A stretch of 64,000 nt of DNA. Origin: a virus. The DNA lies in IMG/VR virus record IMGVR_UViG_3300037504_001229, positions 26,580-90,579 of that record. One strand, written 5' to 3'. The position numbers and the translations under genes are program-made. Of the stretch, positions 1 to 64,000 are shown one piece after another; positions within the stretch are counted from its first letter, which is position 1, and the number at the start of each line of letters is the position of its first letter. A model generated the notes under the pieces. It was not told where the DNA came from and did not search any database. It saw only the letters and a program-made list of their open reading frames with translations.

Positions 1-1
1 C

Positions 2-928
2 TATCGAAACTATGAAATACATAAAGAGAAAACTCATCAAGTAGGTCTTAAAACTATTGTTACTGGAGGAATACAAGGATTTCTGAAGTCTTTTGAAAAA
101 TGGAAAAGAGATTTTACTCATGAGGATACTATTTTTTATTTTCTTTTTGATAACGCTACTACAAAGTCGAACCTTCGACAACAGATGATCGATCCTGCTT
201 ACAAGGAAAATAGAAAACAAAGACCTAAGTCTTTTTATAGAAGTATAGACTACTTAAGATTGATTTTAGAAAACTATGATAATAACTTATATTGTATATA
301 TGGAACAGGGTACGAAGCTGACGATATAGTCCCTTATGTCTTAAAAAATATCCCAAAAGATAGCAATAAACTTCTTATAAGTGAAGATTTAGATTGGAGT
401 AGACTTATATCAAAAAATATTCATCAGTACATGAAAAAAGAAATATTTGACGATAAAAGATTTCTTCAAAAATACGGATTTAAACCTACACTAGATAAAA
501 TAGTACTTTATAAAACAATAAAAGGAGATTCTTCCGATGGAATTCCTATAGGAGTAGAACGGTTTCCTACAAAGAAACTCATTAGGCTTGTAGATGATTA
601 TAAAGATATTTATGATGTATTTGATAACTTAAATATAATAGATTATTTAAATGAAACTTGGAAAAATAAGTTTAAAGAGAAAAAAAATAGATTAATATTA
701 AATTATCAACTTGTGTCTTTTTTTAAGTTAGATGAAAAATTTGTAAAAGAATGTACTAGTAAAGGACAATATAGACCAGAACAACTTAAAATAATCTATA
801 AATCTTTAGGATTTAAACTTGATGAAATAGATAAAAGAGTATATACTTATTTAAAAGAAAAGGAGGCTAAGAAAAAAGGCTATAACGGATTTCTAAAGCC
901 ACCAGAAGTATACTTAAAAAGGAAATAG
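2..928 (+). CDS. 5'-3' exonuclease (FEN/PIN-like), 5' end cut by window edge
   Basis: The reading frame is open from base 2, so the true start lies upstream; the ATG at 185 is internal. Acid clusters of the 5' nuclease (T7 gp6, Pol I N-domain) family are visible: YEADDIV, SEDLDW and GDSSDGIP, which bind the two metal ions. These enzymes remove RNA primers and 5' flaps at replication forks. The lysine/arginine-rich tail (KEKEAKKKGYNG) fits DNA binding. The next gene starts 3 bp after the stop, so it is probably co-transcribed with the helicase. The family is secure; the exact role is inferred. Confidence 0.88.
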   Translation, partial: YRNYEIHKEKTHQVGLKTIVTGGIQGFLKSFEKWKRDFTHEDTIFYFLFDNATTKSNLRQQMIDPAYKENRKQRPKSFYRSIDYLRLILENYDNNLYCIYGTGYEADDIVPYVLKNIPKDSNKLLISEDLDWSRLISKNIHQYMKKEIFDDKRFLQKYGFKPTLDKIVLYKTIKGDSSDGIPIGVERFPTKKLIRLVDDYKDIYDVFDNLNIIDYLNETWKNKFKEKKNRLILNYQLVSFFKLDEKFVKECTSKGQYRPEQLKIIYKSLGFKLDEIDKRVYTYLKEKEAKKKGYNGFLKPPEVYLKRK

Positions 929-930
929 AA

Positions 931-2796
931 ATGTGGGAAGTAAATATTATTGAAAATGAAATAGAAGTATCTTTTTCAGGAGAAAATTTCGATGACTATA
1001 AATCCATTATGAAAAGTAATGGATTAATATTCAATAGTAGGAAAAAAGTATGGACTACATCTTCTCCTAAACTATTTAAAGATAAAGTTTTACCTATACT
1101 CCAAAGTATTGAACCAGGAAAAGTAAATGTTAATAAATTAAGCAAACTTGCAGAAAAAGAAGAATTAGAGTTAGATCAAACTTATTTTTTTAGAAATAAA
1201 CTTGATTTAGATAGTGTCAAACTTCCTTCTATAAAAGGGAAACCTCCTTACGAAGATTTTCAAATAGACTGTATCAAAAAAGGTATATGTCAAAATAGAT
1301 ACGGATTATTTTTGCAGATGGGTACAGGTAAGACGTTCATCGTAGTTTCCATATTAAATCAACTTTTTAAACAAAATAAAATAAATAAAGTTTTAGTTGT
1401 TTGTCCTGGTGAAGCTCTTTACAACTGGAGAAGAGAACTAAAAAGGTTTTCTACTTTTGCTGAAGATAACGAAAGTATCCTAATATCAACTGCAAATAAA
1501 AACAGAGATCCCTTACAAGATTTAGAAAAACCTGTATATGTTATGACATATCGTCATTTTCTAACTTTGTCGGATGATTATTATCAAAAAAAGAATAATA
1601 GAAAATCAACAAAATATATTAAACCAACTATTCCTTGGAATGAGTGGGGAACTAGTAGAGCTATAATACTTGACGAAAGTCACAATGCAAAGAACCCGCA
1701 GGCAAGACAAACAAAAGTTCTTTCTCTTCATAAAAAATATTTTGAATATAGATATCTTTTAACTGGTACACCTACTCCTAATGAATTTGGAGAAATATAT
1801 TCCCAGATTAGATTTTTAGATGAAAAAGTTATTCCTGAAAAAAGTTATTATCATTGGATAGGAAAAGTAGCACATATTGGAAATAGATTTAGCGCTTATG
1901 CTGTTAATAAAGAAAAGGGAGATAATGGATACAAAAGTGAAGAAGTAGAGGAAGAGCAAAAAAAGATAAGCCCTTTAGTTACTAGATACAAGTCTAACGA
2001 AGTTTTAGAACTTCCTGATCTAATGATTAAACCATATTATACAGAACTTACTGATATTCAAAAAGAAATATATCAACATATTGTTAATTATGTTATTTAT
2101 AAAGTAAAAGAGGAGAATGAAGGCAGACTTGTTCCTAAAAAAGTTTTTAACCAGTTTGCTTTTATAGTTCAAGCATATGAAAACGCTTGTTTGCTAAAAG
2201 GGAAAGTAGATCCTGTATATTCTTCTAAACTAAACAAGCTTATTGAAAAATTTAAATTTGACAATAAGCATCATGCTAAACTTAGTATAGTAGATAGTCT
2301 TTTAGAGGAATATCTAAATGAACAAAAAAAGAAAGTGGCTATAATGGATTACCATCCGTTAACTATCGAACAGATAGTAGAACGATATAAAAAATATAAT
2401 CCAGTTTTTATTCATGGGGGAAGTACTCCAAAAGAAAAAAGTAAAGACGAACATAGAGATCAAACTATAGAAAAGTTTAAACATGATAAAAATTGTAACT
2501 TGCTTGTAGGATCTTCTATGGTCCTTTCTACTGCTATTAACTTAACAGAATGTACAAGAGTTATTTATTTTTCTAGAAACTTTTCTTACTTAGATTGGAG
2601 TCAGTCTATAAAAAGATTTCACAGAATAGGAAGTTCAGAACCAGTTATAATAAATCCAATAATAAGTGAAAATACACTAGAGGAAAGGGTTGAAACTGCT
2701 TTACGGAATAAAAAAGACCTAGACGATACTATCTTTAGCAAAGATTATCTAACACAAGAGGAGTGGAAGAAAATATTCACTGGCAACTCTTTATGA
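931..2796 (+). CDS. SNF2-family DNA helicase/translocase
   Basis: This 621-residue superfamily 2 ATPase has Walker A QMGTGKTF at about residues 129-136, a DESH box near 247, motif III LTGTPTPNEFGE near 277 and a C-terminal RecA lobe ending in SIKRFHRIG (motif VI with the QxxxRxHRxG arrangement). The N-terminal 100 residues look like a small HARP/SMARCAL1-type or other accessory domain, which I cannot name firmly. SNF2-like phage helicases translocate on duplex DNA in replication, recombination or repair. It sits directly after the 5' exonuclease, suggesting joint work at forks. ATPase family is secure; substrate is inferred. Confidence 0.9.
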   Translation: MWEVNIIENEIEVSFSGENFDDYKSIMKSNGLIFNSRKKVWTTSSPKLFKDKVLPILQSIEPGKVNVNKLSKLAEKEELELDQTYFFRNKLDLDSVKLPSIKGKPPYEDFQIDCIKKGICQNRYGLFLQMGTGKTFIVVSILNQLFKQNKINKVLVVCPGEALYNWRRELKRFSTFAEDNESILISTANKNRDPLQDLEKPVYVMTYRHFLTLSDDYYQKKNNRKSTKYIKPTIPWNEWGTSRAIILDESHNAKNPQARQTKVLSLHKKYFEYRYLLTGTPTPNEFGEIYSQIRFLDEKVIPEKSYYHWIGKVAHIGNRFSAYAVNKEKGDNGYKSEEVEEEQKKISPLVTRYKSNEVLELPDLMIKPYYTELTDIQKEIYQHIVNYVIYKVKEENEGRLVPKKVFNQFAFIVQAYENACLLKGKVDPVYSSKLNKLIEKFKFDNKHHAKLSIVDSLLEEYLNEQKKKVAIMDYHPLTIEQIVERYKKYNPVFIHGGSTPKEKSKDEHRDQTIEKFKHDKNCNLLVGSSMVLSTAINLTECTRVIYFSRNFSYLDWSQSIKRFHRIGSSEPVIINPIISENTLEERVETALRNKKDLDDTIFSKDYLTQEEWKKIFTGNSL

Positions 2797-2818
2797 AATT
2801 CTGTAAGTAGTATATAAT
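2790..2818 (+). promoter_or_regulatory. Promoter, TTTATG-N17-TATAAT
   Basis: TTTATG (2790-2795), 17 bp, then TATAAT (2813-2818) with AGTA just before the -10. It matches the shared promoter pattern of this genome and overlaps the end of the helicase gene. A start about 7 bp further would give a short leader to the 2848 gene, opening the operon that runs into the 7-deazaguanine cluster. Confidence 0.65.
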
Positions 2819-2847
2819 ATTAAAAATATATTTCGAAGGAGAAAAAA

Positions 2848-3108
2848 ATGAAAACAATTAAGGTTTTGTCAAAAAAGTATGGTGATTTTGAAGTTAGACT
2901 TAGTAGAGAAGATTATTCTAAAGTAAAAGGTCTTCCTATTGGAGTAAAGACAGAGGGCGGAACAAAAAGAACTTTAGTTCCGTATCTTTACGAAAAGGGT
3001 AAACAGAAGCAACTTTCTTCCTACCTTTTTGGAAACAAAGGTAGAGTTATTAGTTACAAGGACGGAGATCATTTTAATCTTACAAGATCTAACGTAAAGG
3101 TTGTATAA
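2848..3108 (+). CDS. Small protein with HNH-like C-terminus
   Basis: An 86-residue basic protein preceded by AAGGAG. The C-terminal 25 residues (YKDGDHFNLTRSNVKVV) resemble the end of the phage HNH/AP2 module, where a GDxxNxxxSNL-like stretch follows the catalytic His. The usual DH pair and the zinc Cys pairs are missing, so it is probably not an active nuclease. It may be a DNA-binding remnant. It is the first gene of a promoter-led operon. Function unknown. Confidence 0.6.
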   Translation: MKTIKVLSKKYGDFEVRLSREDYSKVKGLPIGVKTEGGTKRTLVPYLYEKGKQKQLSSYLFGNKGRVISYKDGDHFNLTRSNVKVV

Positions 3109-3114
3109 GTAAAT

Positions 3115-3546
3115 ATGAAAAAGACAAGTGCTGGAGTAGTTCTAAGTGATGGAAGTTATGTCCTTATAGGACATGCTTCCGGAAAGCCAGAAAGAAACGG
3201 CTACGATATTTTTAAAGGCTGGGTTATGTTTGGAGTGGAAAATCCAGTTAAGGCCGCTCTTCGTGAATTAGAGGAGGAGAGTGGCATAGTTTTACTTCCT
3301 GATGAGATTGAAGAGTTAGGAAAGTTTAAATATCAGCCTAAAAAGGATCTAAAACTTTATCTTTATAGAAGTGAAAACTTGAAAAGAGAGTTTAAAATTG
3401 AGGATTTAAGATGTACATCTTTTATCCCTTTTAAAGGTATACCTGAAATAAATGGATATAAATTTTGTCCTATTAACAAACTTTCATATTTTCTATATAA
3501 TTCTCTTCATCCTATAGTTAATAAAATTATAAAGGAGAAATTTTAA
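3115..3546 (+). CDS. NUDIX hydrolase
   Basis: 143 residues with a NUDIX box near residues 48-60: E-x7-RELEEESGI fits the REUxEExGU core that binds metal and cleaves nucleoside diphosphate-x substrates. The Gly upstream of the box is shifted by one position from the strict consensus. The start overlaps nothing and follows the previous stop by 6 bp; the TAA overlaps the ATG of the UDG gene. Possible roles are nucleotide-pool cleaning or NAD-type cofactor trimming; substrate not readable. Confidence 0.85.
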   Translation: MKKTSAGVVLSDGSYVLIGHASGKPERNGYDIFKGWVMFGVENPVKAALRELEEESGIVLLPDEIEELGKFKYQPKKDLKLYLYRSENLKREFKIEDLRCTSFIPFKGIPEINGYKFCPINKLSYFLYNSLHPIVNKIIKEKF

Positions 3547-4142
3547 TGATAGAATTTAATAGAACAAAATATACAAATTGTAAAGATTGTCCTTTAAATT
3601 CTATGAATAAAGTATTTGGAAGGGGTGACGAAGATAGAAATTTTAATAGTGGTATTATCTTTTTAGGAGAAGCACCTGGAGTAGAGGAAGACAGGCAGAA
3701 AAAACCTTTTGTAGGACAATCGGGAAAGCTTTTAGATTTAGTATTACATGAGGTTGGAATACATAGAGATTACTGTTGGATTACAAATAGAATTATTTGT
3801 AGACCACCTCAAAATAACTTTAATGCAGATGGTTTACCTGAAGCAATAAGTTTATGTTCTCATGGGTTATTTCAAGAGTTTAAATATTTAAGAGAAGAAG
3901 CTGGATATAAAATTATTGTTCCTCTTGGAGCTAATGCTTTAGGAGCTTTTAAACTTAAAGGAATAAAAAGATATAAAGGGCAAGTTATAAATGATATAGA
4001 TTTAGATATGAAAGTTATTCCAACATATCATCCTTCGTATCTAGTAAGAAACGGAGGTAAAATTTTAAAAGAAGAAAATAATGAACTTTGGGAAAGTTGG
4101 AAAAAGGATTTTGAACTAGTAAAGGAGATTAGTAATGCCTGA
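3546..4142 (+). CDS. Uracil-DNA glycosylase superfamily, family 4/5-like (Fe-S)
   Basis: 198 residues. Motif 1 GEAPGVEEDRQKKPFVGQSG (about 41-60), the CRPPQNN segment and the TYHPSYL motif are those of family 4 uracil-DNA glycosylases. Four cysteines (CKDC at 13-16, ICRPP and SLCS) are placed as in the 4Fe-4S cluster version. Activity would excise uracil from DNA. Together with the dUTPase at 61.1 kb this implies the phage avoids uracil in its DNA. It sits between NUDIX and QueD genes and overlaps queD by 8 bp. Confidence 0.85.
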   Translation: MIEFNRTKYTNCKDCPLNSMNKVFGRGDEDRNFNSGIIFLGEAPGVEEDRQKKPFVGQSGKLLDLVLHEVGIHRDYCWITNRIICRPPQNNFNADGLPEAISLCSHGLFQEFKYLREEAGYKIIVPLGANALGAFKLKGIKRYKGQVINDIDLDMKVIPTYHPSYLVRNGGKILKEENNELWESWKKDFELVKEISNA

Positions 4143-4515
4143 AAATAAAATTATACTTCATACAGAAACTGTTATAGATTCAGCACATAAGTTAGAACTC
4201 TATAATGGGGCATGCTCACGTATCCATGGCCACTCGTGGCTTGTAAAAGTTTGGATTAAAGGAACACCAGAAGATCAAGACAAAGTAGGTATTATTTTTG
4301 ATTTTGGAAAAGTAAAGGATATTAAAGAAAAACTTGATCATAGATATATTAATGACGTTGTTAACTTTAATCCTACAGCTGAAAACTTAGTTATGTTTAT
4401 TTATGATTTGCTAAAAAGAGATTACCCAAGTTTAGAGTTTTGTGTTAGAATATACGAAACAGCAGTAGGGAAAGAAACTTGGGCACAATATGGAGATTTT
4501 GAATGGGTAAGTTAG
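4135..4515 (+). CDS. queD: 6-carboxy-5,6,7,8-tetrahydropterin synthase (QueD)
   Basis: 126-residue T-fold enzyme converting 7,8-dihydroneopterin triphosphate to 6-carboxytetrahydropterin in 7-deazaguanine synthesis. Zinc ligands H18 (SAH), H31 and H33 (HGHSW), catalytic Cys27, LDHRYIN and PTAENL are all present, and the length is typical. It overlaps queE by 13 bp, and folE follows, so the first three steps of the pathway are encoded together. Confidence 0.93.
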   Translation: MPENKIILHTETVIDSAHKLELYNGACSRIHGHSWLVKVWIKGTPEDQDKVGIIFDFGKVKDIKEKLDHRYINDVVNFNPTAENLVMFIYDLLKRDYPSLEFCVRIYETAVGKETWAQYGDFEWVS

Positions 4516-5174
4516 TTAGATTAGCAGAAGAACCTTTTTATGGATTTCAAGGGGAGGGTTCAACTCAAGGGAAGCTTTCTCTTTTCATTCGTTTTTCGGG
4601 GTGCAATTTGTCATGTACTCTATGTGATTCTACTTTTGCAAGTAGGCAACATGAGGAACATATTTTTGAGCTAGGTTATTTAAAAAGAGTAGTAGAAGAA
4701 AGGAATAGTAATATTGTATTTACTGGTGGAGAGCCTTTTCTTTATATAGATAAACTATATGATTTTATTTGCTCAATAGAAAATACTGTTGAGATAGAAA
4801 CAAACGGAACTATTGTTCCAGATGAATTGTACGGATTTATGCATGGAGGGGTACAGTTTAATATTTCCCCCAAAGAAAATATAAAACAAGATTCTATTAT
4901 AGATACAAAACCTCATCTTTTAAGAGAGCTAAAAAGGTATGATAGATATTGTGTCAAGTTTCTTTTACAAGATGATAGTGATATTGATTATGTTAAAGAT
5001 GTTCAAAGTAGATATAATATTCCAGATGAGAAAGTTTATATACAACCTGTAGGAACTCATCGAGAAGCTCTTTATAAAATTGTAGAAAAGTATTATAATA
5101 CTATTATAGGTAACAAATGGAACTTGAGTGCAAGGCTTCATGTTCTATTTTTTAATGATAAGAGAGGAGTTTAA
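4503..5174 (+). CDS. queE: 7-carboxy-7-deazaguanine synthase (QueE), radical SAM
   Basis: 223 residues. The N-terminal FYGFQGEGS motif is typical of QueE, followed by the radical SAM cluster motif CNLSCTLC (CxxxCxxC, about residues 34-41) and the SAM-binding TGGEP. It performs the ring contraction that makes 7-carboxy-7-deazaguanine (CDG). It overlaps queD and abuts folE by 1 bp. Family assignment is secure. Confidence 0.94.
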   Translation: MGKLVRLAEEPFYGFQGEGSTQGKLSLFIRFSGCNLSCTLCDSTFASRQHEEHIFELGYLKRVVEERNSNIVFTGGEPFLYIDKLYDFICSIENTVEIETNGTIVPDELYGFMHGGVQFNISPKENIKQDSIIDTKPHLLRELKRYDRYCVKFLLQDDSDIDYVKDVQSRYNIPDEKVYIQPVGTHREALYKIVEKYYNTIIGNKWNLSARLHVLFFNDKRGV

Positions 5175-5783
5175 ATGATACCTAGTAATGGTAATAAAGT
5201 TATTAATAATGTAAGTAGAAGTAATATGATTCGTATGGTTTCAGAAAAATTTAAAGAAATTCTTGATATAATGAGCTTTGATTTAGAAGATCAACAAATT
5301 AAAGATACTCCTAACCGTTGGGCAAAAATGATGATTAATGAACTATTGTCTGGATGTTATACAGAAGAACCTAAAATGACTGTTTTTAAAAATACAAAGA
5401 AGTACGACGAAATAATATTTTTAGGACCAATACAAATTAAAAGTCTTTGTTCGCATCATGTTGTTCCGTTTCGAGGAAAGGCGTATTTAGCTTACATTCC
5501 TGGAGATTATGTTTGTGGGATTTCTAAGCTTTCTCGGATTGTTAATTGGTTTATGCGAAGACCTCAAATACAAGAGGAACTAACAAAACAAATTGCTGAC
5601 TATATGGAAGATAAACTGAAACCAAAAGGATGTGCAGTTTATATTGAAGCTCAACATGAGTGTATGATTATTAGAGGAGTAGAAGAAAGTGATAGTTGGA
5701 TGAAGACAAGTGATATGAGAGGTGGGTTTAAGAAAAAGTCTTCTACAAGAAAAGAATTTTTTGATATGGTAAATAAAAGCTAA
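5175..5783 (+). CDS. folE: GTP cyclohydrolase I (FolE)
   Basis: 202 residues. It carries the zinc and catalytic site SLCSHHVVPF (about 91-100) and a second Cys in QHECM, plus the KLSRIVNWF and C-terminal TSDMRG/TRKEF signatures. It converts GTP to dihydroneopterin triphosphate, the substrate of QueD. Adjacent genes make this the committed step of the phage 7-deazaguanine pathway rather than folate synthesis. Its stop overlaps the next start. Confidence 0.95.
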   Translation: MIPSNGNKVINNVSRSNMIRMVSEKFKEILDIMSFDLEDQQIKDTPNRWAKMMINELLSGCYTEEPKMTVFKNTKKYDEIIFLGPIQIKSLCSHHVVPFRGKAYLAYIPGDYVCGISKLSRIVNWFMRRPQIQEELTKQIADYMEDKLKPKGCAVYIEAQHECMIIRGVEESDSWMKTSDMRGGFKKKSSTRKEFFDMVNKS

Positions 5784-6118
5784 TGAAAAAATTTATTTGG
5801 ATAACTACTCAGTTCGAAGGGACTCATTATTACCCTTATGCTCCAGAAGAAGTTGCATTTCTAAGAAATGAACATAGACATATATTTCATTTAAAAGTAC
5901 GGATAGAAGTTTTTTCGAATGATAGAGAAATAGAATTTATACTTTTTAAAAGGTTTATAAATTCTTTAATATCATCAAGAAATTTTAACCATAGATCTTG
6001 TGAAATGATTAGTGATGATCTATATAATCTTATAAGAAAAGAGTATCCTAATAGAGAAATTAGAATTGAAGTATCAGAAGATAATGAGAACGGGAGTTAT
6101 ATAGAATATGGAAAATAA
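5783..6118 (+). CDS. QueD-like T-fold paralogue, function unknown
   Basis: 111 residues. Its order of elements mirrors QueD: an N-terminal FEGTHYY, then NEHRHIFHLKVRIEV in place of the HGHSW strand, an IEFILFKRFIN helix in place of the IDFxxLK helix, and a final strand IRIEVSEDNENGSYIEY resembling the QueD C-terminal Glu strand. The catalytic Cys region is not conserved and only some His residues match. It overlaps its neighbours within the modification operon. It may bind a pterin or deazaguanine intermediate; this is inference from alignment by eye. Confidence 0.55.
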   Translation: MKKFIWITTQFEGTHYYPYAPEEVAFLRNEHRHIFHLKVRIEVFSNDREIEFILFKRFINSLISSRNFNHRSCEMISDDLYNLIRKEYPNREIRIEVSEDNENGSYIEYGK

Positions 6119-7049
6119 GTATTTTGAAGACTTAGATAACTTTATGTCTAATGTTGAATATCCTTATATATATCAAATTGAAGTTACAGAAAGATGTAAC
6201 TTACAATGTCCTATGTGCCTTAATAAAGAAATGACTAATAAACAAGATCTTAAAATGGATCTTTTAGATATAATAATAGAGAATGATTATTTAAGGGATA
6301 CTCCTTATACTGAGTTACAAATGTCAGGAGAGCCTATTCTACATCCTAATCTACTTGAAATAATCTATAAAATTCGAAGTACAGGAACTATGGTAGGTAT
6401 GTCTTCTAACTTAGCTAAAAAAATAGATAGTAAGTTATTAAAAACATATAACAGTTTAGATAGCCTTACTATATCCTTTGATGTGTTTGATAAGGAGTTA
6501 TACGAAGTTTCTAGATATCCTAATAAGTGGGAAAGTTTTTTATCTAACTTTGAATTTTTGATGGAACATGTTTCTCCTAATGTTTTAGTATTTGTACAAT
6601 TATTATACTCAGATTGGACTAAAGAAAAATTTAAAGAAAGTAAAGATAAGCTATATGATTTTTTAATAAAAAATGATTTTCTTAAAGATAATATTATTAT
6701 AAGGTATGTGGATGACTGTTTTATAGAACAAAGAGAGGATAGTAGTTCTTTTTACGTAGGGAAGAAGGGATTTTGTATTAATCCATTTTTATCGGTCTCG
6801 ATTAAAGCTGATGGAATAGTTGTACCTTGTTGTTTTGATTTTAAAAAGGAACTACCTTTAGGTAACTTATATAATACTAAATTAGAAGATATTTGGAACG
6901 GAGATAAAATGCAACTATTAAGAGATCAACATTTAGGGAAAGAATTTTTACCTGAAAAATGTAGAAAATGTTATTATAGATCACCGATAAGATTGATTTA
7001 TTCTTTCTTATCTGATTTAATTAAGTTTAAAAATACAGGGAGTTTATAA
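6108..7049 (+). CDS. Radical SAM protein with SPASM-type C-terminus
   Basis: 313 residues. The cluster motif CNLQCPMC lies at about 26-33 after the EVTER strand. The C-terminal region contains FCINPF, VPCCFDF and CRKCYY cysteines spaced like a SPASM domain, which holds auxiliary Fe-S clusters. Such enzymes modify peptides or small molecules by radical chemistry. It lies inside the 7-deazaguanine cluster, between the T-fold paralogue and a glycosyltransferase, so a role in further base tailoring is possible but unproven. Confidence 0.85.
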   Translation: MENKYFEDLDNFMSNVEYPYIYQIEVTERCNLQCPMCLNKEMTNKQDLKMDLLDIIIENDYLRDTPYTELQMSGEPILHPNLLEIIYKIRSTGTMVGMSSNLAKKIDSKLLKTYNSLDSLTISFDVFDKELYEVSRYPNKWESFLSNFEFLMEHVSPNVLVFVQLLYSDWTKEKFKESKDKLYDFLIKNDFLKDNIIIRYVDDCFIEQREDSSSFYVGKKGFCINPFLSVSIKADGIVVPCCFDFKKELPLGNLYNTKLEDIWNGDKMQLLRDQHLGKEFLPEKCRKCYYRSPIRLIYSFLSDLIKFKNTGSL

Positions 7050-7050
7050 T

Positions 7051-8094
7051 ATGAAAGTTTATTTAATAACTTTAGAATCCATTGAAACAAGATATACTGG
7101 ACAATGGAAAAGGTGGATTAAAGATTATTTTGATAAGAAAGGAGTAGCTACAGTACAAATAGATGGAGATACTCTATCTGCTGGTAACTTGAATAATAAA
7201 AATTTTTTAGATGTATGTAAAACAAATATTTGGAAGTCTGAACAAATTATTAAAGTAAGTAAACTTTTTCATAATAATAAAGTTAAAGACGGAGATATTT
7301 TTTTATTTTATGATGCATGGCATTATGGATCAGTAGCTATTAAATATATGTTAGACCTTAATAATATACAGGGTAAAATTTATGGAATTTGGCACGCAGG
7401 AAGTTATGATCCTAACGATCTTTTAGGTGATTATTATGATCATTTTAGAACATTTGAAAAGAGTTTATTTGAAGATATTTATGATAAATCTTTCGTAGCT
7501 ACTAACTATCATAAAGAGCTAATCGAAGAAAACCTTTTTATTGAGTATCCTAAAAGGATTAAAGTAACTGGATTCCCTTATGAGTTTAATCATTTACAAA
7601 AGTTTGAAAAAGAAAAGAAAGAAGATTTAGTAGTTTTTCCTCATAGATTGTCTCGAGAAAAACAACCGGAAATTTTAAAAGATTTAGCTTCTAACTTAAG
7701 TGAAGAGGGAATAAAAGTAATATTCTGTCAAGAGAGAAAACTATCTAAGGAGGAATATCATAAGATATTAGCAAAGTCTAAAATAGTTTTTTCTGCTAAC
7801 TTACAAGAAACTTGGGGGATCGGAACTTTCGAAGGACTTTATTTAAATTGTATTCCTGTTATTCCCGATAGGTTAAGCTACAAAGAAATGTATTATAATA
7901 CATTTAAATATCCTTCGGACTGGACAAAATCTTTCGAATCGTATAAACTACATAAAAGTGAGTTATTAAACTTTTTGATCGAAAAAGTTAAAAACTATAA
8001 TGCTTATAAGGAAAGCATGTATGAAAATATAAACTTTCTTCAAGAAGTTTATTGTACATTCGATAATATTTATAAGGGAGTGACAAATGATTAA
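7051..8094 (+). CDS. GT-B fold glycosyltransferase (GT4-like)
   Basis: 347 residues. The C-terminal half has the GT4-type donor-binding pattern: FPHRLSREKQPE, a strand VIFCQE, then ETWGIGTFEGL (E-x7-E-like) and CIPVIPDR. Two Rossmann-like lobes are evident. It would transfer a nucleotide sugar onto an unknown acceptor. It sits 1 bp after the radical SAM gene and overlaps the DpdA-like gene by 8 bp, which suggests action on the modified base or DNA, although protein or surface glycosylation cannot be excluded. Confidence 0.75.
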   Translation: MKVYLITLESIETRYTGQWKRWIKDYFDKKGVATVQIDGDTLSAGNLNNKNFLDVCKTNIWKSEQIIKVSKLFHNNKVKDGDIFLFYDAWHYGSVAIKYMLDLNNIQGKIYGIWHAGSYDPNDLLGDYYDHFRTFEKSLFEDIYDKSFVATNYHKELIEENLFIEYPKRIKVTGFPYEFNHLQKFEKEKKEDLVVFPHRLSREKQPEILKDLASNLSEEGIKVIFCQERKLSKEEYHKILAKSKIVFSANLQETWGIGTFEGLYLNCIPVIPDRLSYKEMYYNTFKYPSDWTKSFESYKLHKSELLNFLIEKVKNYNAYKESMYENINFLQEVYCTFDNIYKGVTND

Positions 8095-9340
8095 GGATGA
8101 GTTTTTTAAAAACAGAAAATCAATATATCTACCTGCTCTTTCAGCCTCAGCAGCAGAAGGGTTGATGAAAGATAGGAAAAGTTTTAATGGTCAATCTTAT
8201 AGATTTTATAACTCTAGTCCGGATAGTGAGGATTTTTATAATGCTCTTTTAGTATCTTCGGGTCATTATTATAAAAAATTAGATACTACAAAAAAGATGG
8301 GAATAGATCTAGATAAAACTTTTGTAATGGGAGATAGCGGAGGATATCAACTAGCAACAGGGTATTTAACTTTTTCTAACGATATAGTTGAGAAAATTTT
8401 TAACTGGCTCGAGCATAATTCAAACTATGCTATGAACCTAGATCTTCCTCCCTATGTTTCTAGAGAAAATAAGAAAAGAATATCCGAGGATTTTTTTAAT
8501 AAAAGATTAGAGCAGAGTGTAAAGAACTTTGAATATTTTATGAAAAATAGAACTGGTAAAGTAAGATATTTAAATGTACTTCATGGAAGGAAAAAGGAGC
8601 ACTTAACAACATGGTATAATGCGGTTAAGGATTTTGATTTTGACGGGGGGTGGTCTTTAGGGTCAGTTAGTTCTAACTTGTTTTATATTTTACAAAGTTT
8701 TTTCCTTTTAAAAGAAAAGGGTGAGTTTGAAAGACTAAACAAAAAGAAAACTCCTACTATTATTCATATTTTAGGATTCTCAAAAGTATATAATCTTTAC
8801 TATGTAAGTTACTTACAAAAGAAGTTAAAAGATTATGGTTACGATAATATTACAATAACTTACGATTCTTCTTCTCCTGCATTAACAGCTGCTTATGGAA
8901 GATATATATTTTCTTCAGTATTAAGAACATTTAAGTATTTAGTTTTTTCGAATAAGTACGATTACAAGGATGTTCCAAAAGGTGTACCTTTACCTTGTGA
9001 ATGTCCTTTTTGTAGGAATGTAACTTTTGATACACTTTTTACTGAAGGTCTAAATAGTAAAGGGGGATTTTCTACTCAACTATATAATCTAATATGTTTT
9101 CATAATCTGTATAAAGTATTAGAACTTAAAAAGAAGATTGATAGAATAGTAGATTTTGATAACTACGATCTTCAAAAACAGTTCTTCGGAGAAACTGATG
9201 CTTTAATCTTTGAAGCTATAAGTGAAGCATTTAAAAAAGATAAACCTTTTGAATTTATTAGAAACATGTATAGCAATATTACAAACGGATATGGCAATAT
9301 TAAGATAGGTGATGCAGAAATGCCTACATTTTTCGGTTAA
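8087..9340 (+). CDS. dpdA: DpdA-like DNA guanine transglycosylase (TGT superfamily)
   Basis: 417 residues. The TGT nucleophile-region motif GDSGGYQLATG lies near residues 82-92 and a second Asp in MNLDLPPY near 119. A zinc site CxCxxC followed by His (CECPFC, CFHN) is present near 302-345. DpdA enzymes swap guanine in DNA for a 7-deazaguanine base. Here they would use the product of the adjacent FolE-QueD-QueE genes. Whether the substrate is CDG or a host-completed preQ0 cannot be read from sequence. Confidence 0.85.
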   Translation: MIKDEFFKNRKSIYLPALSASAAEGLMKDRKSFNGQSYRFYNSSPDSEDFYNALLVSSGHYYKKLDTTKKMGIDLDKTFVMGDSGGYQLATGYLTFSNDIVEKIFNWLEHNSNYAMNLDLPPYVSRENKKRISEDFFNKRLEQSVKNFEYFMKNRTGKVRYLNVLHGRKKEHLTTWYNAVKDFDFDGGWSLGSVSSNLFYILQSFFLLKEKGEFERLNKKKTPTIIHILGFSKVYNLYYVSYLQKKLKDYGYDNITITYDSSSPALTAAYGRYIFSSVLRTFKYLVFSNKYDYKDVPKGVPLPCECPFCRNVTFDTLFTEGLNSKGGFSTQLYNLICFHNLYKVLELKKKIDRIVDFDNYDLQKQFFGETDALIFEAISEAFKKDKPFEFIRNMYSNITNGYGNIKIGDAEMPTFFG

Positions 9341-9342
9341 TT

Positions 9343-10293
9343 ATGATTTTACTAACACATAATGTAGATTTAGATGGTCTCGGAAGTGTAATTCTATCAA
9401 AGTTTGCTCATATTGAATATGATAAAATACTAATGAGTTCTTACGAGGAGAATGATTATGAACTTCTTGCTCCTCACGGAGATAAAGAACAAACTTTGAT
9501 TGCTACTGACTATCGAGTTTCTCAAGAGTTATTTAGTTTTTTCAGTAAAGATTTTAAGGATTTTCTTGCATTTGATCATCACGAAGAAACATTACAGTTT
9601 AAAGATGATGAAAGAGTATTTGTTGATATAACTAAATGTGGAACAAGACTATTTTACGAGAACTTCGTAGTAGATGAAATTAAAAATAAAACAAGTGATT
9701 ATTTAGTTACTCTAATAGATACATACGATATGTGGAGAAAAGAGTCTGAACATTGGGAGGAGGCAAACAACTTAAATAGAGTTCTTTGGTCTACTATGAA
9801 CTATACAGTTCCAGATAGAGATATAAATAAATACAACTTTTTTCTTAATCTTCAACTAGAAAAGTTAAGGAGAGATGAATTTCGATGGACTAACTACGAG
9901 TTAGATAAAATAAGTTATGCAAAAATGAAGGAAGATCAAGCTTTTGAAAAAGCTTTAAGTATGTTAAAAATAAGGGAAGATAGAAAAGGGCGAAAGTTTG
10001 GTATCTGGTGGGGTAGAAATAAGATTAGTCAAGTTTGTAGTAGGTTGATGGAAGAGATAGAAGATTTAGATTATGTTATTAGTATAAATACTTTTCAACC
10101 TAGAGGGAAAAAAGATGCTGTAAATGGAAAAGTCTCTGTTAGGGCAAACGAAAAAAGTGATTTTAGTGTTAGAGATTTAGTAGGGATAGAAGGACATAAA
10201 GGCGCAGGAGGTGGAGAGTTCTCAGTACCCTTCTTGATAAATTTATGGAACGGATATATAATGCAGATACCTTATCAAAGGAGTTCCTCTTAA
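9343..10293 (+). CDS. DHH-family phosphoesterase (NrnA/RecJ-like)
   Basis: 316 residues. It shows the metal-binding motifs of the DHH family in order: HNVDLDGLG, TDYR, FDHHEE and a C-terminal DHHA1-like glycine stretch (KGAGGGEF). These enzymes degrade short oligonucleotides (nanoRNA) or act as 5'-3' ssDNA exonucleases. The size and DHHA1-like ending suit an NrnA-type oligoribonuclease. It is followed 1 bp later by the DNA polymerase gene. Confidence 0.83.
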   Translation: MILLTHNVDLDGLGSVILSKFAHIEYDKILMSSYEENDYELLAPHGDKEQTLIATDYRVSQELFSFFSKDFKDFLAFDHHEETLQFKDDERVFVDITKCGTRLFYENFVVDEIKNKTSDYLVTLIDTYDMWRKESEHWEEANNLNRVLWSTMNYTVPDRDINKYNFFLNLQLEKLRRDEFRWTNYELDKISYAKMKEDQAFEKALSMLKIREDRKGRKFGIWWGRNKISQVCSRLMEEIEDLDYVISINTFQPRGKKDAVNGKVSVRANEKSDFSVRDLVGIEGHKGAGGGEFSVPFLINLWNGYIMQIPYQRSSS

Positions 10294-13098
10294 ATGGATT
10301 TTTTCAGTGGACCAGTACCTAAAGATGTAGATATAAAAAGAAGTGAAGATGTAATAAAAGATAATATTTTATACGAAGACAAAGATTATAATGTAACTAT
10401 TCTTTTAGATTTATATTACAACAAGTCTATAATAAATCAAATAGTAAAAGATATTAAAGTATGGAATAATCAAGTAAAGCCAAGAGTCGTATATCCTTTC
10501 AACTTTAAGATAAAAGATAGTGATATAAAAAGTAATGTAGCTAAATTTTATTTTGATAAAATATTAGATTTAAAAAAGTTTTGTTCTCCAAAAGAAAAAG
10601 TTATAGCTGTTGGAAGAACATTATATGGAATAATAGGTTCTGATGATTTAGATTTATTTGGATTTTATGACTACATTTTAAATAAAACTTATTTTTATGA
10701 TCCGTATAACCAAATATATGTTTACCCTACTGATTCTTTAAAGACATTATTTAACAAAGAATTTTTAAAGGATACATGGGAGAGATACTTTTTCCATCAA
10801 CAAGTAAAGAGTTGTTTAGTAGATAAAGATACTTTTTATAAAAATCAAAGGATTAAAAAAATCATTTTAGAGTCAAAAGAGAAAGTTGATTCTTTTTTGG
10901 ATTGCTGGAAAGATAATAATGTTTTAATGGCATGTGATATTGAAACAAAGTTTTTAGATCCTTGGAATCTTGAAAGTGAAATATTAGAAGTTACTATTTC
11001 TTTCGATGGGAAAACAGGATATTTACTTCCAAGTGAGTTTGTAGATAAAAAATTCTTTGCAGAATTTATTAAAGGTAAAAAACTTATTATGCATAATGGA
11101 AAGTATGATACTAAGTTTTTTATTTTAAGATGGGGAGTACCGAGAGATAATATTTATATATTCCATGATACTTGGGCGGGAAGTCATCAAATAAACGAAA
11201 TGCAAAAAAATAGTTTAAAATCAGATGCTTGGCTTTATACAGTATATGGAGGATATGATAGAGAACTAGATGAATACTTAGAAAAATATCCCGAATGTAA
11301 AAAAGACTTTAGTAAAATACCAAAAAATATTCGTTATTCATATGCAATAATGGATGCTATAGTTACATATCAAATATATGAAAGGCAGTTAGAAGTTTTC
11401 GATAAAATAGATAGTAAACTAAAGTTAGATAATAACTGGAATACTTTTAGATATTTTTATGAAGTAAGAATGTTATCAGTTAATACATTTCTAGATGTAG
11501 AACTTAATGGAATGTATATTGATTGGGACTTGCTGAAAAAGTATTCAAGCGATTTACAAAAACAAATAGATAACTTAGAAAAAGAAGTTTTAGATTACTT
11601 TGGATTAAAGAAAGGCGAACTATCATTAACAAGTGGTAATGAGTTAGGGGCTTTATTAGAAGTAAAAGATTGGAAAGACCACGGAAGGTCTAAAAATAAA
11701 CCTACAAAGAATATTGTTTCTTTTTTAAAGAAAAAGTTTGGGGTTAACTTAACTAGGAAGAACGGAGTTTATCTTACAGGTGATGATCAACTAGAAAAAT
11801 GGAAAAAAGATGGATATAAAGATATTGTAAACAAAATTCTTAAGCATAGGGAACTATGTACTTTAATGAAAACTTTTATAGGAGGAAAAGTTGATAATAA
11901 AAATATAGATAGAGGCAACTTAGTCTCTACTTTTGATTGGGGGTTATCTCAAGAAAATGATAACGAAGATATAGAAAAAGGTTTTTTTCAATACAAGAAA
12001 AGTGATGGGAAAATACATAGTACCTTCGGACCTATGATGACTAAGTCTCAAAGAAACTGGAGTAAGGCACCTAATGGTCAAAATATACCGAAACATGGAG
12101 ATCTTGCAAAGTGGTATAGAAAGATATTTATTCCACCTTCTGAAGATTATTATATAGTTGAACAAGATGCTGCTGGGTTTCAGTTAAGAATAGGAGCTAT
12201 ATATAGTGGCGATAAAGAAATGAAAAAAGTATTCACTGAGTTAGGTGGAGATATGCATTCTATGACAGCACAAGCTGTATTAAAAAGAGATATTTCTCTT
12301 AACGAATTTTTTAAGTTAAAGGCTGAAGGAAACGAAGAAATAAAAGAGATAAGATTTAAAGCTAAGGCTGTAAATTTTGGTTTCTTATTCGGGACAGTTG
12401 CTTATTCTTTTGCACTAGGTCTTGAAAAGGAATGGCCTTACAAAGATATAGTTGAGTATGTTAGAAGATATAATCTTCAAGAAAGGGTAAAGTTCTTTCT
12501 TAGAATTTTAAAAGGGGATAGAATAGGTGAAGATAAAGATAAAGCCTTTGATGGAGATAAGGGAGAATTTTTTGCAAATATAGACGATAAGAGAAAGTTT
12601 GCTAATGTTTGGGCGGTAGCAGCTGATATAAGAAAGAAGTTTTTTGAAAGATATCCTGGTTTAGAGGAATGGATTAAAAGACAATCTAGTGAGGCTGAAG
12701 AAAAAGGATATGTTGTTTCACCTTTTGGGGCGGTAAGAAGACTTCCTCAACTAACTTATCAAGGGAAACATGATCTAAAAGGCAAGGTTAAAAACTGGAA
12801 AAATATTGCTCTTAACTCTCCTGTACAAAATTTTGAGTCAGTATATATGAATATATTAATGGGTGAACAAAATAAATATATCAAAAAGAATAACTTAGAA
12901 ACTCACCTTTGTGGAAATGTTCATGATGCAAATATATCCTATGTTCATAAAGACGAGTTAAAAGAGTTTTTAGAGATATCTAAAGAAATATTTGAAAGAG
13001 ATAGACCCGAAAATAAGGGAATTCCTCAAGAGCTTGAGTCTAATGTAGCAGATTATTACGGAAAAGGGGAAGTTTGGGGGTTTGGTACTGAAATTTAG
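10294..13098 (+). CDS. Family A DNA polymerase with 3'-5' exonuclease domain
   Basis: 934 residues, longer than T7 DNA polymerase. Exonuclease motif DIETKFLD is near residue 215 and its third motif YAIMDAIVTY near 355. Polymerase motif A reads EQDAAGFQLRIGA (about 620-632), motif B RFKAKAVNFGFLFG (about 686-700) and motif C NVHDANISYV (about 873-882). The motif A Glu usual in Pol I is Gln here, and the final Tyr of motif B is Phe. The N-terminal ~200 residues are not recognised. It is the presumed replicative polymerase, ending just before an early-type promoter. Confidence 0.94.
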   Translation: MDFFSGPVPKDVDIKRSEDVIKDNILYEDKDYNVTILLDLYYNKSIINQIVKDIKVWNNQVKPRVVYPFNFKIKDSDIKSNVAKFYFDKILDLKKFCSPKEKVIAVGRTLYGIIGSDDLDLFGFYDYILNKTYFYDPYNQIYVYPTDSLKTLFNKEFLKDTWERYFFHQQVKSCLVDKDTFYKNQRIKKIILESKEKVDSFLDCWKDNNVLMACDIETKFLDPWNLESEILEVTISFDGKTGYLLPSEFVDKKFFAEFIKGKKLIMHNGKYDTKFFILRWGVPRDNIYIFHDTWAGSHQINEMQKNSLKSDAWLYTVYGGYDRELDEYLEKYPECKKDFSKIPKNIRYSYAIMDAIVTYQIYERQLEVFDKIDSKLKLDNNWNTFRYFYEVRMLSVNTFLDVELNGMYIDWDLLKKYSSDLQKQIDNLEKEVLDYFGLKKGELSLTSGNELGALLEVKDWKDHGRSKNKPTKNIVSFLKKKFGVNLTRKNGVYLTGDDQLEKWKKDGYKDIVNKILKHRELCTLMKTFIGGKVDNKNIDRGNLVSTFDWGLSQENDNEDIEKGFFQYKKSDGKIHSTFGPMMTKSQRNWSKAPNGQNIPKHGDLAKWYRKIFIPPSEDYYIVEQDAAGFQLRIGAIYSGDKEMKKVFTELGGDMHSMTAQAVLKRDISLNEFFKLKAEGNEEIKEIRFKAKAVNFGFLFGTVAYSFALGLEKEWPYKDIVEYVRRYNLQERVKFFLRILKGDRIGEDKDKAFDGDKGEFFANIDDKRKFANVWAVAADIRKKFFERYPGLEEWIKRQSSEAEEKGYVVSPFGAVRRLPQLTYQGKHDLKGKVKNWKNIALNSPVQNFESVYMNILMGEQNKYIKKNNLETHLCGNVHDANISYVHKDELKEFLEISKEIFERDRPENKGIPQELESNVADYYGKGEVWGFGTEI

Positions 13099-13105
13099 CA
13101 AAAAA

Positions 13106-13156
13106 GTAAATTTTTTTAAAAAAGCCCTTGATTTTTCTATAAAGATAATATATAAT
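13106..13156 (+). promoter_or_regulatory. Early-type promoter, TTGATT-N17-TATAAT with A/T upstream block
   Basis: TTGATT (13128-13133), 17 bp, TATAAT (13151-13156). The block AGTAAATTTTTTTAAAAAA directly upstream recurs before the promoter at 54014, suggesting an UP element. This better matches host sigma-70 than the CTTTAAA class. It drives the single-gene unit 13187-13423. Confidence 0.75.
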
Positions 13157-13186
13157 ATTAATATCTTAAGTAAATAGGAGTAGAAA

Positions 13187-13423
13187 ATGGTAGGAACAAA
13201 ACCACAAGAAGACAAAAGATCAGAAATCAAAAAGGCAGCTGATGATGTGAAAGAGGAATTCAGAAAAATAACTTCTAACTTGTCTTTCGATTCGGTTCGG
13301 AGTATGATTAACCCAAGGGGAACCGCATATTTCGATTACTTGCACATCATTAGTGGTAGTAAAACCGCAAAGGAGGTAGCAGAAGAAGTAAAACTTGAAG
13401 CTAAAAAATTAGGAATTTTGTAA
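13187..13423 (+). CDS. Small early-type protein, unknown
   Basis: 78 residues, highly charged and probably helical, with Lys/Glu-rich ends and a middle segment SMINPRGTAYFDYLH. It stands alone between a strong TTGATT-class promoter and an intrinsic terminator, so it is likely made in quantity early in infection. That arrangement is common for host-takeover proteins, but no known family is recognised. Confidence 0.75.
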   Translation: MVGTKPQEDKRSEIKKAADDVKEEFRKITSNLSFDSVRSMINPRGTAYFDYLHIISGSKTAKEVAEEVKLEAKKLGIL

Positions 13424-13429
13424 AATAGT

Positions 13430-13464
13430 AAGGCTCAGTATAAAAAATATACTGAGCCTTTTTT
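13430..13464 (+). terminator. Intrinsic terminator
   Basis: A perfect 13-bp stem (13430-13442 with 13448-13460), 5-nt A loop, followed by a run of six T. It closes the single-gene early unit. Confidence 0.93.
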
Positions 13465-13492
13465 GTTATTTTTAAGTAAGTAGGAGAAGAAA

Positions 13493-13630
13493 ATGTTCGA
13501 AGGAAACAAAAACAAAGAAAAAGAATATGAAGAACTGGAAAGGAACGGTTCTCTTGTCTATGTAGAAGATAGGGATACAGGAGAAAGGGATTGGGTCGAT
13601 AGTCGTGATGTAGACGGCTGGAATTGTTGA
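13493..13630 (+). CDS. Small acidic protein, unknown
   Basis: 45 residues, ATG preceded by TAGGAG. It is rich in Glu, Asp, Lys and Arg (EKEYEELERNG, EDRDTGERDW) and ends DGWNC. It is the first gene after the 13430 terminator; the promoter is not obvious. The stop overlaps the ribosome binding site of the next gene. No family recognised. Confidence 0.6.
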   Translation: MFEGNKNKEKEYEELERNGSLVYVEDRDTGERDWVDSRDVDGWNC

Positions 13631-13640
13631 GGAGGTAAAT

Positions 13641-13844
13641 ATGAAAGTTTATGTTGGATATACTGAAATGTACCCTGTTCTATTATGCATAAGGGAAACC
13701 CAAATGTACGAAGGAGAAAGTTCACTTCTTGACATTCCTGATGACTTAGTACATAATTATCAGGAAGCTGAAAAGAACCTTAAATTAGCAAAGAAAAATA
13801 TTGAAATTTATGCTAAAAATAAAGGATATAAAATAGAGGGATAA
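13641..13844 (+). CDS. Hypothetical small protein
   Basis: 67 residues with a strong GGAGG site 7 bp upstream. It begins with a short beta-rich part (MKVYVGYTEMYPVLLCI) and ends in a lysine-rich helix (EKNLKLAKKNIEIYAKNKG). It lies in a run of small genes leading to the sigma factor. Function unknown. Confidence 0.7.
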   Translation: MKVYVGYTEMYPVLLCIRETQMYEGESSLLDIPDDLVHNYQEAEKNLKLAKKNIEIYAKNKGYKIEG

Positions 13845-13848
13845 GAAA

Positions 13849-14043
13849 ATGAAAAAAGGGACTTTTGAAGATTTTATGTTAGAAATAGATAATCTTTGTA
13901 TGACTCATATCGGACTATCTAGTGAAAATTTACAGGATTTTTGTTATAAAGACTTCTACAACGAAGGACTTGATCCTATGGATGTATTCAAAGAAATCAT
14001 GCTTCCAGAAATGGGTCTAGAAGACTTGATGTATAGTATATAG
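13849..14043 (+). CDS. Hypothetical acidic small protein
   Basis: 64 residues, acidic and probably all-helical (DFMLEIDNLC, FYNEGLDPMDVFKEIM). It lies 4 bp after the previous stop and 10 bp before the sigma factor gene, with a GGAAGAG site between. Co-expression with the sigma-like gene suggests a possible regulatory partner (for example an anti-sigma or co-activator), but nothing in the sequence proves this. Confidence 0.68.
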   Translation: MKKGTFEDFMLEIDNLCMTHIGLSSENLQDFCYKDFYNEGLDPMDVFKEIMLPEMGLEDLMYSI

Positions 14044-14053
14044 GAAGAGATAA

Positions 14054-14860
14054 ATGCAGAAAAAGGAAATGCAGAAGAAATGTGACTACGATTTAATAGC
14101 TATTTATCAAAATGGAGACGATCAAGAAAAAAAAGATGCTCTCGAAGTTATGTATATGAGATATCAACCTCTTATACGTAAGATAGCTGGAAAATATTGT
14201 CAATACACAGGAGTCTCTAACTTCGAGGATTTTCAACAGGAAGCTTTCTTTGAGCTTGTACGAGTTTTTGATCAAGCTGATCTTGACAGAATAACTCCTT
14301 CTTGGAAAATCGTTTGGGTTTATAAACATAGACTTAAAAATCTTATGGGCCTTATGAAAAGACACGAAGACTTACAAACAAGTCATTTGAACTATTATTG
14401 TAAAGGAAATAAAAATCAAAGAGAAGTAAAAAAAGTAAAAGTTAAAAGTAGTCCATATGTACCTTCTTCGGACGAAGATAATAAATACGAATATCAAATT
14501 GATTACATTCAACAATGTTACGAAGATGATAGAATTTCTAAAGAAGAAAAAGAATACAACCATAACTTAGTTATGAAGTTCATTAGTAAATTAGATAAAC
14601 CGTGGTTAAGAGAAGCCCTTGTATTATTAATGAGCGGTAATGTAAAAAAAGGTGAAGCTTGTGAAGCAGTTGAAGTTGCAAACCCAAGATTTCATCAAGT
14701 AGTCCACGGAACAAGACAAGTGCATTTGTTAGATGAAAATGGCAATAAAATTAAAAACGAAAAAGGAAGGCCTCAATCTAAAGTTATTTATGATTATAAA
14801 CGAAGCCTTAAATATGAATATCATAAATTTCTTGAAAGAGATAAGGATGTTATATACTAA
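14054..14860 (+). CDS. Phage RNA polymerase sigma factor-like protein
   Basis: 268 residues. The N-terminal third resembles sigma-70 region 2: a helical YMRYQPLIRKIAGKY core followed by FEDFQQEAFFELVRVF, matching the region 2.1-2.2 core-binding pattern. The C-terminal part (EALVLLMSGNVKKGEACE and HQVVHGTRQVHLL) could be an HTH like region 4. It is a good candidate for recognising the CTTTAAA-class promoters repeated across this window. Sigma identity is likely; promoter assignment is inference. Confidence 0.7.
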   Translation: MQKKEMQKKCDYDLIAIYQNGDDQEKKDALEVMYMRYQPLIRKIAGKYCQYTGVSNFEDFQQEAFFELVRVFDQADLDRITPSWKIVWVYKHRLKNLMGLMKRHEDLQTSHLNYYCKGNKNQREVKKVKVKSSPYVPSSDEDNKYEYQIDYIQQCYEDDRISKEEKEYNHNLVMKFISKLDKPWLREALVLLMSGNVKKGEACEAVEVANPRFHQVVHGTRQVHLLDENGNKIKNEKGRPQSKVIYDYKRSLKYEYHKFLERDKDVIY

Positions 14861-14881
14861 TAAACTATATAGGAGGAAACT

Positions 14882-15685
14882 ATGAAAATGAAAAAATTTA
14901 GTAAAGTATGGTTTATTGTTTACTTCCTTCTTTGGCTTTTTATAGATACTGGAGTTTATTATACAAATAAACTAGATGAACAAGAACAAAAATATAGAGA
15001 AGCTTTAGAAAATAGAAATACTCGAATTGTAAAACTTACTGAAAGAACTAACTCTAGTGAAAAAGAATATAGGGAAACATTAAATCATATTGTTCTTTCC
15101 CTTTGTGAGAAAGAAAGGTATCAAACAGGCGGAGTAAATATCAACCAAGTTAGGGCAGAGGAAATTGATCATCTTATTGAAGCTATACAAAATCAAACAG
15201 AAGACTTTAATCAATACTTGCAGTATGTAGAAAACTTTTTTAGTACAAGAGCTATTATTAAGGAAAGTATACCATGTATCTTCCCAGTTGAGTATCATGA
15301 AAATGTAAGAATAACTTCTCCTTATGGAGTTAGATATTATCCTTTGACAAACAAGTTACTATTTCATGATGGGATAGATATATCTGGAGATGCAGATACT
15401 GAAATTTTATCTACTGCTAAAGGAAAAGTTTGTGAAGTATGGGCAAGACATCCTATCTACGGAAAAATGGTTAAGATAGATCATGGAAACGGATATATAA
15501 CAATGTATGCTCATTTAAAAGGTATTTACTGTTGGTGTAAAAAAGACATTAAGCAAGGAGAAGTGATAGGTGTCATGGGGAGTACAGGCCGATCTTCTGG
15601 ACGACATCTTCATTATGAAATACAATATAATGGAAAACCTGTTAATCCTATTGATTATCTAAATTCTAACTTTATAAAATTTTAA
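14882..15685 (+). CDS. M23 zinc metallopeptidase, membrane-anchored
   Basis: 267 residues. An N-terminal membrane segment (about 8-27, VWFIVYFLLWLFIDTGVYY) is followed by a coiled-coil (about 30-100) and an M23/LytM domain (about 140-262) with FHDGID (HxxxD) and HLHYE (HxH) zinc motifs. M23 enzymes cut peptidoglycan cross-links. With the lytic transglycosylase 10 bp downstream it looks like a two-gene cell-wall degradation unit for lysis or late infection. Preceded by AGGAGG. Confidence 0.93.
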   Translation: MKMKKFSKVWFIVYFLLWLFIDTGVYYTNKLDEQEQKYREALENRNTRIVKLTERTNSSEKEYRETLNHIVLSLCEKERYQTGGVNINQVRAEEIDHLIEAIQNQTEDFNQYLQYVENFFSTRAIIKESIPCIFPVEYHENVRITSPYGVRYYPLTNKLLFHDGIDISGDADTEILSTAKGKVCEVWARHPIYGKMVKIDHGNGYITMYAHLKGIYCWCKKDIKQGEVIGVMGSTGRSSGRHLHYEIQYNGKPVNPIDYLNSNFIKF

Positions 15686-15695
15686 GGAGCTTTTA

Positions 15696-16133
15696 ATGAA
15701 GAAAATGATTTTTGTAACTATATTACTATTTATTTCTTCTTTGCTTTTTGCTACTTCTTACTATGACTTTGTAGATCAAAAATGTAAAGAACTGGGGATT
15801 CCTACTGATATAGTAATAAGTATTATAGAAGTAGAATCTAACTGGAGAAATATAAAAGGAATAACAGGTGATATAGGATTTATGCAACTCAATCCTTTGT
15901 ATATAAGTTACTATGAACAAAAGTTTTGGAAATATCAACAATCCTTTGACCCTTGGAATCCTTACCATAATCTAGAAGTAGGGATCAATTATATCTATTG
16001 GTTATATTGTTATTTTAAGGATTGGGAACTTACAATCAAAGCCTATAATATAGGTATTAACAGAGTAAAAGAAAATAGATTTGTAGGGGAAAGATATTAT
16101 TTCAAAGTAGTTAGAACTCTATCAAGTTTATAA
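15696..16133 (+). CDS. Secreted lytic transglycosylase (SLT family)
   Basis: 145 residues. A signal peptide spans about 1-20 (KKMIFVTILLFISSLLFA). The catalytic Glu lies in EVESNW (E47 of the ES pair), followed by GDIGFMQLNP and the AYNIG motif typical of SLT enzymes. It cleaves glycan strands of peptidoglycan. Partner of the preceding M23 peptidase; the terminator-like hairpin after its stop separates it from the glycan cassette. Confidence 0.92.
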   Translation: MKKMIFVTILLFISSLLFATSYYDFVDQKCKELGIPTDIVISIIEVESNWRNIKGITGDIGFMQLNPLYISYYEQKFWKYQQSFDPWNPYHNLEVGINYIYWLYCYFKDWELTIKAYNIGINRVKENRFVGERYYFKVVRTLSSL

Positions 16134-16150
16134 ATTTTTAAAGTTATTCA

Positions 16151-16194
16151 ACCCTACTAATATAATAATAAAAAAGTATTGGTAGGGTATTTTT
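16151..16194 (+). terminator. Terminator-like hairpin overlapping an A/T promoter-like box
   Basis: Arms 16151-16162 and 16177-16188 pair over 12 bp with one G-T pair, and the right arm runs into ATTTTT just before the neuB ATG. The loop and left arm also contain TATAATA (16161-16167), so the same DNA might act as a promoter for the glycan operon. There is no clear ribosome binding site for neuB other than the GGTAGGG arm. Confidence 0.6.
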
Positions 16195-17040
16195 ATGATT
16201 AATGTCATTGGAGAAGTGGGAATCAATTATGCTTTTGGAAATAATAAAGATAAATTCATTTCAAATGCTCAAAAACTTATTTCCTTAGCAAGTGTTGCAG
16301 GATGTAACTATGTTAAGTTTCAAAAAAGAAATCCAGATATAGCTGTACCAGATGCTCAAAAAACAAAACCTAAAAAAGTCCCTTGGAGAAAAGAAGAAAC
16401 CACATACTTACAATATAAAGAGGATATCGAATTTAGTTTTGAACAATATCAATATATTGTACATTTTTGTCAAGAAAATGAAATAGATAGTTTTGTTTCT
16501 GTATGGGATATTGATTCTGCCCAAGAAATGAGTAAACTTTATACCTTAACTAAAATACCCTCTGCTAAACTAACAGACTGGGAACTGTTAGAAACTGTAA
16601 GGGATCTTTATGATGTTAAGATACTATCAACTGGAATGTCATTTGAAGAGGAAATAGATAAGGCTGTAGATATTCTTCAACCTCAAATAATAATGCATAC
16701 AAATTCAGTTTATCCTACTCCAATAGAAGACTTATATTTAAAGTACATTAAGTGGTTAAAAGAAAAATATCCTAAAAAAGAAATAGGGTATAGTTCACAT
16801 TACTATGGAATAAAAGATGTATTTCCTGCAGTAGCATTAGATATTCAATGGATAGAAAAACATATTACTCTTAACCATGAGAACTGGGGTAGTGATCAAA
16901 AAGCTTCGGTAGAACCTCATGGATTATTCGAACTTGTAAAAGGAATAAGAGATATTGAACTAGGGCTTGCTAAAGGATATGAAAAAAGAACTTTATATCC
17001 TGGAGAAGAAATAAAAAGAGAAAGTTTAAGAGGAAAATAG
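16195..17040 (+). CDS. neuB: N-acetylneuraminate (nonulosonate) synthase, NeuB-like
   Basis: 281 residues forming the TIM-barrel part of NeuB: the AGCNYVKFQKR strand, a KIPSAKLTDWELL segment, LSTGMS and MHTNSVYPTP, and IEKHITLNHENWGSDQKASVEP. It condenses phosphoenolpyruvate with ManNAc or a ManNAc-6-phosphate-type sugar to make a nine-carbon acidic sugar. The C-terminal antifreeze (SAF) domain of host NeuB is missing, so it is shorter than usual. It opens the 16-27 kb glycan cassette and pairs with the cytidylyltransferase at 24.9 kb. Confidence 0.92.
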   Translation: MINVIGEVGINYAFGNNKDKFISNAQKLISLASVAGCNYVKFQKRNPDIAVPDAQKTKPKKVPWRKEETTYLQYKEDIEFSFEQYQYIVHFCQENEIDSFVSVWDIDSAQEMSKLYTLTKIPSAKLTDWELLETVRDLYDVKILSTGMSFEEEIDKAVDILQPQIIMHTNSVYPTPIEDLYLKYIKWLKEKYPKKEIGYSSHYYGIKDVFPAVALDIQWIEKHITLNHENWGSDQKASVEPHGLFELVKGIRDIELGLAKGYEKRTLYPGEEIKRESLRGK

Positions 17041-17041
17041 G

Positions 17042-17293
17042 ATGTGGAAAGAATATCGTAAGAAACCAGTAGTTATTAAAGCAATACAATGGACAGGAGA
17101 AAACTTAGAGGAAGTGAAAGAACTATGTGAATTTCATAGTCATCTATCTTATGAGTCTAGTGATACTTTAGTCATAAAAACTCTAGAAGGTGATATGAAA
17201 TGTCAAAAAAGGGACTATATAATAATAGGAGTGAACGGAGAATATTATCCTTGTAAACCAGATATATTTGAAAAAACATATGAGGAAGTATAA
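17042..17293 (+). CDS. Conserved phage protein with PGDYG-like domain
   Basis: 83 residues. The start KPVVIKAIQWTGEN and the segment TLEGDMKCQKRDYIIIGVNG, ending in PCKPDIFEKTY, follow a pattern seen in many phage proteins of the PGDYG-type family. Function unknown in that family. It lies between neuB and a GT8-like gene with 1-bp spacing. Confidence 0.78.
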   Translation: MWKEYRKKPVVIKAIQWTGENLEEVKELCEFHSHLSYESSDTLVIKTLEGDMKCQKRDYIIIGVNGEYYPCKPDIFEKTYEEV

Positions 17294-18070
17294 GTGAAGA
17301 TTATTTTATGCTCAATGATCGATGATTTTTTTATGGTTGGATTTGAAGTTTTTATGAAGTCACTTCTTAAAACTAATCCTTGGTTTGATCTACCTTTTCG
17401 TTTAATAGATGTAGGACTTAATAAAAAGAATAAAGAAAAATGTTTAGAAATATATTCTAACATTGAGTTTGTTAAACCTAAAAAGGAAAACTATAAAAAA
17501 ATAAGTTTTGAAAAAACTCATGAAATACTTTGGAATACTTATTATAAGTTAGATATTTTTTCATATGATGATGTAGATAGACTTGTATTTCTTGATTTAG
17601 ATATGATAGTATTAGAGGATATTAAAAAACTGTTTGAGTTTACTGTTACTATAGGAGGGTGTAAAGGATATTCTCAAGGTAATGATAGTTTAAGAAAAGA
17701 TATGAATACTGGATGTATTGTTCTTAATAAACCAGTTTTGAATAATAGTATCTATAAAAACATACTAGATTATACAGCTAAAGCAGGTGGATTTAGTATG
17801 CCAGATCAAAAAGCAATAGGTCAGTTTTTTAAAAATAAAATAGCATTTATTCCAAAGGAGTTTGATTGTGAAAAAAGACTTTGGAAGGGAGATAAGTTTA
17901 AACTTTTTTTTAATGATAAAAATGAACTAATGTATAAAGAAGGGAAGAAGATTTCTAAGTGTAAGATTCTTCACTATGTGAGCGAGAAGCCATGGCAAGA
18001 GAAAAAGGATAAAATAAACTTTGGGTATGAAGAACTTGAAAAACTCTGGTGGAATGTAAAGAATGAGTAG
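17294..18070 (+). CDS. Glycosyltransferase, GT8-like (GT-A fold)
   Basis: 258 residues, GTG start. The DxD motif appears in VFLDLDMIVLED (about 97-108) and a second part has MNTGCIVLNK and PDQKAIGQFF, all typical of GT8 family (glycogenin/LgtC) enzymes. A His in ILHYVSEKPW may complete the metal site. It transfers a sugar from a UDP donor to an unknown acceptor. Part of the glycan cassette; overlaps the next gene by 8 bp. Confidence 0.83.
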   Translation: MKIILCSMIDDFFMVGFEVFMKSLLKTNPWFDLPFRLIDVGLNKKNKEKCLEIYSNIEFVKPKKENYKKISFEKTHEILWNTYYKLDIFSYDDVDRLVFLDLDMIVLEDIKKLFEFTVTIGGCKGYSQGNDSLRKDMNTGCIVLNKPVLNNSIYKNILDYTAKAGGFSMPDQKAIGQFFKNKIAFIPKEFDCEKRLWKGDKFKLFFNDKNELMYKEGKKISKCKILHYVSEKPWQEKKDKINFGYEELEKLWWNVKNE

Positions 18071-18407
18071 AGAATTATTATTTTCTGTTACAAAAAAAGA
18101 TTTAGAAATTACTTGGTTTTCAGGAAAAGGAGCAGGTGGTCAACATAGAAATAAACATCAAAACTGTTGCAGAATTAAACATCCGGAAAGTGGAGTTATT
18201 GTAACTGGACAGGAAGAAAAAAGTAGAGATAAAAACTTAAGAAATGCTTTTAAAAGACTAACTGAAAATAAAAAATTTAAAACTTGGTTAAAAATAAAAA
18301 CTTCTGAGCTAATGAATGATTCATATAGTATTGAGGAACAAGTTAATAACGCTATGAGAGAAGAAAATTTAAAGGTGGAATATGGAAAAGATATCGATTC
18401 GCAATAG
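18063..18407 (+). CDS. GGQ release-factor-like protein (ArfB/RF-1 domain)
   Basis: 114 residues, only the catalytic RF domain: WFSGKGAGGQHRNKHQ with the GGQ at 25-27, which hydrolyses peptidyl-tRNA on ribosomes. No stop-codon-reading domain is present. The C-terminal tail is lysine-rich at first (KKFKTWLKIK) as in ArfB-like rescue factors, then acidic. It could rescue stalled ribosomes or act as a phage release factor. It sits oddly within a glycan cassette, overlapping neighbours on both sides. Confidence 0.87.
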   Translation: MSRELLFSVTKKDLEITWFSGKGAGGQHRNKHQNCCRIKHPESGVIVTGQEEKSRDKNLRNAFKRLTENKKFKTWLKIKTSELMNDSYSIEEQVNNAMREENLKVEYGKDIDSQ

Positions 18408-18927
18408 TAAAAATGCAAAAATCGGCCTCAAACAGATGATTGAATATGTAAAAAAGAACTCAGATTTTCCTATAGAAAAAGTAGTCGAAATAGGATCTTA
18501 TGTAGGAGATTCTTCAGAAATATTTGCTCAACATTTTAATCAAGTTATTTGTATCGATCCATTCATTAATGGATATGATAAAAATGATGCTGCTTCTTAT
18601 CAATATCGTATGAGAATAATAGAAAATCAGTTTGACGAATTGTGTAGTAGATATAGTAATATAAGAAAACTTAAAATGAAATCGAATGAGGCAGTTAATC
18701 TTTTTGAAGATAAGTCTATAGCTATAGCTTATATAGATGCAATTCATACACGTGAGGGGGTCAAAAATGATATTAAACTTTGGCTACCAAAAATTAAAAA
18801 AGGTGGGTTTATAACTGGACACGACTATCAAGGAAAATTTCCTGGAGTTATTAAAGCAGTAAACGAATTACTAGGCGAACCTGATAAAATATTTCCTGAT
18901 ACAAGTTGGGTAAAAAAGGTTAAGTAA
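18382..18927 (+). CDS. SAM-dependent methyltransferase (class I)
   Basis: 181 residues. The SAM-binding motif VVEIGSYVGDSS (about 34-45), acidic strand VICIDPF and the later AIAYIDAIH and GGFITGHDY fit the Methyltransf_24 group found in glycan and natural-product clusters. Acceptor unknown; a sugar O- or N-methylation is the contextual guess. Overlaps the GGQ gene by 26 bp. Confidence 0.83.
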   Translation: MEKISIRNSKNAKIGLKQMIEYVKKNSDFPIEKVVEIGSYVGDSSEIFAQHFNQVICIDPFINGYDKNDAASYQYRMRIIENQFDELCSRYSNIRKLKMKSNEAVNLFEDKSIAIAYIDAIHTREGVKNDIKLWLPKIKKGGFITGHDYQGKFPGVIKAVNELLGEPDKIFPDTSWVKKVK

Positions 18928-19697
18928 TGGATATTGAAGAAAAATATAAGAATCTTATCGAAGGTAAAAAAGTTATATTTGTTGGACCAGCCCCTACTCT
19001 AAAAGATCAAAATAAAGGTAGATGGATAGATGAAGAATTTGATTTAGTTGTAAGAACTAATGGAGCTTCTCTTTTACTTAAAAATAAAGAGTTTAAAAAA
19101 GATTATGGCTCTAAAATGGATATTCTATATTGTAATGTTCAGTTCCATAGAGAGATGAGACCTTTACCCTTAGAAAGATGGAAAATAGATCATGGATTAC
19201 AATTTGTTAACTTTAAAGTATTGAAAGAATCCTATGAGAAAATTTATTCTAAGGCTGTACCTGTAAGGGGAATAAGTACTCTTATAAAGAAACTACAACA
19301 TACTGTTCCTAGTGTTTTAATGGGCCCTATTATATTAAAAGATATTTTACAATTTAATCCTGAAAGACTATATTTTACGGGAATGGATTTTTATATAGAT
19401 AAACCCGATATGTTTATTCCAGGAGATTATAGAGAATATTATCCAGGATATCTTCCTAAAAAAATAGTTAAAAAAGCAGATGTCGATAACATAGGAAAAA
19501 TAGATAATCATGAACAATATGAAAACTGTAGAATAGTTTATAACCTTTACAAAAATGGAGAAGTAGAAACTGATAAACAAATAGTAAAAATAATGGAAAC
19601 TATTATATCTGATCCTCTCTATTATTCAGTAAAAGGGAGAAGAAAAAGAATTAAAGATGCTAACTTGAAAAAACAACTTAAGAGGACAGTGATTTGA
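18927..19697 (+). CDS. Sialyltransferase-like protein (GT29/GT42-type fold)
   Basis: 256 residues. It begins KVIFVGPAPTLKDQ, then a strand DLVVRTNGAS, and later GPIILKDIL with LYFTGMDFY. This succession mimics the large and small sialyl motifs of GT29 enzymes (glycine turn then RxN; a GxxxL helix then YGxDF). A C-terminal IDNHEQYENC provides a His candidate. With NeuB and NeuA in the cassette, transfer of a CMP-nonulosonate is the likely role. Similarity is by eye only. Confidence 0.6.
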   Translation: MDIEEKYKNLIEGKKVIFVGPAPTLKDQNKGRWIDEEFDLVVRTNGASLLLKNKEFKKDYGSKMDILYCNVQFHREMRPLPLERWKIDHGLQFVNFKVLKESYEKIYSKAVPVRGISTLIKKLQHTVPSVLMGPIILKDILQFNPERLYFTGMDFYIDKPDMFIPGDYREYYPGYLPKKIVKKADVDNIGKIDNHEQYENCRIVYNLYKNGEVETDKQIVKIMETIISDPLYYSVKGRRKRIKDANLKKQLKRTVI

Positions 19698-20392
19698 AAG
19701 TAAAAAATAAAAATAAGCCAAAGGAAGAACTTAAAAGTATTTTACAAATTCCTAAAGATCCAACTCCTGTTATTTTAATAGGGTGCGGAGAAAGTATTGA
19801 TAATTTAAATTTAGGAGCTTTGAATAGACAAGAAAAATACAATACTTGTACTATTTCTGATGCTATTAAAGTTTTAAAACAACCAACATATGCTTTTCAA
19901 TATCATTGGAGAGGTGCTTGGCGGTGTCATCAAGAATTAGATAAAGCAAAATATCTTATAACTACATATAAGGTTTTAAATGATTTTAAAAGAGTAGGGA
20001 AAGAGGAATGGTATAATATAATTAAGGAGCAAGAAAATGCTTATTTTTTTCAATCTAACCATGTAAAATGGGATGTAATAAGAGAAGGTAAATTTGATTT
20101 ACAAATATCAGAACCGAAGCTTCAAAATCACGAAGGATCAGTAGTAGGAGTTATACATTTTCTATGTGGGTATTTAGGAGTTAGAAATATTAAATACATA
20201 GGATTTGACGGAGGAGTTAATCCAGGAAAAACTAGTTATGGATCTAAAGTACATCATGGAAGAAAGCCTTCTAAAATACAAGGAGCAGCTAAAGATTATG
20301 AAAAAAGTTGGCAAGCTGTTCTTAAAATGCTCGAATATTATCCTCATGTTATGTTTAAGCCTTTAGACGAATTTTTAAGAAAGGGAAAATAA
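19694..20392 (+). CDS. DUF115/sialyltransferase-fold-like protein
   Basis: 232 residues. After a lysine-rich start it has VILIGCGESIDNL, CTISDAI, and later GSVVGVIHFLCGYLG with IKYIGFDGG, the same scaffold as the preceding gene and of DUF115/MAF-like proteins that hold nucleotide-activated sugars. Likely acts on a CMP- or similar sugar. TTG start, overlapping the previous gene by 4 bp. Precise activity unknown. Confidence 0.55.
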   Translation: MKVKNKNKPKEELKSILQIPKDPTPVILIGCGESIDNLNLGALNRQEKYNTCTISDAIKVLKQPTYAFQYHWRGAWRCHQELDKAKYLITTYKVLNDFKRVGKEEWYNIIKEQENAYFFQSNHVKWDVIREGKFDLQISEPKLQNHEGSVVGVIHFLCGYLGVRNIKYIGFDGGVNPGKTSYGSKVHHGRKPSKIQGAAKDYEKSWQAVLKMLEYYPHVMFKPLDEFLRKGK

Positions 20393-20396
20393 ATTT

Positions 20397-21434
20397 ATGA
20401 AAGCTCTTCACTTAGCTATCTTCGATAGAAATATTGGAGACAATGCTCTTAACTATGTAATAGACAACATGTTCAAAGATAAGTTTGATACTTATAAGAC
20501 ATATAATATATATAAGAAAACTTTAATAGATAAAAATACTATTGATTACTTAAATAGTTTTGATGTCTTAATTATAGGAGGAGGTGGTTTATTATCTTCT
20601 CATGTACCGGGGAAGAAAATAACAAAGTGGGGTACTGCAATAAGAATACCTTTAGATAAAGTTAAAAGTAAAAAAGTCTTTTATTCCTTGGGTTATAATA
20701 ACTTTTATCCTGACATAGCCCCTGCTGGGAAGTTAGTAAATCAGCTAGATTATATTATTAATGATAAGAACTCTTATATAAGTCTAAGAAATGACGGGTC
20801 AAAAGAAAGGCTACAAGATTATATAGATAGTAACAAAATAAGAACAATACCTGATGCCGGGACTTTTTTCAATATTAAAAAAGAATTTCCTGAGTATATA
20901 CTTATAAATATTGCTATGGATTCAATACCTGTTCGATATGGGAGTATAGAAAAACCTTTAAAAATTCTAGAGAAGGTTTTGAAACCATACGAAAAAGAAA
21001 AAATTATGTTTGCTTTCCATACTCCCGACGATGTTAGAATAACAAAAGTAGATTATTTTAAAATATTACAAAATAAATTTAATATAAGTATTTATCCTTT
21101 TGATAATAATTATAAGAATACAATTACTTCTTGGGCAGTATATTCTAAAGCTAAATTTGTTATAGGCACAAGAGGACATTCACAGATTTTATGTGCTGGG
21201 AATTCTATCCCTTGTTTTTCTATCGATTCTCATCCTAAAATTAGAGATTATGCAAGATTAAATAACTTGGGATCCTTTTGCTCTAATATAGACGATAAAG
21301 ATATTTTTAAGAAATTTGCCTATTTTACTGAGAATATAGAAGAGTATTTAAAGAAGTGTTTGAAGTTAAAAACTATCTGGGATGAACAAATATGTAATTA
21401 TAATAAGGAACTATTGAATGAACTTTATAATTAA
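20397..21434 (+). CDS. Polysaccharide pyruvyl transferase-like protein
   Basis: 345 residues. The N-terminal FDRNIGDNALNYV, then VLIIGGGGLLSSH and the C-terminal GTRGHSQILCAGNSIP are signatures of the pyruvyl transferase family, which places a pyruvate ketal from PEP on sugars. PEP is also the NeuB substrate. A place in decorating the phage-made glycan is inferred from context. Confidence 0.85.
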   Translation: MKALHLAIFDRNIGDNALNYVIDNMFKDKFDTYKTYNIYKKTLIDKNTIDYLNSFDVLIIGGGGLLSSHVPGKKITKWGTAIRIPLDKVKSKKVFYSLGYNNFYPDIAPAGKLVNQLDYIINDKNSYISLRNDGSKERLQDYIDSNKIRTIPDAGTFFNIKKEFPEYILINIAMDSIPVRYGSIEKPLKILEKVLKPYEKEKIMFAFHTPDDVRITKVDYFKILQNKFNISIYPFDNNYKNTITSWAVYSKAKFVIGTRGHSQILCAGNSIPCFSIDSHPKIRDYARLNNLGSFCSNIDDKDIFKKFAYFTENIEEYLKKCLKLKTIWDEQICNYNKELLNELYN

Positions 21435-22359
21435 AAATGAGTATGTAATGAATAAATATGATGTCTATTTTTCTTTACTTAAAAATGATAAAGAAATATT
21501 TGTATTTCATAGAAGTGATGTTGTAGGCAAAAAAGCAAAAACAAATAAACTGACTATAAAAGATAATAAAATAGTTAGTAAGGAAATTGTATTAAAAGAA
21601 CCTTGTTTATCTCATAACTTTAGCATTCCTCCAGATTTCAACTTTGCCATAGCAGGTTTAGAATTTCCCAAATTTAAAAAATCTAAATACAATAATAGAT
21701 TATATACTATAGACTTTAAAACTTTTGATATTAAAGAAGAACTTCCTATACATGTAGATATGGAGAACTTTGTTAAACCTAAACTTGAAAATAAAAATGA
21801 AAAAATTATTATGAGTAACTTCGATAGTATGATTTCTTTACTTAAATATCAAGATACTTATTATCTTTATACAAGAGCTAATGTCAAACAGGGCGTTAGA
21901 AATCTTCAATACTTTACTTCTAGTGATTTTAAAACTTGGGAAGCGAAGGGATTAGTTAAATTTAATCATCACATTACTTCAAATGATAGTTATTATAGCC
22001 CTTACTTTTTTAAACATCCTACTAGAGATTTATATATAGGGTGGTTAACATTTTTAGAAAAGAAAAGTAGATATAGTAGTATTAGAGTATATATATCTAG
22101 AGATTGTGAAACTTGGGAATATAAAAATGAGATTTTTAATGATAGAAGAGCTAACTTTTTAGTTAAAAGTAAAGATGTAGGTAAGATACCAGCAAACTTA
22201 AAGTCTTATTACTTTCCTGTTTACGGTTATTGGGTAGAAGATAACAAATTTAACTTTATGATTCATCATAATTATTTTGGTTTAATAAAATCAGAAGATG
22301 TTAAAATAGTTCATTATCAAATTAAATTAGAGGAACTCGATGAAATGCTTAATTTGTAA
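21418..22359 (+). CDS. Five-bladed beta-propeller glycosidase-like protein (GH43/GH32-type)
   Basis: 313 residues, rich in beta strands with repeated xxxYYLYTRA, SSDFKTWE, SPYFFKHP and YISRDCETWEYK units, as in GH43/GH32/GH130 propellers. Acidic residues that might be catalytic are present but cannot be assigned. It may trim or phosphorolyse a glycan, or simply bind it. Overlaps neighbours on both sides (17 and 20 bp). Confidence 0.6.
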   Translation: MNFIIKNEYVMNKYDVYFSLLKNDKEIFVFHRSDVVGKKAKTNKLTIKDNKIVSKEIVLKEPCLSHNFSIPPDFNFAIAGLEFPKFKKSKYNNRLYTIDFKTFDIKEELPIHVDMENFVKPKLENKNEKIIMSNFDSMISLLKYQDTYYLYTRANVKQGVRNLQYFTSSDFKTWEAKGLVKFNHHITSNDSYYSPYFFKHPTRDLYIGWLTFLEKKSRYSSIRVYISRDCETWEYKNEIFNDRRANFLVKSKDVGKIPANLKSYYFPVYGYWVEDNKFNFMIHHNYFGLIKSEDVKIVHYQIKLEELDEMLNL

Positions 22360-23032
22360 TAGCAAAAACATACAGAAAAGTAAAAATATAGTTAGATGTT
22401 TATCTTGCGGACATCAATACAAAGAAATTCAGGAAGCTAAAAATATAGAATTTCAAAGTAAGTATCATCTTAGGTCTAGATGCCGAACTTTAACTTTAGT
22501 AAATAACCAAGTACCTAAAACTTTTCATAATGAAAGATATGGAATATGTAAAAGTAGAGTAAATAAAATAAAAGGAATATTAAAAGAGGAATATACTTTA
22601 CTTGATGTAGGAGGCAGTTGTGGAACTTTTGGAGTTCATATAAAACCTTATGTCAAAGAGATAGAAATAACAGATTTAGCTAACTATCAAAAAAAGGAAA
22701 GTGAAAGACTTGGGTTTAAGTTTTATCAAGGAAATTTTTTAACTCTTAATATTGATAAAAAATATGATATTGTTACAGCCTGGCATGTACTAGAACATAT
22801 AAATGATGTAAATAAATTTATTGAAAAATGCAAAAGTTTAAGTAAAAAATACATTGTTATAGAAGTTCCTACCGAGCGAAAAATTCAACAAAATATAGAA
22901 AGTGACGGACATATTCATTATTTTACTTCTTCCTCTTTTAAAGTTTTACTTGATAAATTTTTTAAAACATATACTTTGCAAAAAGGAGTTCAAAAACCAG
23001 CTTTACTAGCTATTATAAAGAAGGGTATTTAA
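22340..23032 (+). CDS. Methyltransferase with N-terminal zinc ribbon
   Basis: 230 residues. An N-terminal zinc ribbon (CLICNS, CLSCGH; Cys 3, 6, 19, 22) precedes a class I SAM methyltransferase: LLDVGGSCGTFG (about 88-99) and AWHVLEHINDV. Zinc-ribbon methyltransferases of this kind appear in sugar C- or O-methylation. Cassette member; acceptor unknown. Confidence 0.82.
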   Translation: MKCLICNSKNIQKSKNIVRCLSCGHQYKEIQEAKNIEFQSKYHLRSRCRTLTLVNNQVPKTFHNERYGICKSRVNKIKGILKEEYTLLDVGGSCGTFGVHIKPYVKEIEITDLANYQKKESERLGFKFYQGNFLTLNIDKKYDIVTAWHVLEHINDVNKFIEKCKSLSKKYIVIEVPTERKIQQNIESDGHIHYFTSSSFKVLLDKFFKTYTLQKGVQKPALLAIIKKGI

Positions 23033-23033
23033 A

Positions 23034-23654
23034 ATGGCTATAATGAGAGAATATAAAGTATTTTTTATCCATATTCCGAGAACAGGAGGACATACTATAG
23101 ATGCTCTTTTTGGACATAGAAGAAACAAACAAAAAGATAGAGTAAAAAGACATGCATATCCAAAAGATTATAAAAATATATTTCCAAAGGAGTGGAAAGA
23201 ATATTTTAAATTTACTTTTGTAAGAAATCCTTGGGATAGAGTAGTATCAGCTTGGACAAGATCTAGAGGTTCTAGGAATTATTTAGTCGAGGATAAAAAA
23301 AATATACATGATGATAAGTGGTTTTCTCAAAATATTCGAAATTCTTTTAATGCATTTATAGAAAATGAACTTAATAATGTTTTAGTTTCTGGGCACTTTA
23401 TTCCCCAAAGTAAATGGCTTTTAAAAAGTAATAAAAAACCTTATAAATATAACTTTATAGGTAGATTCGAATACTTTGAAAGAGATCTTGGTATTCTCTT
23501 AGATAATTTAGATATAGACTATTCTCAAATACCTGTTATGAATGTTTCGAATAAAAGACCGTATATAGAATACTACAATAATAAAACACTAAAAATAGTG
23601 AAAGAACTTTATAAAGAAGAGATAGAATATTTAGGATATGAGTATGGAGAATAA
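23034..23654 (+). CDS. Sulfotransferase (first copy)
   Basis: 206 residues. The PAPS 5'-phosphosulfate loop reads HIPRTGGHT (about 13-21) and the 3'-phosphate motif FVRNPWDRVVSAW (about 63-75), the two signatures of Sulfotransfer_2-like carbohydrate sulfotransferases. It would sulfate a sugar hydroxyl using host PAPS. A second copy with the same motifs lies at 24237; a methyltransferase separates them. Confidence 0.88.
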   Translation: MAIMREYKVFFIHIPRTGGHTIDALFGHRRNKQKDRVKRHAYPKDYKNIFPKEWKEYFKFTFVRNPWDRVVSAWTRSRGSRNYLVEDKKNIHDDKWFSQNIRNSFNAFIENELNNVLVSGHFIPQSKWLLKSNKKPYKYNFIGRFEYFERDLGILLDNLDIDYSQIPVMNVSNKRPYIEYYNNKTLKIVKELYKEEIEYLGYEYGE

Positions 23655-24240
23655 TTTTAATTATAAAAAGTTATATGAAAATTTATACAAAATAGGGTAT
23701 CAGAAAAATGTAAATATTGGAGTATCTTATGTTGAAAGTATTTGTAATAATTATGAGTTTAATACTTTGTTAGAAATAGGATGTTCCCAAGGATACGCCT
23801 TACTAGAATTTGAAAAATACGGAAAAAAAGTTAAAGGAATCGATATTTCTAAAACTGCTGTTTCTTATTGTAAAAGTAAAGGATTGAAATGTAAAGTAAA
23901 TTCTGCCACTGATATTAAATATAGAGATAATAGTTTTGATGCTATTTTTTCTTCGGATGTTTTAGAGCATTTAATAGAGGAGGATACTTTCAAAGCTTTA
24001 AAGGAAATAGACAGGGTAACAAGAAAGTGGGTATTTCTAAAAGTTTCAAAATATAAAGAGGGTAATAGGGAGTGGATAAACAAGCTTCATAATAACAGTG
24101 AGTATTTAGAAATAGAAAATTTACACCAAACTCTATGGGATTATAAAACCTGGATAAAAAATATTAGAGAAACAACTTCCTTAAAGTTTGTCGAGAGAAA
24201 GAATAGAATATTAGTTTTTGAAAAAAGGAGTGACTCTTGA
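23638..24240 (+). CDS. SAM-dependent methyltransferase (class I)
   Basis: 200 residues. Contains TLLEIGCSQGYALLEF (about 40-55), KGIDIS, FDAIFSSDVLEHL, the core of a class I SAM methyltransferase of the UbiE/Methyltransf_11 type. It sits between the two sulfotransferase genes, overlapping both (17 and 4 bp), so the three are very likely co-translated to trim the same glycan. Acceptor unknown. Confidence 0.85.
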   Translation: MSMENNFNYKKLYENLYKIGYQKNVNIGVSYVESICNNYEFNTLLEIGCSQGYALLEFEKYGKKVKGIDISKTAVSYCKSKGLKCKVNSATDIKYRDNSFDAIFSSDVLEHLIEEDTFKALKEIDRVTRKWVFLKVSKYKEGNREWINKLHNNSEYLEIENLHQTLWDYKTWIKNIRETTSLKFVERKNRILVFEKRSDS

Positions 24241-24845
24241 TAAAGTATTTTTTTCTCCATGTACCTAAGTGCGCAGGTGTTAGTATTATGCATTCTTTAT
24301 GGGAACTACTAGGTAGTAAAAAAGAAATTAGAGAAATACATCATCACCCTCAAAAAACTATTGCAAGATTTGAGGAAGTTCTAGATAAATCTTTTATATT
24401 TATTTTTTCTAGGAATCCTTGGGATCGATTTATTTCTTCTTTTTTTTATAGTGTTAAAAGATATAATCCTAATAAGCCGCATTCTATCAGAAAAGTTTGT
24501 TTTAATTTTAAAGAGGATGTCAATCTTTTTATTAATAAAATGAAAGATAGTAAAAAGTTCGAAAAGAAAGTTATAAAATCTTTCCATTTTAGACCCCAAG
24601 TAAATTGGTTATATAAAAAGATCGATTTCTATGGAAAATACGAAACTTTAGAAAGAGATTTTAAAAAAGTATCAAGAATTATAAAACCGGGATCAAAAAA
24701 TATTGAACTTAAATCTTTAAATATTTCTGAAAATAGAAATAGAGAATTGCCTTATCAAAGTTATTTTTCAGAAGAAAATATTAAATATATTGGAGAATTA
24801 TATAAAGAAGATATTGATTATTTTAACTATACTTTTAACAACTAA
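24237..24845 (+). CDS. Sulfotransferase (second copy)
   Basis: 202 residues with a TTG start after an AAGGAG site. HVPKCAGVSIMHSL is the PAPS loop and FSRNPWDRFISSFFY the 3'-phosphate motif. It shares its order of motifs with the 23034 gene but differs throughout, so the pair is an old duplication or two acquisitions. Likely sulfates a second position or sugar. Confidence 0.86.
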   Translation: MIKYFFLHVPKCAGVSIMHSLWELLGSKKEIREIHHHPQKTIARFEEVLDKSFIFIFSRNPWDRFISSFFYSVKRYNPNKPHSIRKVCFNFKEDVNLFINKMKDSKKFEKKVIKSFHFRPQVNWLYKKIDFYGKYETLERDFKKVSRIIKPGSKNIELKSLNISENRNRELPYQSYFSEENIKYIGELYKEDIDYFNYTFNN

Positions 24846-24869
24846 TATATAAAAGGAGAAGTAAACTTA

Positions 24870-26126
24870 ATGCCTTTCGAACTTAAAACAGTAGCATTTT
24901 TACCAATGAGAAGCGGAAGTAAATCTATTCCTGATAAAAATATAAAACAAATAGCAGGGAAACCTCTTTTTTATTGGACGTTAAACCCTTTAGTAAATGC
25001 TAAACTTTTAGATAAAATAGTTGTAGCAGTAGATAGTGAAAAATATGCCCTCTTAATAAAAGAATATTTTAATAATCCAAAAATTGAGATATATTTTAGG
25101 GATCAAGTAAATTCCCAAGATGGAAGTTCAACTGAAGCTGTTATTTTAGAATATATAGAAAAGTTTAGATCCCAGTTAAATACAAGAGATAATCTTCTTC
25201 TAACTCAAGCTACTAATTCCTTTATAGGAAGAAATGATGTAGATAATATTATTAACGATTTTAATAATAAAAAAGGAATTTATGATTCAATCTTAAGTGT
25301 AGCTAGTTTAGATGACAAGTTTCTTTGGACTACTGTTAACGGGGACGGCCCTAAAGTAGGAATGTCTATTAACTATGAATATTTAAAAAGACCTAGAAGA
25401 CAAGAATTTGAAAGTAATTTTTATGTAGAAAATGGAGCTATGTATATCTCTACTATAGAAAATATTCTAAAATATCAAAATAGATTAGCAGATAAAGTAG
25501 GATTATATGTTATGCCCAGTTATACAATGCATGAGTTAGACGAACCTGAGGATTATGATGTTATAGAAATGCTTCTTTTAAAGTATAAGTCTTCCGATTT
25601 TTTTAATAACGGAGAAAATTTAAAATATGTGAAGCTATTTGTATGTGATATTGATGGGACTCTTACAGATGGTAAGTTATATATTGATGAAAAAGGACAA
25701 GAACAAATAGTAGCGTTTAACAAAAGGGACGGGAAGGGATTTGAAATTCTTAGAAGTTTAAATCTTAAAACTATTTGGATTACTTCAGAGAAAAATACTT
25801 CTAAAAGTTTGGAGCAAAGAGCTAATAAGTTAAAAATAGATCGATTGTTTACTGGTGTAGATGATAAAGTAAAAGTTATAGATGATTTTTGTAAAGAAAA
25901 TAATATAAATATAAAAACTGAAGTAGCTTATATAGGAGATGATATTAACTGTAAAGATATTTTGAGTACTGTAAAATATTCTTTTTGCCCAGGTGATGCA
26001 GAAGATGAGATTAAAAAAATTCCTAATATCTATATATGCAACAAGGAAGGTGGAAAAGGATGTGTTCGAGAAGTAATAAACTTGATAAGGAATGCACATG
26101 AGCAGAAAAGTTTTAATAGTAGGTAA
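24870..26126 (+). CDS. neuA: Fusion of CMP-nonulosonate synthetase (NeuA) and KdsC-like HAD phosphatase
   Basis: 418 residues. The N-terminal half (1-240) is a NeuA cytidylyltransferase: FLPMRSGSKSIPDKNIK (P-loop-like RxGSKxxxxKN), then LLLTQATNSF. The C-terminal half starts CDIDGTLTDGKLY near 260 and has TSE, and later GDDINCKD, as in KdsC/KDN-9-phosphatase HAD enzymes. It activates the NeuB product with CTP, and the HAD half may first remove a phosphate. Preceded by AGGAG. Confidence 0.9.
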   Translation: MPFELKTVAFLPMRSGSKSIPDKNIKQIAGKPLFYWTLNPLVNAKLLDKIVVAVDSEKYALLIKEYFNNPKIEIYFRDQVNSQDGSSTEAVILEYIEKFRSQLNTRDNLLLTQATNSFIGRNDVDNIINDFNNKKGIYDSILSVASLDDKFLWTTVNGDGPKVGMSINYEYLKRPRRQEFESNFYVENGAMYISTIENILKYQNRLADKVGLYVMPSYTMHELDEPEDYDVIEMLLLKYKSSDFFNNGENLKYVKLFVCDIDGTLTDGKLYIDEKGQEQIVAFNKRDGKGFEILRSLNLKTIWITSEKNTSKSLEQRANKLKIDRLFTGVDDKVKVIDDFCKENNINIKTEVAYIGDDINCKDILSTVKYSFCPGDAEDEIKKIPNIYICNKEGGKGCVREVINLIRNAHEQKSFNSR

Positions 26127-27192
26127 TGGAATTTCTAGACTAAATCATAGAGAGTTTATTCAAAAATGGAAAGATGAAATATGGGCTTGCAACTCAGCTT
26201 ATTTAGAATACTATTCTGGTGATATACCAAGACTCGATGTATTACTCGCTGATTATAATTGTTTAAAAGAAATAGTTCCGTATAAACAGAAACATGGAGG
26301 AAAATATAAACTCTTCGGTAAAAATCATAAAGCAAAAGAACTTCCTGGAGTACAACTTATTGATATGGACAGGAAATTTGTTAATGATTCTGGAAGTACT
26401 TTAGTAGCAAGAGCATTAGATAAAGGGTACGATGAAATATATGTAGTTGGATTTGATTTAGGCGGAAGGGATCTTTATGTAAAAGGGCATGAAAATAGAA
26501 ATAAAGAAAAGTGGATAAGAAACTGGAGAAAAATAGCTGGGACTTGGGGGTTACATAAAGTACATTTTATTGGATATGATCATAAAAATTTCATTCTTAG
26601 TAACAATGATAGTAAAACATATGCTGAACTTTACATGAATGGATATAATCATGTAGAATATCTTCAAGGACAAGGATTAACTTCCATTGTTAAAAATTCT
26701 AAAGTGCTTATTCTTGGGAATGGAAAATCAAGAAAGAATGAACCTATTGTTAAAAGAATAAAAGATTGGGATGGAGAAATATGGGTATGTAATGAAGCAT
26801 ATAGAGAGTATAAAAAACTTCCTAGAATAGATAGAGTTGGAACTGTTCATAACGATATAGCAAAAAGGATTGTGGATTTTAAAGAAGAAAAAGAACTAGA
26901 TTTTGATATCTACATAAGAGATATTATGACAGATAAGGATTATAAGAATAAAGTAAAATATTTCAAAGATAAGAGAGGATGGAGCACTGGAAACTTAATG
27001 ATTATTCAAGCTATATTAGATGAATATAAAGAGATAAATTTAGCTGGATATGATTTTGGAGGACCAGATTTGTATCAAGAAACCGAAAGACCTGGAAAAA
27101 ACTTTAGTAAACAATTTAAAGCGATACAAAAAGAATTTGGATATTTTAAAGGTTTTAGATTTTGGGGAAATCAACCAGATTTTTTGATTTAG
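26098..27192 (+). CDS. Tandem-duplicated GT42-like sialyltransferase-fold protein
   Basis: About 364 residues from the ATG at 26098 (AAGGA 9 bp upstream); an ATG at 26092 is less well placed. Two half-copies of one domain are visible: KVLIVGNGISR...IWACNSAYLEYY (about 4-40) and KVLILGNGKSR...IWVCNEAYREY (about 203-240), each followed by a YDEIYVVGFDLGG-like strand and DLY. The layout resembles CstII (GT42): xxGNGPSL, CN, and an IYLSGIDFY strand. It probably handles a CMP-sugar. Ends the glycan cassette. Confidence 0.65.
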   Translation: MSRKVLIVGNGISRLNHREFIQKWKDEIWACNSAYLEYYSGDIPRLDVLLADYNCLKEIVPYKQKHGGKYKLFGKNHKAKELPGVQLIDMDRKFVNDSGSTLVARALDKGYDEIYVVGFDLGGRDLYVKGHENRNKEKWIRNWRKIAGTWGLHKVHFIGYDHKNFILSNNDSKTYAELYMNGYNHVEYLQGQGLTSIVKNSKVLILGNGKSRKNEPIVKRIKDWDGEIWVCNEAYREYKKLPRIDRVGTVHNDIAKRIVDFKEEKELDFDIYIRDIMTDKDYKNKVKYFKDKRGWSTGNLMIIQAILDEYKEINLAGYDFGGPDLYQETERPGKNFSKQFKAIQKEFGYFKGFRFWGNQPDFLI

Positions 27193-27195
27193 TTC

Positions 27196-27224
27196 TTTAT
27201 ATTTTGATGTAACTAGTATATAAT
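27196..27224 (+). promoter_or_regulatory. Promoter, TTTATA-N17-TATAAT, leaderless
   Basis: TTTATA (27196-27201), 17 bp, TATAAT (27219-27224). The predicted start point falls on or next to the ATG at 27231 and no ribosome binding site precedes that ATG, so the transcript is probably leaderless. Confidence 0.6.
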
Positions 27225-27230
27225 AAAAAT

Positions 27231-27413
27231 ATGAAAACTATAGTAGAGATAGAAAAGGTTGCTCGGGATAGGTATAGTGTTTATGTAAACGAGAATGGAA
27301 AAATGTCTTATTATCCTTGTCAACACTATTCACTTAATAATAACGGGAATCTTATACTTGATAAGGAGAAAGTTATAAGATTCGACGAAATAAATATTAA
27401 GAATGTTAAGTAA
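27231..27413 (+). CDS. Small hypothetical protein, likely leaderless mRNA
   Basis: 60 residues, mixed charge, beta-rich (YSVYVNENGKMSYYP), no known family. The only upstream signal is the promoter; there is no GGAGG. It is followed by another promoter and a structured RNA region. Confidence 0.6.
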   Translation: MKTIVEIEKVARDRYSVYVNENGKMSYYPCQHYSLNNNGNLILDKEKVIRFDEINIKNVK

Positions 27414-27432
27414 ATTTTTCCAGAAAAAATAC

Positions 27433-27461
27433 TTTAAATTTTGGACAAAAAAGTATATATT
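27433..27461 (+). promoter_or_regulatory. Promoter, CTTTAAA class
   Basis: TTTAAA (27433-27438), 17 bp ending ACAAAAAAGTA, then TATATT (27456-27461). Matches the shared CTTTAAA - AAAAAAGTA - TATAAT pattern of the window. It would start a transcript near 27468 that runs through a structured leader into the RNA ligase gene. Confidence 0.75.
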
Positions 27462-27467
27462 AATACT

Positions 27468-27610
27468 ATAAAAAGGTTATGAGTTAACCTACAAAACTCT
27501 TTGGCGGAAGGGATATGATATATTGTCACTCCTCCAGTTCACGATAATCTATAAATCGTGTATTATTCAAACAAGTTCTCCTGGCCGGGGGAGAGTTCCC
27601 GGCTATTATT
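27468..27610 (+). ncRNA. Structured leader or small RNA before RNA ligase gene
   Basis: This 140-nt gene-free stretch holds three possible hairpins: GGTTA/TAACC near 27475, CACGAT/ATCGTG near 27540-27560, and a GC-rich GCCGGG/CCCGGC stem (27584-27589 with 27598-27603) followed by TATTATTTT. The last may be a weak terminator or attenuator. It begins at a predicted start point and ends just before the ligase ribosome binding site. A small RNA, attenuator or regulated leader are all possible; no Rfam family recognised. Confidence 0.4.
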
Positions 27611-27626
27611 TTAATAGAGGTAGAAG

Positions 27627-28763
27627 ATGAGTAATGAACTCCAAAAACTTCTTAGAGAAAATGATAGATACTGGTTGAAAGAACTAACAAAACCTCCATA
27701 TAACTTATCTATTAAAAATGATGGAAATCTTTATATATTTAAGTATAATCAAATCAATAGCGATTTTTCTAATAAAATAGTTCAAGAGGCAAGAGGAATC
27801 ATTTTCGATAGAGATGATAACTGGAGATGTGTATGTCGAGCATTTGATAAATTTTTTAATCTGGGAGAATCAAATGCTCATCCTATTAACTGGATGAAAG
27901 CAACTGCTCAGGAAAAAATAGATGGCAGTATAGTTAAAATCTGGAACTATAAAGGAAAAGAAGTTATTTCCACTAACGGAACTATTGATGCTAACGATGC
28001 TCAGTTACAAGTTTCTTTTGTTGATGAAGAAACCGGATTAGAAATAGATAACTATTTTCAACTAGTTCTTTTTACTCTTAAGAAAATGTATTGGTCAGAA
28101 AGAATGGGAGAGCTTTTTTCTAAACTTGATTCTAAGGCTACTCAAATGTTTGAACTTTGTACTCCATATAATAAAGTAGTTGTTCCACATAAAGATTTTA
28201 AACTATATTATTTAGGAAGTAGAGAAAATGAAAGTGGAATAGAATATTATAATATTGATATAGCTCAAATGATGCCTACCCCTAAACAGTATGCTTTTTT
28301 TACGAAAGACGAAGTTATCGAAAGGGCAAGCAACCTTCCATATGATCAAGAGGGATATGTAGTAGTAGATGATAAATACAATAGAATAAAAGTAAAGAGT
28401 CCAGCATATGTAGCAATACATCATCTTCGTGGAGAGGGAGTACCAAGTGAAAAAAGAATACTTGATTTAGTAAGAAGTGGGGAAGATGAAGAATTTCTAC
28501 AATATTTTCCTGAATATGAAGATTTATATAGGAGAGTTAAAAAGAAATGGTCGAATCTTCAAAGTAGAATCTTTGCAGATGTTAGGACTTATAAAGGGCT
28601 GTACGAAAAAGCTGATAGAAAAGATTTAGCTCTTTGGGCTACACATAACTGTTTAATACCTGCCATTATTTTTTCTCTTAAAGATGGAAAAATAAAAAAT
28701 AGTTATGAGTTCTTAGAACAACAATCAAGTGAAAAACTATTAAAATGGATGAAGGGGTTATAA
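27627..28763 (+). CDS. RNA ligase (T4 Rnl1-like)
   Basis: 378 residues. The nucleotidyl-accepting Lys97 is in EKIDGSIVKIW (motif I KxDGS), preceded by EARGIIF (about 54-60); later EGYVVV and RIKVKSPAYVAIH match motifs IV and V. It joins 5'-phosphate and 3'-hydroxyl RNA ends, in T4 to repair tRNAs cut by a host defence nuclease. With 13 phage tRNAs in this window, tRNA repair is a likely role. No polynucleotide kinase is seen here. Confidence 0.88.
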   Translation: MSNELQKLLRENDRYWLKELTKPPYNLSIKNDGNLYIFKYNQINSDFSNKIVQEARGIIFDRDDNWRCVCRAFDKFFNLGESNAHPINWMKATAQEKIDGSIVKIWNYKGKEVISTNGTIDANDAQLQVSFVDEETGLEIDNYFQLVLFTLKKMYWSERMGELFSKLDSKATQMFELCTPYNKVVVPHKDFKLYYLGSRENESGIEYYNIDIAQMMPTPKQYAFFTKDEVIERASNLPYDQEGYVVVDDKYNRIKVKSPAYVAIHHLRGEGVPSEKRILDLVRSGEDEEFLQYFPEYEDLYRRVKKKWSNLQSRIFADVRTYKGLYEKADRKDLALWATHNCLIPAIIFSLKDGKIKNSYEFLEQQSSEKLLKWMKGL

Positions 28764-28766
28764 AGA

Positions 28767-29039
28767 ATGGGATCAAGAGAATTTGATAAACCGTTTGTTT
28801 CAAAAATAAAATTCGAATTTACTCAAGAAGGAAATACTTTAGGAACTACTCATGATTTTGAGAATTTAGTTGTTTATGTAGAAAGTCAGTGTGGTAATAT
28901 AGAAGAAAAAGAAGACGACCCCTTCTATGTAATAAAAACTAGTACTGGATGGTCTATTGATTCTATTCCAGAGTTAGATGAAGTATTAAGAACAGTAAAA
29001 GAAACAGTTGAGGATCTAAGAAGGAAAAAAGATGTATGA
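28767..29039 (+). CDS. Hypothetical protein
   Basis: 90 residues, acidic, beta-rich N-terminus (KPFVSKIKFEF) with a helical C-terminus (LRTVKETVEDLRRKK). It overlaps the next gene by 8 bp and follows the RNA ligase by 3 bp, so it belongs to the same operon. No family recognised. Confidence 0.72.
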   Translation: MGSREFDKPFVSKIKFEFTQEGNTLGTTHDFENLVVYVESQCGNIEEKEDDPFYVIKTSTGWSIDSIPELDEVLRTVKETVEDLRRKKDV

Positions 29040-29805
29040 GATTATCTATAATGAGGAAGAGTTAAAAAAGTTCTTTGATATTCTCCCTCCTCTGAAATCT
29101 ACAGAAGTATTTTTTGTTTCTCTATCTGCTCGTAACAAATATTTAATAAAAGAACTTCAGACATATTATGGACTTGGAAGAACAGAAATGTTTGAAAAAA
29201 GAATAGTTAGATATAGAGATTGGGAAAGGCTTCTTCGTACTTTAAGAAAGTTTGAAACAGCAGCTGGAAGTTATCTAACTAAGAAAGGATTAAATATTCC
29301 TAATGAATGCATTACTTGTTATATAAATATAAATCCTAGTGATACTTTAAAAGCATATAAAGAATTTAATCAAACTATGACAGAATATATGTATGAACTT
29401 GCTCATTGTGTTACTGATAATAGAGAACTTGATAATATTTCTAAGAGAATAAATAAAATGGATAATCTTCTAATGACTTGCTATCAAAAAAATAGAGGTA
29501 CAAAACATTTTATTGATATAGATTTCGATATTCCGAAAAGCGATAAAGTATTTTGGGAGTTCATTTCTAATTTTACATATCACTTAGATGATAATAATGT
29601 AAAATATTATGTTATAGATACACATTCTGGATATCATGTTCTTTTAGAAAGAAATACGGTAAAGTTTAACTTTACAGAACTATTAAAACCTCTTAATAAA
29701 AAAGCAAAAAATCTATATGATAGTGAAGTAATATTGAACAAAAATGAAATGATCCCTATTCCGGGAACACTTCAAGGAAATTACGAAGTGAGGTTTATTG
29801 AATGA
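29032..29805 (+). CDS. Possible archaeo-eukaryotic-type primase (small subunit-like)
   Basis: 257 residues. A DIDFDIP stretch (about 162-168) supplies a metal-binding DxD as in AEP primases, followed by a conserved DTHSGYHVLL with His near 200 and IPGTLQGNYEVRF. This layout is that of minimal primase/polymerase-like proteins of phages. The window also encodes a DnaG-type primase, so this may serve priming-independent repair or be inactive. Motif reading only. Confidence 0.5.
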   Translation: MYEIIYNEEELKKFFDILPPLKSTEVFFVSLSARNKYLIKELQTYYGLGRTEMFEKRIVRYRDWERLLRTLRKFETAAGSYLTKKGLNIPNECITCYININPSDTLKAYKEFNQTMTEYMYELAHCVTDNRELDNISKRINKMDNLLMTCYQKNRGTKHFIDIDFDIPKSDKVFWEFISNFTYHLDDNNVKYYVIDTHSGYHVLLERNTVKFNFTELLKPLNKKAKNLYDSEVILNKNEMIPIPGTLQGNYEVRFIE

Positions 29806-30542
29806 TCGAAATTAAAAATACAAAAGTATTCGGACTAGAAGATTCAATGGTAAGAAGTGGATATCCTCATTCTGTAGGGCAACCTTTAGATCTAGACGGA
29901 GTTCTTCAACTTGAAGGTTCAACAGACAGGAAAAGGTCTATGTATTTAGGTCATGCAGAAACTGGATCAGGACATGACTGTTTTCTTAAAGGAATTTTAG
30001 TTACCTTTGATATTAAATATTCTTTATATTTTACTAAACAACTTCAGCGATATCATTTTATAGATTTTATATCAAGTCAGTCAACAATGCATTCTATTAC
30101 AAAAATGGATATAGAAGTCTCCTACAATAAATATGTAGAATCTAAAGTTATAGAAGTAGTTAAATATTGGGTAGATTTATATAACAGATTTGATGAAATA
30201 GCTGTAGAACAAAAAGATTGTCCTATCGATTCTTTTATGAAAGAAGCTTTTAATATGGAAAAACCTAAAGTGATAAAATATGTTAAGTATAATGAGGGAG
30301 AAGAACTACTTACTAAATATGATATCTATATGAAAATAATATCTAATCTTCCTGCAGGATTTGAGTATTGGGCAGGGATGACTACCAACTACTTACAACT
30401 AAAAACTATCTACAAACAAAGAAAAAATCATAAACTAAAAGAAGATTGGGGATATTTCTGTCATTGGATAGAAGGTCTTCCGATGTTTAAAGAACTTGTA
30501 TTAGGAGAGAAAAATGAACAAGGAAATAAAAAACAAAAATGA
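29802..30542 (+). CDS. Phage protein with distant ThyX-like layout
   Basis: 246 residues. The segment LGHAETGSGHDCFLKGI then QLQRYHFIDFISSQSTMH resembles the substrate/FAD-binding layout of flavin-dependent thymidylate synthase (H-sp-H...QxxRHRxxSxxxxS), but the RHR motif is QRYHF and the canonical S-x-R is changed. It may be a divergent ThyX-like enzyme or a fold relative with another role. It overlaps both neighbours by 4 and 29 bp. Uncertain. Confidence 0.4.
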   Translation: MIEIKNTKVFGLEDSMVRSGYPHSVGQPLDLDGVLQLEGSTDRKRSMYLGHAETGSGHDCFLKGILVTFDIKYSLYFTKQLQRYHFIDFISSQSTMHSITKMDIEVSYNKYVESKVIEVVKYWVDLYNRFDEIAVEQKDCPIDSFMKEAFNMEKPKVIKYVKYNEGEELLTKYDIYMKIISNLPAGFEYWAGMTTNYLQLKTIYKQRKNHKLKEDWGYFCHWIEGLPMFKELVLGEKNEQGNKKQK

Positions 30543-31662
30543 AAAAAATAGAATTTTAGAAAGACAAAATGGCGTATGTATTATATGTTTTGCTCCTTTA
30601 TTTCTAAAACTTTCGAATTTTCAAATTCATCATTTCTTTACATTATTACATTTAGAGGAATTTAAAGTAGCTGTTTGTACTTGTTGTCATTCTATTGCAG
30701 AGAAACTATCTATTAGTGATACTATTAAAGCAATTAAAAAAGCAAGAGAAGTAGGAAGGGGAGAAAATACAAATCCAGTCCAAAAGAAATATAACTCTTT
30801 TATGCCTAACACTTCTCAATTTTTTGATATTTCCATTCCAGCTCTAGAATATCTTATAGATAAAAATGAAATAGATATTTTATATGAATATATATTTGCT
30901 TATAATCAAGTATTTAACTCAAAGGATACATTTATTCAAATTCCGTTTTTTGTTTACTCCTGCCCAAACTTTAGATTAAAAAGATTTGCAGATAAAAATG
31001 TTTTTGTTTTCGGGAGTAATGATATTATTAAGCAAAAAGATTCTTCTTTTGTTTTAATTAATCGTAATATTTTAACTAAACTAGATTACAAAATTTTAAA
31101 AAGTTATTTTACTATGACTATTATAAGTTTAACTTCTAGATACTTTTCCTATCAAAATAAAAAAATCGAAGTAGAAAGATTTATTAAAGATGCTACAGCT
31201 CTTCTCCCTAGTAATTCTACTATTAGTAACTTTAAAATTGAGAATATTTATAATTATTTTAAGCAAGAAAATGCAAGGCTTAAGAAAACTCTTGCTAATC
31301 TAATACCTGTACCTGCAAAACCAACTTTACTTTATTCTCCTGAGGGAGGATTTTTTATTAATTCTAAATGTGAGTCTATTTTAGTAGGTAGTTTTTCCTC
31401 TAGTATAGATGTTGTTTATCCAGGATATAATATAAATAGTTCTAATTATGGAACTAAATATAAACAAACAAAAGATTTATGTAGTGAGGCATTATATGCA
31501 GATAAGTTTGGTCAAAACCAAGCTAAAAACTATTTTAAAGAAATAGTTAAAAATACATCCTATAGGAAAATTTATCAAAACGGAATTTGGAGAAGAGACT
31601 ACTTTGATCATACTAAAAATAATATTAAGTATCCTGAATCAAATAAATTTTTTATATTTTAA
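30514..31662 (+). CDS. HNH-like zinc protein, unknown C-terminus
   Basis: 382 residues. The N-terminus has CIICFAPL, then QIHHFF, then CTCCHSIAEK: two CxxC pairs and HH in the order seen in HNH nucleases. The remaining 300 residues are not recognised and contain many aromatic and Asn-rich stretches. A nuclease role is plausible but the usual Asn/His catalytic spacing is unclear. It ends shortly before two small membrane or hypothetical genes. Confidence 0.55.
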   Translation: MNKEIKNKNEKNRILERQNGVCIICFAPLFLKLSNFQIHHFFTLLHLEEFKVAVCTCCHSIAEKLSISDTIKAIKKAREVGRGENTNPVQKKYNSFMPNTSQFFDISIPALEYLIDKNEIDILYEYIFAYNQVFNSKDTFIQIPFFVYSCPNFRLKRFADKNVFVFGSNDIIKQKDSSFVLINRNILTKLDYKILKSYFTMTIISLTSRYFSYQNKKIEVERFIKDATALLPSNSTISNFKIENIYNYFKQENARLKKTLANLIPVPAKPTLLYSPEGGFFINSKCESILVGSFSSSIDVVYPGYNINSSNYGTKYKQTKDLCSEALYADKFGQNQAKNYFKEIVKNTSYRKIYQNGIWRRDYFDHTKNNIKYPESNKFFIF

Positions 31663-31681
31663 CATAAAGGAGTGAAATGTA

Positions 31682-31879
31682 ATGAGAAAAACAGTAATTT
31701 ATTTTGTAATGCTTTTACTTATGGCAATATTTAGTTTTATTTTTATTGCTTTAAAAGCTTTTATGGATGTTGACTTTACTTGGGGTCAATGTATGATGCC
31801 TGTATGGATAGGAATGCCTGTTATTACCGGGGTTAAGTTTCTCTTTTATATTATGTACGAGATTATGTACGAGAGGTAA
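31682..31879 (+). CDS. Small membrane protein, two TM segments
   Basis: 65 residues. Two hydrophobic stretches (about 6-26, VIYFVMLLLMAIFSFIFIAL, and about 38-60, MPVWIGMPVITGVKFLFYIM) make it an integral membrane protein. An AAGGAG site precedes it. Holin or other membrane roles are possible but no lysis gene is adjacent. No family recognised. Confidence 0.7.
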   Translation: MRKTVIYFVMLLLMAIFSFIFIALKAFMDVDFTWGQCMMPVWIGMPVITGVKFLFYIMYEIMYER

Positions 31880-31880
31880 G

Positions 31881-32177
31881 ATGTTACGGATTATTTGTGC
31901 AGTTAATAACTCTACTATAGATGAAGTAAGAGTAGTTAATACAGGACATCAAGAAAATGGAAAACATCTTTATAGAATACAAGAACCTGCAAAGTATAAC
32001 TACTTAGAAGTTTATCATGACCGTAAAGATCCTTGGCATGTATTGGCAGAAAGAGTTCTTGCTACTTTAAATAGAGCAGGATATAATCAAAGAAAAGAGT
32101 ATCAAGATAAAATAGCTCTAGAATATTATCACATGATGGAAAGAGAGAGATTAGAAAGTGAAGGGAATAGTAGGTAA
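31881..32177 (+). CDS. Hypothetical protein
   Basis: 98 residues, slightly basic, beginning MLRIICAVNNSTIDEVR with a helical Glu/Arg-rich end (YYHMMERERLESEG). It is tied to the membrane protein by a 1-bp gap and overlaps the secreted peptidase start by 20 bp. Unknown. Confidence 0.7.
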   Translation: MLRIICAVNNSTIDEVRVVNTGHQENGKHLYRIQEPAKYNYLEVYHDRKDPWHVLAERVLATLNRAGYNQRKEYQDKIALEYYHMMERERLESEGNSR

Positions 32178-32688
32178 GATTTTCGTTTTATTGATCCTTT
32201 TTACTCCTCCCCTTTTTTCAGAATCAAACTATTGGCACTATTATCAACTTAACTTTAATGGATTAGGAAATTGCGGACCCGCTTGTGTTGCAATGGTATA
32301 TACTTATCACACAGGTAATCCTATTCATTTAGACAAAGTAAATAGATATATTACATATAGAGAAGAAGATGGATCTACTACATTATATATGCTACACAAA
32401 GCATTACAGAAGTTAGATATTCCTAATGAAATAGTTGAAAAAAAGGTCTTTATATTTTCCGAATACTTGTATATAATAAATATAGATACTGAATATATTC
32501 TTAATAGAGAATATGATTATTCAGGAGGACATTATATTGTTTTATTTGATTATTTCGATGGATGGTATAAAGTAAATGATCCTCTTCATCATAAAAAAGA
32601 ATTTGTTTGGTATTATGAAAAGGATATAGAAATGGCAGTGCAACATAATAGAGTTATTCGAGTAGAAAAATGGAAGAGTAATAAATGA
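32158..32688 (+). CDS. Secreted C39-like cysteine peptidase
   Basis: 176 residues, GTG start. A signal peptide spans about 1-22 (IFVLLILFTPPLFS). The catalytic Cys lies in NCGPACVAMVY (about 38-48), with the His in GGHYIVLFDY and Asp in VNDPL, the order of C39/papain-like peptidases. It is probably exported, and may cut a host surface or cell-wall-linked protein or another phage product. Unusual for a phage outside bacteriocin-type exporters. Confidence 0.8.
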   Translation: MKGIVGKIFVLLILFTPPLFSESNYWHYYQLNFNGLGNCGPACVAMVYTYHTGNPIHLDKVNRYITYREEDGSTTLYMLHKALQKLDIPNEIVEKKVFIFSEYLYIINIDTEYILNREYDYSGGHYIVLFDYFDGWYKVNDPLHHKKEFVWYYEKDIEMAVQHNRVIRVEKWKSNK

Positions 32689-33233
32689 GAAAGATTAGAA
32701 ACTTTATGGAGAGTTATCAAAAAGATCTCGAAAAAACTCTTGAAAAAATAAAGAAACTATTCGATCAATATGATATTGATTTTTGTTTTATAGGAGGTAT
32801 TGCTGTTAACTACTATGGTCATCAAAGAACTACAGACGATGTAGATCTTCTTGTAGATAGACATGATAAAGAAAAAATACAAAAAATACCTATAGGATTT
32901 ATGAGAGATATAACAGGTAATGGTAAGATATTTAACTTTCATAATCCTTCTACAAGACTTGAAATTTTATATAGCGGGGAACATGCAGGAAATAAAGATG
33001 GGCCGGAGTATGTAGATCCAGCTTTAGTAAAAAAAGATGATAGGTTTATTAACTTAAAATTTTTAGTTTTTTATAAAGTAGCCTCAGGTTTTTATGGTAA
33101 AAGATACCAAGATTGGGGAGATGTACAAAATCTTATTAAAAAGAATGCCTTACAAAAAGATTTTTTAGATAAGTTTGATATACAATATCCTATGGTTGTA
33201 AAAAAATATAAGGAGATATGGAGTGAAAGTTAA
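32685..33233 (+). CDS. Nucleotidyltransferase (NTase fold, MNT/AbiEii-like)
   Basis: 182 residues. GGIAVNYYG near 37-45, TTDDVDLLV near 50-58 and KVASGFYGKRYQDWGDV give the polymerase-beta-type NTase core, with metal Asp residues in DVD. The substrate is not readable; MNT proteins modify tRNAs or toxins. It overlaps the secreted peptidase end by 4 bp. Confidence 0.82.
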   Translation: MRKIRNFMESYQKDLEKTLEKIKKLFDQYDIDFCFIGGIAVNYYGHQRTTDDVDLLVDRHDKEKIQKIPIGFMRDITGNGKIFNFHNPSTRLEILYSGEHAGNKDGPEYVDPALVKKDDRFINLKFLVFYKVASGFYGKRYQDWGDVQNLIKKNALQKDFLDKFDIQYPMVVKKYKEIWSES

Positions 33234-33801
33234 CATCTTAAAGATTATTAGATATAGAATTTTAGGAAAAATAAGTACCTTTCCTAGAAATATTAAATGG
33301 GGACTTCAAAGATTATTTAGAGGATATAGTGATAGGTATCTTTGGGGATTTTATTATATGGTTTCTAAAGATATATATCCTAAATTTAAAGCATTCAGAG
33401 ATATGGAAAAACACGGATTAGCATCTTGTTATTTTGATGATCCTAATAAAATAGATCATACAGATGAAGACTTTGAAAAAGCCTTTGAAAACTTTAATAC
33501 TATTTTAGATAAAATTCTTTTCGCCTTTGAATATACAATATATGAGGATGGATGCGGAAATAAAAAGTTTAGAAAATACTTCGAAGAAAAATATGGAAAT
33601 CCTTACGAAGAAATAGAAGAGAATAGAAAAGAACCTCTTATATATTTTGTAGAAGATGAAAAAACAGGAGAGAGAAGAGAAGAAACTCTTTTTGATGGAA
33701 AACCTATTTATTATAATAATAAGATGCTTGAAGAGTTTAGTAAAAGACAACAAGAAGGATTTGAACTCTTTGGAAAATATTTATTAAGTTTTTGGGATTA
33801 A
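33223..33801 (+). CDS. Conserved phage protein, unknown
   Basis: 192 residues. A basic, amphipathic N-terminus (about 1-35, RYRILGKISTFPRN) contains the RLFRGYSDRYLWGF stretch found in many phage proteins of unknown role, followed by acidic helices. It overlaps the NTase by 11 bp. Function unknown. Confidence 0.75.
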   Translation: MKVNILKIIRYRILGKISTFPRNIKWGLQRLFRGYSDRYLWGFYYMVSKDIYPKFKAFRDMEKHGLASCYFDDPNKIDHTDEDFEKAFENFNTILDKILFAFEYTIYEDGCGNKKFRKYFEEKYGNPYEEIEENRKEPLIYFVEDEKTGERREETLFDGKPIYYNNKMLEEFSKRQQEGFELFGKYLLSFWD

Positions 33802-33805
33802 GATT

Positions 33806-34222
33806 ATGAATTTATACAAATTAACAAATAACTTAGGTGAATGGTATGTGATAGCTGAAGATCCTACTAAAGCACAAAGAGCTTTAGAGTATAGACTTAG
33901 ACAAGAAGGTTATGGGTTTGATAACTACAGAAAAGTTTTTAAAATAGAAAAGATTACTGAGATGGTAAAACCAGCTCTTAATAGTAAATGGTTTTTTAGT
34001 AGTGGTAATAAACTTGTTGTACCAGAACTAGAAAAAGTTGAGTTATTAAACAAGTTACTAAATTTAAAAAATGAATATATAAAACTATTAGGAAATGAGG
34101 TAGATAAGTTTGCAGAAGTATCATATATGCATGGAGTATATTCTTCTCAAGAAGATATAGATAAAGGAAAAGAACTAAGAGAGGAGATGAAAAAGATCAA
34201 GGAAGAACTAAAGGAGATATAA
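33806..34222 (+). CDS. Hypothetical protein, coiled-coil C-terminus
   Basis: 138 residues. The N-terminal 50 (YKLTNNLGEWYVIAEDP) are compact; the rest is Lys/Glu/Leu-rich and helical (about 75-138). An AAGGTT-type spacing precedes it. It is followed 1 bp later by the next gene. No family recognised. Confidence 0.72.
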   Translation: MNLYKLTNNLGEWYVIAEDPTKAQRALEYRLRQEGYGFDNYRKVFKIEKITEMVKPALNSKWFFSSGNKLVVPELEKVELLNKLLNLKNEYIKLLGNEVDKFAEVSYMHGVYSSQEDIDKGKELREEMKKIKEELKEI

Positions 34223-34223
34223 A

Positions 34224-34661
34224 ATGACAGAAGAAAAAACAAGAAAGCTATTTGAAAGATTTAAATTTTTTCACCCTGAAAGATCTCTAAATGAAAGTCT
34301 TATGGGATTCGGGTTTGAATGTAGTGATGGCTGGTTTAACATTATATGGGATCTATGTGAAAAGATAGAAAAGGAACTTAATGAACATGGAAATGATCCA
34401 GATTTTCCGTTCGAAGTCCTTCAAGTAAAAGAAAAGTTTGGGGGACTACGATTTTATACTAACTGGGAAACTAAAGAAATAGGCGATTTAATAAATGAAG
34501 CAGAGGAAAAAAGTTATAAAACTTGTGAAGTATGCGGGAAGGAGGGAGAACTAATGACTAAAGGTTATTGGTTACAAACTCTATGTCCTAAACATGCAAA
34601 AGAAGAAAATTTTATGACTATGAAAGAATACGAAGAAAAAGCAAAGGAGATAGAAGGATGA
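34224..34661 (+). CDS. Zinc-binding conserved phage protein
   Basis: 145 residues. GFECSDGWFNIIWDLCEKIEK and EVLQVKEKFGGLRFYT match a widespread phage protein family of unknown role. A C-terminal CEVCGKEGEL...LCPKHA forms a treble-clef or zinc-ribbon finger (CxxC...CxxH). Possibly nucleic-acid or protein binding. Confidence 0.75.
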   Translation: MTEEKTRKLFERFKFFHPERSLNESLMGFGFECSDGWFNIIWDLCEKIEKELNEHGNDPDFPFEVLQVKEKFGGLRFYTNWETKEIGDLINEAEEKSYKTCEVCGKEGELMTKGYWLQTLCPKHAKEENFMTMKEYEEKAKEIEG

Positions 34662-35107
34662 AATTAGCTGAAACCCTAATGGAAAGAAAAGATGTTATTA
34701 AAGCTATTAAAAAATTAGAGGAGGAAATTCTCAATAACCTTATCCATCTTGACGAAGATAAAGCAGATGCAGAGGGGAAGGTTATACAATATCAATTAGA
34801 TACAGAATATTCTAACCTTATTGAGGAGTTAGCAGGGTTAAACCTAAAGATAGAACACGCTAACAAACCTATAATACATAAGATCAAACTTATGCAAGTT
34901 ATTGATAGGGAAATTTCCTTTTACAACCAAATTAGGAAAAAAATTCTTAATAAGTTTAGTGAATCATTTCTCTATAGAGAGGTAAAAGAACTCTATGGGG
35001 CAATGACCATTGAAACTATTAATGAGTTTATTAAAGAAAAAGAACAAGAAAGAAGAGCTCTTGATAAGCAAATTCAAGAGTTTAACTGGATTACTGAAGT
35101 TGATTAA
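34658..35107 (+). CDS. Helical coiled-coil protein, unknown
   Basis: 149 residues, nearly all helical, Lys/Glu/Leu-rich with heptad-like spacing (ETLMERKDVIKAIKKLEEE and later INEFIKEKEQERRALDKQ). Reported tail-assembly or scaffold-like coiled coils are possible but nothing specific is visible. It overlaps the previous gene by 4 bp. The stop lies at the left arm of a long-range inverted repeat. Confidence 0.68.
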   Translation: MKLAETLMERKDVIKAIKKLEEEILNNLIHLDEDKADAEGKVIQYQLDTEYSNLIEELAGLNLKIEHANKPIIHKIKLMQVIDREISFYNQIRKKILNKFSESFLYREVKELYGAMTIETINEFIKEKEQERRALDKQIQEFNWITEVD

Positions 35108-35325
35108 TAGCGTATAGGGCTAAGATAGATTTTACAAGTTACCTTTGAGGGGATAATATCTCCCTATCATAGAAGAGGTAGTATAAATGGGAAAGAAAAG
35201 AATTATAAAAAAGAATTTTACTCCTAATAAAGAATACTTGCTTCTTCCTAAAAGATTCAAGATTAAAGATTCATTCTGTTTACTTGGAAGTTTATTCTAT
35301 AGCCTCTATACGCTTTTTTATTTTT
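35108..35325 (+). ncRNA. Candidate structured RNA closed by a long-range stem and U-tract
   Basis: The arms AGCGTATAG(G)GGCTA (35109-35121) and TAGCC(T)CTATACGCT (35301-35314) pair almost completely across about 200 nt, and the right arm is followed by a T-rich tract, like a long-range terminator. Inside lie a hairpin AGGG/CCCT near 35140-35160 and TACCTTT/AGAGGTA (35138-35144 with about 35173-35180). A small ORF (35187-35327) lies within. A bona fide RNA gene is possible, but a structured mRNA leader is equally possible. Confidence 0.4.
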
Positions 35326-35327
35326 AA
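35187..35327 (+). CDS. Small basic ORF inside the structured region
   Basis: 46 residues, ATG after an AGAAGAGG site. It begins with a strongly basic part (GKKRIIKKNF) and ends hydrophobic (LLGSLFYSLYTLFYF), like a small membrane peptide. It overlaps the 35108-35325 inverted repeat completely, so translation and folding would compete. Real-gene status uncertain. Confidence 0.4.
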   Translation: MGKKRIIKKNFTPNKEYLLLPKRFKIKDSFCLLGSLFYSLYTLFYF

Positions 35328-35339
35328 AGGAGAGAAAAA

Positions 35340-35606
35340 ATGATTATTCAGTATGTAAGAGACAAAGAAAGAAATCCTATTGGAACAGTAGTAGCTCTAA
35401 GTCCTAAAAGTATCGGGGCTTCCCTATGTAGTCCTAAGGATAAATGGAATAGAAAGATCGGCATTGAGATTGCTAAAGGAAGGGCTAAACAATACCATTT
35501 AGAAGAACTAGAGGATTTTTTAGCAAAAGTCCCAGAAAGTAAAAAACTAAGTTTAAAAGCAACTTTAGATGTAGTAATCGAAAGAGCTAGAAAGTATTAT
35601 AAATGA
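35340..35606 (+). CDS. Conserved small phage protein
   Basis: 88 residues, basic. IIQYVRDKERNPIGTVVAL followed by SIGASLCSPKDKWNRKIGIEIAKGRA resembles a small phage family of unknown role. AGGAG lies 8 bp upstream. No promoter of its own is visible. Confidence 0.75.
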   Translation: MIIQYVRDKERNPIGTVVALSPKSIGASLCSPKDKWNRKIGIEIAKGRAKQYHLEELEDFLAKVPESKKLSLKATLDVVIERARKYYK

Positions 35607-35642
35607 GTCTAAAAATTTCCTTAAACTTTTTTCAAAAAATAC

Positions 35643-35671
35643 TTTAAATTTTAGACAAAAAAGTATATAAT
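35643..35671 (+). promoter_or_regulatory. Promoter, CTTTAAA class
   Basis: TTTAAA (35643-35648), 17 bp with ACAAAAAAGTA at its end, TATAAT (35666-35671). It drives the ParB-like gene at 35715. Confidence 0.8.
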
Positions 35672-35714
35672 ATAAATAGAAAGTAAATAAATTATTTAAC
35701 TAAGGAGTTAGAAA

Positions 35715-36740
35715 ATGCAAAGTCAAATAAAAGTTAAATTAGATCAACTTGAACCTAACCCATTTAAACCAAGTTCCTCTATTATAGAGGAACATAGAGT
35801 TGAGTTTGTAATTAAAACTATTCAAGAAACAGGGGGATATTGGGATAATATTCTAGTACGACCTCATCCTAAAAAGAAAAATAAGTTTCAAATTATTTGT
35901 GGTCATCATCGAGCAGAAGCTTTAAAAAGACTTAACATAACAGAATTTAATGTTATAAAAAGTGAAAAATCAGATATCGAAACTATTTTAGCTATGGCTG
36001 GTGAGAATGCGAATATGGAGCTTACTCCATTAGTTATTAATGAAACAGTATTAACAGTAAAAACTTTTTTAGAGTCTAAGTTTAAAACTTACGAAGTATT
36101 CGAAGAATATGAAAAGTCAGAACTTTACAAGTTTTTAAAAGGAGACTCTAAAGAGTTTGAAATTATTAAAAAGGATGGAATATCTTTAAGACATATTTTT
36201 AAAATGATTGGAAATACTTTAGACTCCAGTATTAAAAATTATAATAATGTTGGATGGTCTAAAAGTAAAATTAGTGAGGCTCTAAAAGAATTAGATCCTA
36301 ATGACGAAGTTGATACTAGGGTCAAGAAGTTACTTCCTAATCAAAGAAGTATTAAAGAATTTCGTAGAATAGTTAAAGACAGAGGAATAAGCAAAAAGGA
36401 TCAGGTAAAAATTATTAATAATATTTTTAAAAATGGGAAGCCTGGCTCAAGACAACTAGCAGATCTAGTTGCAGAGCAAATAAATAAAAGATCATCTTCT
36501 AAACCGTTTAACTATGAAGATCACAATATTCACTATTTAGAATTACTAGAAATTAGTATTAGAGATGTAACTACACTCAATTGCTCTTTAAATAAAATAA
36601 TAGATAATATAGATGTAGTAAATCATGAAAGATTTCGTGATTTAATGTTTTATTTGAAAAGAACATTTACTAAGTTAATAGAAGCTTATAATAGAGAAAA
36701 CAATAGGCAAGAAGTAGATATTAAACTAATTGATTATTAA
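35715..36740 (+). CDS. ParB-like protein
   Basis: 341 residues. The N-terminal ParB/Srx-like fold has ILVRPHPKKKNKFQIICGHHRAEAL (about 48-74), where the ICGHHR motif is the CTP-binding loop of ParB. An HTH-like middle region and a Leu-rich C-terminus follow. It may partition or package DNA, or regulate transcription. It lies just upstream of the gene before the large terminase, with short A/T repeats at 37281. Confident fold, uncertain role. Confidence 0.85.
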   Translation: MQSQIKVKLDQLEPNPFKPSSSIIEEHRVEFVIKTIQETGGYWDNILVRPHPKKKNKFQIICGHHRAEALKRLNITEFNVIKSEKSDIETILAMAGENANMELTPLVINETVLTVKTFLESKFKTYEVFEEYEKSELYKFLKGDSKEFEIIKKDGISLRHIFKMIGNTLDSSIKNYNNVGWSKSKISEALKELDPNDEVDTRVKKLLPNQRSIKEFRRIVKDRGISKKDQVKIINNIFKNGKPGSRQLADLVAEQINKRSSSKPFNYEDHNIHYLELLEISIRDVTTLNCSLNKIIDNIDVVNHERFRDLMFYLKRTFTKLIEAYNRENNRQEVDIKLIDY

Positions 36741-36779
36741 AAAATCAGTTAGTTAAAAAAATATTAAGGAGTAAATATT

Positions 36780-37292
36780 ATGTCTAAGAAATTTTTCGAG
36801 AGAAAAGGTTGGGATCAGTTATCAGGTGACTATCTTTTAACTGAGAAAGGATCAAGTGAAGTTGCTTACCGTCTTTCTACAAGACATGGAAAAGGGTCAC
36901 TGTATCTTCTCTTCTGCGATAAACTAGGTAGGCCAGACTTGGATAAAGAGTTTACAGTAGATCAAGTGATAGATGAACTCGGATTTATGAAAGGATGGCA
37001 GGAATTACCAAAGGGCCCTATTAAAAATGGTTATAGAGACAAAGTTTCACAGTCACTTCACAATTTAAAAGATTCTCAACAAAAAGTTAATATAGCTTTC
37101 GGGTCTAAAGATCATGCTAAGTTTACGAATCTAGCAGTTTGGAAGTTTGCTAAAAATATAGAAGATTTGATTGCAATGAAAGATAGGGAACAATCAAGAA
37201 AAGAGATGAATAATCGTATTAGTGATAGTAGAATATTATTTTTAGAAAACAAAACTTCGGAGTTTAGATTGCGATTTCCTAAATCTAAGTAA
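36780..37292 (+). CDS. Hypothetical protein, possible small terminase-like or DNA-binding
   Basis: 170 residues, basic and helical. Segments DKEFTVDQVIDELGFM and KDSQQKVNIAF could be an HTH-containing DNA-binding part. It is followed by an intrinsic terminator (37324) and then the large terminase, the position often taken by a small terminase subunit, but no diagnostic motif is seen. The stop overlaps a 10-bp repeat array. Confidence 0.6.
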   Translation: MSKKFFERKGWDQLSGDYLLTEKGSSEVAYRLSTRHGKGSLYLLFCDKLGRPDLDKEFTVDQVIDELGFMKGWQELPKGPIKNGYRDKVSQSLHNLKDSQQKVNIAFGSKDHAKFTNLAVWKFAKNIEDLIAMKDREQSRKEMNNRISDSRILFLENKTSEFRLRFPKSK

Positions 37293-37314
37293 ATCTAAGT
37301 AAATTTAAGTAAAT
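37281..37314 (+). repeat. Short tandem 10-bp repeat (AAATCTAAGT)
   Basis: Two exact copies of AAATCTAAGT (37281-37300) are followed by AAATTTAAGT and AAAT. They cover the stop codon of the 36780 gene. They may be a ParB-like or terminase binding site, or simple slippage. Confidence 0.6.
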
Positions 37315-37323
37315 TTTTATTTT

Positions 37324-37351
37324 AAAAGCCCCTATTCGTAGGGGCTTTTTT
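37324..37351 (+). terminator. Intrinsic terminator with UUCG loop
   Basis: An 11-bp stem (37324-37334 with 37339-37349), TTCG loop and a T tail. It ends the ParB-led unit and separates it from terL. Confidence 0.95.
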
Positions 37352-37369
37352 AATTACTAATATTATGAC

Positions 37370-39397
37370 ATGACCGATATCTTAGAGACTTTTAAACAAT
37401 TTGATAATAATGTTATTCAGCAACTAACTGATCGGTATCCTCTAGTTTTTAGCCAAGAAAGAATTCTAACTCTTATTAAAAAAATAGTCCTTAACCCTGC
37501 CTTATCAAATGCAGAAAAAATACATAAACTTAAAAATATATGGACAGAAGTATATGTATACGAACCACCTTCTATCGAAGAATTCCTTACCCCTAAATGG
37601 ATAGGAGCAACAGCTGATAAAATATATCCTCATGTAAAAGAAGTAATGCAGGAATTTTTAAATCCAGCAAGTGGAAGGCGGGTGTTGGCCTTGTCGACCT
37701 GCATCGGCTGGGGCAAAAGTTCCCTAACTACTTTAATAGCTATTTATATAGTAGTCCATTTATGTTATATGAAAGATCCTAAAGCTTCTTTTAATCTAAG
37801 TGCCATGGGATCTATTGTAATAGCTCTAATGTCCTTTACACAACAAAAAGTAAACCAAGTTCTTTTACAACCTTTTGCTAATCTTCTAAGAGATTCTCCT
37901 ATGTTCGAAAGGGTAAGACAAGAAGAAAGACTTGAACCTAAACAAAAAGAGCTAGAGAAAAAAGGTGAAGGAAAAATAGCATATACTTCAGCTGGAAGAA
38001 TGGGAAGTTTTCAGTTTATAAAAGATATTCATATTACAATAAGTAGTGATAGAGCAAGTCTTTTAGGTTTAAATATTATTTTAGGAATAGTATCTGAGAT
38101 TTCTTTTTGGATTAAAAAAGGTATTTCTGTTAATGAAATATGGGGTGCTTTTTCTGATATGCGAGAAAGGGTAAACTCAAGGTTTGCTCATAAATATTTG
38201 TCAGGAGTTATATTAGATAGTTCTCCTTTAGATCTTTCCTTATCTCCTATAGATAAATGGATATATGAGGGGGATGCAAGAGATGATCCAGAAGTAATGG
38301 TAGTGAATGCAAAACACTGGGAAGTATTTCCTGAAAAATATCCTAAATGGTTACATACAGGAGAAACAATACCAGTATTTAGAGGAGACGGATCAAGACC
38401 ACCTAAAGTACTTTATCGGAACGAAATAAATGAATATAGACCTGGAGAAGTATATTATTTTCCTATAGATACGGAACAGTCTTTAAAAAATACTTTTGAA
38501 CTTAAAAAAATAGTAGCAGACTTAGCAGGATGGCCAGCAGGAGGACTTGCAAAACTTATAGAAGACTCAACAGTACTAGAAAGTATGTTTACCGATTCTC
38601 TTAATAATATATATACAAGTATTACTGCTCCAGAAGAACAAGAACCAGAAAAACTTATATGGAATAAAGTAAGAGATATATTTTTTATTCAAGTAGGGAA
38701 AAGATATGAATTTTATAGAGCTCCTTTAGCTCCAAGGACTCTTCATATTGACTTAGCAGAAAGTGGAGATATGGCTTCTCTTGCTATGAACCATTTAGAA
38801 ATAGATAAAAGAACTGGGGATAATGTTATAGTAAATGATTTTACTATTGCTATATCTCCAGAGGCTTCTAGAATAAATATAGATGCTGTTTGTAACTTTA
38901 TTATTGATTTAAAAAGACTTGGAAGTATTAACTTTTATAAAATAACGGCTGACCAATATCAAAGCTCTGCTCTATTACAAAGACTAAAAAGAAGTAACTT
39001 AGAAGTAGATAAGTTATCAGTTGATAGAGACAATACTCCATATAGAGTAGTACTTTCTTGGATATTAAATGAAAAAGTAAAATGTGGAAAAAATATATTT
39101 CTTAAAAACAATCTTCTTTCTCTTGTTGAAACTAAAAATGATAAAAATGATAAAATAAAAATAGATCATACAAAGGGTCAACTTGTATATACTGATCATG
39201 GAGACTGGAGAACATCTCAGATGGGTATACATGCAAAAGACGTTTCAGATGCTTTTACAGGAAGTGCATATGTCCTTATTACAGAACTGGATAGTAAAGT
39301 TCCGAGATATACATGGAAAGAGGCGGCATCTGAGGAAGAAAAAATGCAAGATATAATGGACGAACTAATGGATAGATTTACCGTAAAGATAAATTAA
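37370..39397 (+). CDS. terL: Terminase large subunit
   Basis: 675 residues. The ATPase Walker A reads STCIGWGKSS near 108-117, with an acidic SEISFW strand near 243-248 as Walker B/coupling region. The C-terminal nuclease has TLHIDLAESGD near 457, with the Asp pair expected for RNase H-fold terminase nucleases. It cuts and pumps genomic DNA into heads. The first ATG near the start lacks a ribosome binding site, so leaderless or weak initiation is possible. Confidence 0.9.
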   Translation: MTDILETFKQFDNNVIQQLTDRYPLVFSQERILTLIKKIVLNPALSNAEKIHKLKNIWTEVYVYEPPSIEEFLTPKWIGATADKIYPHVKEVMQEFLNPASGRRVLALSTCIGWGKSSLTTLIAIYIVVHLCYMKDPKASFNLSAMGSIVIALMSFTQQKVNQVLLQPFANLLRDSPMFERVRQEERLEPKQKELEKKGEGKIAYTSAGRMGSFQFIKDIHITISSDRASLLGLNIILGIVSEISFWIKKGISVNEIWGAFSDMRERVNSRFAHKYLSGVILDSSPLDLSLSPIDKWIYEGDARDDPEVMVVNAKHWEVFPEKYPKWLHTGETIPVFRGDGSRPPKVLYRNEINEYRPGEVYYFPIDTEQSLKNTFELKKIVADLAGWPAGGLAKLIEDSTVLESMFTDSLNNIYTSITAPEEQEPEKLIWNKVRDIFFIQVGKRYEFYRAPLAPRTLHIDLAESGDMASLAMNHLEIDKRTGDNVIVNDFTIAISPEASRINIDAVCNFIIDLKRLGSINFYKITADQYQSSALLQRLKRSNLEVDKLSVDRDNTPYRVVLSWILNEKVKCGKNIFLKNNLLSLVETKNDKNDKIKIDHTKGQLVYTDHGDWRTSQMGIHAKDVSDAFTGSAYVLITELDSKVPRYTWKEAASEEEKMQDIMDELMDRFTVKIN

Positions 39398-39403
39398 AGG
39401 CTC

Positions 39404-39432
39404 TTTATATTTTTAAGAAAATACTATATAAT
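39404..39432 (+). promoter_or_regulatory. Promoter, CTTTATA variant
   Basis: TTTATA (39404-39409), 17 bp, TATAAT (39427-39432). Drives the 39458 gene. Confidence 0.65.
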
Positions 39433-39457
39433 AATATTGTAGAAATTTAAAAACAAA

Positions 39458-39832
39458 ATGGAGGAAGAGTTGAAAACTAATAATAAAGGTAAGGAAACTA
39501 TCGAAAGAATACATCTTATTAGTGGAAATAAAAAGGACGATACAAAGAATTTTTTTGAAGCATTAGCTATTTATATTGTAATGAACTATTATGGAAAAGA
39601 TGAAATATATCTTCCATATATAGGGAAACTTTATTTTAAATACTTAGGAGACCAATATCAAGAAGATAAAAAAAGAGCAAAAGTTGAGTTAGAATTTGAA
39701 CCAGATGATTTCCTTCTACGGAATATCGGTCAAATAGAAGACGGGGACGAACCAGATATAACTAAGTTTTTTACCTCTCGTATACAAGCAACACTTGGAG
39801 AATACTTAGGCGATTCTCTTTATGATAATTAA
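39458..39832 (+). CDS. Conserved phage protein, unknown
   Basis: 124 residues if the ATG at 39458 is used; the TTG at 39470 is well placed after GGAGG and may be the true start. IYLPYIGKLYFKYLGD and an N-terminal KNFFEALAIYIVMN part are found in unnamed phage proteins; HU/IHF-like DNA bending has been suggested for such layouts but is not proven here. Confidence 0.7.
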   Translation: MEEELKTNNKGKETIERIHLISGNKKDDTKNFFEALAIYIVMNYYGKDEIYLPYIGKLYFKYLGDQYQEDKKRAKVELEFEPDDFLLRNIGQIEDGDEPDITKFFTSRIQATLGEYLGDSLYDN

Positions 39833-39847
39833 ATAATAGTATATAAT
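39819..39847 (+). promoter_or_regulatory. Promoter, TTTATG-N17-TATAAT, leaderless
   Basis: TTTATG (39819-39824), 17 bp, TATAAT (39842-39847). The start point would be at the ATG of 39854, and no ribosome binding site is visible there. Confidence 0.6.
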
Positions 39848-39853
39848 AATATT

Positions 39854-40588
39854 ATGCGGAAACCAGTTTTTATTTCCTGTGGTAAATGTAATAATGGATA
39901 TATCTATTCTTACGAAGATGGATATGAAAAAGTAACAAAATGTGACTGTCTTCTAAAATATCAAATACATGTTTATTTACAAACATATCTAAAAAAATCT
40001 AATATTCCCCTCTCAATTTTAAAATATTCTATAGATACTTATATAGGCCCAGATAAAGAAAATAACATTCCTAAACTTAAAAATATAGTAGAAAACTTTA
40101 AAAATGTATATAGTGATAAACTAATCTATTTTTACGGATCTACTGGAACTCAAAAAACTACTCTTGCCTGGTGGTTAGGAAGAGAACTTTTAAAAAAGAG
40201 AGTATCAGTATATTATTGTTTTATGAATGAACTTATCGAAGATCTAACAGAAGATAGATTTAGTGATGAGTCAAAACTAAGTAAATATAATGTAGATTGT
40301 TTAATAATAGATAGAGCATTCGATAAAGATCAAATGACTGTTTATAAAAGTGGATATCAACTTCCTTTTCTAGACAACTTTTTAAGAAAAAGAGTAGAAG
40401 TAGAGGAAAGATGTACAGTACTTGTATCTAATGTTCAAATTGATACAATAGCAGATCATAAAATGAATACAGACATAGAAGATTTTGTAAGGAGGAAAGT
40501 AATTCCATATAAAGATACATATTTTCATTTTAAAGACCATTATTCTCTTAAAGAAGACTTTGATAAACTTGAAATGTGGAGTCAATAA
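39854..40588 (+). CDS. DnaC/IstB-like helicase loader
   Basis: 244 residues, probably leaderless. An N-terminal zinc ribbon (CGKCNNGY, CDCLL) is followed by an AAA+ ATPase: GSTGTQKTTLAWWL (Walker A, about 95-108, with a Gln where Gly is usual) and CLIIDRAFDK (Walker B). DnaC-like loaders place DnaB-type helicases on DNA, and a DnaB-like helicase follows 6 bp later. Confidence 0.85.
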   Translation: MRKPVFISCGKCNNGYIYSYEDGYEKVTKCDCLLKYQIHVYLQTYLKKSNIPLSILKYSIDTYIGPDKENNIPKLKNIVENFKNVYSDKLIYFYGSTGTQKTTLAWWLGRELLKKRVSVYYCFMNELIEDLTEDRFSDESKLSKYNVDCLIIDRAFDKDQMTVYKSGYQLPFLDNFLRKRVEVEERCTVLVSNVQIDTIADHKMNTDIEDFVRRKVIPYKDTYFHFKDHYSLKEDFDKLEMWSQ

Positions 40589-40594
40589 CTAAGT

Positions 40595-42013
40595 ATGGGA
40601 GTAGAACAAGCACTAGTAACTCAAGAGCAGAATGTACTTGCAAGTTGTTTGAAAAACAGAGAATATATTTTAGATATAGATAAGAAGTATTTTGTTTCAG
40701 ACGAAGCAGAAGTACTATTTACTGATCTAAAAAATTTATCTCTTTCTGAACATTTTCAAAATAGAAAAATAACTGCAAGGGATCTATTTGTAGAAGTTAA
40801 CAAAAGAGGATACGATATAACTCTATCTCTTATTGAAAATCTATATAAACTAGATATAGAAGTTGACGAGAAAAGCTTTGAAAGATACTATAAAGAGTTA
40901 AAAACTCTATGGTTTCAGTTTGAAGTTAGTGAAAAAACTTTTAAGTCTGTTTTAGAGGAAACAAATAAAACTACTTCCTTTGATATAAATAAAGTAAAAG
41001 ATACTATAAGTAATATTAATGCATGTATAGAAGAAATAGAGGAAGAGTGTAGTGATGTTTATAACTTAAATAGACTCTTTGATTTCTATTGTGAAGAGTT
41101 GGAAAATAGAAATTCAAGACAACCATATGGAACTGGATGTGGCCATTTAGATAAGGAACTAACAGAGGGATTTGCCCCTGGATATATAACTATAATATTT
41201 GGTCCTTCGGGAGTAGGAAAGTCAGCATATGGATTATATCTTGTAAACAAACAAATAAATAAAATGATTCCTAACTTATATTTTAGTTTAGAAATGGGGC
41301 CAATATCAAATATGGATAGACTATGTGCTCAACGATTAGGAATAGACTATAAATACTTTTATCCAGATTATCATAATGACAAACCTATTCCAGATCATAT
41401 TGTAAACATGGTAAAAGAAGAAGCAGAAAAGTTAAAAAACTATAAACATTTTTATTACTTTGATTTGAGTAGTCCAACTTTAAGTGAAATAGAGTCATAT
41501 ATAATGAAGTATAAAAATAAAATGAATGTTGATAATCTTGTTGTTACAATAGATCTTCTGACAATGATATATGACTTTAATAAAAATACAGGAAATAGTC
41601 AGGCGTCAGTATATGAAAAAGCAATGAACGAAGTACACTTTATTGCAAAAAGAACTAATGCTCATATTGTAGGAGTAGTACAAGCAAGAAGACCTCAAGA
41701 AAAAGTAAAGATAAGATCTATAGATCAACTATTAAGATTTAGACCTGGAAAAGAGGAGTTAAAAAACTCAGGATCTATGGAAGAAAGGTCAAGGATTATT
41801 TTGGGAATATTCCGTCCTAAACACTTTGCAAATGTTTATCTCCCAGATTCACCAGAAACTCAAATACTAAGTGATACTATGGAAGTATCTGTACTTAAAC
41901 AAAATATGGGGGCTTTAAATAGAATAGAGTATTTATTTGATCCTAATAGATATAAACTAACTCCATATGAACGACCTGAAGAAGACCTATATCAAAGTGA
42001 AGAAGAAGAGTAA
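40595..42013 (+). CDS. Replicative DNA helicase (DnaB-like)
   Basis: 472 residues. Walker A FGPSGVGKSAYG near 203-214, YFSLEM near 230-236, and VVTIDLLTMI (Walker B) near 310 follow the DnaB layout, plus QARRPQEK. An acidic C-terminus ends the protein. It unwinds DNA 5'-3' at the phage fork with the DnaC-like loader. Confidence 0.92.
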   Translation: MGVEQALVTQEQNVLASCLKNREYILDIDKKYFVSDEAEVLFTDLKNLSLSEHFQNRKITARDLFVEVNKRGYDITLSLIENLYKLDIEVDEKSFERYYKELKTLWFQFEVSEKTFKSVLEETNKTTSFDINKVKDTISNINACIEEIEEECSDVYNLNRLFDFYCEELENRNSRQPYGTGCGHLDKELTEGFAPGYITIIFGPSGVGKSAYGLYLVNKQINKMIPNLYFSLEMGPISNMDRLCAQRLGIDYKYFYPDYHNDKPIPDHIVNMVKEEAEKLKNYKHFYYFDLSSPTLSEIESYIMKYKNKMNVDNLVVTIDLLTMIYDFNKNTGNSQASVYEKAMNEVHFIAKRTNAHIVGVVQARRPQEKVKIRSIDQLLRFRPGKEELKNSGSMEERSRIILGIFRPKHFANVYLPDSPETQILSDTMEVSVLKQNMGALNRIEYLFDPNRYKLTPYERPEEDLYQSEEEE

Positions 42014-42031
42014 ACTTTTTTCAAAAAATAC

Positions 42032-42060
42032 TTTAAATTTTGAGCAAAAAAGTATATAAT
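42032..42060 (+). promoter_or_regulatory. Promoter, CTTTAAA class
   Basis: TTTAAA (42032-42037), 17 bp with GCAAAAAAGTA, TATAAT (42055-42060). Nearly identical to the sites at 35643 and 43074. Drives the DUF932-like gene. Confidence 0.82.
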
Positions 42061-42104
42061 AATAATAAATAGAAAAGAAAATCTTAAATATTGGGGGAAA
42101 TATT

Positions 42105-42959
42105 ATGCAAGATTTCAGTTCAGTTCAAGCAGTATCGGTTGCAGATGCTATTAAAGATGCATCTTTTCCGGTAGAACGAAGGCCTCTTATCACTCAGTCA
42201 GGACATCATTCAACAGAATATTCTATTGTACATCGTATTGATGAAAATATTGATTTAGGCCTTGTAAAAAAGACTCGACCTGAGATCAAACATGACAGTT
42301 TGATTAAATGGTTGATTCAAGATTTTGAAGATGCAGGACTCGATTATAAGCTTCGGGATTCTGTAGTTATGTCAAAAGGTGATCTTTATCAAGAATACAT
42401 CTTTGATCGAAAAGTAGACACTCCAGACAATAGTGATATGGCTCCTATGGCTTTAGTAAAGGCATCATATGTAGATGTTCCGCTGGAAGTATTCTTTGGA
42501 ACTTACAGGTTTGTTTGTTCTAATGGAGTTATTGTGGGGGAAACAATCAACAAGATTCGTGTAGCGCCTAATACACAAAACCTTCTTCAGTCAAGCATCA
42601 AAGATGAGATTAAGACTCGCCTTAGTGAGTTTAGTGAAGTCTCTAACTTGTATAAGAAGTTGGAAGACGAATCTTTTAATCCTTATCTTGACTTGTATCT
42701 TGCCGAAGTTTATCTTTCAGCAGGGTATAAAAAAGCAGTACTTCATGAACTTGAGAGGAATGGAAATATCGAAGTTTTGAAAGACAAGCTTCGAAACCCA
42801 GACTTTCAAGGTGATGTGTCAAAACTTTACAATGTACTTGACGAAATCACAGCATGGGAATTCTACAATATCGTAACTAATATTTTGACAATGAAGGCTC
42901 GTAGTGTTGGAGCAAGAAGTAGTGTATATCATACTGCTTCTAAGATCTTTGGCATCTAA
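42105..42959 (+). CDS. DUF932-like phage/plasmid protein
   Basis: 284 residues. YRFVCSNGVIVGE near 139-151 and the surrounding beta-rich layout match the DUF932 family found in phages and plasmids; its role is unknown. Its codon use (more C/G at third positions, for example cgaaggcctc) differs from neighbours, hinting at another origin or higher expression. A tRNA array begins 18 bp after its stop. Confidence 0.78.
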   Translation: MQDFSSVQAVSVADAIKDASFPVERRPLITQSGHHSTEYSIVHRIDENIDLGLVKKTRPEIKHDSLIKWLIQDFEDAGLDYKLRDSVVMSKGDLYQEYIFDRKVDTPDNSDMAPMALVKASYVDVPLEVFFGTYRFVCSNGVIVGETINKIRVAPNTQNLLQSSIKDEIKTRLSEFSEVSNLYKKLEDESFNPYLDLYLAEVYLSAGYKKAVLHELERNGNIEVLKDKLRNPDFQGDVSKLYNVLDEITAWEFYNIVTNILTMKARSVGARSSVYHTASKIFGI

Positions 42960-42977
42960 TAGAGAAGGATAAAGAGT

Positions 42978-43050
42978 GGGGCTATACGTATAATGGCTAG
43001 TACATCTGACTTTCGATCAGAAGATCCCGGTTCGATTCCGGGTAGCCCTA
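42978..43050 (+). tRNA. tRNA-Glu (UUC)
   Basis: 73 nt cloverleaf. Acceptor GGGGCTA pairs with TAGCCCT (one G-U pair); anticodon loop CTTTCGA with TTC anticodon; T-arm CCCGG/CCGGG with loop TTCGATT. A 3-bp D stem GTA/TAC is normal for Glu. CCA not encoded. Confidence 0.9.
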
Positions 43051-43073
43051 TAGAAAATTTTTTCAAAAAATAC

Positions 43074-43102
43074 TTTAAATTTTATTCAAAAAAGTATATA
43101 AT
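43074..43102 (+). promoter_or_regulatory. Promoter, CTTTAAA class, before the tmRNA-like RNA
   Basis: TTTAAA (43074-43079), 17 bp with TCAAAAAAGTA, TATAAT (43097-43102). It drives the unit holding the small ORF 43122, the tmRNA-like RNA and the 43399 gene. Confidence 0.82.
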
Positions 43103-43121
43103 ATATATAGAGGAGAAAGAA

Positions 43122-43276
43122 AATGATAAAAATAAGTAGAGCAGTATCAGGGCGTAATATACCGGGGTTTAAAGACTATTGGAGACCAAAGTTGTTAAAT
43201 TCCATATCTAGAAAAGCAACTGATCCAAAAATCTATGCTTGGCTATGGTGGAACATACTAATAAAGAGGGGATGAG
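43122..43276 (+). CDS. Small Trp-rich ORF overlapping the tmRNA-like RNA
   Basis: 50 residues after an AGGAG site, basic with a Trp-rich end (IYAWLWWNILIKRG). Its last nine bases overlap the acceptor stem of the 43268 RNA. It is the only clear start for a protein directly downstream of the promoter. Might be real or a leader peptide. No family recognised. Confidence 0.5.
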
Positions 43277-43348
43277 AGTGGCTTCGACTTTTTCTAAGAC
43301 CCGCAAAGGGTACGAGAAAGGAACTGGGTTCGACCCCCAGCATCTCCA
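43268..43348 (+). ncRNA. Minimal tmRNA-like RNA: tRNA-like domain without an mRNA-like domain
   Basis: The 81-nt RNA has a 7-bp acceptor stem GGGGATG (43268-43274) / CATCTCC (43341-43347), including G3-U70, the alanine identity pair, plus discriminator A. Instead of a D-arm it has GAGAGTGGCTTCGAC, which matches the tmRNA 5' signature GG-TTCGAC. The T-arm is CTGGG/CCCAG with loop TTCGACC. In place of a reading frame and pseudoknots there is a short helix TTTTTCT/AGAAAGG capped by an ACCC-GCAAA-GGGT hairpin. A complete bacterial tmRNA is several times longer. Confidence 0.7.
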
Positions 43349-43398
43349 AAGGCTACGTTGTAGCTGGCAAATATTTTATTTAAATGGAGGACATTATT

Positions 43399-43800
43399 AT
43401 GTCTAACAAAATTGATTTCATTAGTGCACGGGCTGAAAGTATCTGCAAGGGAAAGGGTCGTGTCCATGGAGATTTCTACTTTCAGTATTCTACCAAGTCC
43501 CCAAAAAATAGGAACGGGGTTATGAATGTTTATATGAGCCCCGCTATTGCTAAAGCAGCTGATCTTAGGGAAAATGATATGGTAGATTGTGGCTTTCACC
43601 CTAAGACTGGAAAAGTTGTAGTAGCAAGGATTACTGACAAAAATCAGAGGCATTCACTTCTTAGGTATACTCCTAACAATAAGAGACTACGGTTTTCCTT
43701 TACACCGAGTGAGGAGTTTGTTAAAAGATTGTTTCCTAACGGTGAAACAATTTATGAACCTTCTAAGGTTCAGCCTAATCATGAGTTTATTCTCATTTAG
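43399..43800 (+). CDS. Hypothetical basic protein
   Basis: 133 residues from the ATG at 43399, chosen because GGAGG lies just upstream; an in-frame ATG at 43384 is too close to it. Segments KIDFISARAES and FTPSEEFVKRLFPNG. Codon use is noticeably richer in G/C than neighbours. It lies between two structured RNAs, so it may be an RNA-associated protein, though no motif proves it. Confidence 0.75.
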   Translation: MSNKIDFISARAESICKGKGRVHGDFYFQYSTKSPKNRNGVMNVYMSPAIAKAADLRENDMVDCGFHPKTGKVVVARITDKNQRHSLLRYTPNNKRLRFSFTPSEEFVKRLFPNGETIYEPSKVQPNHEFILI

Positions 43801-43818
43801 GAAATAGGTTATTATGCG

Positions 43819-43973
43819 GCAGGATTCCACGGAGGAAGGTCGGGGCATTGATGCCCTAATATGTGCGACCCACTTCAGATACAGTGGAGCGGAGGCGAAA
43901 GCAAAGATGTGACGAAGCTGTATACAGTGAAACCCTTCGATAGTTTATAGTAGTTTATTTCTTGGGATCCTGC
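43819..43973 (+). ncRNA. P1-closed structured RNA with RNase P-like conserved motifs
   Basis: A 10-bp closing stem GCAGGATTCC (43819-43828) / GGGATCCTGC (43964-43973). Directly inside is GGAGGAAGGTCGGGGC, two changes from the CR-I box of RNase P RNA (GAGGAAAGTCCGGGC). Further on, AAAGATGTGACGAAG and TACAGTGAAACCCTTC line up with the CR-IV and CR-V boxes (AGA-AATGA, ACAGAA). Hairpins GGGCA-TTGA-TGCCC, CCACT/AGTGG and CGAAG/CTTCG are also present. The specificity domain of a normal bacterial RNase P RNA is absent. Identity is tentative. Confidence 0.4.
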
Positions 43974-43982
43974 TTTATTATT

Positions 43983-44055
43983 TGGTCTGTAGCTGAGTTG
44001 GTACAGCACCTGACTGTTAATCAGGAGATCGATAGTTCGAGTCTATCCAGACCAG
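43983..44055 (+). tRNA. tRNA-Asn (GUU)
   Basis: 73 nt. Acceptor TGGTCTG/CAGACCA, D stem GCTG/CAGC, anticodon stem CCTGA/TCAGG with loop CTGTTAA (GTT). Discriminator G. CCA not encoded. Confidence 0.92.
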
Positions 44056-44072
44056 ATAGGAGTTTTTCATGA

Positions 44073-44474
44073 ATGAAAAAACTTATTGAATGGATAAAAA
44101 ATGCACCTTTAGAAGAACTTACAAAAGAATTAGAATCATGTGGAGTTGAATTTATGGAAGAAAAAAAATATGTAACGATTACTTTAAACTTAGAGTTAAA
44201 ACTTATACATCAATTGTATGGATTTGCTATTGCATACAACACTACAATAGATGAAGTAATAAATATGATGCTAAAAGAATATATAGAAAAGCATCCTATA
44301 AAAGGAGAAGTTAATAAAAAAGGAATAGAAATTTGTGAATGGAAATGGGATGAGTCATTACGTAGAGGATATGGGGGGTATAAAACTTCTTGTGGGGTTA
44401 TTTCTTCCCATTCAAATTTTCCTTCTTATAATTGTAGGTTTTGTGGTAGAGAAAAAAGGGAAATAGAAAATTAG
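44073..44474 (+). CDS. Hypothetical protein with C-terminal cysteines
   Basis: 133 residues. The N-terminal 80 are helical (EWIKNAPLEELTKELE), followed by a region with Cys residues and a final CRFCGR pair that could bind zinc with an earlier Cys. Its stop codon shares the first base of the tRNA-Arg gene. Unknown. Confidence 0.7.
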   Translation: MKKLIEWIKNAPLEELTKELESCGVEFMEEKKYVTITLNLELKLIHQLYGFAIAYNTTIDEVINMMLKEYIEKHPIKGEVNKKGIEICEWKWDESLRRGYGGYKTSCGVISSHSNFPSYNCRFCGREKREIEN

Positions 44475-44550
44475 GCCCCATAGCTCAGTGGAATTAAAGA
44501 GCAGTTGACTTCTAATCAACAGGTCGAAGGTTCGAGTCCTTCTGGGGTCG
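44474..44550 (+). tRNA. tRNA-Arg (UCU)
   Basis: 77 nt. Acceptor GGCCCCA/TGGGGTC (one G-U), D stem GCTC/GAGC, anticodon stem GTTGA/TCAAC with loop CTTCTAA (TCT) for AGA codons, which are common in this AT-rich genome. Discriminator G. Confidence 0.92.
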
Positions 44551-44599
44551 AAAAAGAATAAAAATATAGATTATTTAAAATAATAGAGGTTAAAAAATT

Positions 44600-44749
44600 A
44601 TGTTACATAAAAAGATTACAATTGAAGAAATAAGAAAATCAATAGAAAATCAACTTGAAGAAATCATTGAGATGCATAAGAAAATACGTGCTGGCACATA
44701 CAAACCAGAGTCAAAAGTCGATGTGATAGGAGAAAAAAATGTTACATGA
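44600..44749 (+). CDS. Hypothetical small protein
   Basis: 49 residues, mostly helical and charged (EEIRKSIENQLEEIIEM). The ATG has AGAGG nearby. It overlaps the next gene by 11 bp, with both starts reading ATGTTACAT, suggesting a local duplication of the start region. Unknown. Confidence 0.6.
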   Translation: MLHKKITIEEIRKSIENQLEEIIEMHKKIRAGTYKPESKVDVIGEKNVT

Positions 44750-44951
44750 GAAAATGACGAGAGAGGAAGTTTATAAAAATGGAGATTTAATTATTGAAAG
44801 AATTGCTGATGTAATTTTTAATCCTAAATATGATACAGAGGATTCAGATTATGCAGTACAACTATTTTTTGAATATATTATAAATTTTCAGGATAGTTAT
44901 ACAAAAGATGATCTTAAACTAGCATTATATAGTCTTTGGAATAAATACTAA
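44739..44951 (+). CDS. Hypothetical small protein
   Basis: 70 residues, acidic and helical (DSDYAVQLFFEYIINFQD), with the AGGAG site inside the previous gene. Its start resembles that of the preceding gene. No family recognised. Confidence 0.68.
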   Translation: MLHEKMTREEVYKNGDLIIERIADVIFNPKYDTEDSDYAVQLFFEYIINFQDSYTKDDLKLALYSLWNKY

Positions 44952-44975
44952 TGAATAATTTTAATGGAGGAAAAA

Positions 44976-45173
44976 ATGAAAGAACAAATTGATCAAGTAA
45001 TTCAATTTGCTAATTTAGCAGCAGAATCTGCTATAACTAATAAGATACCTAGTGTAACTGCAAAACTTGCTAAAGAGTATTTTAAAGAGTTTAAGGAAGT
45101 TGGGTTTAACGAGAAACAAGCATTTATTATGGTTAAGGAACTTATAAGCCAAGGAATTTTTCCTAGGGAGTAA
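44976..45173 (+). CDS. Conserved small helical phage protein
   Basis: 65 residues from ATG 44976, preferred over 44964 because GGAGG precedes it at the right spacing. The pattern LAKEYFKEFKEVGFNEKQAF, then MVKELISQG, occurs in unnamed phage proteins. Probably a small helical adaptor; role unknown. Ends 6 bp before tRNA-Leu. Confidence 0.72.
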   Translation: MKEQIDQVIQFANLAAESAITNKIPSVTAKLAKEYFKEFKEVGFNEKQAFIMVKELISQGIFPRE

Positions 45174-45179
45174 ACGATA

Positions 45180-45268
45180 TGCCCAAGTGATGGAATGGGA
45201 TACATGCCAGACTTAAAATCTGGTGCTCATAATATAGAGATTGGGGGTTCAAATCCCTCCTTGGGCAA
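45180..45268 (+). tRNA. tRNA-Leu (UAA)
   Basis: 89 nt class II tRNA. Acceptor TGCCCAA/TTGGGCA, anticodon stem CCAGA/TCTGG with loop CTTAAAA (TAA), and a long variable arm. Discriminator A. Confidence 0.93.
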
Positions 45269-45277
45269 TAAGTGTAA

Positions 45278-45349
45278 GGATCATTAGTTCAGAAGTTAGA
45301 ACAGAGGATTGTCGATCCTCAGACACGAGTTCGATTCTCGTATGGTCCG
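45278..45349 (+). tRNA. tRNA-Asp (GUC)
   Basis: 72 nt. Acceptor GGATCAT/ATGGTCC (one T-G pair), D stem GTTC/GAAC, anticodon stem GAGGA/TCCTC with loop TTGTCGA (GTC), T-loop TTCGATT. Discriminator G as expected for Asp. Confidence 0.92.
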
Positions 45350-45353
45350 ATAA

Positions 45354-45438
45354 GGGAAGTTGGCAGAGTGGTCAATTGCACCAGACTGTAAATCTGGCGT
45401 CCTAACGGGCTACGAAGGTTCGAATCCTTCACTTCCCA
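45354..45438 (+). tRNA. tRNA-Tyr (GUA)
   Basis: 85 nt class II tRNA with a long variable arm. Acceptor GGGAAGT/ACTTCCC, anticodon stem CCAGA/TCTGG with loop CTGTAAA (GTA). Discriminator A. Confidence 0.93.
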
Positions 45439-45466
45439 ATAAAAAATTTTTATAAGGAGAAAGAAA

Positions 45467-45643
45467 ATGGATACGGAAGTTTCGTTGGAAGTAGAACTTA
45501 CAGATGGAACCGAAAGGAGCTACAGTAGTGTGAAAGGTTTTAAGATCGAGTATACAGGATCGTTATTGTCTTTCAAGTTTAACGGAATAACTTATTACAT
45601 TCCTACTTGTAATATAGTTTGTTTTAAAACAGAAAAAGTTTAA
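45467..45643 (+). CDS. Small beta-rich hypothetical protein
   Basis: 58 residues after AAGGAG, probably a small all-beta domain (VSLEVELTDG, FKIEYTGSLLSFKFNG). It lies between tRNA-Tyr and tRNA-Gln. No family recognised. Confidence 0.68.
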   Translation: MDTEVSLEVELTDGTERSYSSVKGFKIEYTGSLLSFKFNGITYYIPTCNIVCFKTEKV

Positions 45644-45649
45644 AAAGTT

Positions 45650-45720
45650 TGACCTATCGTATAATGGTAGTACACAGGGTTTTGGTCCCTGAGGTGGTGG
45701 TTCGATTCCATCTAGGTCAG
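45650..45720 (+). tRNA. tRNA-Gln (UUG)
   Basis: 71 nt. Acceptor TGACCTA/TAGGTCA, D-arm GTA/TAC, anticodon stem CAGGG/CCCTG with loop TTTTGGT (TTG). Discriminator G. Confidence 0.9.
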
Positions 45721-45768
45721 TATTTGCATAGATAATACCTAGGCAATTTTATTTATGTAGATAATGCT

Positions 45769-45834
45769 TATAGTACCGAGGGGAATATGGGCGGTAGGGA
45801 ATGGAGAGGTAGCTCCTTTCGAGTAGGTACTATA
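45769..45834 (+). ncRNA. G-rich structured RNA, possibly a degenerate tRNA
   Basis: A perfect 9-bp closing stem TATAGTACC (45769-45777) / GGTACTATA (45826-45834). Inside, CGAGGGG pairs with CCTTTCG (two G-U pairs), and a TTCGAGT segment resembles a T-loop. The G runs (GGGG, GGG, GGG) are unusual in this AT-rich DNA and could form a quadruplex. No anticodon arm is evident. Either a decayed tRNA or a separate structured RNA. Confidence 0.45.
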
Positions 45835-45844
45835 TAGTATTTTT

Positions 45845-45919
45845 GGGCATTTAGCTCAGTATGGTAGTAGCAACGCCCTTTTAAGGCGTAGGTCCTAGGT
45901 TCAAATCCTAGAGTGCTCA
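45845..45919 (+). tRNA. tRNA-Lys (UUU)
   Basis: 75 nt. Acceptor GGGCATT/AGTGCTC with two wobble pairs, anticodon stem ACGCC/GGCGT with loop CTTTTAA (TTT), T-arm CTAGG/CCTAG. The D stem is short (GCT/AGC). Discriminator A. Confidence 0.88.
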
Positions 45920-45923
45920 ATAT

Positions 45924-45994
45924 CTCCTGATAACCAAGTGGTAAGGTGATAGATTGCAAATCTATTTTCGTAGGTTCAATTCCTACTCAGGAGT
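45924..45994 (+). tRNA. tRNA-Cys (GCA)
   Basis: 71 nt. Acceptor CTCCTGA/TCAGGAG, anticodon stem ATAGA/TCTAT with loop TTGCAAA (GCA), T-arm GTAGG/CCTAC. Discriminator T, the normal Cys identity base. Its 3' 22 nt recur in the broken tRNA at 46436. Confidence 0.92.
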
Positions 45995-46067
45995 TTAATG
46001 TAACATTATAAATTGTAATGTAACATCTATGATGTTAATAAGTAAAAAATAATGTTAAGGAGGAAAT

Positions 46068-46427
46068 ATGGGATTAAATATTTTTGGTTCTAATTGCAAA
46101 TGTAATTCGGTACCTTTTACAACTGTGGACAAAATTTCTAATGTAACAGGTAATCCTAATCCTAGAAACTTTGAGATTATTAAACTTAAAGAAATAGGAA
46201 AGTTTACTATAGCAGAAATTAAATACCCTGATTGTAATAATTATGAAGGACACAAAATATTATTATTTTATAATGTTAGAGAAGAGACAATTAGAAACTA
46301 TGATTTTTTAGACCCTCATTTTTGTGATAATAAAAAACATCTTTCTCCTATTGCAAGATTTGATCCTGAAATAGGTTGGAAGATGGCAAAGTTTTTTGCA
46401 GAGAAATTTATGGAAGAGTTAAACTAA
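46068..46427 (+). CDS. Hypothetical protein
   Basis: 119 residues after AAGGAGG. Early Cys residues (FGSNCKCNS) and later PDCNNYEG might bind zinc. Segments KIISNVTGNPNPR-like stretch and ARFDPEIGWKMAKFFAE. It lies among tRNAs. Unknown. Confidence 0.68.
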   Translation: MGLNIFGSNCKCNSVPFTTVDKISNVTGNPNPRNFEIIKLKEIGKFTIAEIKYPDCNNYEGHKILLFYNVREETIRNYDFLDPHFCDNKKHLSPIARFDPEIGWKMAKFFAEKFMEELN

Positions 46428-46435
46428 TATATTAT

Positions 46436-46507
46436 GCCCCTTTCGTATAATGGCTATTATAAGGGATTTCCAATCCAAAGATATCAGTTCAATTCCTACT
46501 CAGGAGT
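46436..46507 (+). pseudogene. Broken chimeric tRNA: Gly-like 5' part with tRNA-Cys tail
   Basis: The 5' two thirds (GCCCCTT, GTATAATGG D-arm, loop TTTCCAA with TCC anticodon) are Gly-like, similar to the intact tRNA-Gly at 47110. The final 22 nt (46487-46508) are identical to 45974-45995 of tRNA-Cys. The acceptor halves and T-stem halves do not pair, so it cannot fold correctly. This looks like recombination between two phage tRNA genes. Confidence 0.8.
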
Positions 46508-46522
46508 TAAAGGAGAACAAAA

Positions 46523-46666
46523 ATGAATAGAGAAGAAAAGAAATCTAAATATTTTTGTAGTACTTGTAGAAGAGAAGTAGATGATCCTCATAAAGATGTT
46601 AATGGAAAGGTTATTATTTTCCGTTGTCCTTTATGTGGGGAAGAAGTGGGGAGAAGAATGAAATGA
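46523..46666 (+). CDS. Small zinc-ribbon protein
   Basis: 47 residues after AAAGGAG. Two CxxC pairs (CSTC and CPLC) about 25 residues apart make a zinc ribbon, with a basic end (GRRMK). Its stop overlaps the start of the deformylase. Probably a nucleic-acid or protein-binding knuckle; unknown. Confidence 0.68.
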   Translation: MNREEKKSKYFCSTCRREVDDPHKDVNGKVIIFRCPLCGEEVGRRMK

Positions 46667-47109
46667 AACTTGTTAAACCAATAGAAGTAGAATATATAGA
46701 TTGTAAACCTGTATCTTCTGCTGATGCTAAACGAATACTAGAATATGATGTTCCAGATATGATTAAAATTGCAGAAGAACATGAGGGAGTAGGATTGGCT
46801 GCACCTCAAGTAGGAATAAGGAAAAGATTTTTTGTAATGAAATTTAACGAAGAGTGGAGAACTTTTTTTAATCCCACTTTAGTAAAAATAGATAATACTA
46901 AAATAAAGGATAAGGAAGGATGTCTTAACTACGAAAAAGGAAAAAAGTTTGTAGAAGTTAAGAGATTTAAAAGAGTTATGCTTATATATGAAGAATGGAG
47001 TAGTGTAAAAGAAACACTAGTAAAAAGAAAGGGAACCTTTTTTGATTTTGATGCAAGAGTAGTTCAACATGAGGTAGATCATTTAAATGGGAAAACTATA
47101 TTTGTATAA
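46663..47109 (+). CDS. def: Peptide deformylase
   Basis: 148 residues from the ATG at 46663, the ATGA overlap with the upstream stop; a longer TTG start at 46624 would not fit the family. All three motifs are present: GVGLAAPQVG (about 42-51), EGCLNY (about 85-90, metal Cys) and QHEVDH (about 135-140, metal His/Glu). It removes N-formyl groups from new proteins. Phage deformylases occur in marine and other viruses. Adjacent to tRNAs and with a GGQ protein elsewhere, it suggests a translation-support role. Confidence 0.92.
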   Translation: MKLVKPIEVEYIDCKPVSSADAKRILEYDVPDMIKIAEEHEGVGLAAPQVGIRKRFFVMKFNEEWRTFFNPTLVKIDNTKIKDKEGCLNYEKGKKFVEVKRFKRVMLIYEEWSSVKETLVKRKGTFFDFDARVVQHEVDHLNGKTIFV

Positions 47110-47180
47110 GTCAGTATGGTGTAATGGTAACATTAGAGATTTCCAATCTCAAGCTGAGGGTTCAATTCCCTCTACTGACT
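47110..47180 (+). tRNA. tRNA-Gly (UCC)
   Basis: 71 nt. Acceptor GTCAGTA/TACTGAC, anticodon loop TTTCCAA (TCC), T-arm GAGGG/CCCTC. One A-A mismatch in the anticodon stem. Starts 1 bp after the deformylase stop. Discriminator T. Confidence 0.88.
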
Positions 47181-47181
47181 T

Positions 47182-47253
47182 TGTAGGGTAGAGCAGTGGT
47201 AGCTTATCGGTCTCATAAGCCGATGGTCGCTGGTTCGAATCCAGCCCCTGCAA
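47182..47253 (+). tRNA. tRNA-Met (CAU) or Ile2
   Basis: 72 nt. Acceptor TGTAGGG/CCCTGCA (one T-G), anticodon stem TCGGT/GCCGA with loop CTCATAA (CAT), T-arm GCTGG/CCAGC. The anticodon CAT could be Met or, with lysidine, Ile. Discriminator A. Confidence 0.88.
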
Positions 47254-47254
47254 A

Positions 47255-47373
47255 AGAGTAGTTTTTGAGGTTTGCATGTTTCCGTGAGTAAAACCGGGTT
47301 TCACCTAAAGGGTAGCCTAAAGCTTGATCAACTTTAGGAAAAAGACATGAACCTAAAGTACCCTAACTACTCT
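47255..47373 (+). ncRNA. Structured RNA with probable pseudoknots, family unknown
   Basis: A perfect 9-bp closing stem AGAGTAGTT (47255-47263) / AACTACTCT (47365-47373). Inside: hairpin CCTAAAG/CTTTAGG (47316-47322 with 47332-47338), AGGGTA/TACCCT (47309-47314 with 47359-47364) and CATGT/ACATG (47275-47279 with 47345-47349). The last two cross each other, so at least one pseudoknot is implied. It sits between tRNA-Met and tRNA-Thr. No known family recognised by eye. Confidence 0.6.
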
Positions 47374-47378
47374 TATAT

Positions 47379-47450
47379 GCCCTTTAAGCATAAATGGTAA
47401 TGCACTGGACTTGTAATCCTGGTAAGGGGGTTCGATTCCCTCAAAGGGCT
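47379..47450 (+). tRNA. tRNA-Thr (UGU)
   Basis: 72 nt. Acceptor GCCCTTT/AAAGGGC, anticodon loop CTTGTAA (TGT), T-loop TTCGATT. One T-T mismatch in the anticodon stem. Discriminator T, less usual for Thr. Confidence 0.87.
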
Positions 47451-47452
47451 CT

Positions 47453-47525
47453 GTGACCATAGCTCAGGCGGAAGAGCAGAAGATTGTGATTCTTCAGGTC
47501 GGGGGTTCGATTCCCCTTGGTCACC
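47453..47525 (+). tRNA. tRNA-His (GUG)
   Basis: 73 nt. Acceptor GTGACCA/TGGTCAC, anticodon stem GAAGA/TCTTC with loop TTGTGAT (GTG), T-loop TTCGATT, discriminator C as in His. The -1 position is T rather than the encoded G usual in bacteria, so G-1 would have to be added or be absent. Confidence 0.88.
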
Positions 47526-47544
47526 TAAAAAATTTTTTGTTTAC

Positions 47545-47573
47545 TTTAAAACTAATAGAAAAAAGTATATAAT
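47545..47573 (+). promoter_or_regulatory. Promoter, CTTTAAA class
   Basis: TTTAAA (47545-47550), 17 bp ending GAAAAAAGTA, TATAAT (47568-47573), followed by AAATAGGAGGATG. It opens the repair unit after the tRNA array. Confidence 0.82.
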
Positions 47574-47595
47574 ATAAATAGGAGGATGAGTAAAT

Positions 47596-48075
47596 ATGCA
47601 GACTTTTTTTCCAGAAGAGGATATAAACAAGACAGTAAGATGTTTAGATAATAAAAGACTCGGAAAGCAGCGAGTTGAAACGATACAAATACTTAATATT
47701 TTACTAGGTATATCTCCAAATTCTTCATGGAAAAATCATCCTGCTGTTAAAATGTGGAAGGGATACGAGCCTTATTTAGTAAAAGTATACCTTAAAAAAG
47801 TTTTAGAAGAATGGGAAAGAAGAGGGTTCAGAAATACTAAATGTAAAAAACACTGGATTAATTTTATGTTAAATTCCAAAATAAGAGGGGAAAACGCTTT
47901 TAAGCCCCTTTGGATAAATAAAGAATTTTGTGAAGCTCATAAATCAAACTTAGTACGTAAAGATCCTGAACATTATAAAAAGTGGTTTCCTAATGTTTTA
48001 GATACTTTAAATTATAAATGGCCTGGAGGTACCAAAAATGAAGAAGAAAATAGAAAAGAAGGAGAGTTGTTTTAG
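47596..48075 (+). CDS. Pyrimidine dimer DNA glycosylase-like (DenV/Pyr_excise)
   Basis: 159 residues. MQTFFPEEDINKTVRCLDNK, RLGKQRVETIQILN and HPAVKMWKGYEP are typical of the Pyr_excise group related to T4 DenV, which incises UV dimers. The later KSNLVRKDPEHYKKWF is also conserved in this family. Overlaps the next gene by 38 bp. Confidence 0.85.
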   Translation: MQTFFPEEDINKTVRCLDNKRLGKQRVETIQILNILLGISPNSSWKNHPAVKMWKGYEPYLVKVYLKKVLEEWERRGFRNTKCKKHWINFMLNSKIRGENAFKPLWINKEFCEAHKSNLVRKDPEHYKKWFPNVLDTLNYKWPGGTKNEEENRKEGELF

Positions 48076-48271
48076 GGTAACTGATCATGCTATTCTTCGG
48101 TATCTGGAAAGAGTAAGAGGAATAGATATTGAGGAAGTAAGATCTTACTTAGAAAATAGTGAAAATGAAAAAATGAAAAAACAAGTAAAGATTCTTGGAG
48201 AAGGGTATTTTCCAATGGAGGATTGTAAGATTTATATTCAAAACAATACTGTAATTACAGTATTTGCATAG
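48038..48271 (+). CDS. Conserved small phage protein
   Basis: 77 residues. RVTDHAILRYLERVRGIDIEEVR is shared by many phage small proteins; ends with VITVFA. The N-terminal 12 residues are lysine-rich. Role unknown. It begins within the preceding gene. Confidence 0.75.
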   Translation: MKKKIEKKESCFRVTDHAILRYLERVRGIDIEEVRSYLENSENEKMKKQVKILGEGYFPMEDCKIYIQNNTVITVFA

Positions 48272-48293
48272 ATAGATTACTAATATTATAAGG

Positions 48294-48674
48294 ATGAGTG
48301 AGTTGAGACTTATTATAGCAGGAAGTAGAGACTGGAATAATTATAATATCCTCAGAGATATTACCAATGAAATACTAACAGATATTTATTTCAAGTCTCC
48401 ATTTACTTCAGTTCAAGTTATTTCAGGTACTGCTAGAGGAGCAGATCTACTGGGGGAGCAGTATGCAAAAGAATATAACTTTGATATAAAAAGATTTCCC
48501 GCTGACTGGGAAAAGTACGGTAAAAAAGCCGGGTTTCTTAGAAACATAGAAATGGCTAAAAATGCTGATGCTTGTATTGTATTTTGGGATGGAAAATCTA
48601 AGGGTTCAAGACATATGATAGATATAGCAGAGGAAAATAACTTATCCTTATATATAGTAAAGGAGAAAGAGTGA
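48294..48674 (+). CDS. SLOG/DUF2493 family protein (YspA-like)
   Basis: 126 residues. LIIAGSRDWNNY, VISGTARGADLLGEQYAK, FPADWEKYGKKAGFLRN and ACIVFWDGKSKGSRHMI give the DUF2493 (SLOG superfamily) pattern, which may bind nucleotides. Related to DprA/YspA. Function not settled; possibly nucleotide-signal sensing or a defence-related fold. Confidence 0.82.
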   Translation: MSELRLIIAGSRDWNNYNILRDITNEILTDIYFKSPFTSVQVISGTARGADLLGEQYAKEYNFDIKRFPADWEKYGKKAGFLRNIEMAKNADACIVFWDGKSKGSRHMIDIAEENNLSLYIVKEKE

Positions 48675-48865
48675 GAGAGATTTACAGGGTTAGCACTGTT
48701 TATGGAGCATTTGAGATTGAAACAGAATATGATAAAGTTATTAGATGTTCCCCTATTGCAGGATGGATGCTTGGAAAAAATATTAAGACTATAAAGCAAT
48801 GGGTAAAAAATAGAAACGGTGTTATTAGAAGACTAAATTTAGTGGAGGAAATAAGTGCAAGATAA
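48671..48865 (+). CDS. Hypothetical small protein
   Basis: 64 residues, GTG start overlapping the previous gene by 4 bp. Basic middle (WVKNRNGVIRRLNL) and VIRCSPIAGWMLG. Unknown phage family. Confidence 0.68.
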   Translation: MREIYRVSTVYGAFEIETEYDKVIRCSPIAGWMLGKNIKTIKQWVKNRNGVIRRLNLVEEISAR

Positions 48866-48998
48866 AAAGGTTATTTTAAACGAAAAAGAAGTTTCTCAAG
48901 ATGAACTTGAAGAAAAGAAAAAGCAAGTTGAAGAGATGAAAGATGCAGAACTTGTTGAAGTAGAAAAAGATAACTACAAAATAAGAATGCTTGATTAA
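48855..48998 (+). CDS. Small highly charged helical protein
   Basis: 47 residues, GTG start after GGAGG, nearly all Lys/Glu/Asp (QDELEEKKKQVEEM), coiled-coil-like. Overlaps the preceding gene by 11 bp. Unknown. Confidence 0.58.
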   Translation: MQDKKVILNEKEVSQDELEEKKKQVEEMKDAELVEVEKDNYKIRMLD

Positions 48999-49038
48999 AA
49001 TGAAACTTTAATATATAAATATAAGGAGTAAATATTAT

Positions 49039-49212
49039 ATGGAATATACTAAGCCTTTCACCTATTCTTCTGGTAGTCATAAAGATACAGATGCAACATC
49101 TATTTTAGCTTCGGATCCTTCGTACTGGGATGTTCCTACATACATGAGATTATCAGAAAATGGATATACAAGAATGTTTAATAATCATCAAAGACTTAGA
49201 AAGGAAGAATAA
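49039..49212 (+). CDS. Small Ser/Tyr-rich protein
   Basis: 57 residues after AAGGAG, rich in Ser, Thr and Tyr (YTKPFTYSSGSHKDTDATS). It abuts the HAD gene, 0 bp apart. Unknown. Confidence 0.6.
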   Translation: MEYTKPFTYSSGSHKDTDATSILASDPSYWDVPTYMRLSENGYTRMFNNHQRLRKEE

Positions 49213-49929
49213 ATGAAAAAACTAAAACTAGCCCTTGATATGGATAATACAATAAATAAACTTTCTCCATCTTTCCTGCAGTATGTAGAATATGGACTTT
49301 GGGGAGAAAATAAAGATAATAAGCCTTCTTTTGCTACAGGATTTTTAGATCTTTTAAATGGGAATAAAATAGAAAATTATGAAGATGCTATTATTGCAAA
49401 AGAATGGGAAACATTTGAAAATAACTCTTATAAATACTATGAGTTAGAAAAGTATTTTCCTTTTATACCAGAGGAAGTCTTTAAAGAAATTTACTATAAA
49501 GTTTTCGATAGTTATGACTTTTGGATTAATGTTCCCCCAATGGAAAGAGTAAAAGAAGAAATATCAATATTAGATGAAATATTTGATCTTTATATTGTTA
49601 CTTATCCATATAGATTTTTGCAAAATTCTATTAAAGGGAAATTAGATTGGGTTAAAAAACACCTTCCTTTTATAAGGAGATATCAGATTATATTTGAGGA
49701 TAAAAAATATTCTAAGGAACTAAACTATGATATTATTATAGATGATAATCCTGATATACTTAAAAAAGCATATGAACAAGATATATTTACAGTTAAGTTT
49801 AACCATTTCTATAATATAGATTCTCCTTGTCATGATGAACTACAAAGTTGGGTCAACGGAAAAATCTATAGAGTTATACAAAATATAAAAAAATACTTTA
49901 AAAGTGATAGAAAAAAGTATATAATATAA
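49213..49929 (+). CDS. HAD-type 5'(3')-nucleotidase
   Basis: 238 residues. The HAD motif LALDMDNTINK near 5-15 and DDNPDI near 178 are those of NT5C-type deoxyribonucleotidases. It would dephosphorylate nucleoside monophosphates to adjust nucleotide pools. The final bases contain the next promoter. Confidence 0.83.
   Translation: MKKLKLALDMDNTINKLSPSFLQYVEYGLWGENKDNKPSFATGFLDLLNGNKIENYEDAIIAKEWETFENNSYKYYELEKYFPFIPEEVFKEIYYKVFDSYDFWINVPPMERVKEEISILDEIFDLYIVTYPYRFLQNSIKGKLDWVKKHLPFIRRYQIIFEDKKYSKELNYDIIIDDNPDILKKAYEQDIFTVKFNHFYNIDSPCHDELQSWVNGKIYRVIQNIKKYFKSDRKKYII
49897..49925 (+). promoter_or_regulatory. Promoter, CTTTAAA class, inside gene end
   Basis: TTTAAA (49897-49902), 17 bp with GAAAAAAGTA, TATAAT (49920-49925), overlapping the 3' end of the nucleotidase gene and feeding 49944. 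Coding sequence and promoter share these bases. Confidence 0.78.
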
Positions 49930-49943
49930 ATAGGAGTAAAAAA

Positions 49944-50444
49944 ATGATTGAATTAGATAAATGGGATTCACAATTTGTATATCTTGCTAAAAATCACTTT
50001 ACTCATGAGCAGAATATACCTAGAGAGCTTGAAGATTTCGCTATTATTGAAATAGCAAAATGTATTTGGGCAGATAGATGTGGACTTGAATATAAATATG
50101 TTAAGATAGGAAATATAACAGCAGGGTTACTTAAAATTTGTTATGAAACCGGAGCAGTTGATACCTTACATAAATTTTATGACTTTATTGAAAGATGTTC
50201 ACCTTTTTCGAAGTATGATTTTTTTAGTAGCAATGATAACGATAAAATAGTAACTAGAAAAAGTCATATAATAGACGTATTTAAAGCAAGTCTTAGTTAT
50301 CTAAGTATGTTACAGATATACAATGACGGTATGTATCCAATAATAAAATTAAAACCAAAAGAAGAAAGATACAATTGGAAAAATGTTAATAAAATATTAA
50401 AAGAAATAAATAAAAAGGAAGGAAAAAATGACTATCAGGTTTAA
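49944..50444 (+). CDS. Hypothetical protein
   Basis: 166 residues, well-mixed helix and strand (DKWDSQFVYLAKNHFTHEQ, YNDGMYPIIKLKPKEERY). No motif recognised. Overlaps the next gene by 17 bp. Confidence 0.72.
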   Translation: MIELDKWDSQFVYLAKNHFTHEQNIPRELEDFAIIEIAKCIWADRCGLEYKYVKIGNITAGLLKICYETGAVDTLHKFYDFIERCSPFSKYDFFSSNDNDKIVTRKSHIIDVFKASLSYLSMLQIYNDGMYPIIKLKPKEERYNWKNVNKILKEINKKEGKNDYQV

Positions 50445-50613
50445 ATGGAGAGGGAGAATATTTAATGTAACTATAGGGAGAACTCTCCCTTGGTCAAGAT
50501 CATTATATTGGATATCTATTATAGAAGAGTTTTATGGACCAATGTGTCAAGTTGAACATGCTACTTGGATTAAAGGTTTTTTTGAAAAGAGAGTAAATAA
50601 ATATGGTAGATAA
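50428..50613 (+). CDS. Hypothetical basic protein
   Basis: 61 residues, basic, with TIRFKWRGRIFNVTIGRTLPW and a Trp-rich middle. Overlaps 50603 by 11 bp. Unknown. Confidence 0.65.
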   Translation: MTIRFKWRGRIFNVTIGRTLPWSRSLYWISIIEEFYGPMCQVEHATWIKGFFEKRVNKYGR

Positions 50614-51580
50614 AGGAATTAAAAAACATCTTCAGTACAAAATCAATGATTGGATTAGTCACTTAGAAAAAAGAGACCCCAATCTTGCTAAAAAAGTAGC
50701 AAAGGAAGTTATTGTAACTGGGGGAGCTATTGTTAATCTTTTTCAAAATGAAAAACCAAAGGATTATGATATTTATCTAAAAACTAAAGAAACAGTAAAA
50801 GAGCTTGCTGAATTTTATGTTAACTGGCACAATGAAATTATTAAAGAGGGATCAGTTAAAGGAATAGTTTTAGATGGTGCTGATCCTGAAGTACAAAAAG
50901 CATGGAGTGATCATAATGGACATAGTCCAATGTTCTACTGTCAACCAGGGCGTATCAAAATTGTATTTCCTTCTAACGGGGTATCATCAGCTGAAAGAGA
51001 GGATATACTAGAAGAGCCTTTTGAAGATTATTTTGATGCAGTATCTCAAGTAGACGAAGTATCTTCAGAAGAAGTAGAAAATAAAGAAGAGGGAAAAGAA
51101 AAATATCGTCCTGTTTTTATGAGTTCTAATGCAATAACTCTTTCTAATAAAATACAGATTGTTATTAGATTCTACGGAGAGGCGGAAGATATACATGAAA
51201 CATATGATTTCCTTCATTGTACCGCATGGTATGATTACTATAAGAATCAACTAAACTATACAAAAGAAGTTCTTCGATCTATCATGGATAAAAGACTTGT
51301 TTATAGAGGATCAGAGTATCCAGTATGCTCTATTATTCGACTACGAAAGTTTATTAGTAGAGGGTGGCATGTAAATGCTGGACAAATTCTCAAAGCTCTT
51401 TTTCAAGTTTCAGAGCTAGATCTAAAAGATATAAATGTTTTAGAGGACCAGCTTGTGGGCGTTGATTCGGCATATTTTGAACAACTTGTTGCAGCAATAA
51501 ATACGAAACAAGAAAAGGATGAAAACTTTGTTTTAACATCTGGATATCTTGCCTCTATTATTGATAAAATATTTAGTTAA
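50603..51580 (+). CDS. NTase-fold conserved phage protein
   Basis: 325 residues. IVTGGAIVNLF and KDYDIYLKT near 36-60 give the GG and DxD positions of a nucleotidyltransferase fold; MSSNAITLSNKIQIVIRFYG and HCTAWYDYYKNQLNY follow in a widely seen phage family. The substrate is unknown. Confidence 0.78.
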   Translation: MVDKGIKKHLQYKINDWISHLEKRDPNLAKKVAKEVIVTGGAIVNLFQNEKPKDYDIYLKTKETVKELAEFYVNWHNEIIKEGSVKGIVLDGADPEVQKAWSDHNGHSPMFYCQPGRIKIVFPSNGVSSAEREDILEEPFEDYFDAVSQVDEVSSEEVENKEEGKEKYRPVFMSSNAITLSNKIQIVIRFYGEAEDIHETYDFLHCTAWYDYYKNQLNYTKEVLRSIMDKRLVYRGSEYPVCSIIRLRKFISRGWHVNAGQILKALFQVSELDLKDINVLEDQLVGVDSAYFEQLVAAINTKQEKDENFVLTSGYLASIIDKIFS

Positions 51581-51591
51581 GGAGAAGTTAC

Positions 51592-51756
51592 ATGAGTGAA
51601 AATTCAGGGAAGTCAAAGTCAAGAGAAAATCCTACAGGAGTTCGAAGAAAGTCTGGAGGAAAAGAACTTGCCCCGAAAAGTCTTCGAAGAAAATTTAAGA
51701 AGAAGTTTGTTTCTGAGTTTACTACTGAACAGATAGAGAAGGCATTAAAAGGATGA
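51592..51756 (+). CDS. Small basic hypothetical protein
   Basis: 54 residues, very basic (KSKSRENPTGVRRKSGGK, RRKFKKKFV), after AAGGAG. Possibly DNA- or RNA-binding. Its stop overlaps the next start as ATGA. Confidence 0.65.
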   Translation: MSENSGKSKSRENPTGVRRKSGGKELAPKSLRRKFKKKFVSEFTTEQIEKALKG

Positions 51757-51905
51757 AAAGAATAATAGTCCAAGGTATTATTTGCTTTATTGTAGGATGT
51801 CTCATAGGATACATTTTCATTCCTATATTTGGAATAGTCAAGTCTCTTATACTTGCTTTTGGAGTAGGACTTGTTATTAGTATTTTATTCGATTGGAAGA
51901 AATAG
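51753..51905 (+). CDS. Small membrane protein, two TM segments
   Basis: 50 residues with two hydrophobic helices (IIVQGIICFIVGCLIGYIFI and ILAFGVGLVISIL). Could be holin-like or an ion-permeability protein, but no lysis neighbours. Overlaps the previous gene by 4 bp. Confidence 0.7.
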   Translation: MKRIIVQGIICFIVGCLIGYIFIPIFGIVKSLILAFGVGLVISILFDWKK

Positions 51906-51915
51906 AGGTTAGAGA

Positions 51916-52464
51916 ATGAATAAAAAACAATTAGATTTAGAATTTGATATTGAAGATCTTATAGAATGGCAGGATCTTAAAGATGTGATTAATGAATATC
52001 CTTATAAAGATATTATTAAAAAAAATCTTTTTATATATAATAAGAAGTTTATACTAAATCAAATAAAAAAAGGTGTTACTATTGAAAGGAGATTTTATAC
52101 TTTAGACGATTATGAGGGATTTAGTTATAAGTTTATTCAAGAATGTATAAAAGAAATACGTAATGAATTTCAAGATCAAATTCTTGAATCAGAGGATATC
52201 GTAATATCTATTTCATACGACGATAATAGATATAGCGTAGGGGAATCTGTATTTACTTTTCACGTAAGTTTAAAACCTACAAAAGAAAACTGTAAAGAAG
52301 TTATTCAATCTTACATAGAAAGAATTAAAAAAGAAGGTACTTTAGATAAGAATAACTGTTTAAATCTATTAAGAAAACTAAAATTTGATTATATTAATAA
52401 TATTATGGGTCAAGTAAAAGAAGAAATAGAGGAAATAAAAAATGATAATAGGGTTAATCGGTAA
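51916..52464 (+). CDS. Hypothetical protein
   Basis: 182 residues, acidic, preceded by GAGGTTAGAG. Segments DLEFDIEDLIEWQDLKD and VSISYDDNRYSVGE-like stretch. No family recognised. Overlaps the dNMP kinase by 23 bp. Confidence 0.7.
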   Translation: MNKKQLDLEFDIEDLIEWQDLKDVINEYPYKDIIKKNLFIYNKKFILNQIKKGVTIERRFYTLDDYEGFSYKFIQECIKEIRNEFQDQILESEDIVISISYDDNRYSVGESVFTFHVSLKPTKENCKEVIQSYIERIKKEGTLDKNNCLNLLRKLKFDYINNIMGQVKEEIEEIKNDNRVNR

Positions 52465-53026
52465 AAAACGGAGCGGGAAGGACACTGTAGCAGAATATCT
52501 TGTTCAAGAACACGGATATAAACGATATGGATTTGCAGATCCTATGAAAGAAATGCTTAAAGAAGCATTTCTTTGGAACGAAGAAAGTGTAAATGGAAGG
52601 TATAAAGAAATAGTAGATCCAAGATGGGGGATAAGCCCAAGACAAGCACTTCAACATATTGGAACAGAATGGGCACAAATAGGATTATCAGAATCTTTTC
52701 CAAAGTTTAAAGAACTAACTGGGAGGAATCTTTGGGTAAAAAGATTCATTTTTTTAACAATGGAAAGTGATCCAAATACTAACTGGGTTATTTCTGATGT
52801 TCGATTCCCTCATGAGATTAGTTTACTTAAAGGATCTATTGTTCTCTCTCATATTAAAAAAGTATTTATAAGAGTAAGAAGACCAGAAGCAGAATCCATT
52901 AAAGATAAACATGAATCTGAAAAGTATACAAATGAACTTGAATGTGATTATGAAATATGGAATGATAAATCAATAGAAGATTTATATGCTACAGTTTCTA
53001 ATATTCTTTTTACAGGAGTAGAATAA
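52442..53026 (+). CDS. Deoxynucleoside monophosphate kinase (T4 gp1-like)
   Basis: 194 residues. P-loop IGKKRSGKDTVA (about 6-17), YGFADPMKEML and SPRQALQHIGTEW fit T4 gp1-type dNMP kinases, which phosphorylate unusual and normal dNMPs. Supplies dNTP precursors for phage DNA; acceptance of modified dNMPs in T4 makes it notable near a deazaguanine pathway. Confidence 0.87.
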   Translation: MIIGLIGKKRSGKDTVAEYLVQEHGYKRYGFADPMKEMLKEAFLWNEESVNGRYKEIVDPRWGISPRQALQHIGTEWAQIGLSESFPKFKELTGRNLWVKRFIFLTMESDPNTNWVISDVRFPHEISLLKGSIVLSHIKKVFIRVRRPEAESIKDKHESEKYTNELECDYEIWNDKSIEDLYATVSNILFTGVE

Positions 53027-53027
53027 A

Positions 53028-53234
53028 ATGGTTAAATCTTGTAAACATTGTTCTGGTTCAGGTAAGTATATAGCATATGGAGGTCCAGTTGAAATGACTA
53101 CGGCTGGATTTTCTAAAGGAGGAGCAATAGTAGTAAATTGTAAATATTGTAATGGAACAGGACAGATAGATGAGGAAGAAATAATATCAGTTCCAAGAAA
53201 GTATGTAAAGGACGAATATTTTGAACAAGGGTAA
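53028..53234 (+). CDS. DnaJ-type zinc finger small protein
   Basis: 68 residues, two CxxCxGxG units (CKHCSGSG and CKYCNGTG) as in the DnaJ zinc domain, with no J domain. May act as a chaperone-like or RNA/protein-binding protein. Overlaps the next gene by 14 bp. Confidence 0.78.
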   Translation: MVKSCKHCSGSGKYIAYGGPVEMTTAGFSKGGAIVVNCKYCNGTGQIDEEEIISVPRKYVKDEYFEQG

Positions 53235-53799
53235 ATGTTTTTCAATGGCAAATATGGGGCAAAGAAAAAAATCAGATTTCTATCAAACTCCGTATTCTAT
53301 GACTCAACATCTTCTTGATAGAGAAAAGTTTGAAGGAAGTATTTTAGAACCAGCTTCAGGAGACGGAGCTATTGTAAAGGTTTTAAGAGATAATGAATAC
53401 GAAATTGAACATTTTGATATCAACAAAAGTGGAGTTGATTTTTTAGAGTTAGACGAAGATGTTAAATACGATAATATTATAACTAATCCTCCATTTTCTC
53501 TTGCTTTTGAATTTATACAAAAAGCTAAAAAAATATATAATAAAACAATATGTATGTTACTTCCTCTTTCTTATCTTCATGGTCAACATAGATATGAAAA
53601 TAGAATTTTTGAGAAACTAAAAACAGTATATGTATTTACTCGATATCCTCTTTTAACTGATACAGTAAGAGAAGATGGAAAATATAATACTGGAATGATG
53701 GTATATGCTTGGTTTGTATGGAAATGGCCTTGGAAAGGTAAACCATATATAGAATGGATAAACAATAACAATGATATAATAAGGAAAAATAATGGCTAA
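53221..53799 (+). CDS. DNA methyltransferase-like (N6-adenine, NPPF)
   Basis: 192 residues from a TTG start 9 bp after AAGGA; an ATG at 53245 is the alternative. SILEPASGDGAI (SAM motif I) and NIITNPPFSLAF (catalytic NPPF) mark an adenine-N6 DNA methyltransferase-type core. It could protect phage DNA from restriction. No restriction nuclease is adjacent. Confidence 0.82.
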   Translation: MNKGKCFSMANMGQRKKSDFYQTPYSMTQHLLDREKFEGSILEPASGDGAIVKVLRDNEYEIEHFDINKSGVDFLELDEDVKYDNIITNPPFSLAFEFIQKAKKIYNKTICMLLPLSYLHGQHRYENRIFEKLKTVYVFTRYPLLTDTVREDGKYNTGMMVYAWFVWKWPWKGKPYIEWINNNNDIIRKNNG

Positions 53800-53986
53800 A
53801 AAGAAAAAAGAGGAATCATCTTCTCTTAAACCAAAACTCTCCAGTTTCTTAGATAAAAAGGTAGACGATATAAGTTTTGAAAACGAAGAACTATGTATCT
53901 ACTTTCATAACGGGTATGCTATAGTAATAAAAGGGTCTAATATCTCTATTAGTGTACAGGAGAAGAAGAGACCCGAAAAAACATAA
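53792..53986 (+). CDS. Small basic/charged hypothetical protein
   Basis: 64 residues. KKKKEESSSLKPKLSS at the start and a beta-rich middle (ELCIYFHNGYAIVIKGSN). Overlaps the methyltransferase by 8 bp. Unknown. The next promoter starts directly after its stop. Confidence 0.65.
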   Translation: MAKKKKEESSSLKPKLSSFLDKKVDDISFENEELCIYFHNGYAIVIKGSNISISVQEKKRPEKT

Positions 53987-54042
53987 AAAAAGTAAATTTT
54001 TTTAAAAAAACTCTTGATTTTTCTGCTACTATCCTATATAAT
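53987..54042 (+). promoter_or_regulatory. Early-type promoter, TTGATT-N17-TATAAT
   Basis: TTGATT (54014-54019), 17 bp, TATAAT (54037-54042). The block before it (AGTAAATTTTTTTAAAAAA) repeats that of the 13106 promoter. It drives 54086 and probably rIIA. Confidence 0.75.
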
Positions 54043-54085
54043 ATAAGTGTAAATAGGTTAAATAAATAGTAAATAGGAGGAGCAA

Positions 54086-54385
54086 ATGTTAGGATTAAAA
54101 ATTAAGAAGGGAACAGTAGCAGTAGCAGTAAAATTTTATGGCGATAAAAAATATCGCTATAAACAAATTCTTACCAAAAAAGATAATGTCTTTATAAGAG
54201 AAGATATTATTCTTGATCCAATAGGTAAACTTACAGATACCTCAAAAGAAAATGGTGGACCATTAGTTCTATCATTTTTGTTTGGGAATGAGCCCGTATA
54301 TGGATTTCGTAAGTTAAATTTTGATACTGGAGAAAGATCAAATTGGGCTCTCATAGTAAGATCCAGAGATGTAGAAACTGGATAG
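54086..54385 (+). CDS. Hypothetical small protein, early-type
   Basis: 99 residues after GGAGG. Beta-rich, including TVAVAVKFYGDKKYRYKQ and PVYGFRKLNFDTGERSN. First gene after the 54014 promoter, so probably early. Unknown. Confidence 0.7.
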   Translation: MLGLKIKKGTVAVAVKFYGDKKYRYKQILTKKDNVFIREDIILDPIGKLTDTSKENGGPLVLSFLFGNEPVYGFRKLNFDTGERSNWALIVRSRDVETG

Positions 54386-54411
54386 GTAAATATAACTGTA
54401 GGAGGTTATAA

Positions 54412-56730
54412 ATGAAACTGAGGGAAGAAAAAAGACAAATACAAAGCAATCTAGTAGGGGATCAGTCTTTCAAAATAAAGGCCGATGCAAAGGCCTTTCG
54501 TATCCTATCTGACAAGCTTTACTCAAATAAGATTAAGGCTATTATAAGGGAACTGTCAACTAATGCTTATGATAGCCATGTAGACTCGGAACAACCTGAC
54601 CGTCCATTTATAATACAACTTCCGAATAATCTTGAACCTACTTTCGCAGTAGAAGATTTCGGGACTGGGATGGACGAAGAAAAGATTCTTAACCTTTATA
54701 GTACCTATTTTGATTCGGATAAGATCGAGTCTAATACAGCGGTAGGTGCTCTTGGACTAGGAAGTAAAAGTCCTTTTGCTTATACTGATACATTTACAGT
54801 AATATCAAAACATAAAGGAACAAAATCAATCTATACATGTTTTCTTAATGAAGAAGAAGTTCCGTCGATTCTTAAAATAGGAAGTGAACCTACTAGAGAA
54901 GAAAATGGACTTCGAGTTGAGTTTGCTGTAGAGGAAAAACATTTTCATAGATTCGAAGAGGAGGCTGCAATAGTATTAGCGCCTTTTAAAGTAAAACCTA
55001 TTATTAAAGGGGCGGAAATAGAAATAAAAGAATATCCCGATATTATTATTGAGGGAGAGGGATGGAAGTTACTTCAGCAACGAGGATATAGTTATAGATA
55101 TAGATTTTTTGACTCAATAGCTATTCAGGGGAATATTGAATATCCTATTAAAATCGACGAAGTAAAAAAGGATCAAGAAAGACTTACTAAAAAATATAAA
55201 GTAAGTAACGAAAAGTTCAACGAAGTTTTAACTATCTTTGACAGAAATGCTTTTGTAATAGAGTTCCCTCTTGGATCACTTGGGTTTGCCCCAAGCAGAG
55301 AGCATCTGGAATATAATAAGTTTACAAATGATGCAATCTTTACTCGATGTTGGAATGTATATCAAGAGTTGCAAGATAAGATAGTAGAAACTTTAAGTAG
55401 TATTGAAAATGTTGTAGATCTAAGTCTCAAATATCATCAAATAGAAAATTATGTTTCTATTAAAGATTCAGAATTTCTTGAACTTGAAATAGATAATAAA
55501 GGCACAACATTATATGACTATATTGCTGTTCAAGAATATGAATATGATAAAGATTATGAAGTATATGATTATGAGGCATATCCTGGTTTTTCTAACGAAG
55601 TTAAGTGTGTAAAACTAAAAAAGAGACATGGATATAAACAAAATGGTAACTTTTATGATTTTCTTTCTTCTAGTAACAATAGATCAAATGTTAGAGTTAT
55701 TTATCACGACGAACAGTATGACGACTCTAAAAAAAGATCGGGTATGTATAGGGTTAAACAACATATAAGAGCCCATGAGTTTAAAGCTATTATTATTTAC
55801 AACAAAAATCTTCTAGGCCGCCTTAAAGAAAAAGATTATGAGTTAATTTCTTCTTACGAATATCTCAAAAAGCCTGGGAGGAAAGGGTCTAATGGTTCTT
55901 CTAGCTCTACTGATACTGATATTGTATATGTACATAAAGCTATAATAGAACAGCAGGGAATAAAGTTTAAATCAGAAAGCATAGAGGTAAAAGATCTTAT
56001 TCAAGATCCTGAGTTTCTAAAAGATCCTCATAAAGCATTTGCTACTGACTTTTATAGTAGATATAAATGTACTGATATAAATGGAGAAGACAAGGAAATT
56101 GAAAGGTATGAAATTAAAGAAAGGATACATTGGCTTTTTGGATTAGAAAGATATGCCGATTTCCAGCATAAAATAGGAGATGAGTTTTTTCGGTTTTATA
56201 CAATGAAAAGAAGTCATCTTGGAAAAAGTGAATTAAAGGAATTAAACTGGAATTCAATACAACATGTTTTTAAGGATCGGTTTCATAAAGTATTTGCAAA
56301 TGAAAATGTTAAAAAAGCAATACAAAATATGCTCCGCCTGAATCAATATACAAATATCCCCAGAGAAATAAAAAATATTGTAGGAATAGTAAACAAAACA
56401 AAACTAAAAGATTATGAAAAAAGATTATATTATCTAACATCTAAAATAGATAGTGTACAAATCTATGAGGAAGATCAAAGAAATATTGGATTACCTAAGT
56501 ATGAAATTAAAGGTCTTTTTTATGAATACGATGTAAACTTTATTAAAGGAATTGAAAAAAATCTTAGTGAAAAACTTTATAAATTGATCAAAAAAGTATA
56601 TAATAATATTATAAAGAAGAGGTATCCGATGATAAAGGTTGTGTCATTAAATGATATTTTTTGGATCGAAGATTTCTTAGATAAACATAAAAAAAATATT
56701 AACTCTTATATAGAGTTAGTAAATAAATAA
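54412..56730 (+). CDS. rIIA-like GHKL ATPase
   Basis: 772 residues. The GHKL ATP-binding layout is clear: IRELSTNAYDSHVDSE (N box), VEDFGTGMDEEKIL (G1), GALGLGSKSPFAY (G2). This matches T4 rIIA, which counters the lambda Rex exclusion and localises at membranes. A promoter lies inside its 3' end. A rIIB-like gene follows, completing the pair. Confidence 0.88.
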   Translation: MKLREEKRQIQSNLVGDQSFKIKADAKAFRILSDKLYSNKIKAIIRELSTNAYDSHVDSEQPDRPFIIQLPNNLEPTFAVEDFGTGMDEEKILNLYSTYFDSDKIESNTAVGALGLGSKSPFAYTDTFTVISKHKGTKSIYTCFLNEEEVPSILKIGSEPTREENGLRVEFAVEEKHFHRFEEEAAIVLAPFKVKPIIKGAEIEIKEYPDIIIEGEGWKLLQQRGYSYRYRFFDSIAIQGNIEYPIKIDEVKKDQERLTKKYKVSNEKFNEVLTIFDRNAFVIEFPLGSLGFAPSREHLEYNKFTNDAIFTRCWNVYQELQDKIVETLSSIENVVDLSLKYHQIENYVSIKDSEFLELEIDNKGTTLYDYIAVQEYEYDKDYEVYDYEAYPGFSNEVKCVKLKKRHGYKQNGNFYDFLSSSNNRSNVRVIYHDEQYDDSKKRSGMYRVKQHIRAHEFKAIIIYNKNLLGRLKEKDYELISSYEYLKKPGRKGSNGSSSSTDTDIVYVHKAIIEQQGIKFKSESIEVKDLIQDPEFLKDPHKAFATDFYSRYKCTDINGEDKEIERYEIKERIHWLFGLERYADFQHKIGDEFFRFYTMKRSHLGKSELKELNWNSIQHVFKDRFHKVFANENVKKAIQNMLRLNQYTNIPREIKNIVGIVNKTKLKDYEKRLYYLTSKIDSVQIYEEDQRNIGLPKYEIKGLFYEYDVNFIKGIEKNLSEKLYKLIKKVYNNIIKKRYPMIKVVSLNDIFWIEDFLDKHKKNINSYIELVNK
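56576..56604 (+). promoter_or_regulatory. Intragenic promoter in rIIA for rIIB
   Basis: TTTATA (56576-56581), 17 bp with TCAAAAAAGTA, TATAAT (56599-56604), in the coding sequence of rIIA about 150 bp upstream of rIIB. Confidence 0.55.
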
Positions 56731-56756
56731 ATCTTATTTGTCATAGGAGGTTAAAA

Positions 56757-57983
56757 ATGACAGAAAAGAAAATGCAATACATTATTACAGGAAATAGCAT
56801 AACGCTATTTGTAGACGGAAAGTCGTACAGCACAACAAAAGATAATGCAGAATGGGATAAGATCAAACATCTTCTTACAGAAGTTAAGGAAGAAGATGTA
56901 GATAAAGATGAGTTAATTGATCTTATGTCACCTAAAAACAAAATCCTTAGATACTTAGATAGCAAAAAAATTCCTATTGTTATCGAAGGTGGGCTCCTTA
57001 AGTACAAGGATTATGTTGTTAAAACTTCCTTAGTTGAAAGAATTCAGGAAACAGTAGAAAGGGCAGGAGATGTTCAACCATTTCTAAACTTTATCGAAAA
57101 TCTTTTTACTAATCCTTCGATGCAGTCAGTAAATGAGTTGTACTTATTCTTAAGGCAAAATAATCTTCCTATTACTGATGATGGACACTTCCTTGCCTAC
57201 AAAAAGGTAGCAGTAGTTGAAGAAGGTAAAAGGTTCGTTGACATTTATACTGGAAAAGTAGATAACTCTCCTGGGGCAGAAGTATATATGTATAGAGAGG
57301 AAGTTGACGACGAAAGAGAGAGAACATGTTCACATGGACTTCATGTTTGCTCAAAAGAATATCTTTCAGTTTACGGAAGTAATAACCCTCAGGAAGCAAC
57401 AGTAGTAGTTGTAAAAGTAAATCCAAGAGATGTTGTTAGCGTACCGAATGATTATGATAATGCAAAGATGAGAGTTTGTCGGTATACAGTAGTAAAGGAA
57501 CTTCCTGAGTATAGGGAAAAGAAACTTCCTGATTTCTATGCAGAAGAGAACTTCGAAGAAGAGGATGAGATGGTTGACATGTCAGAACCCGAAGAAAGGC
57601 TTTGTGAAATCTGCGGTCAACCATTGGAGGATTGGGAAATTAATGTATGTGATGATTGTGAGGCAGATAATATGTCTTGGACAAATAATAACACTGAAGA
57701 TCTCAAAGAGGAGCTTAGTTCTTATTATAAATATACTTATACACATGCAGGGTATACATACGACGGATTTGTAATAGGTGTAGTAAACCCAGGAGAAAAA
57801 CCGAAGGATGTACTTAAAAGAGAAAAAGAAGACGACATTCAAGTTGATATGGTGTTTGAAAACTTTGATATTGATACAAAAATCAAAAATCAAACAAAGG
57901 ATTATGATCGATATCTAATGATTACCCTTTATAAAGACGCTAAAATGTTAGATAAGGCAAAGTTAATGGTGCCCAAAATATAA
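56757..57983 (+). CDS. rIIB-like protein with C-terminal zinc ribbon
   Basis: 408 residues. The middle (FLNFIENLFTNPSMQSVNELY, then LPITDDGHFLAYKKV and CSHGLHVCSKEYL) matches rIIB homologues. Near 280-305 CEICGQ and CDDCEAD form a zinc ribbon not seen in T4 rIIB, and a further acidic domain follows. It ends at a strong terminator. The role in host exclusion is inferred from T4. Confidence 0.85.
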   Translation: MTEKKMQYIITGNSITLFVDGKSYSTTKDNAEWDKIKHLLTEVKEEDVDKDELIDLMSPKNKILRYLDSKKIPIVIEGGLLKYKDYVVKTSLVERIQETVERAGDVQPFLNFIENLFTNPSMQSVNELYLFLRQNNLPITDDGHFLAYKKVAVVEEGKRFVDIYTGKVDNSPGAEVYMYREEVDDERERTCSHGLHVCSKEYLSVYGSNNPQEATVVVVKVNPRDVVSVPNDYDNAKMRVCRYTVVKELPEYREKKLPDFYAEENFEEEDEMVDMSEPEERLCEICGQPLEDWEINVCDDCEADNMSWTNNNTEDLKEELSSYYKYTYTHAGYTYDGFVIGVVNPGEKPKDVLKREKEDDIQVDMVFENFDIDTKIKNQTKDYDRYLMITLYKDAKMLDKAKLMVPKI

Positions 57984-57999
57984 CCTCCTATTTACACCT

Positions 58000-58031
58000 G
58001 GGCTGGCTCTTAGTAGTCAGCCCTCTTTTTT
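58000..58031 (+). terminator. Intrinsic terminator
   Basis: Stem GGGCTGGCT (58000-58008) / AGTCAGCCC (58015-58023), loop CTTAGT, then TCTTTTTT. Ends the rIIA-rIIB unit. Confidence 0.95.
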
Positions 58032-58032
58032 A

Positions 58033-58062
58033 AGATATATATAACTAAAACAATATATATCT
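58033..58062 (+). repeat. AT inverted repeat
   Basis: Two 10-bp arms AGATATATAT (58033-58042) and ATATATATCT (58053-58062) form a perfect palindrome with a 10-nt spacer, between the terminator and the next gene. Could be an operator or an mRNA hairpin. Confidence 0.6.
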
Positions 58063-58094
58063 GAAAAGAGAGTACAAGAATAGGAGGAATAAGA

Positions 58095-58277
58095 ATGAGA
58101 AACTTACTTCAAATCGAAAAGTGTTTAAATGATATTTATAATATTTCAGATCCTAAAAATGAAAGTTTAACCGAAGAGGAAAAACTTAAAAGAATTTGGG
58201 TAGTATCTATCGAAGCTTTAGAAGTATTCGAAGGACTAAGAAAAGATATTAAGAAATTTTCTGAAAAGTTATATTAA
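58095..58277 (+). CDS. Hypothetical small helical protein
   Basis: 60 residues after AGGAGG, mostly helical and acidic (SLTEEEKLKRIWVV, EALEVFEGLRKDIKKF). Lies just before the clamp loader gene; its end overlaps the promoter region. Unknown. Confidence 0.68.
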   Translation: MRNLLQIEKCLNDIYNISDPKNESLTEEEKLKRIWVVSIEALEVFEGLRKDIKKFSEKLY

Positions 58278-58302
58278 AGAAATACTACTACTTTTATATA
58301 AT
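58274..58302 (+). promoter_or_regulatory. Promoter, weak TTAAAG-N17-TATAAT
   Basis: TTAAAG (58274-58279), 17 bp, TATAAT (58297-58302). A weaker relative of the CTTTAAA class feeding the clamp loader gene. Confidence 0.5.
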
Positions 58303-58320
58303 AGATAATAAGGAGATTAA

Positions 58321-59487
58321 ATGTTTACGCTAGATAAGAGACCACAAGTATTAGCAGAAGTAATTGGAAATAAAAGTACTATTCAAGAAATTAAAAATAG
58401 AAGTGCAGATATTAACTTTAGTCCTTATAATATCTTTTATGGACCTACAGGAACAGGAAAAAGTACTGTAGTATTTATTATGGCCAAACTCCTTAACTGT
58501 AAGAGTCCTGTTAAAAATGAAGAGGGCTATTATGACCCATGTAATAAATGTGAAGCTTGTATAGATATTATTGAGGGAGGATACAATAGAGATATACATT
58601 ATCTTGATGCTTCTAAAATGGGCAAAGAAGAAGTTAATAAACTTGGTCAACTTATTTCTAGATATGCAATGTTTGATAAAAATAAGATAGTTATTATCGA
58701 CGAAGCTCACCTTCTTGCATCTAAAGAAGCAAAAGCAGCTATGCTTCTCATAACAGAAAGAATAAGAAAAAATGCATATTTGTTTATGTGTACTACTCAA
58801 CCAAAAAAGATTCCTAAAGACTTAATGAGTAGATTTGAACAATATAAATTTAAAAAACCTCCTATTCAAGAAATTGTAGCTCATCTTTTAGATTTTCTTA
58901 ATAAAAATGAAGATGTTATGGAAAAAATTCCAGACGGTTCAGGATTTGATGAGGAAGCTCTTACATCTATCGCTTACAACTCTAATGGATCAGTTAGGCA
59001 GGCTCTACGGATACTTGAACGATGTATCTATTCAGGATCTTTTTCGAAAGAACAGATTAGAAGTGAACTTGGATTCTTAGATGAGGCAGTACAAAAAGAT
59101 GCTTTATTTGCTTTACTTCAATGTGATAATAGTTTTTTCCGTTATTTTTATGAAGCAAAAGAGGAGAATAACTTAGAAGATCTTTTTACTTATATGTTAT
59201 TTCTAACCAATAAAGCCCTTATATATAAGCTTACAAAAGACTCAGGAGTAGAAGTAATACAAGAATGGGAAAATAACTATTATAACTTAGAATGGATTAT
59301 TAAGCAGGAAACACTTCAACCTTTACATGATATTCTTCTTAAAATAGAAGATAAAAGAAATGGATTTTATTTTAGCTCTTCTTATTTTTTAAGTCTTATT
59401 GTTTCTTATATAAATAAATATAATATACCAAAACTTCATAAATTAAAGGAAGAAGAAAAACCAAAAAGGAGAAAACCAGTAAGTTAA
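58321..59487 (+). CDS. Clamp loader ATPase (DnaX, gamma/tau-like)
   Basis: 388 residues. AAA+ Walker A YGPTGTGKST (about 40-49), IIDEAHLL (about 125-132), a four-Cys zinc module (C60, C74, C77, C80) typical of DnaX, and GSVRQALR (sensor 2). It loads a sliding clamp; no clamp is seen in this window, so the phage may use the host clamp or encode one elsewhere. Confidence 0.9.
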   Translation: MFTLDKRPQVLAEVIGNKSTIQEIKNRSADINFSPYNIFYGPTGTGKSTVVFIMAKLLNCKSPVKNEEGYYDPCNKCEACIDIIEGGYNRDIHYLDASKMGKEEVNKLGQLISRYAMFDKNKIVIIDEAHLLASKEAKAAMLLITERIRKNAYLFMCTTQPKKIPKDLMSRFEQYKFKKPPIQEIVAHLLDFLNKNEDVMEKIPDGSGFDEEALTSIAYNSNGSVRQALRILERCIYSGSFSKEQIRSELGFLDEAVQKDALFALLQCDNSFFRYFYEAKEENNLEDLFTYMLFLTNKALIYKLTKDSGVEVIQEWENNYYNLEWIIKQETLQPLHDILLKIEDKRNGFYFSSSYFLSLIVSYINKYNIPKLHKLKEEEKPKRRKPVS

Positions 59488-59488
59488 A

Positions 59489-60487
59489 ATGACTCCTAAA
59501 GAAATAATGGATCTTATTAATCAAACAGGACTCAAATATACCGATCATGGAGACTATATAAAGTTCAGGTGTATTAATCCGGGGCATACTGATAAAAACC
59601 CTTCTATGACAATGTTAAAGGTAAATGGGTATGCAAGATGTTGGGCATGTGGAATAAGTTATTCTTTTGCTCAATTATACGAAAAACTAACGGGAAAAAA
59701 AATACAAACTAAACAATCTCCTTTTTATCTAGGACTTACTGATATTATGGATTATTATCATGGGAGTTTATTTAAACAAAGAAAACAAGTAAAGTATAGA
59801 GCAGAAAAAGGAGAACTATATAATCCTAAAATAAGTCCTACAGTAATGAAATATCTTTCCTCAATATATGTAGACGAAGAAACAATAGAATATTTTGATA
59901 TTAAATTTACAAATAAAATAAGAATAGGATTTAATCCTAATCAAGATACTACATTTATTAAAGATAGAATATGTATTCCTATAGTAGAAAATAGTGAACT
60001 TGTAAATATGGAGTGTAGAGACTTCACTGATGCTCAAGTATTAAAAGTTATTTATCCAAAGGGATCTAAAGCAGACGTTCTCTTTAACTGCGATAGTTTG
60101 AGTAGGAAAGAGCCTTTAATAGTAGTAGAAGGTATTAAAAGCGCTTTAAGAATATGGAGATATATATCAAGGAATGTAACAGCTACTCTTGGTAGTGCGA
60201 TAGGACGAGAACAAAGAGAGAAACTAAATACTTTTAAAGATGTTATTCTTTTTCCTGATAACGATAGAGCGGGAAAGGAAATGATAGAACAGTTCGAAAC
60301 TTTTTACGAAGGAGACTATCAGTATACATTTATGAAGGAGGAAGGGTATGATCCAGCAGATGGAACATTGAGAGATCTTAGAGAAGCCCTAGAGAATCTT
60401 CAACCCTCTACTCGATATCGTGTAAAAGAAGTTGTTCCAGAACTTTACAAAAAAAATACTAAAGTTTCTTGGGAAAGTTGCCAATAA
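59489..60487 (+). CDS. DNA primase (DnaG-like)
   Basis: 332 residues. The N-terminal CHC2 zinc finger (C28, H33, C51, C54) is followed by a TOPRIM domain: VVEGIKSA near 212 and FPDNDRAGKEM near 255. It makes RNA primers and works with the DnaB-like helicase. Shorter than cellular DnaG, without the usual C-terminal helicase-binding domain. Confidence 0.9.
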   Translation: MTPKEIMDLINQTGLKYTDHGDYIKFRCINPGHTDKNPSMTMLKVNGYARCWACGISYSFAQLYEKLTGKKIQTKQSPFYLGLTDIMDYYHGSLFKQRKQVKYRAEKGELYNPKISPTVMKYLSSIYVDEETIEYFDIKFTNKIRIGFNPNQDTTFIKDRICIPIVENSELVNMECRDFTDAQVLKVIYPKGSKADVLFNCDSLSRKEPLIVVEGIKSALRIWRYISRNVTATLGSAIGREQREKLNTFKDVILFPDNDRAGKEMIEQFETFYEGDYQYTFMKEEGYDPADGTLRDLREALENLQPSTRYRVKEVVPELYKKNTKVSWESCQ

Positions 60488-60510
60488 TATAAATATAAGG
60501 AGGTTAGAAA

Positions 60511-60606
60511 ATGAAAAGGAATAAATGGAATTTAACTTGGTTGGAAATAGTATTTTGTTCCACTATTATGATTCTTTGTTTAGTATTTTTAAGGGTATGT
60601 TTTTAA
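60511..60606 (+). CDS. Very small membrane protein
   Basis: 31 residues, a basic start (KRNKW) then one hydrophobic helix (LEIVFCSTIMILCLVFLRV). AGGAGG precedes it. Single-pass membrane peptide; role unknown. Confidence 0.58.
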   Translation: MKRNKWNLTWLEIVFCSTIMILCLVFLRVCF

Positions 60607-60618
60607 AGGAGGAAGAAA

Positions 60619-61128
60619 ATGAATTGGATAGAAAAACTTATAGCTTTTTTAATATGTATCACATCTATAGCTTTTATAACATTCGTTGCAATAAAATTTA
60701 GATGGATATTATCTAATATAGAATATATATCTGCCTATGTAAAAGAATATATAATCAGTATTTTAGCAGTGAAAGAAAAAGAATATAATAAATACAAAGA
60801 AAAACTAGTAAGGGAAGTTAAGTTATCTTGTGCAATATATTCTCTAGTTGTCGAAGAGGAATCTGTTTATAATAAGTACCAAAAAGAAAAGGTTGAAGAA
60901 TTTGATAAAAAACTACAGCAAAAAATAAAAGACCTAGAGTTTGAAAAATATCCACCTATGGTAGACGAGGAATATAAAAAAGTAGTTAAAACACCTTTAT
61001 TAAAAATATACGCTAAAACTATATTTGGAAATGTAAAAAGTTTTGATGAGTTTATTAATAAAGAACATTTTGATTTCATTAAAGACCAAACAGAAAAAAA
61101 TAGGAGTATAGTAAATGATCAATGTTAG
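60619..61128 (+). CDS. Membrane protein with coiled coil
   Basis: 169 residues. One TM segment (about 6-30, LIAFLICITSIAFITFVAI) and a long charged helical part (about 60-130). GGAGG site at about 60608. Could anchor replication or lysis factors at the membrane. No family recognised. Overlaps dUTPase by 14 bp. Confidence 0.68.
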   Translation: MNWIEKLIAFLICITSIAFITFVAIKFRWILSNIEYISAYVKEYIISILAVKEKEYNKYKEKLVREVKLSCAIYSLVVEEESVYNKYQKEKVEEFDKKLQQKIKDLEFEKYPPMVDEEYKKVVKTPLLKIYAKTIFGNVKSFDEFINKEHFDFIKDQTEKNRSIVNDQC

Positions 61129-61579
61129 ATTTAAAAAGTTAAAAGAATGTGCTACTATTCCAACTCAAAGTAATCCTACAGATGCAGGAATAGATTTTTA
61201 TAGTGCAGAAGAAAAGGAAATATATCCAGGGAAAAAAGCTCTAGTATCTACAGGAGTAGCATGGGAACCAGAATTTGATCAAATGTTACTTGATAATAGA
61301 ATAGACAATTGGTTTAAGGTTTACATGAAACTTTTTAGTAGAAGTGGATATGCTTCTAAGTACGGTATTGAAGTTGGGGCTGGAGTTATTGATCAAGAAT
61401 ATAGAGGAGAAATAAAAGTTCTTCTTTATAACTTTGGAAAAAAATCTTTATTTATTAACAAAGGATCAAAGATAGCTCAAGGAATAGTATATGTTGTTCC
61501 TAATATAAAGATATTTGAAACAGATGATCTGACTATGACAGTTAGAAATACTAATGGATTCGGAAGTTCAGGAGGATGA
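61115..61579 (+). CDS. dut: dUTPase (dUTP pyrophosphatase)
   Basis: 154 residues with all five trimeric dUTPase motifs: PTDAGIDFYSAE, RSGYASKYGIEV, GVIDQEYRGEI, KGSKIAQGIVY and RNTNGFGSSG. It converts dUTP to dUMP, keeping uracil out of DNA and feeding thymidylate synthesis. Acts with the UDG at 3.5 kb. Confidence 0.94.
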   Translation: MINVRFKKLKECATIPTQSNPTDAGIDFYSAEEKEIYPGKKALVSTGVAWEPEFDQMLLDNRIDNWFKVYMKLFSRSGYASKYGIEVGAGVIDQEYRGEIKVLLYNFGKKSLFINKGSKIAQGIVYVVPNIKIFETDDLTMTVRNTNGFGSSGG

Positions 61580-61583
61580 CATA

Positions 61584-61757
61584 GTGGGAAAACAAGTTAG
61601 TAAGAATGCAAGAAAAGAGTCTAGATCTGATAAAATACATTGTGCTTGTGGTGGAGAGATTAAAATGATAACACGATTTATAAACGGTAAAAAGAAACAC
61701 TTAGCACAATGTCAATCATGTAAAAAAGAATCAAGAAAACCTAAAGATTTACTTTAA
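61584..61757 (+). CDS. Small zinc-ribbon protein
   Basis: 57 residues from a GTG at 61584 (GGAGG well placed); a longer start at 61554 would overlap dut. CACGG and CQSCKK give two Cys pairs. Basic overall; probably nucleic-acid binding. Unknown. Confidence 0.68.
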   Translation: MGKQVSKNARKESRSDKIHCACGGEIKMITRFINGKKKHLAQCQSCKKESRKPKDLL

Positions 61758-61781
61758 ATTTAGAGTAAAAAAGTATATAAT
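61753..61781 (+). promoter_or_regulatory. Promoter, CTTTAAA class
   Basis: TTTAAA (61753-61758), 17 bp with TAAAAAAGTA, TATAAT (61776-61781). Overlaps the previous stop and feeds 61806. Confidence 0.78.
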
Positions 61782-61805
61782 AAGTATATATAAGGAAGGA
61801 AGAAA

Positions 61806-62159
61806 ATGTTAGTATGTTATAAGTTTATGGTAATGGGAGGTTTAGGAGTAATAATATTTTTTCTAACTATAGTTATATTAAATGACAATAATATTTCAAA
61901 ACGTTGGATAAATGCATTACTTGTTATCGCTATTTTAGGATCTTTTATATTTTTTATATATGGGGTGGTTAGTGAAAGAAAATATCAAGTAAAATATATA
62001 AATAACTATTTTCAAACTAATTATGACACAAAAGATTTTAAAAAAGAGGATATAGATAAACTATACGAAAAAATAAAAAAGAAAATAAAAGAAAAAGAAC
62101 AACTTCTTAAAAATCAAAACGCTAAGGAAATAAATAATTTGATAGAGGAGAAAATGTAG
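61806..62159 (+). CDS. Small membrane protein with charged tail
   Basis: 117 residues. Two hydrophobic segments (about 5-25, FMVMGGLGVIIFFLTIVIL, and about 38-58) are followed by a strongly charged helical tail. Preceded by AAGGAAGGA. Holin-like layout but not proven. Overlaps the next start by 1 bp. Confidence 0.68.
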   Translation: MLVCYKFMVMGGLGVIIFFLTIVILNDNNISKRWINALLVIAILGSFIFFIYGVVSERKYQVKYINNYFQTNYDTKDFKKEDIDKLYEKIKKKIKEKEQLLKNQNAKEINNLIEEKM

Positions 62160-62260
62160 TGTGCTCAAAGTGTAATAGTGAAAATATTTTAGTTTATTGG
62201 GATGTTAATGGTAAAACAAAATATATGTGTCATAATTGTAAACATACCTGGGAGGAATAA
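62159..62260 (+). CDS. Very small zinc-ribbon protein
   Basis: 33 residues, GTG start after GAGGAG. CSKC and CHNC form a compact zinc ribbon in which the two Cys pairs are 21 residues apart. Unknown role. Confidence 0.55.
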   Translation: MCSKCNSENILVYWDVNGKTKYMCHNCKHTWEE

Positions 62261-62264
62261 ATTA

Positions 62265-62423
62265 ATGATAACTGATCGTCAAAAACTTAAAGCTTTACTT
62301 GAAATCATGAATGGTAAAGACAATGTTTATAGCAAAGGAAAGAGTCTTATTGTTTGTGATAAAGAAAAATGGATGTTTAACAATGAAGAGGAACTTACAA
62401 ATATAGTTAAGTTTAAGGAATAA
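62265..62423 (+). CDS. Hypothetical small protein
   Basis: 52 residues from the ATG at 62265 after GGGAGG; a longer frame start at 62202 would overlap the zinc-ribbon gene. Contains MITDRQKLKALLEIMNG. Unknown. Confidence 0.65.
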   Translation: MITDRQKLKALLEIMNGKDNVYSKGKSLIVCDKEKWMFNNEEELTNIVKFKE

Positions 62424-62428
62424 GAATT

Positions 62429-62686
62429 ATGGATAAGGCAGAATTAAATAAAGAAATAGCAAAGTATTTCGGATGGAACGAATTTCCAGATCGTTATAAT
62501 TATTTTAACGGACGATCACAATGGAAGGGTCCTGTTGAGGGTCCTACCAAACAGTACTCACAACCAAACTTTGTAATACCTGACTTTTTACAAATACTGG
62601 ATAATTCATTAAGATTTTTAACTGAAAATGTAGATGGAGTGTTACCAACAGGTGAACCAGATTGTTGGAAAAATGAATACTATTAA
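62429..62686 (+). CDS. Hypothetical small protein
   Basis: 85 residues, Tyr/Pro/Gly-rich middle (NYFNGRSQWKGPVEGPTKQY) and acidic end. Last gene before the GC-rich segment. Unknown. Confidence 0.68.
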   Translation: MDKAELNKEIAKYFGWNEFPDRYNYFNGRSQWKGPVEGPTKQYSQPNFVIPDFLQILDNSLRFLTENVDGVLPTGEPDCWKNEYY

Positions 62687-62689
62687 TTT

Positions 62690-62801
62690 TGTTGATTACC
62701 GCAGACGGGCGGGAAACTGACCGGCTGATCACCGGGAAAGAATTGTAAGGGCGGGAAGAACGCTACCCCTGCCCCGATGCGGTTTATTTTAGGAGGTAAA
62801 T
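62690..62801. other. GC-rich intergenic junction
   Basis: About 110 bp with high G+C and GGGCGGGAA repeated at 62707 and 62750, unlike the rest of the window. It marks the boundary of a compositionally different segment that continues to 64000. No promoter is obvious; a GGAGG site for the 62802 gene lies at its end. Confidence 0.7.
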
Positions 62802-63773
62802 ATGATTATTGACAAAGATTTTGCTGGGTTGGTGGACTGTGGAAACTATTATAAGTATGACGGCGATATTGTCACGACTGGCATACTAGATATACGAGTG
62901 CCGTTGTTTGTAACGGGGTTGATAAAAGCTGGCAAATGGATACAAGCTAGAGAGTGGATAAACGCTGGCAAATGGATAGAAGCTAGAGAGTGGATACAAG
63001 CTAGAGAGTGGATAGAAGCTGGCGTGTCGATAAAAGCTGGCGGGCAGATAGAAGCTGGCAAATGGATAGAAGCTGGCGGGCAGATAGAAGCTAGAGAGTG
63101 GATAAACGCTGACGAGTGGATAGAAGCTGGCGTGTCGATAAAAGCTGGCGGGCAGATAGAAGCTGGCAAATGGATAGAAGCTGGCGGGCAGATAGAAGCT
63201 AGAGAGTGGATAAACGCTGACGAGTGGATAAAAGCTATCGAGTGGATAAAAGCTGGCCTGTGGATAAACGCTGGCGGACGGATAGAAGCTAGAGAGTGGA
63301 TAGAAGCTGGCGTGTCGATAAAAGCTGGCGGACGGATAGAAGCTAGAGAGTGGATAGAAGCTGTCGAGTGGATACAAGCTATCGAGTGGATAAAAGCTGG
63401 CGAGTGGATAAAAGCTGGCAAATGGATACAAGCTAGAGAGTGGATAAAAGCTGGCCGGTGGATAGAAGCTAGCGAGTCGATAGAAGCTAGCGAGTGGATA
63501 CAAGCTGGCGAGTCGATAAAAGCTGGCCTGTGGATAAACGCTGGCGGGCGGATAAACGCTGGCGGGCAGATAGAAATGTACGGCATAAGAACTAAAACAC
63601 TAAAAATAATAACTGGCATGGTGCATGTCATCTGGATTTTGGATACACACATAAAAATAGGTTGTGAGATGCAAACTAAAGAAGCGTGGGCACAGATTAC
63701 CAAGGAGCAAGCAAAAGAGATGGGAGACGATGGCAGTATTTGGGCGATACGAGACGCTTTGCTGTTGATGTAG
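62802..63773 (+). CDS. Hexapeptide-repeat (beta-helix-like) protein
   Basis: 323 residues. A 42-residue start is followed by 36 hexads of the pattern A-x-x-x-I-x (for example AGKWIQ, AREWIE, AGVSIK), likely an elongated left-handed beta-helix, then a 65-residue unrelated C-terminal part with AKEMGDDGSIWAIRDALL. Such repeat proteins occur in phages and prophages but their role is unknown. Codon use and base composition differ sharply from the rest of the window, pointing to recent transfer. Confidence 0.75.
   Translation: MIIDKDFAGLVDCGNYYKYDGDIVTTGILDIRVPLFVTGLIKAGKWIQAREWINAGKWIEAREWIQAREWIEAGVSIKAGGQIEAGKWIEAGGQIEAREWINADEWIEAGVSIKAGGQIEAGKWIEAGGQIEAREWINADEWIKAIEWIKAGLWINAGGRIEAREWIEAGVSIKAGGRIEAREWIEAVEWIQAIEWIKAGEWIKAGKWIQAREWIKAGRWIEASESIEASEWIQAGESIKAGLWINAGGRINAGGQIEMYGIRTKTLKIITGMVHVIWILDTHIKIGCEMQTKEAWAQITKEQAKEMGDDGSIWAIRDALLLM
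62928..63575 (+). repeat. 36 tandem 18-bp repeats in the beta-helix gene
   Basis: Each 18-bp unit codes one hexad. Units 6-11 (63018-63125) and 12-17 (63126-63233) are a recent 108-bp tandem duplication that differs by one base. Both strands and other frames stay open across the array, which makes false reverse ORFs. Confidence 0.92.
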
Positions 63774-63784
63774 GAGGTAGATAG

Positions 63785-64000
63785 ATGGATATAGAGGAAG
63801 CGTTTGATAAGTTATGGCAATATGGCTCCGAGCTTATGGCGAGTATGTGTAATGGTGATATCAAAATTTTTGCTAAATGGTTTTACGATGCAGGTTACAA
63901 AGCCGGAGCCGAGGCGATGAAAGCAGAAAACGCCCGGCTGAAAGAGACGATTAAAAATCTTAAAAGCAATATAACAAAACTAAAGGGGCCGGAAATTGCA
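63785..64000 (+). CDS. Hypothetical protein, 3' end cut by window edge
   Basis: 72 visible residues after AGGAGGTAG, continuing beyond the window. Ala/Lys/Glu-rich helical part (AGAEAMKAENARLKETIKNL) with coiled-coil character. Same higher-GC composition as the repeat gene. Unknown. Confidence 0.65.
   Translation, partial: MDIEEAFDKLWQYGSELMASMCNGDIKIFAKWFYDAGYKAGAEAMKAENARLKETIKNLKSNITKLKGPEIA

What the first reader, a model, noticed from the sequence alone, without database searches (positions are those of the whole stretch)
43268..43348. An 81-nt tmRNA-like RNA without its mRNA-like domain
The sequence shows a tmRNA-type tRNA-like domain: acceptor stem with G3-U70 (the alanine identity pair), the GG-TTCGAC signature that replaces the D-arm, and a normal T-arm with TTCGACC. 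Where tmRNA has its reading frame and pseudoknots there is only a short helix with a capping hairpin. Known biology: a few mitochondrial tmRNAs have lost the reading frame, but I know of no phage RNA of this kind. Inference: it may be an alanylated decoy that binds SmpB, EF-Tu or AlaRS and dampens host trans-translation, or a partner of a coding piece elsewhere.
Basis: partly seen in the sequence, partly recalled or inferred. Interest (0 to 1): 0.88.

Follow-up and report, generated by a model that had tools for sequence, protein, structure and literature searches.

The report
Phage tmRNA stripped of its message
This phage carries an 81-nucleotide RNA that is only the tRNA-like half of the bacterial ribosome-rescue RNA (tmRNA); about a hundred or more phage contigs in varied gene settings carry the same stripped-down RNA and keep its alanine-charging mark, which suggests phages use it to interfere with, or bypass, the host's clean-up of stalled ribosomes.

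Summary
Confirmed. Window 43268-43348 (+) is a complete tmRNA tRNA-like domain (TLD): 7-bp acceptor stem with G3-U70 and A73, GG-TTCGAC box, capped helix 2, T-arm. It has no message domain or pseudoknots. It exceeds Rfam's tmRNA threshold (50.3 vs 47 bits); ARAGORN misses it. Pattern scans gave 120 distinct relatives, mostly in viral contigs, from about 70 neighbourhood groups. U70 (119/120), A73 (120/120) and the SmpB-contact adenine (117/119) are kept although the search pattern did not demand them, while the stems vary with compensation (99.6% of pair cells paired; shuffled 72%). Unannotated copies occur in isolated Streptomyces phages (BRock, GiJojo, LuckySocke, pSt2308, Shaeky; diverged in Karimac). 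No SmpB was found in 28 phage records; 28 of 29 lack a Phage_integrase domain and a full tmRNA. So the kind is known; its breadth and conserved charging signature seem new. Most likely it is charged with alanine, occupies host SmpB/EF-Tu and stalled ribosomes, and diverts them from tagging. Template-free alanine addition is a live rival. No function was tested here.

The parts
43268..43348 (+). TLD-only tmRNA (mini-tmRNA), 81 nt, 5' G1 to discriminator A73
   Evidence: RF00023 50.3 bits over cut-off; model R1 74.5 bits (the window is one of the 25 training sequences); fold
43268..43274 (+). acceptor stem 5' strand GGGGATG (G3 of G3-U70 at 43270)
   Evidence: sequence; alignment A2, pair counts
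43280..43288 (+). GG-C-TTCGAC box, the D-loop equivalent of tmRNA
   Evidence: sequence; alignment to RF00023
43288..43294 (+). helix 2, 5' strand
   Evidence: covariation of helix 2 across relatives; fold
43299..43311 (+). capping hairpin ACCC-GCAAA-GGGT that stands where the mRNA-like domain and pseudoknots would be
   Evidence: fold
43314..43320 (+). helix 2, 3' strand
43322..43322 (+). adenine equivalent to E. coli tmRNA A334, which packs against SmpB Trp122
   Evidence: 117 of 119 relatives have A here; contact from PMC8363625; the mapping of the numbering is mine
43324..43340 (+). T-arm CTGGG-TTCGACC-CCCAG
43341..43348 (+). acceptor stem 3' strand CATCTCC (U70 at 43344, fourth base counted from 43341) and discriminator A73
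42977..43051 (+). tRNA-Glu(UUC), first of 13 same-strand tRNAs (42977-47525); probably processed from the same transcript (inference)
   Evidence: ARAGORN, Rfam
43123..43275 (+). small unnamed ORF (50 codons, ATG 43123 to TGA 43273-43275) whose stop overlaps the first 8 nt of the RNA gene
   Evidence: read directly from the sequence; no PHROG match

Best explanation
The phage makes a minimal tmRNA that consists of the tRNA-like domain alone. Shown by comparison: it has the sequence and covarying structure of a TLD, and such RNAs are kept under selection in many phage lineages with the alanine identity pair G3-U70, discriminator A73 and the adenine that contacts SmpB. Inferred from the known biology of these elements: it is trimmed from a tRNA-type transcript, given CCA by the host, charged by host AlaRS, and bound by host SmpB and EF-Tu-GTP. 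It then enters stalled ribosomes in place of the host's tmRNA. Because it has no resume codon or tag frame, it cannot tag the nascent chain. The net effect is to compete with, and so damp, host trans-translation: phage products stalled on damaged or cleaved mRNAs are not tagged for proteolysis and host SmpB is tied up. The conserved charging signature suggests that the job needs the alanylated form on the ribosome or on EF-Tu, not just passive SmpB binding.
For: TLD structure and Rfam score. Covariation. 119/120 G3-U70 and 120/120 A73 over 38 different acceptor stems, neither U70 nor A73 being in the search pattern. A334 equivalent kept in 117/119; SmpB Trp122 contacts A15, U17 and A334 (PMC8363625). 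Phage records lack SmpB (0 of 28), so host SmpB is the available partner; in 7 of the 8 cellular assemblies with a copy, a host tmRNA of about 350-400 nt is present too. A very similar artificial RNA (5' 25 nt and 3' 34 nt joined by UUCG) was used for the TLD-SmpB crystal structure (PMC3929946). The DS6A TLD-only RNA, or a similar molecule, inhibited tmRNA when expressed in E. coli, reported as independent of charging (PMC4131195; PMC11915505).
Against: Reported inhibition did not need alanine charging, so the conserved G3-U70 is not explained by simple SmpB titration. Streptomyces phage Karimac carries a full tmRNA and a TLD-only RNA together, awkward for a general inhibitor, though its TLD has a decayed D-loop box. 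No transcript, charging, SmpB binding or phenotype data were available here. The window's host is unknown and no close relative of the window phage was found.
Confidence: 0.52

Rival explanations
1. Template-free alanine donor. Ala-TLD-SmpB enters stalled ribosomes, takes the nascent chain onto its alanine, moves to the P site, and further Ala-TLDs add more alanines or the chain is released by a peptidyl-tRNA hydrolase-type activity. The phage thus frees ribosomes and leaves a short alanine tail instead of the host's degradation tag.
For: SmpB with a TLD fragment supports polyalanine synthesis without a template in vitro (Shimizu and Ueda 2006, as cited in PMC3929946). It explains why charging (G3-U70, A73) is kept in 119-120 of 120. 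Mitochondrial tmRNAs without a reading frame are kept together with SmpB and are thought still to help (PMC11915505).
Against: No in vivo evidence known to me; release of the chain would need another factor; the DS6A RNA acted as an inhibitor in E. coli.
Confidence: 0.2
2. Decoy for a host defence or toxin that attacks tRNA, Ala-tRNA or tmRNA (a nuclease or an aminoacyl-tRNA modifying toxin).
For: It sits in phage tRNA clusters in part of the cases (27 of 113 loci have a tRNA within 1.5 kb, in 26 of them all on the same strand); phage tRNAs are known to counter anticodon nucleases (own knowledge).
Against: It has no anticodon; the conserved free positions are those for AlaRS and SmpB rather than a general tRNA surface; most loci fetched have no tRNA nearby.
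Confidence: 0.1
3. Remnant or attachment-site copy: a decayed tmRNA gene, or an attP that carries the end of the host ssrA gene.
For: ssrA is a common integration site; mycobacteriophage Shandong1 carries a tmRNA 3'-end-like match beside its integrase.
Against: attP copies keep only one gene end (R1 finds no TLD in the Shandong1 stretch); here both ends and all stems are kept with compensatory changes; 28 of 29 records have no PF00589 integrase; lengths cluster at 77-82 nt across lineages.
Confidence: 0.03
4. Half of a split tmRNA whose coding piece lies elsewhere.
For: Permuted two-piece tmRNAs exist in marine phages (PMC9004378; apparently Ruegeria phage RpAliso here).
Against: Both TLD ends lie on one RNA and helix 2 is closed by its own hairpin; no second tmRNA piece and no permuted-form match in the 90.6-kb record. 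The record may be incomplete.
Confidence: 0.03

Closest known systems
Mycobacteriophage DS6A TLD-only ssrA (Mao et al. 2009; listed as 'TLD only' in PMC4131195)
   Same: Phage-borne tmRNA consisting of little more than the TLD; reported to inhibit endogenous tmRNA in E. coli.
   Different: Single reported phage case; its sequence could not be fetched here, so its helix 2 cap could not be compared.
Standard tmRNA (Rfam RF00023)
   Same: TLD with G3-U70, GG-TTCGAC, T-arm, helix 2, GGA linker.
   Different: No mRNA-like domain, no resume codon or tag frame, no pseudoknots; 81 nt instead of about 350.
Mitochondrial tmRNAs without mRNA-like region (jakobids and others) and the about 65-bp plastid forms of Mallomonadaceae
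   Same: TLD kept, reading frame lost (PMC11915505).
   Different: Organelle genes; mitochondrial ones are mostly permuted; unrelated genome setting.
Artificial TLD constructs used with SmpB (for example the RNA of PDB 2CZJ)
   Same: Acceptor, D-loop, helix 2 capped by a small loop, T-arm; enough for SmpB binding (PMC3929946).
   Different: Designed in the laboratory; the phage version has a longer capped arm, usually with an A-rich internal loop.
Two-piece permuted phage tmRNAs (Melnitz, pelagimyophages)
   Same: Phage-borne ssrA (PMC9004378).
   Different: Permuted, two-piece, with a coding piece.

Membership tests
tmRNA (RF00023) | tRNA-like domain with G3-U70, GG-TTCGAC loop and T-arm | tested here: met
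tmRNA (RF00023) | mRNA-like domain with resume codon and tag frame | tested here: not met
   Only 31 nt between the helix 2 ends, all stem-loop; no conserved Ala-codon-to-stop frame across relatives (23 of 120)
tmRNA (RF00023) | pseudoknots | tested here: not met
   About 290 central model positions deleted
tmRNA (RF00023) | charging by AlaRS and binding of SmpB | not testable with these tools
TLD-only (MLD-less) tmRNA, as in phage DS6A | complete unpermuted TLD, no coding sequence, in a phage genome | tested here: met
TLD-only (MLD-less) tmRNA, as in phage DS6A | inhibits endogenous tmRNA when expressed | not testable with these tools
   Reported for DS6A only
two-piece permuted tmRNA | TLD 5' and 3' ends on separate RNAs in permuted gene order | tested here: not met
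   Gene order is unpermuted and contiguous; no RF04321 match in the record
canonical tRNA | anticodon arm and D-arm | tested here: not met
   No ARAGORN call and no reported RF00005 match at 43268-43348; GG-TTCGAC replaces the D-arm
attP copy of ssrA | one gene end only, next to an integrase | tested here: not met
   Both ends complete; no PF00589 in G000

The most novel reading that the evidence does not exclude
A widespread class of natural TLD-only phage tmRNAs works in the charged form on the ribosome: with host SmpB it adds alanine to stalled nascent chains without any template, giving phages a rescue route that leaves no degradation tag.
Probability: 0.2. Interest if true: 0.92.

Novelty: new member of a known kind. 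Interest (0 to 1): 0.68.

Why it matters
The 2025 tmRNA database lists only 9 unpermuted tmRNAs without a coding sequence among 97,179 (PMC11915505), and one phage case is discussed. Here 120 distinct sequences from about 70 neighbourhood groups show a common phage gene class that ARAGORN missed in the window, that public records leave unannotated in Streptomyces phages, and that Rfam matches but does not set apart. The almost fixed G3-U70 makes a sharp prediction (the RNA must be charged) that separates SmpB titration from action on the ribosome. Isolated phages of Streptomyces lividans, S. mirabilis and S. [quoted passage not shown]

Tried and rejected
Chance: rejected (36 of 37 loci of the first scan keep an unsearched 3' acceptor strand; covariation). 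attP or remnant: rejected. Two-piece tmRNA: rejected. Hidden tag frame inside the cap: no conserved frame. Phage SmpB partner: none in 28 records. Nearest relatives of the window phage: nothing by DNA or with the DnaB-type protein, terminase 22-27% identical to the listed isolates, one distant deformylase match, so synteny in close relatives could not be tested. DS6A record not held. Folding energy alone was not informative. Promoter and terminator scans gave nothing beyond chance level. Plasmids: only two partial matches. Literature searches for other phage TLD-only RNAs found none beyond DS6A.

Full report
WHAT IS THERE. Window 43268-43348 (+) reads GGGGATG-AGAGT-GGCTTCGAC-(helix 2 with cap)-GGAA-CTGGG-TTCGACC-CCCAG-CATCTCC-A. 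Rfam's tmRNA model aligns to it from end to end with about 290 central positions deleted, at 50.3 bits against a cut-off of 47. ARAGORN does not report it. The MFE fold gives the acceptor stem, helix 2, capping hairpin and T-arm. It starts 216 nt after the end of tRNA-Glu, at the start of a cluster of 13 same-strand tRNAs. The whole record is a 90,579-bp virus contig; no other tmRNA-type piece over cut-off is found in it, and the part outside the window has no Rfam hits at gathering scores.

IS IT REAL. A strict pattern (GGGG..G.....GG.TTCGAC, 20-50 nt, GGTTCGA..CC) in IMG/VR returned 37 loci; 36 have the same architecture and a complete 7-bp acceptor stem although the 3' strand of that stem was not in the pattern. 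Scans with GGGT, GGGA and GGGC at the 5' end and one scan of prokaryote genomes brought the set to 198 loci including the window; after removing chance matches and adding isolates there are 120 distinct RNAs with 38 different acceptor stems. By shared neighbouring protein families 113 of them fall into 68 groups (short contigs may split groups, so 'about 70 lineages' is approximate). Most lengths are 77-82 nt.

WHAT SELECTION KEEPS. The pattern fixed G1-G3, G7, GG.TTCGAC and GGTTCGA..CC, so those prove nothing. Free positions do: U70 opposite G3 in 119 of 120, A73 in 120 of 120; the adenine corresponding to E. coli A334 in 117 of 119. For the 120-set acceptor pairing was partly a selection criterion, but G-C at 3-70 would have passed as well as G-U, and it occurs once. 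On 25 sequences, 99.6% of pair cells are standard pairs against 72.2% in shuffles and at most 58% when the partners are slid; five of six helix 2 pairs have changes on both sides. Outside its training set, model R1 scores relatives at 43-78 bits and other sequences at about 34 or less. The third-pair G-U is the mark recognised by AlaRS (PMC8363625), and the same paper places SmpB Trp122 in a pocket formed by A15, U17 and A334. So the sequence evidence points to an RNA that is selected to be charged with alanine and to be seen by SmpB.

WHERE IT OCCURS. In the fetched viral loci the RNA is often the only tRNA-like gene; 27 of 113 have a tRNA within 1.5 kb, and in 26 of those all nearby tRNAs are on the same strand. 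Isolated phages with a copy not annotated as such inside their tRNA arrays: Streptomyces phages BRock, GiJojo, LuckySocke, pSt2308 and Shaeky. Alone3, Riptide, Karimac and Jollison have copies with a decayed TTCGAC box but an acceptor stem with G3-U70. Karimac also has a full tmRNA about 11.5 kb away. In Cellulosimicrobium cellulans MP1 the RNA is in a prophage (portal, head, tape measure, endolysin genes) about 28 kb from the host's own full tmRNA. The Sinomicrobium bin contig carries terminase, portal and tail genes near its copy. None of 28 phage records encodes SmpB; of 29 records, 28 have no PF00589 integrase and 28 have no full-length tmRNA.

HOW IT MOST LIKELY WORKS. Inference: charged by host AlaRS, held by host SmpB and EF-Tu, delivered to stalled ribosomes, unable to supply a tag frame; it competes with and damps host trans-translation. 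Precedent: the TLD-only RNA of mycobacteriophage DS6A, or a similar molecule, inhibited tmRNA in E. coli, reportedly whether or not it could be charged (PMC4131195; PMC11915505; the primary paper, Mao et al. 2009, is not held). That report makes the near-absolute conservation of G3-U70 interesting, because SmpB titration alone should not need it. The rival that explains charging best is template-free alanine addition, shown in vitro for a TLD fragment with SmpB (cited in PMC3929946). I put the competitor model at about 0.5 and the alanine-donor model at about 0.2.

KNOWN OR NEW. The kind is known: DS6A, mitochondrial and plastid forms; the 2025 database counts nine unpermuted tmRNAs without a coding sequence. 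The window RNA is a new member of that kind. What appears new is that it is a broad phage gene class with a conserved charging signature. Papers outside the open-licence library were not searched, so prior reports cannot be excluded.

LIMITS. No expression or biochemical data; host of the window phage unknown; contigs may be incomplete; the strict pattern undercounts diverged members.

Noticed in passing
L219 / MH590599.1 86164-86244 and 97752-98030: Streptomyces phage Karimac carries both an annotated full tmRNA and an unannotated TLD-only RNA with a decayed D-loop box; Jollison has the same TLD-only copy.
   Followed up: partly
L067 / NZ_JAFGYF010000003.1 128568-128646 (+): Prophage of Cellulosimicrobium cellulans MP1 with a TLD-only RNA and five tRNAs, close to the host's full ssrA gene (tag ADNKRTDFALAA).
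   Followed up: partly
L152, positions 5-81 and 1317-1392: One viral contig carries two different TLD-only RNAs 1.2 kb apart; the first has a T-loop that departs from TTCGA.
   Followed up: no
L089, L094, L113, L166: Shorter forms of 63-67 nt with a plain helix 2 hairpin and no A-rich internal loop, perhaps separate reductions.
   Followed up: no
helix 2 cap in most relatives (for example L014, L022, L141): A recurrent A-rich asymmetric internal loop (GAAAG on the 5' side, A-A-C on the 3' side) under a 3-bp capped stem; its role is unknown.
   Followed up: partly
window 46624-47109: Peptide deformylase gene within the tRNA cluster, another phage gene acting on nascent proteins.
   Followed up: no
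L046 / OR257569.1 about 2874-3060: Ruegeria phage RpAliso appears to carry an unannotated permuted two-piece tmRNA.
   Followed up: no
L218 / KY945355.1 33138-33189: Mycobacteriophage Shandong1 has a tmRNA 3'-end-like stretch just upstream of its tyrosine integrase, probably an attP in ssrA.
   Followed up: no
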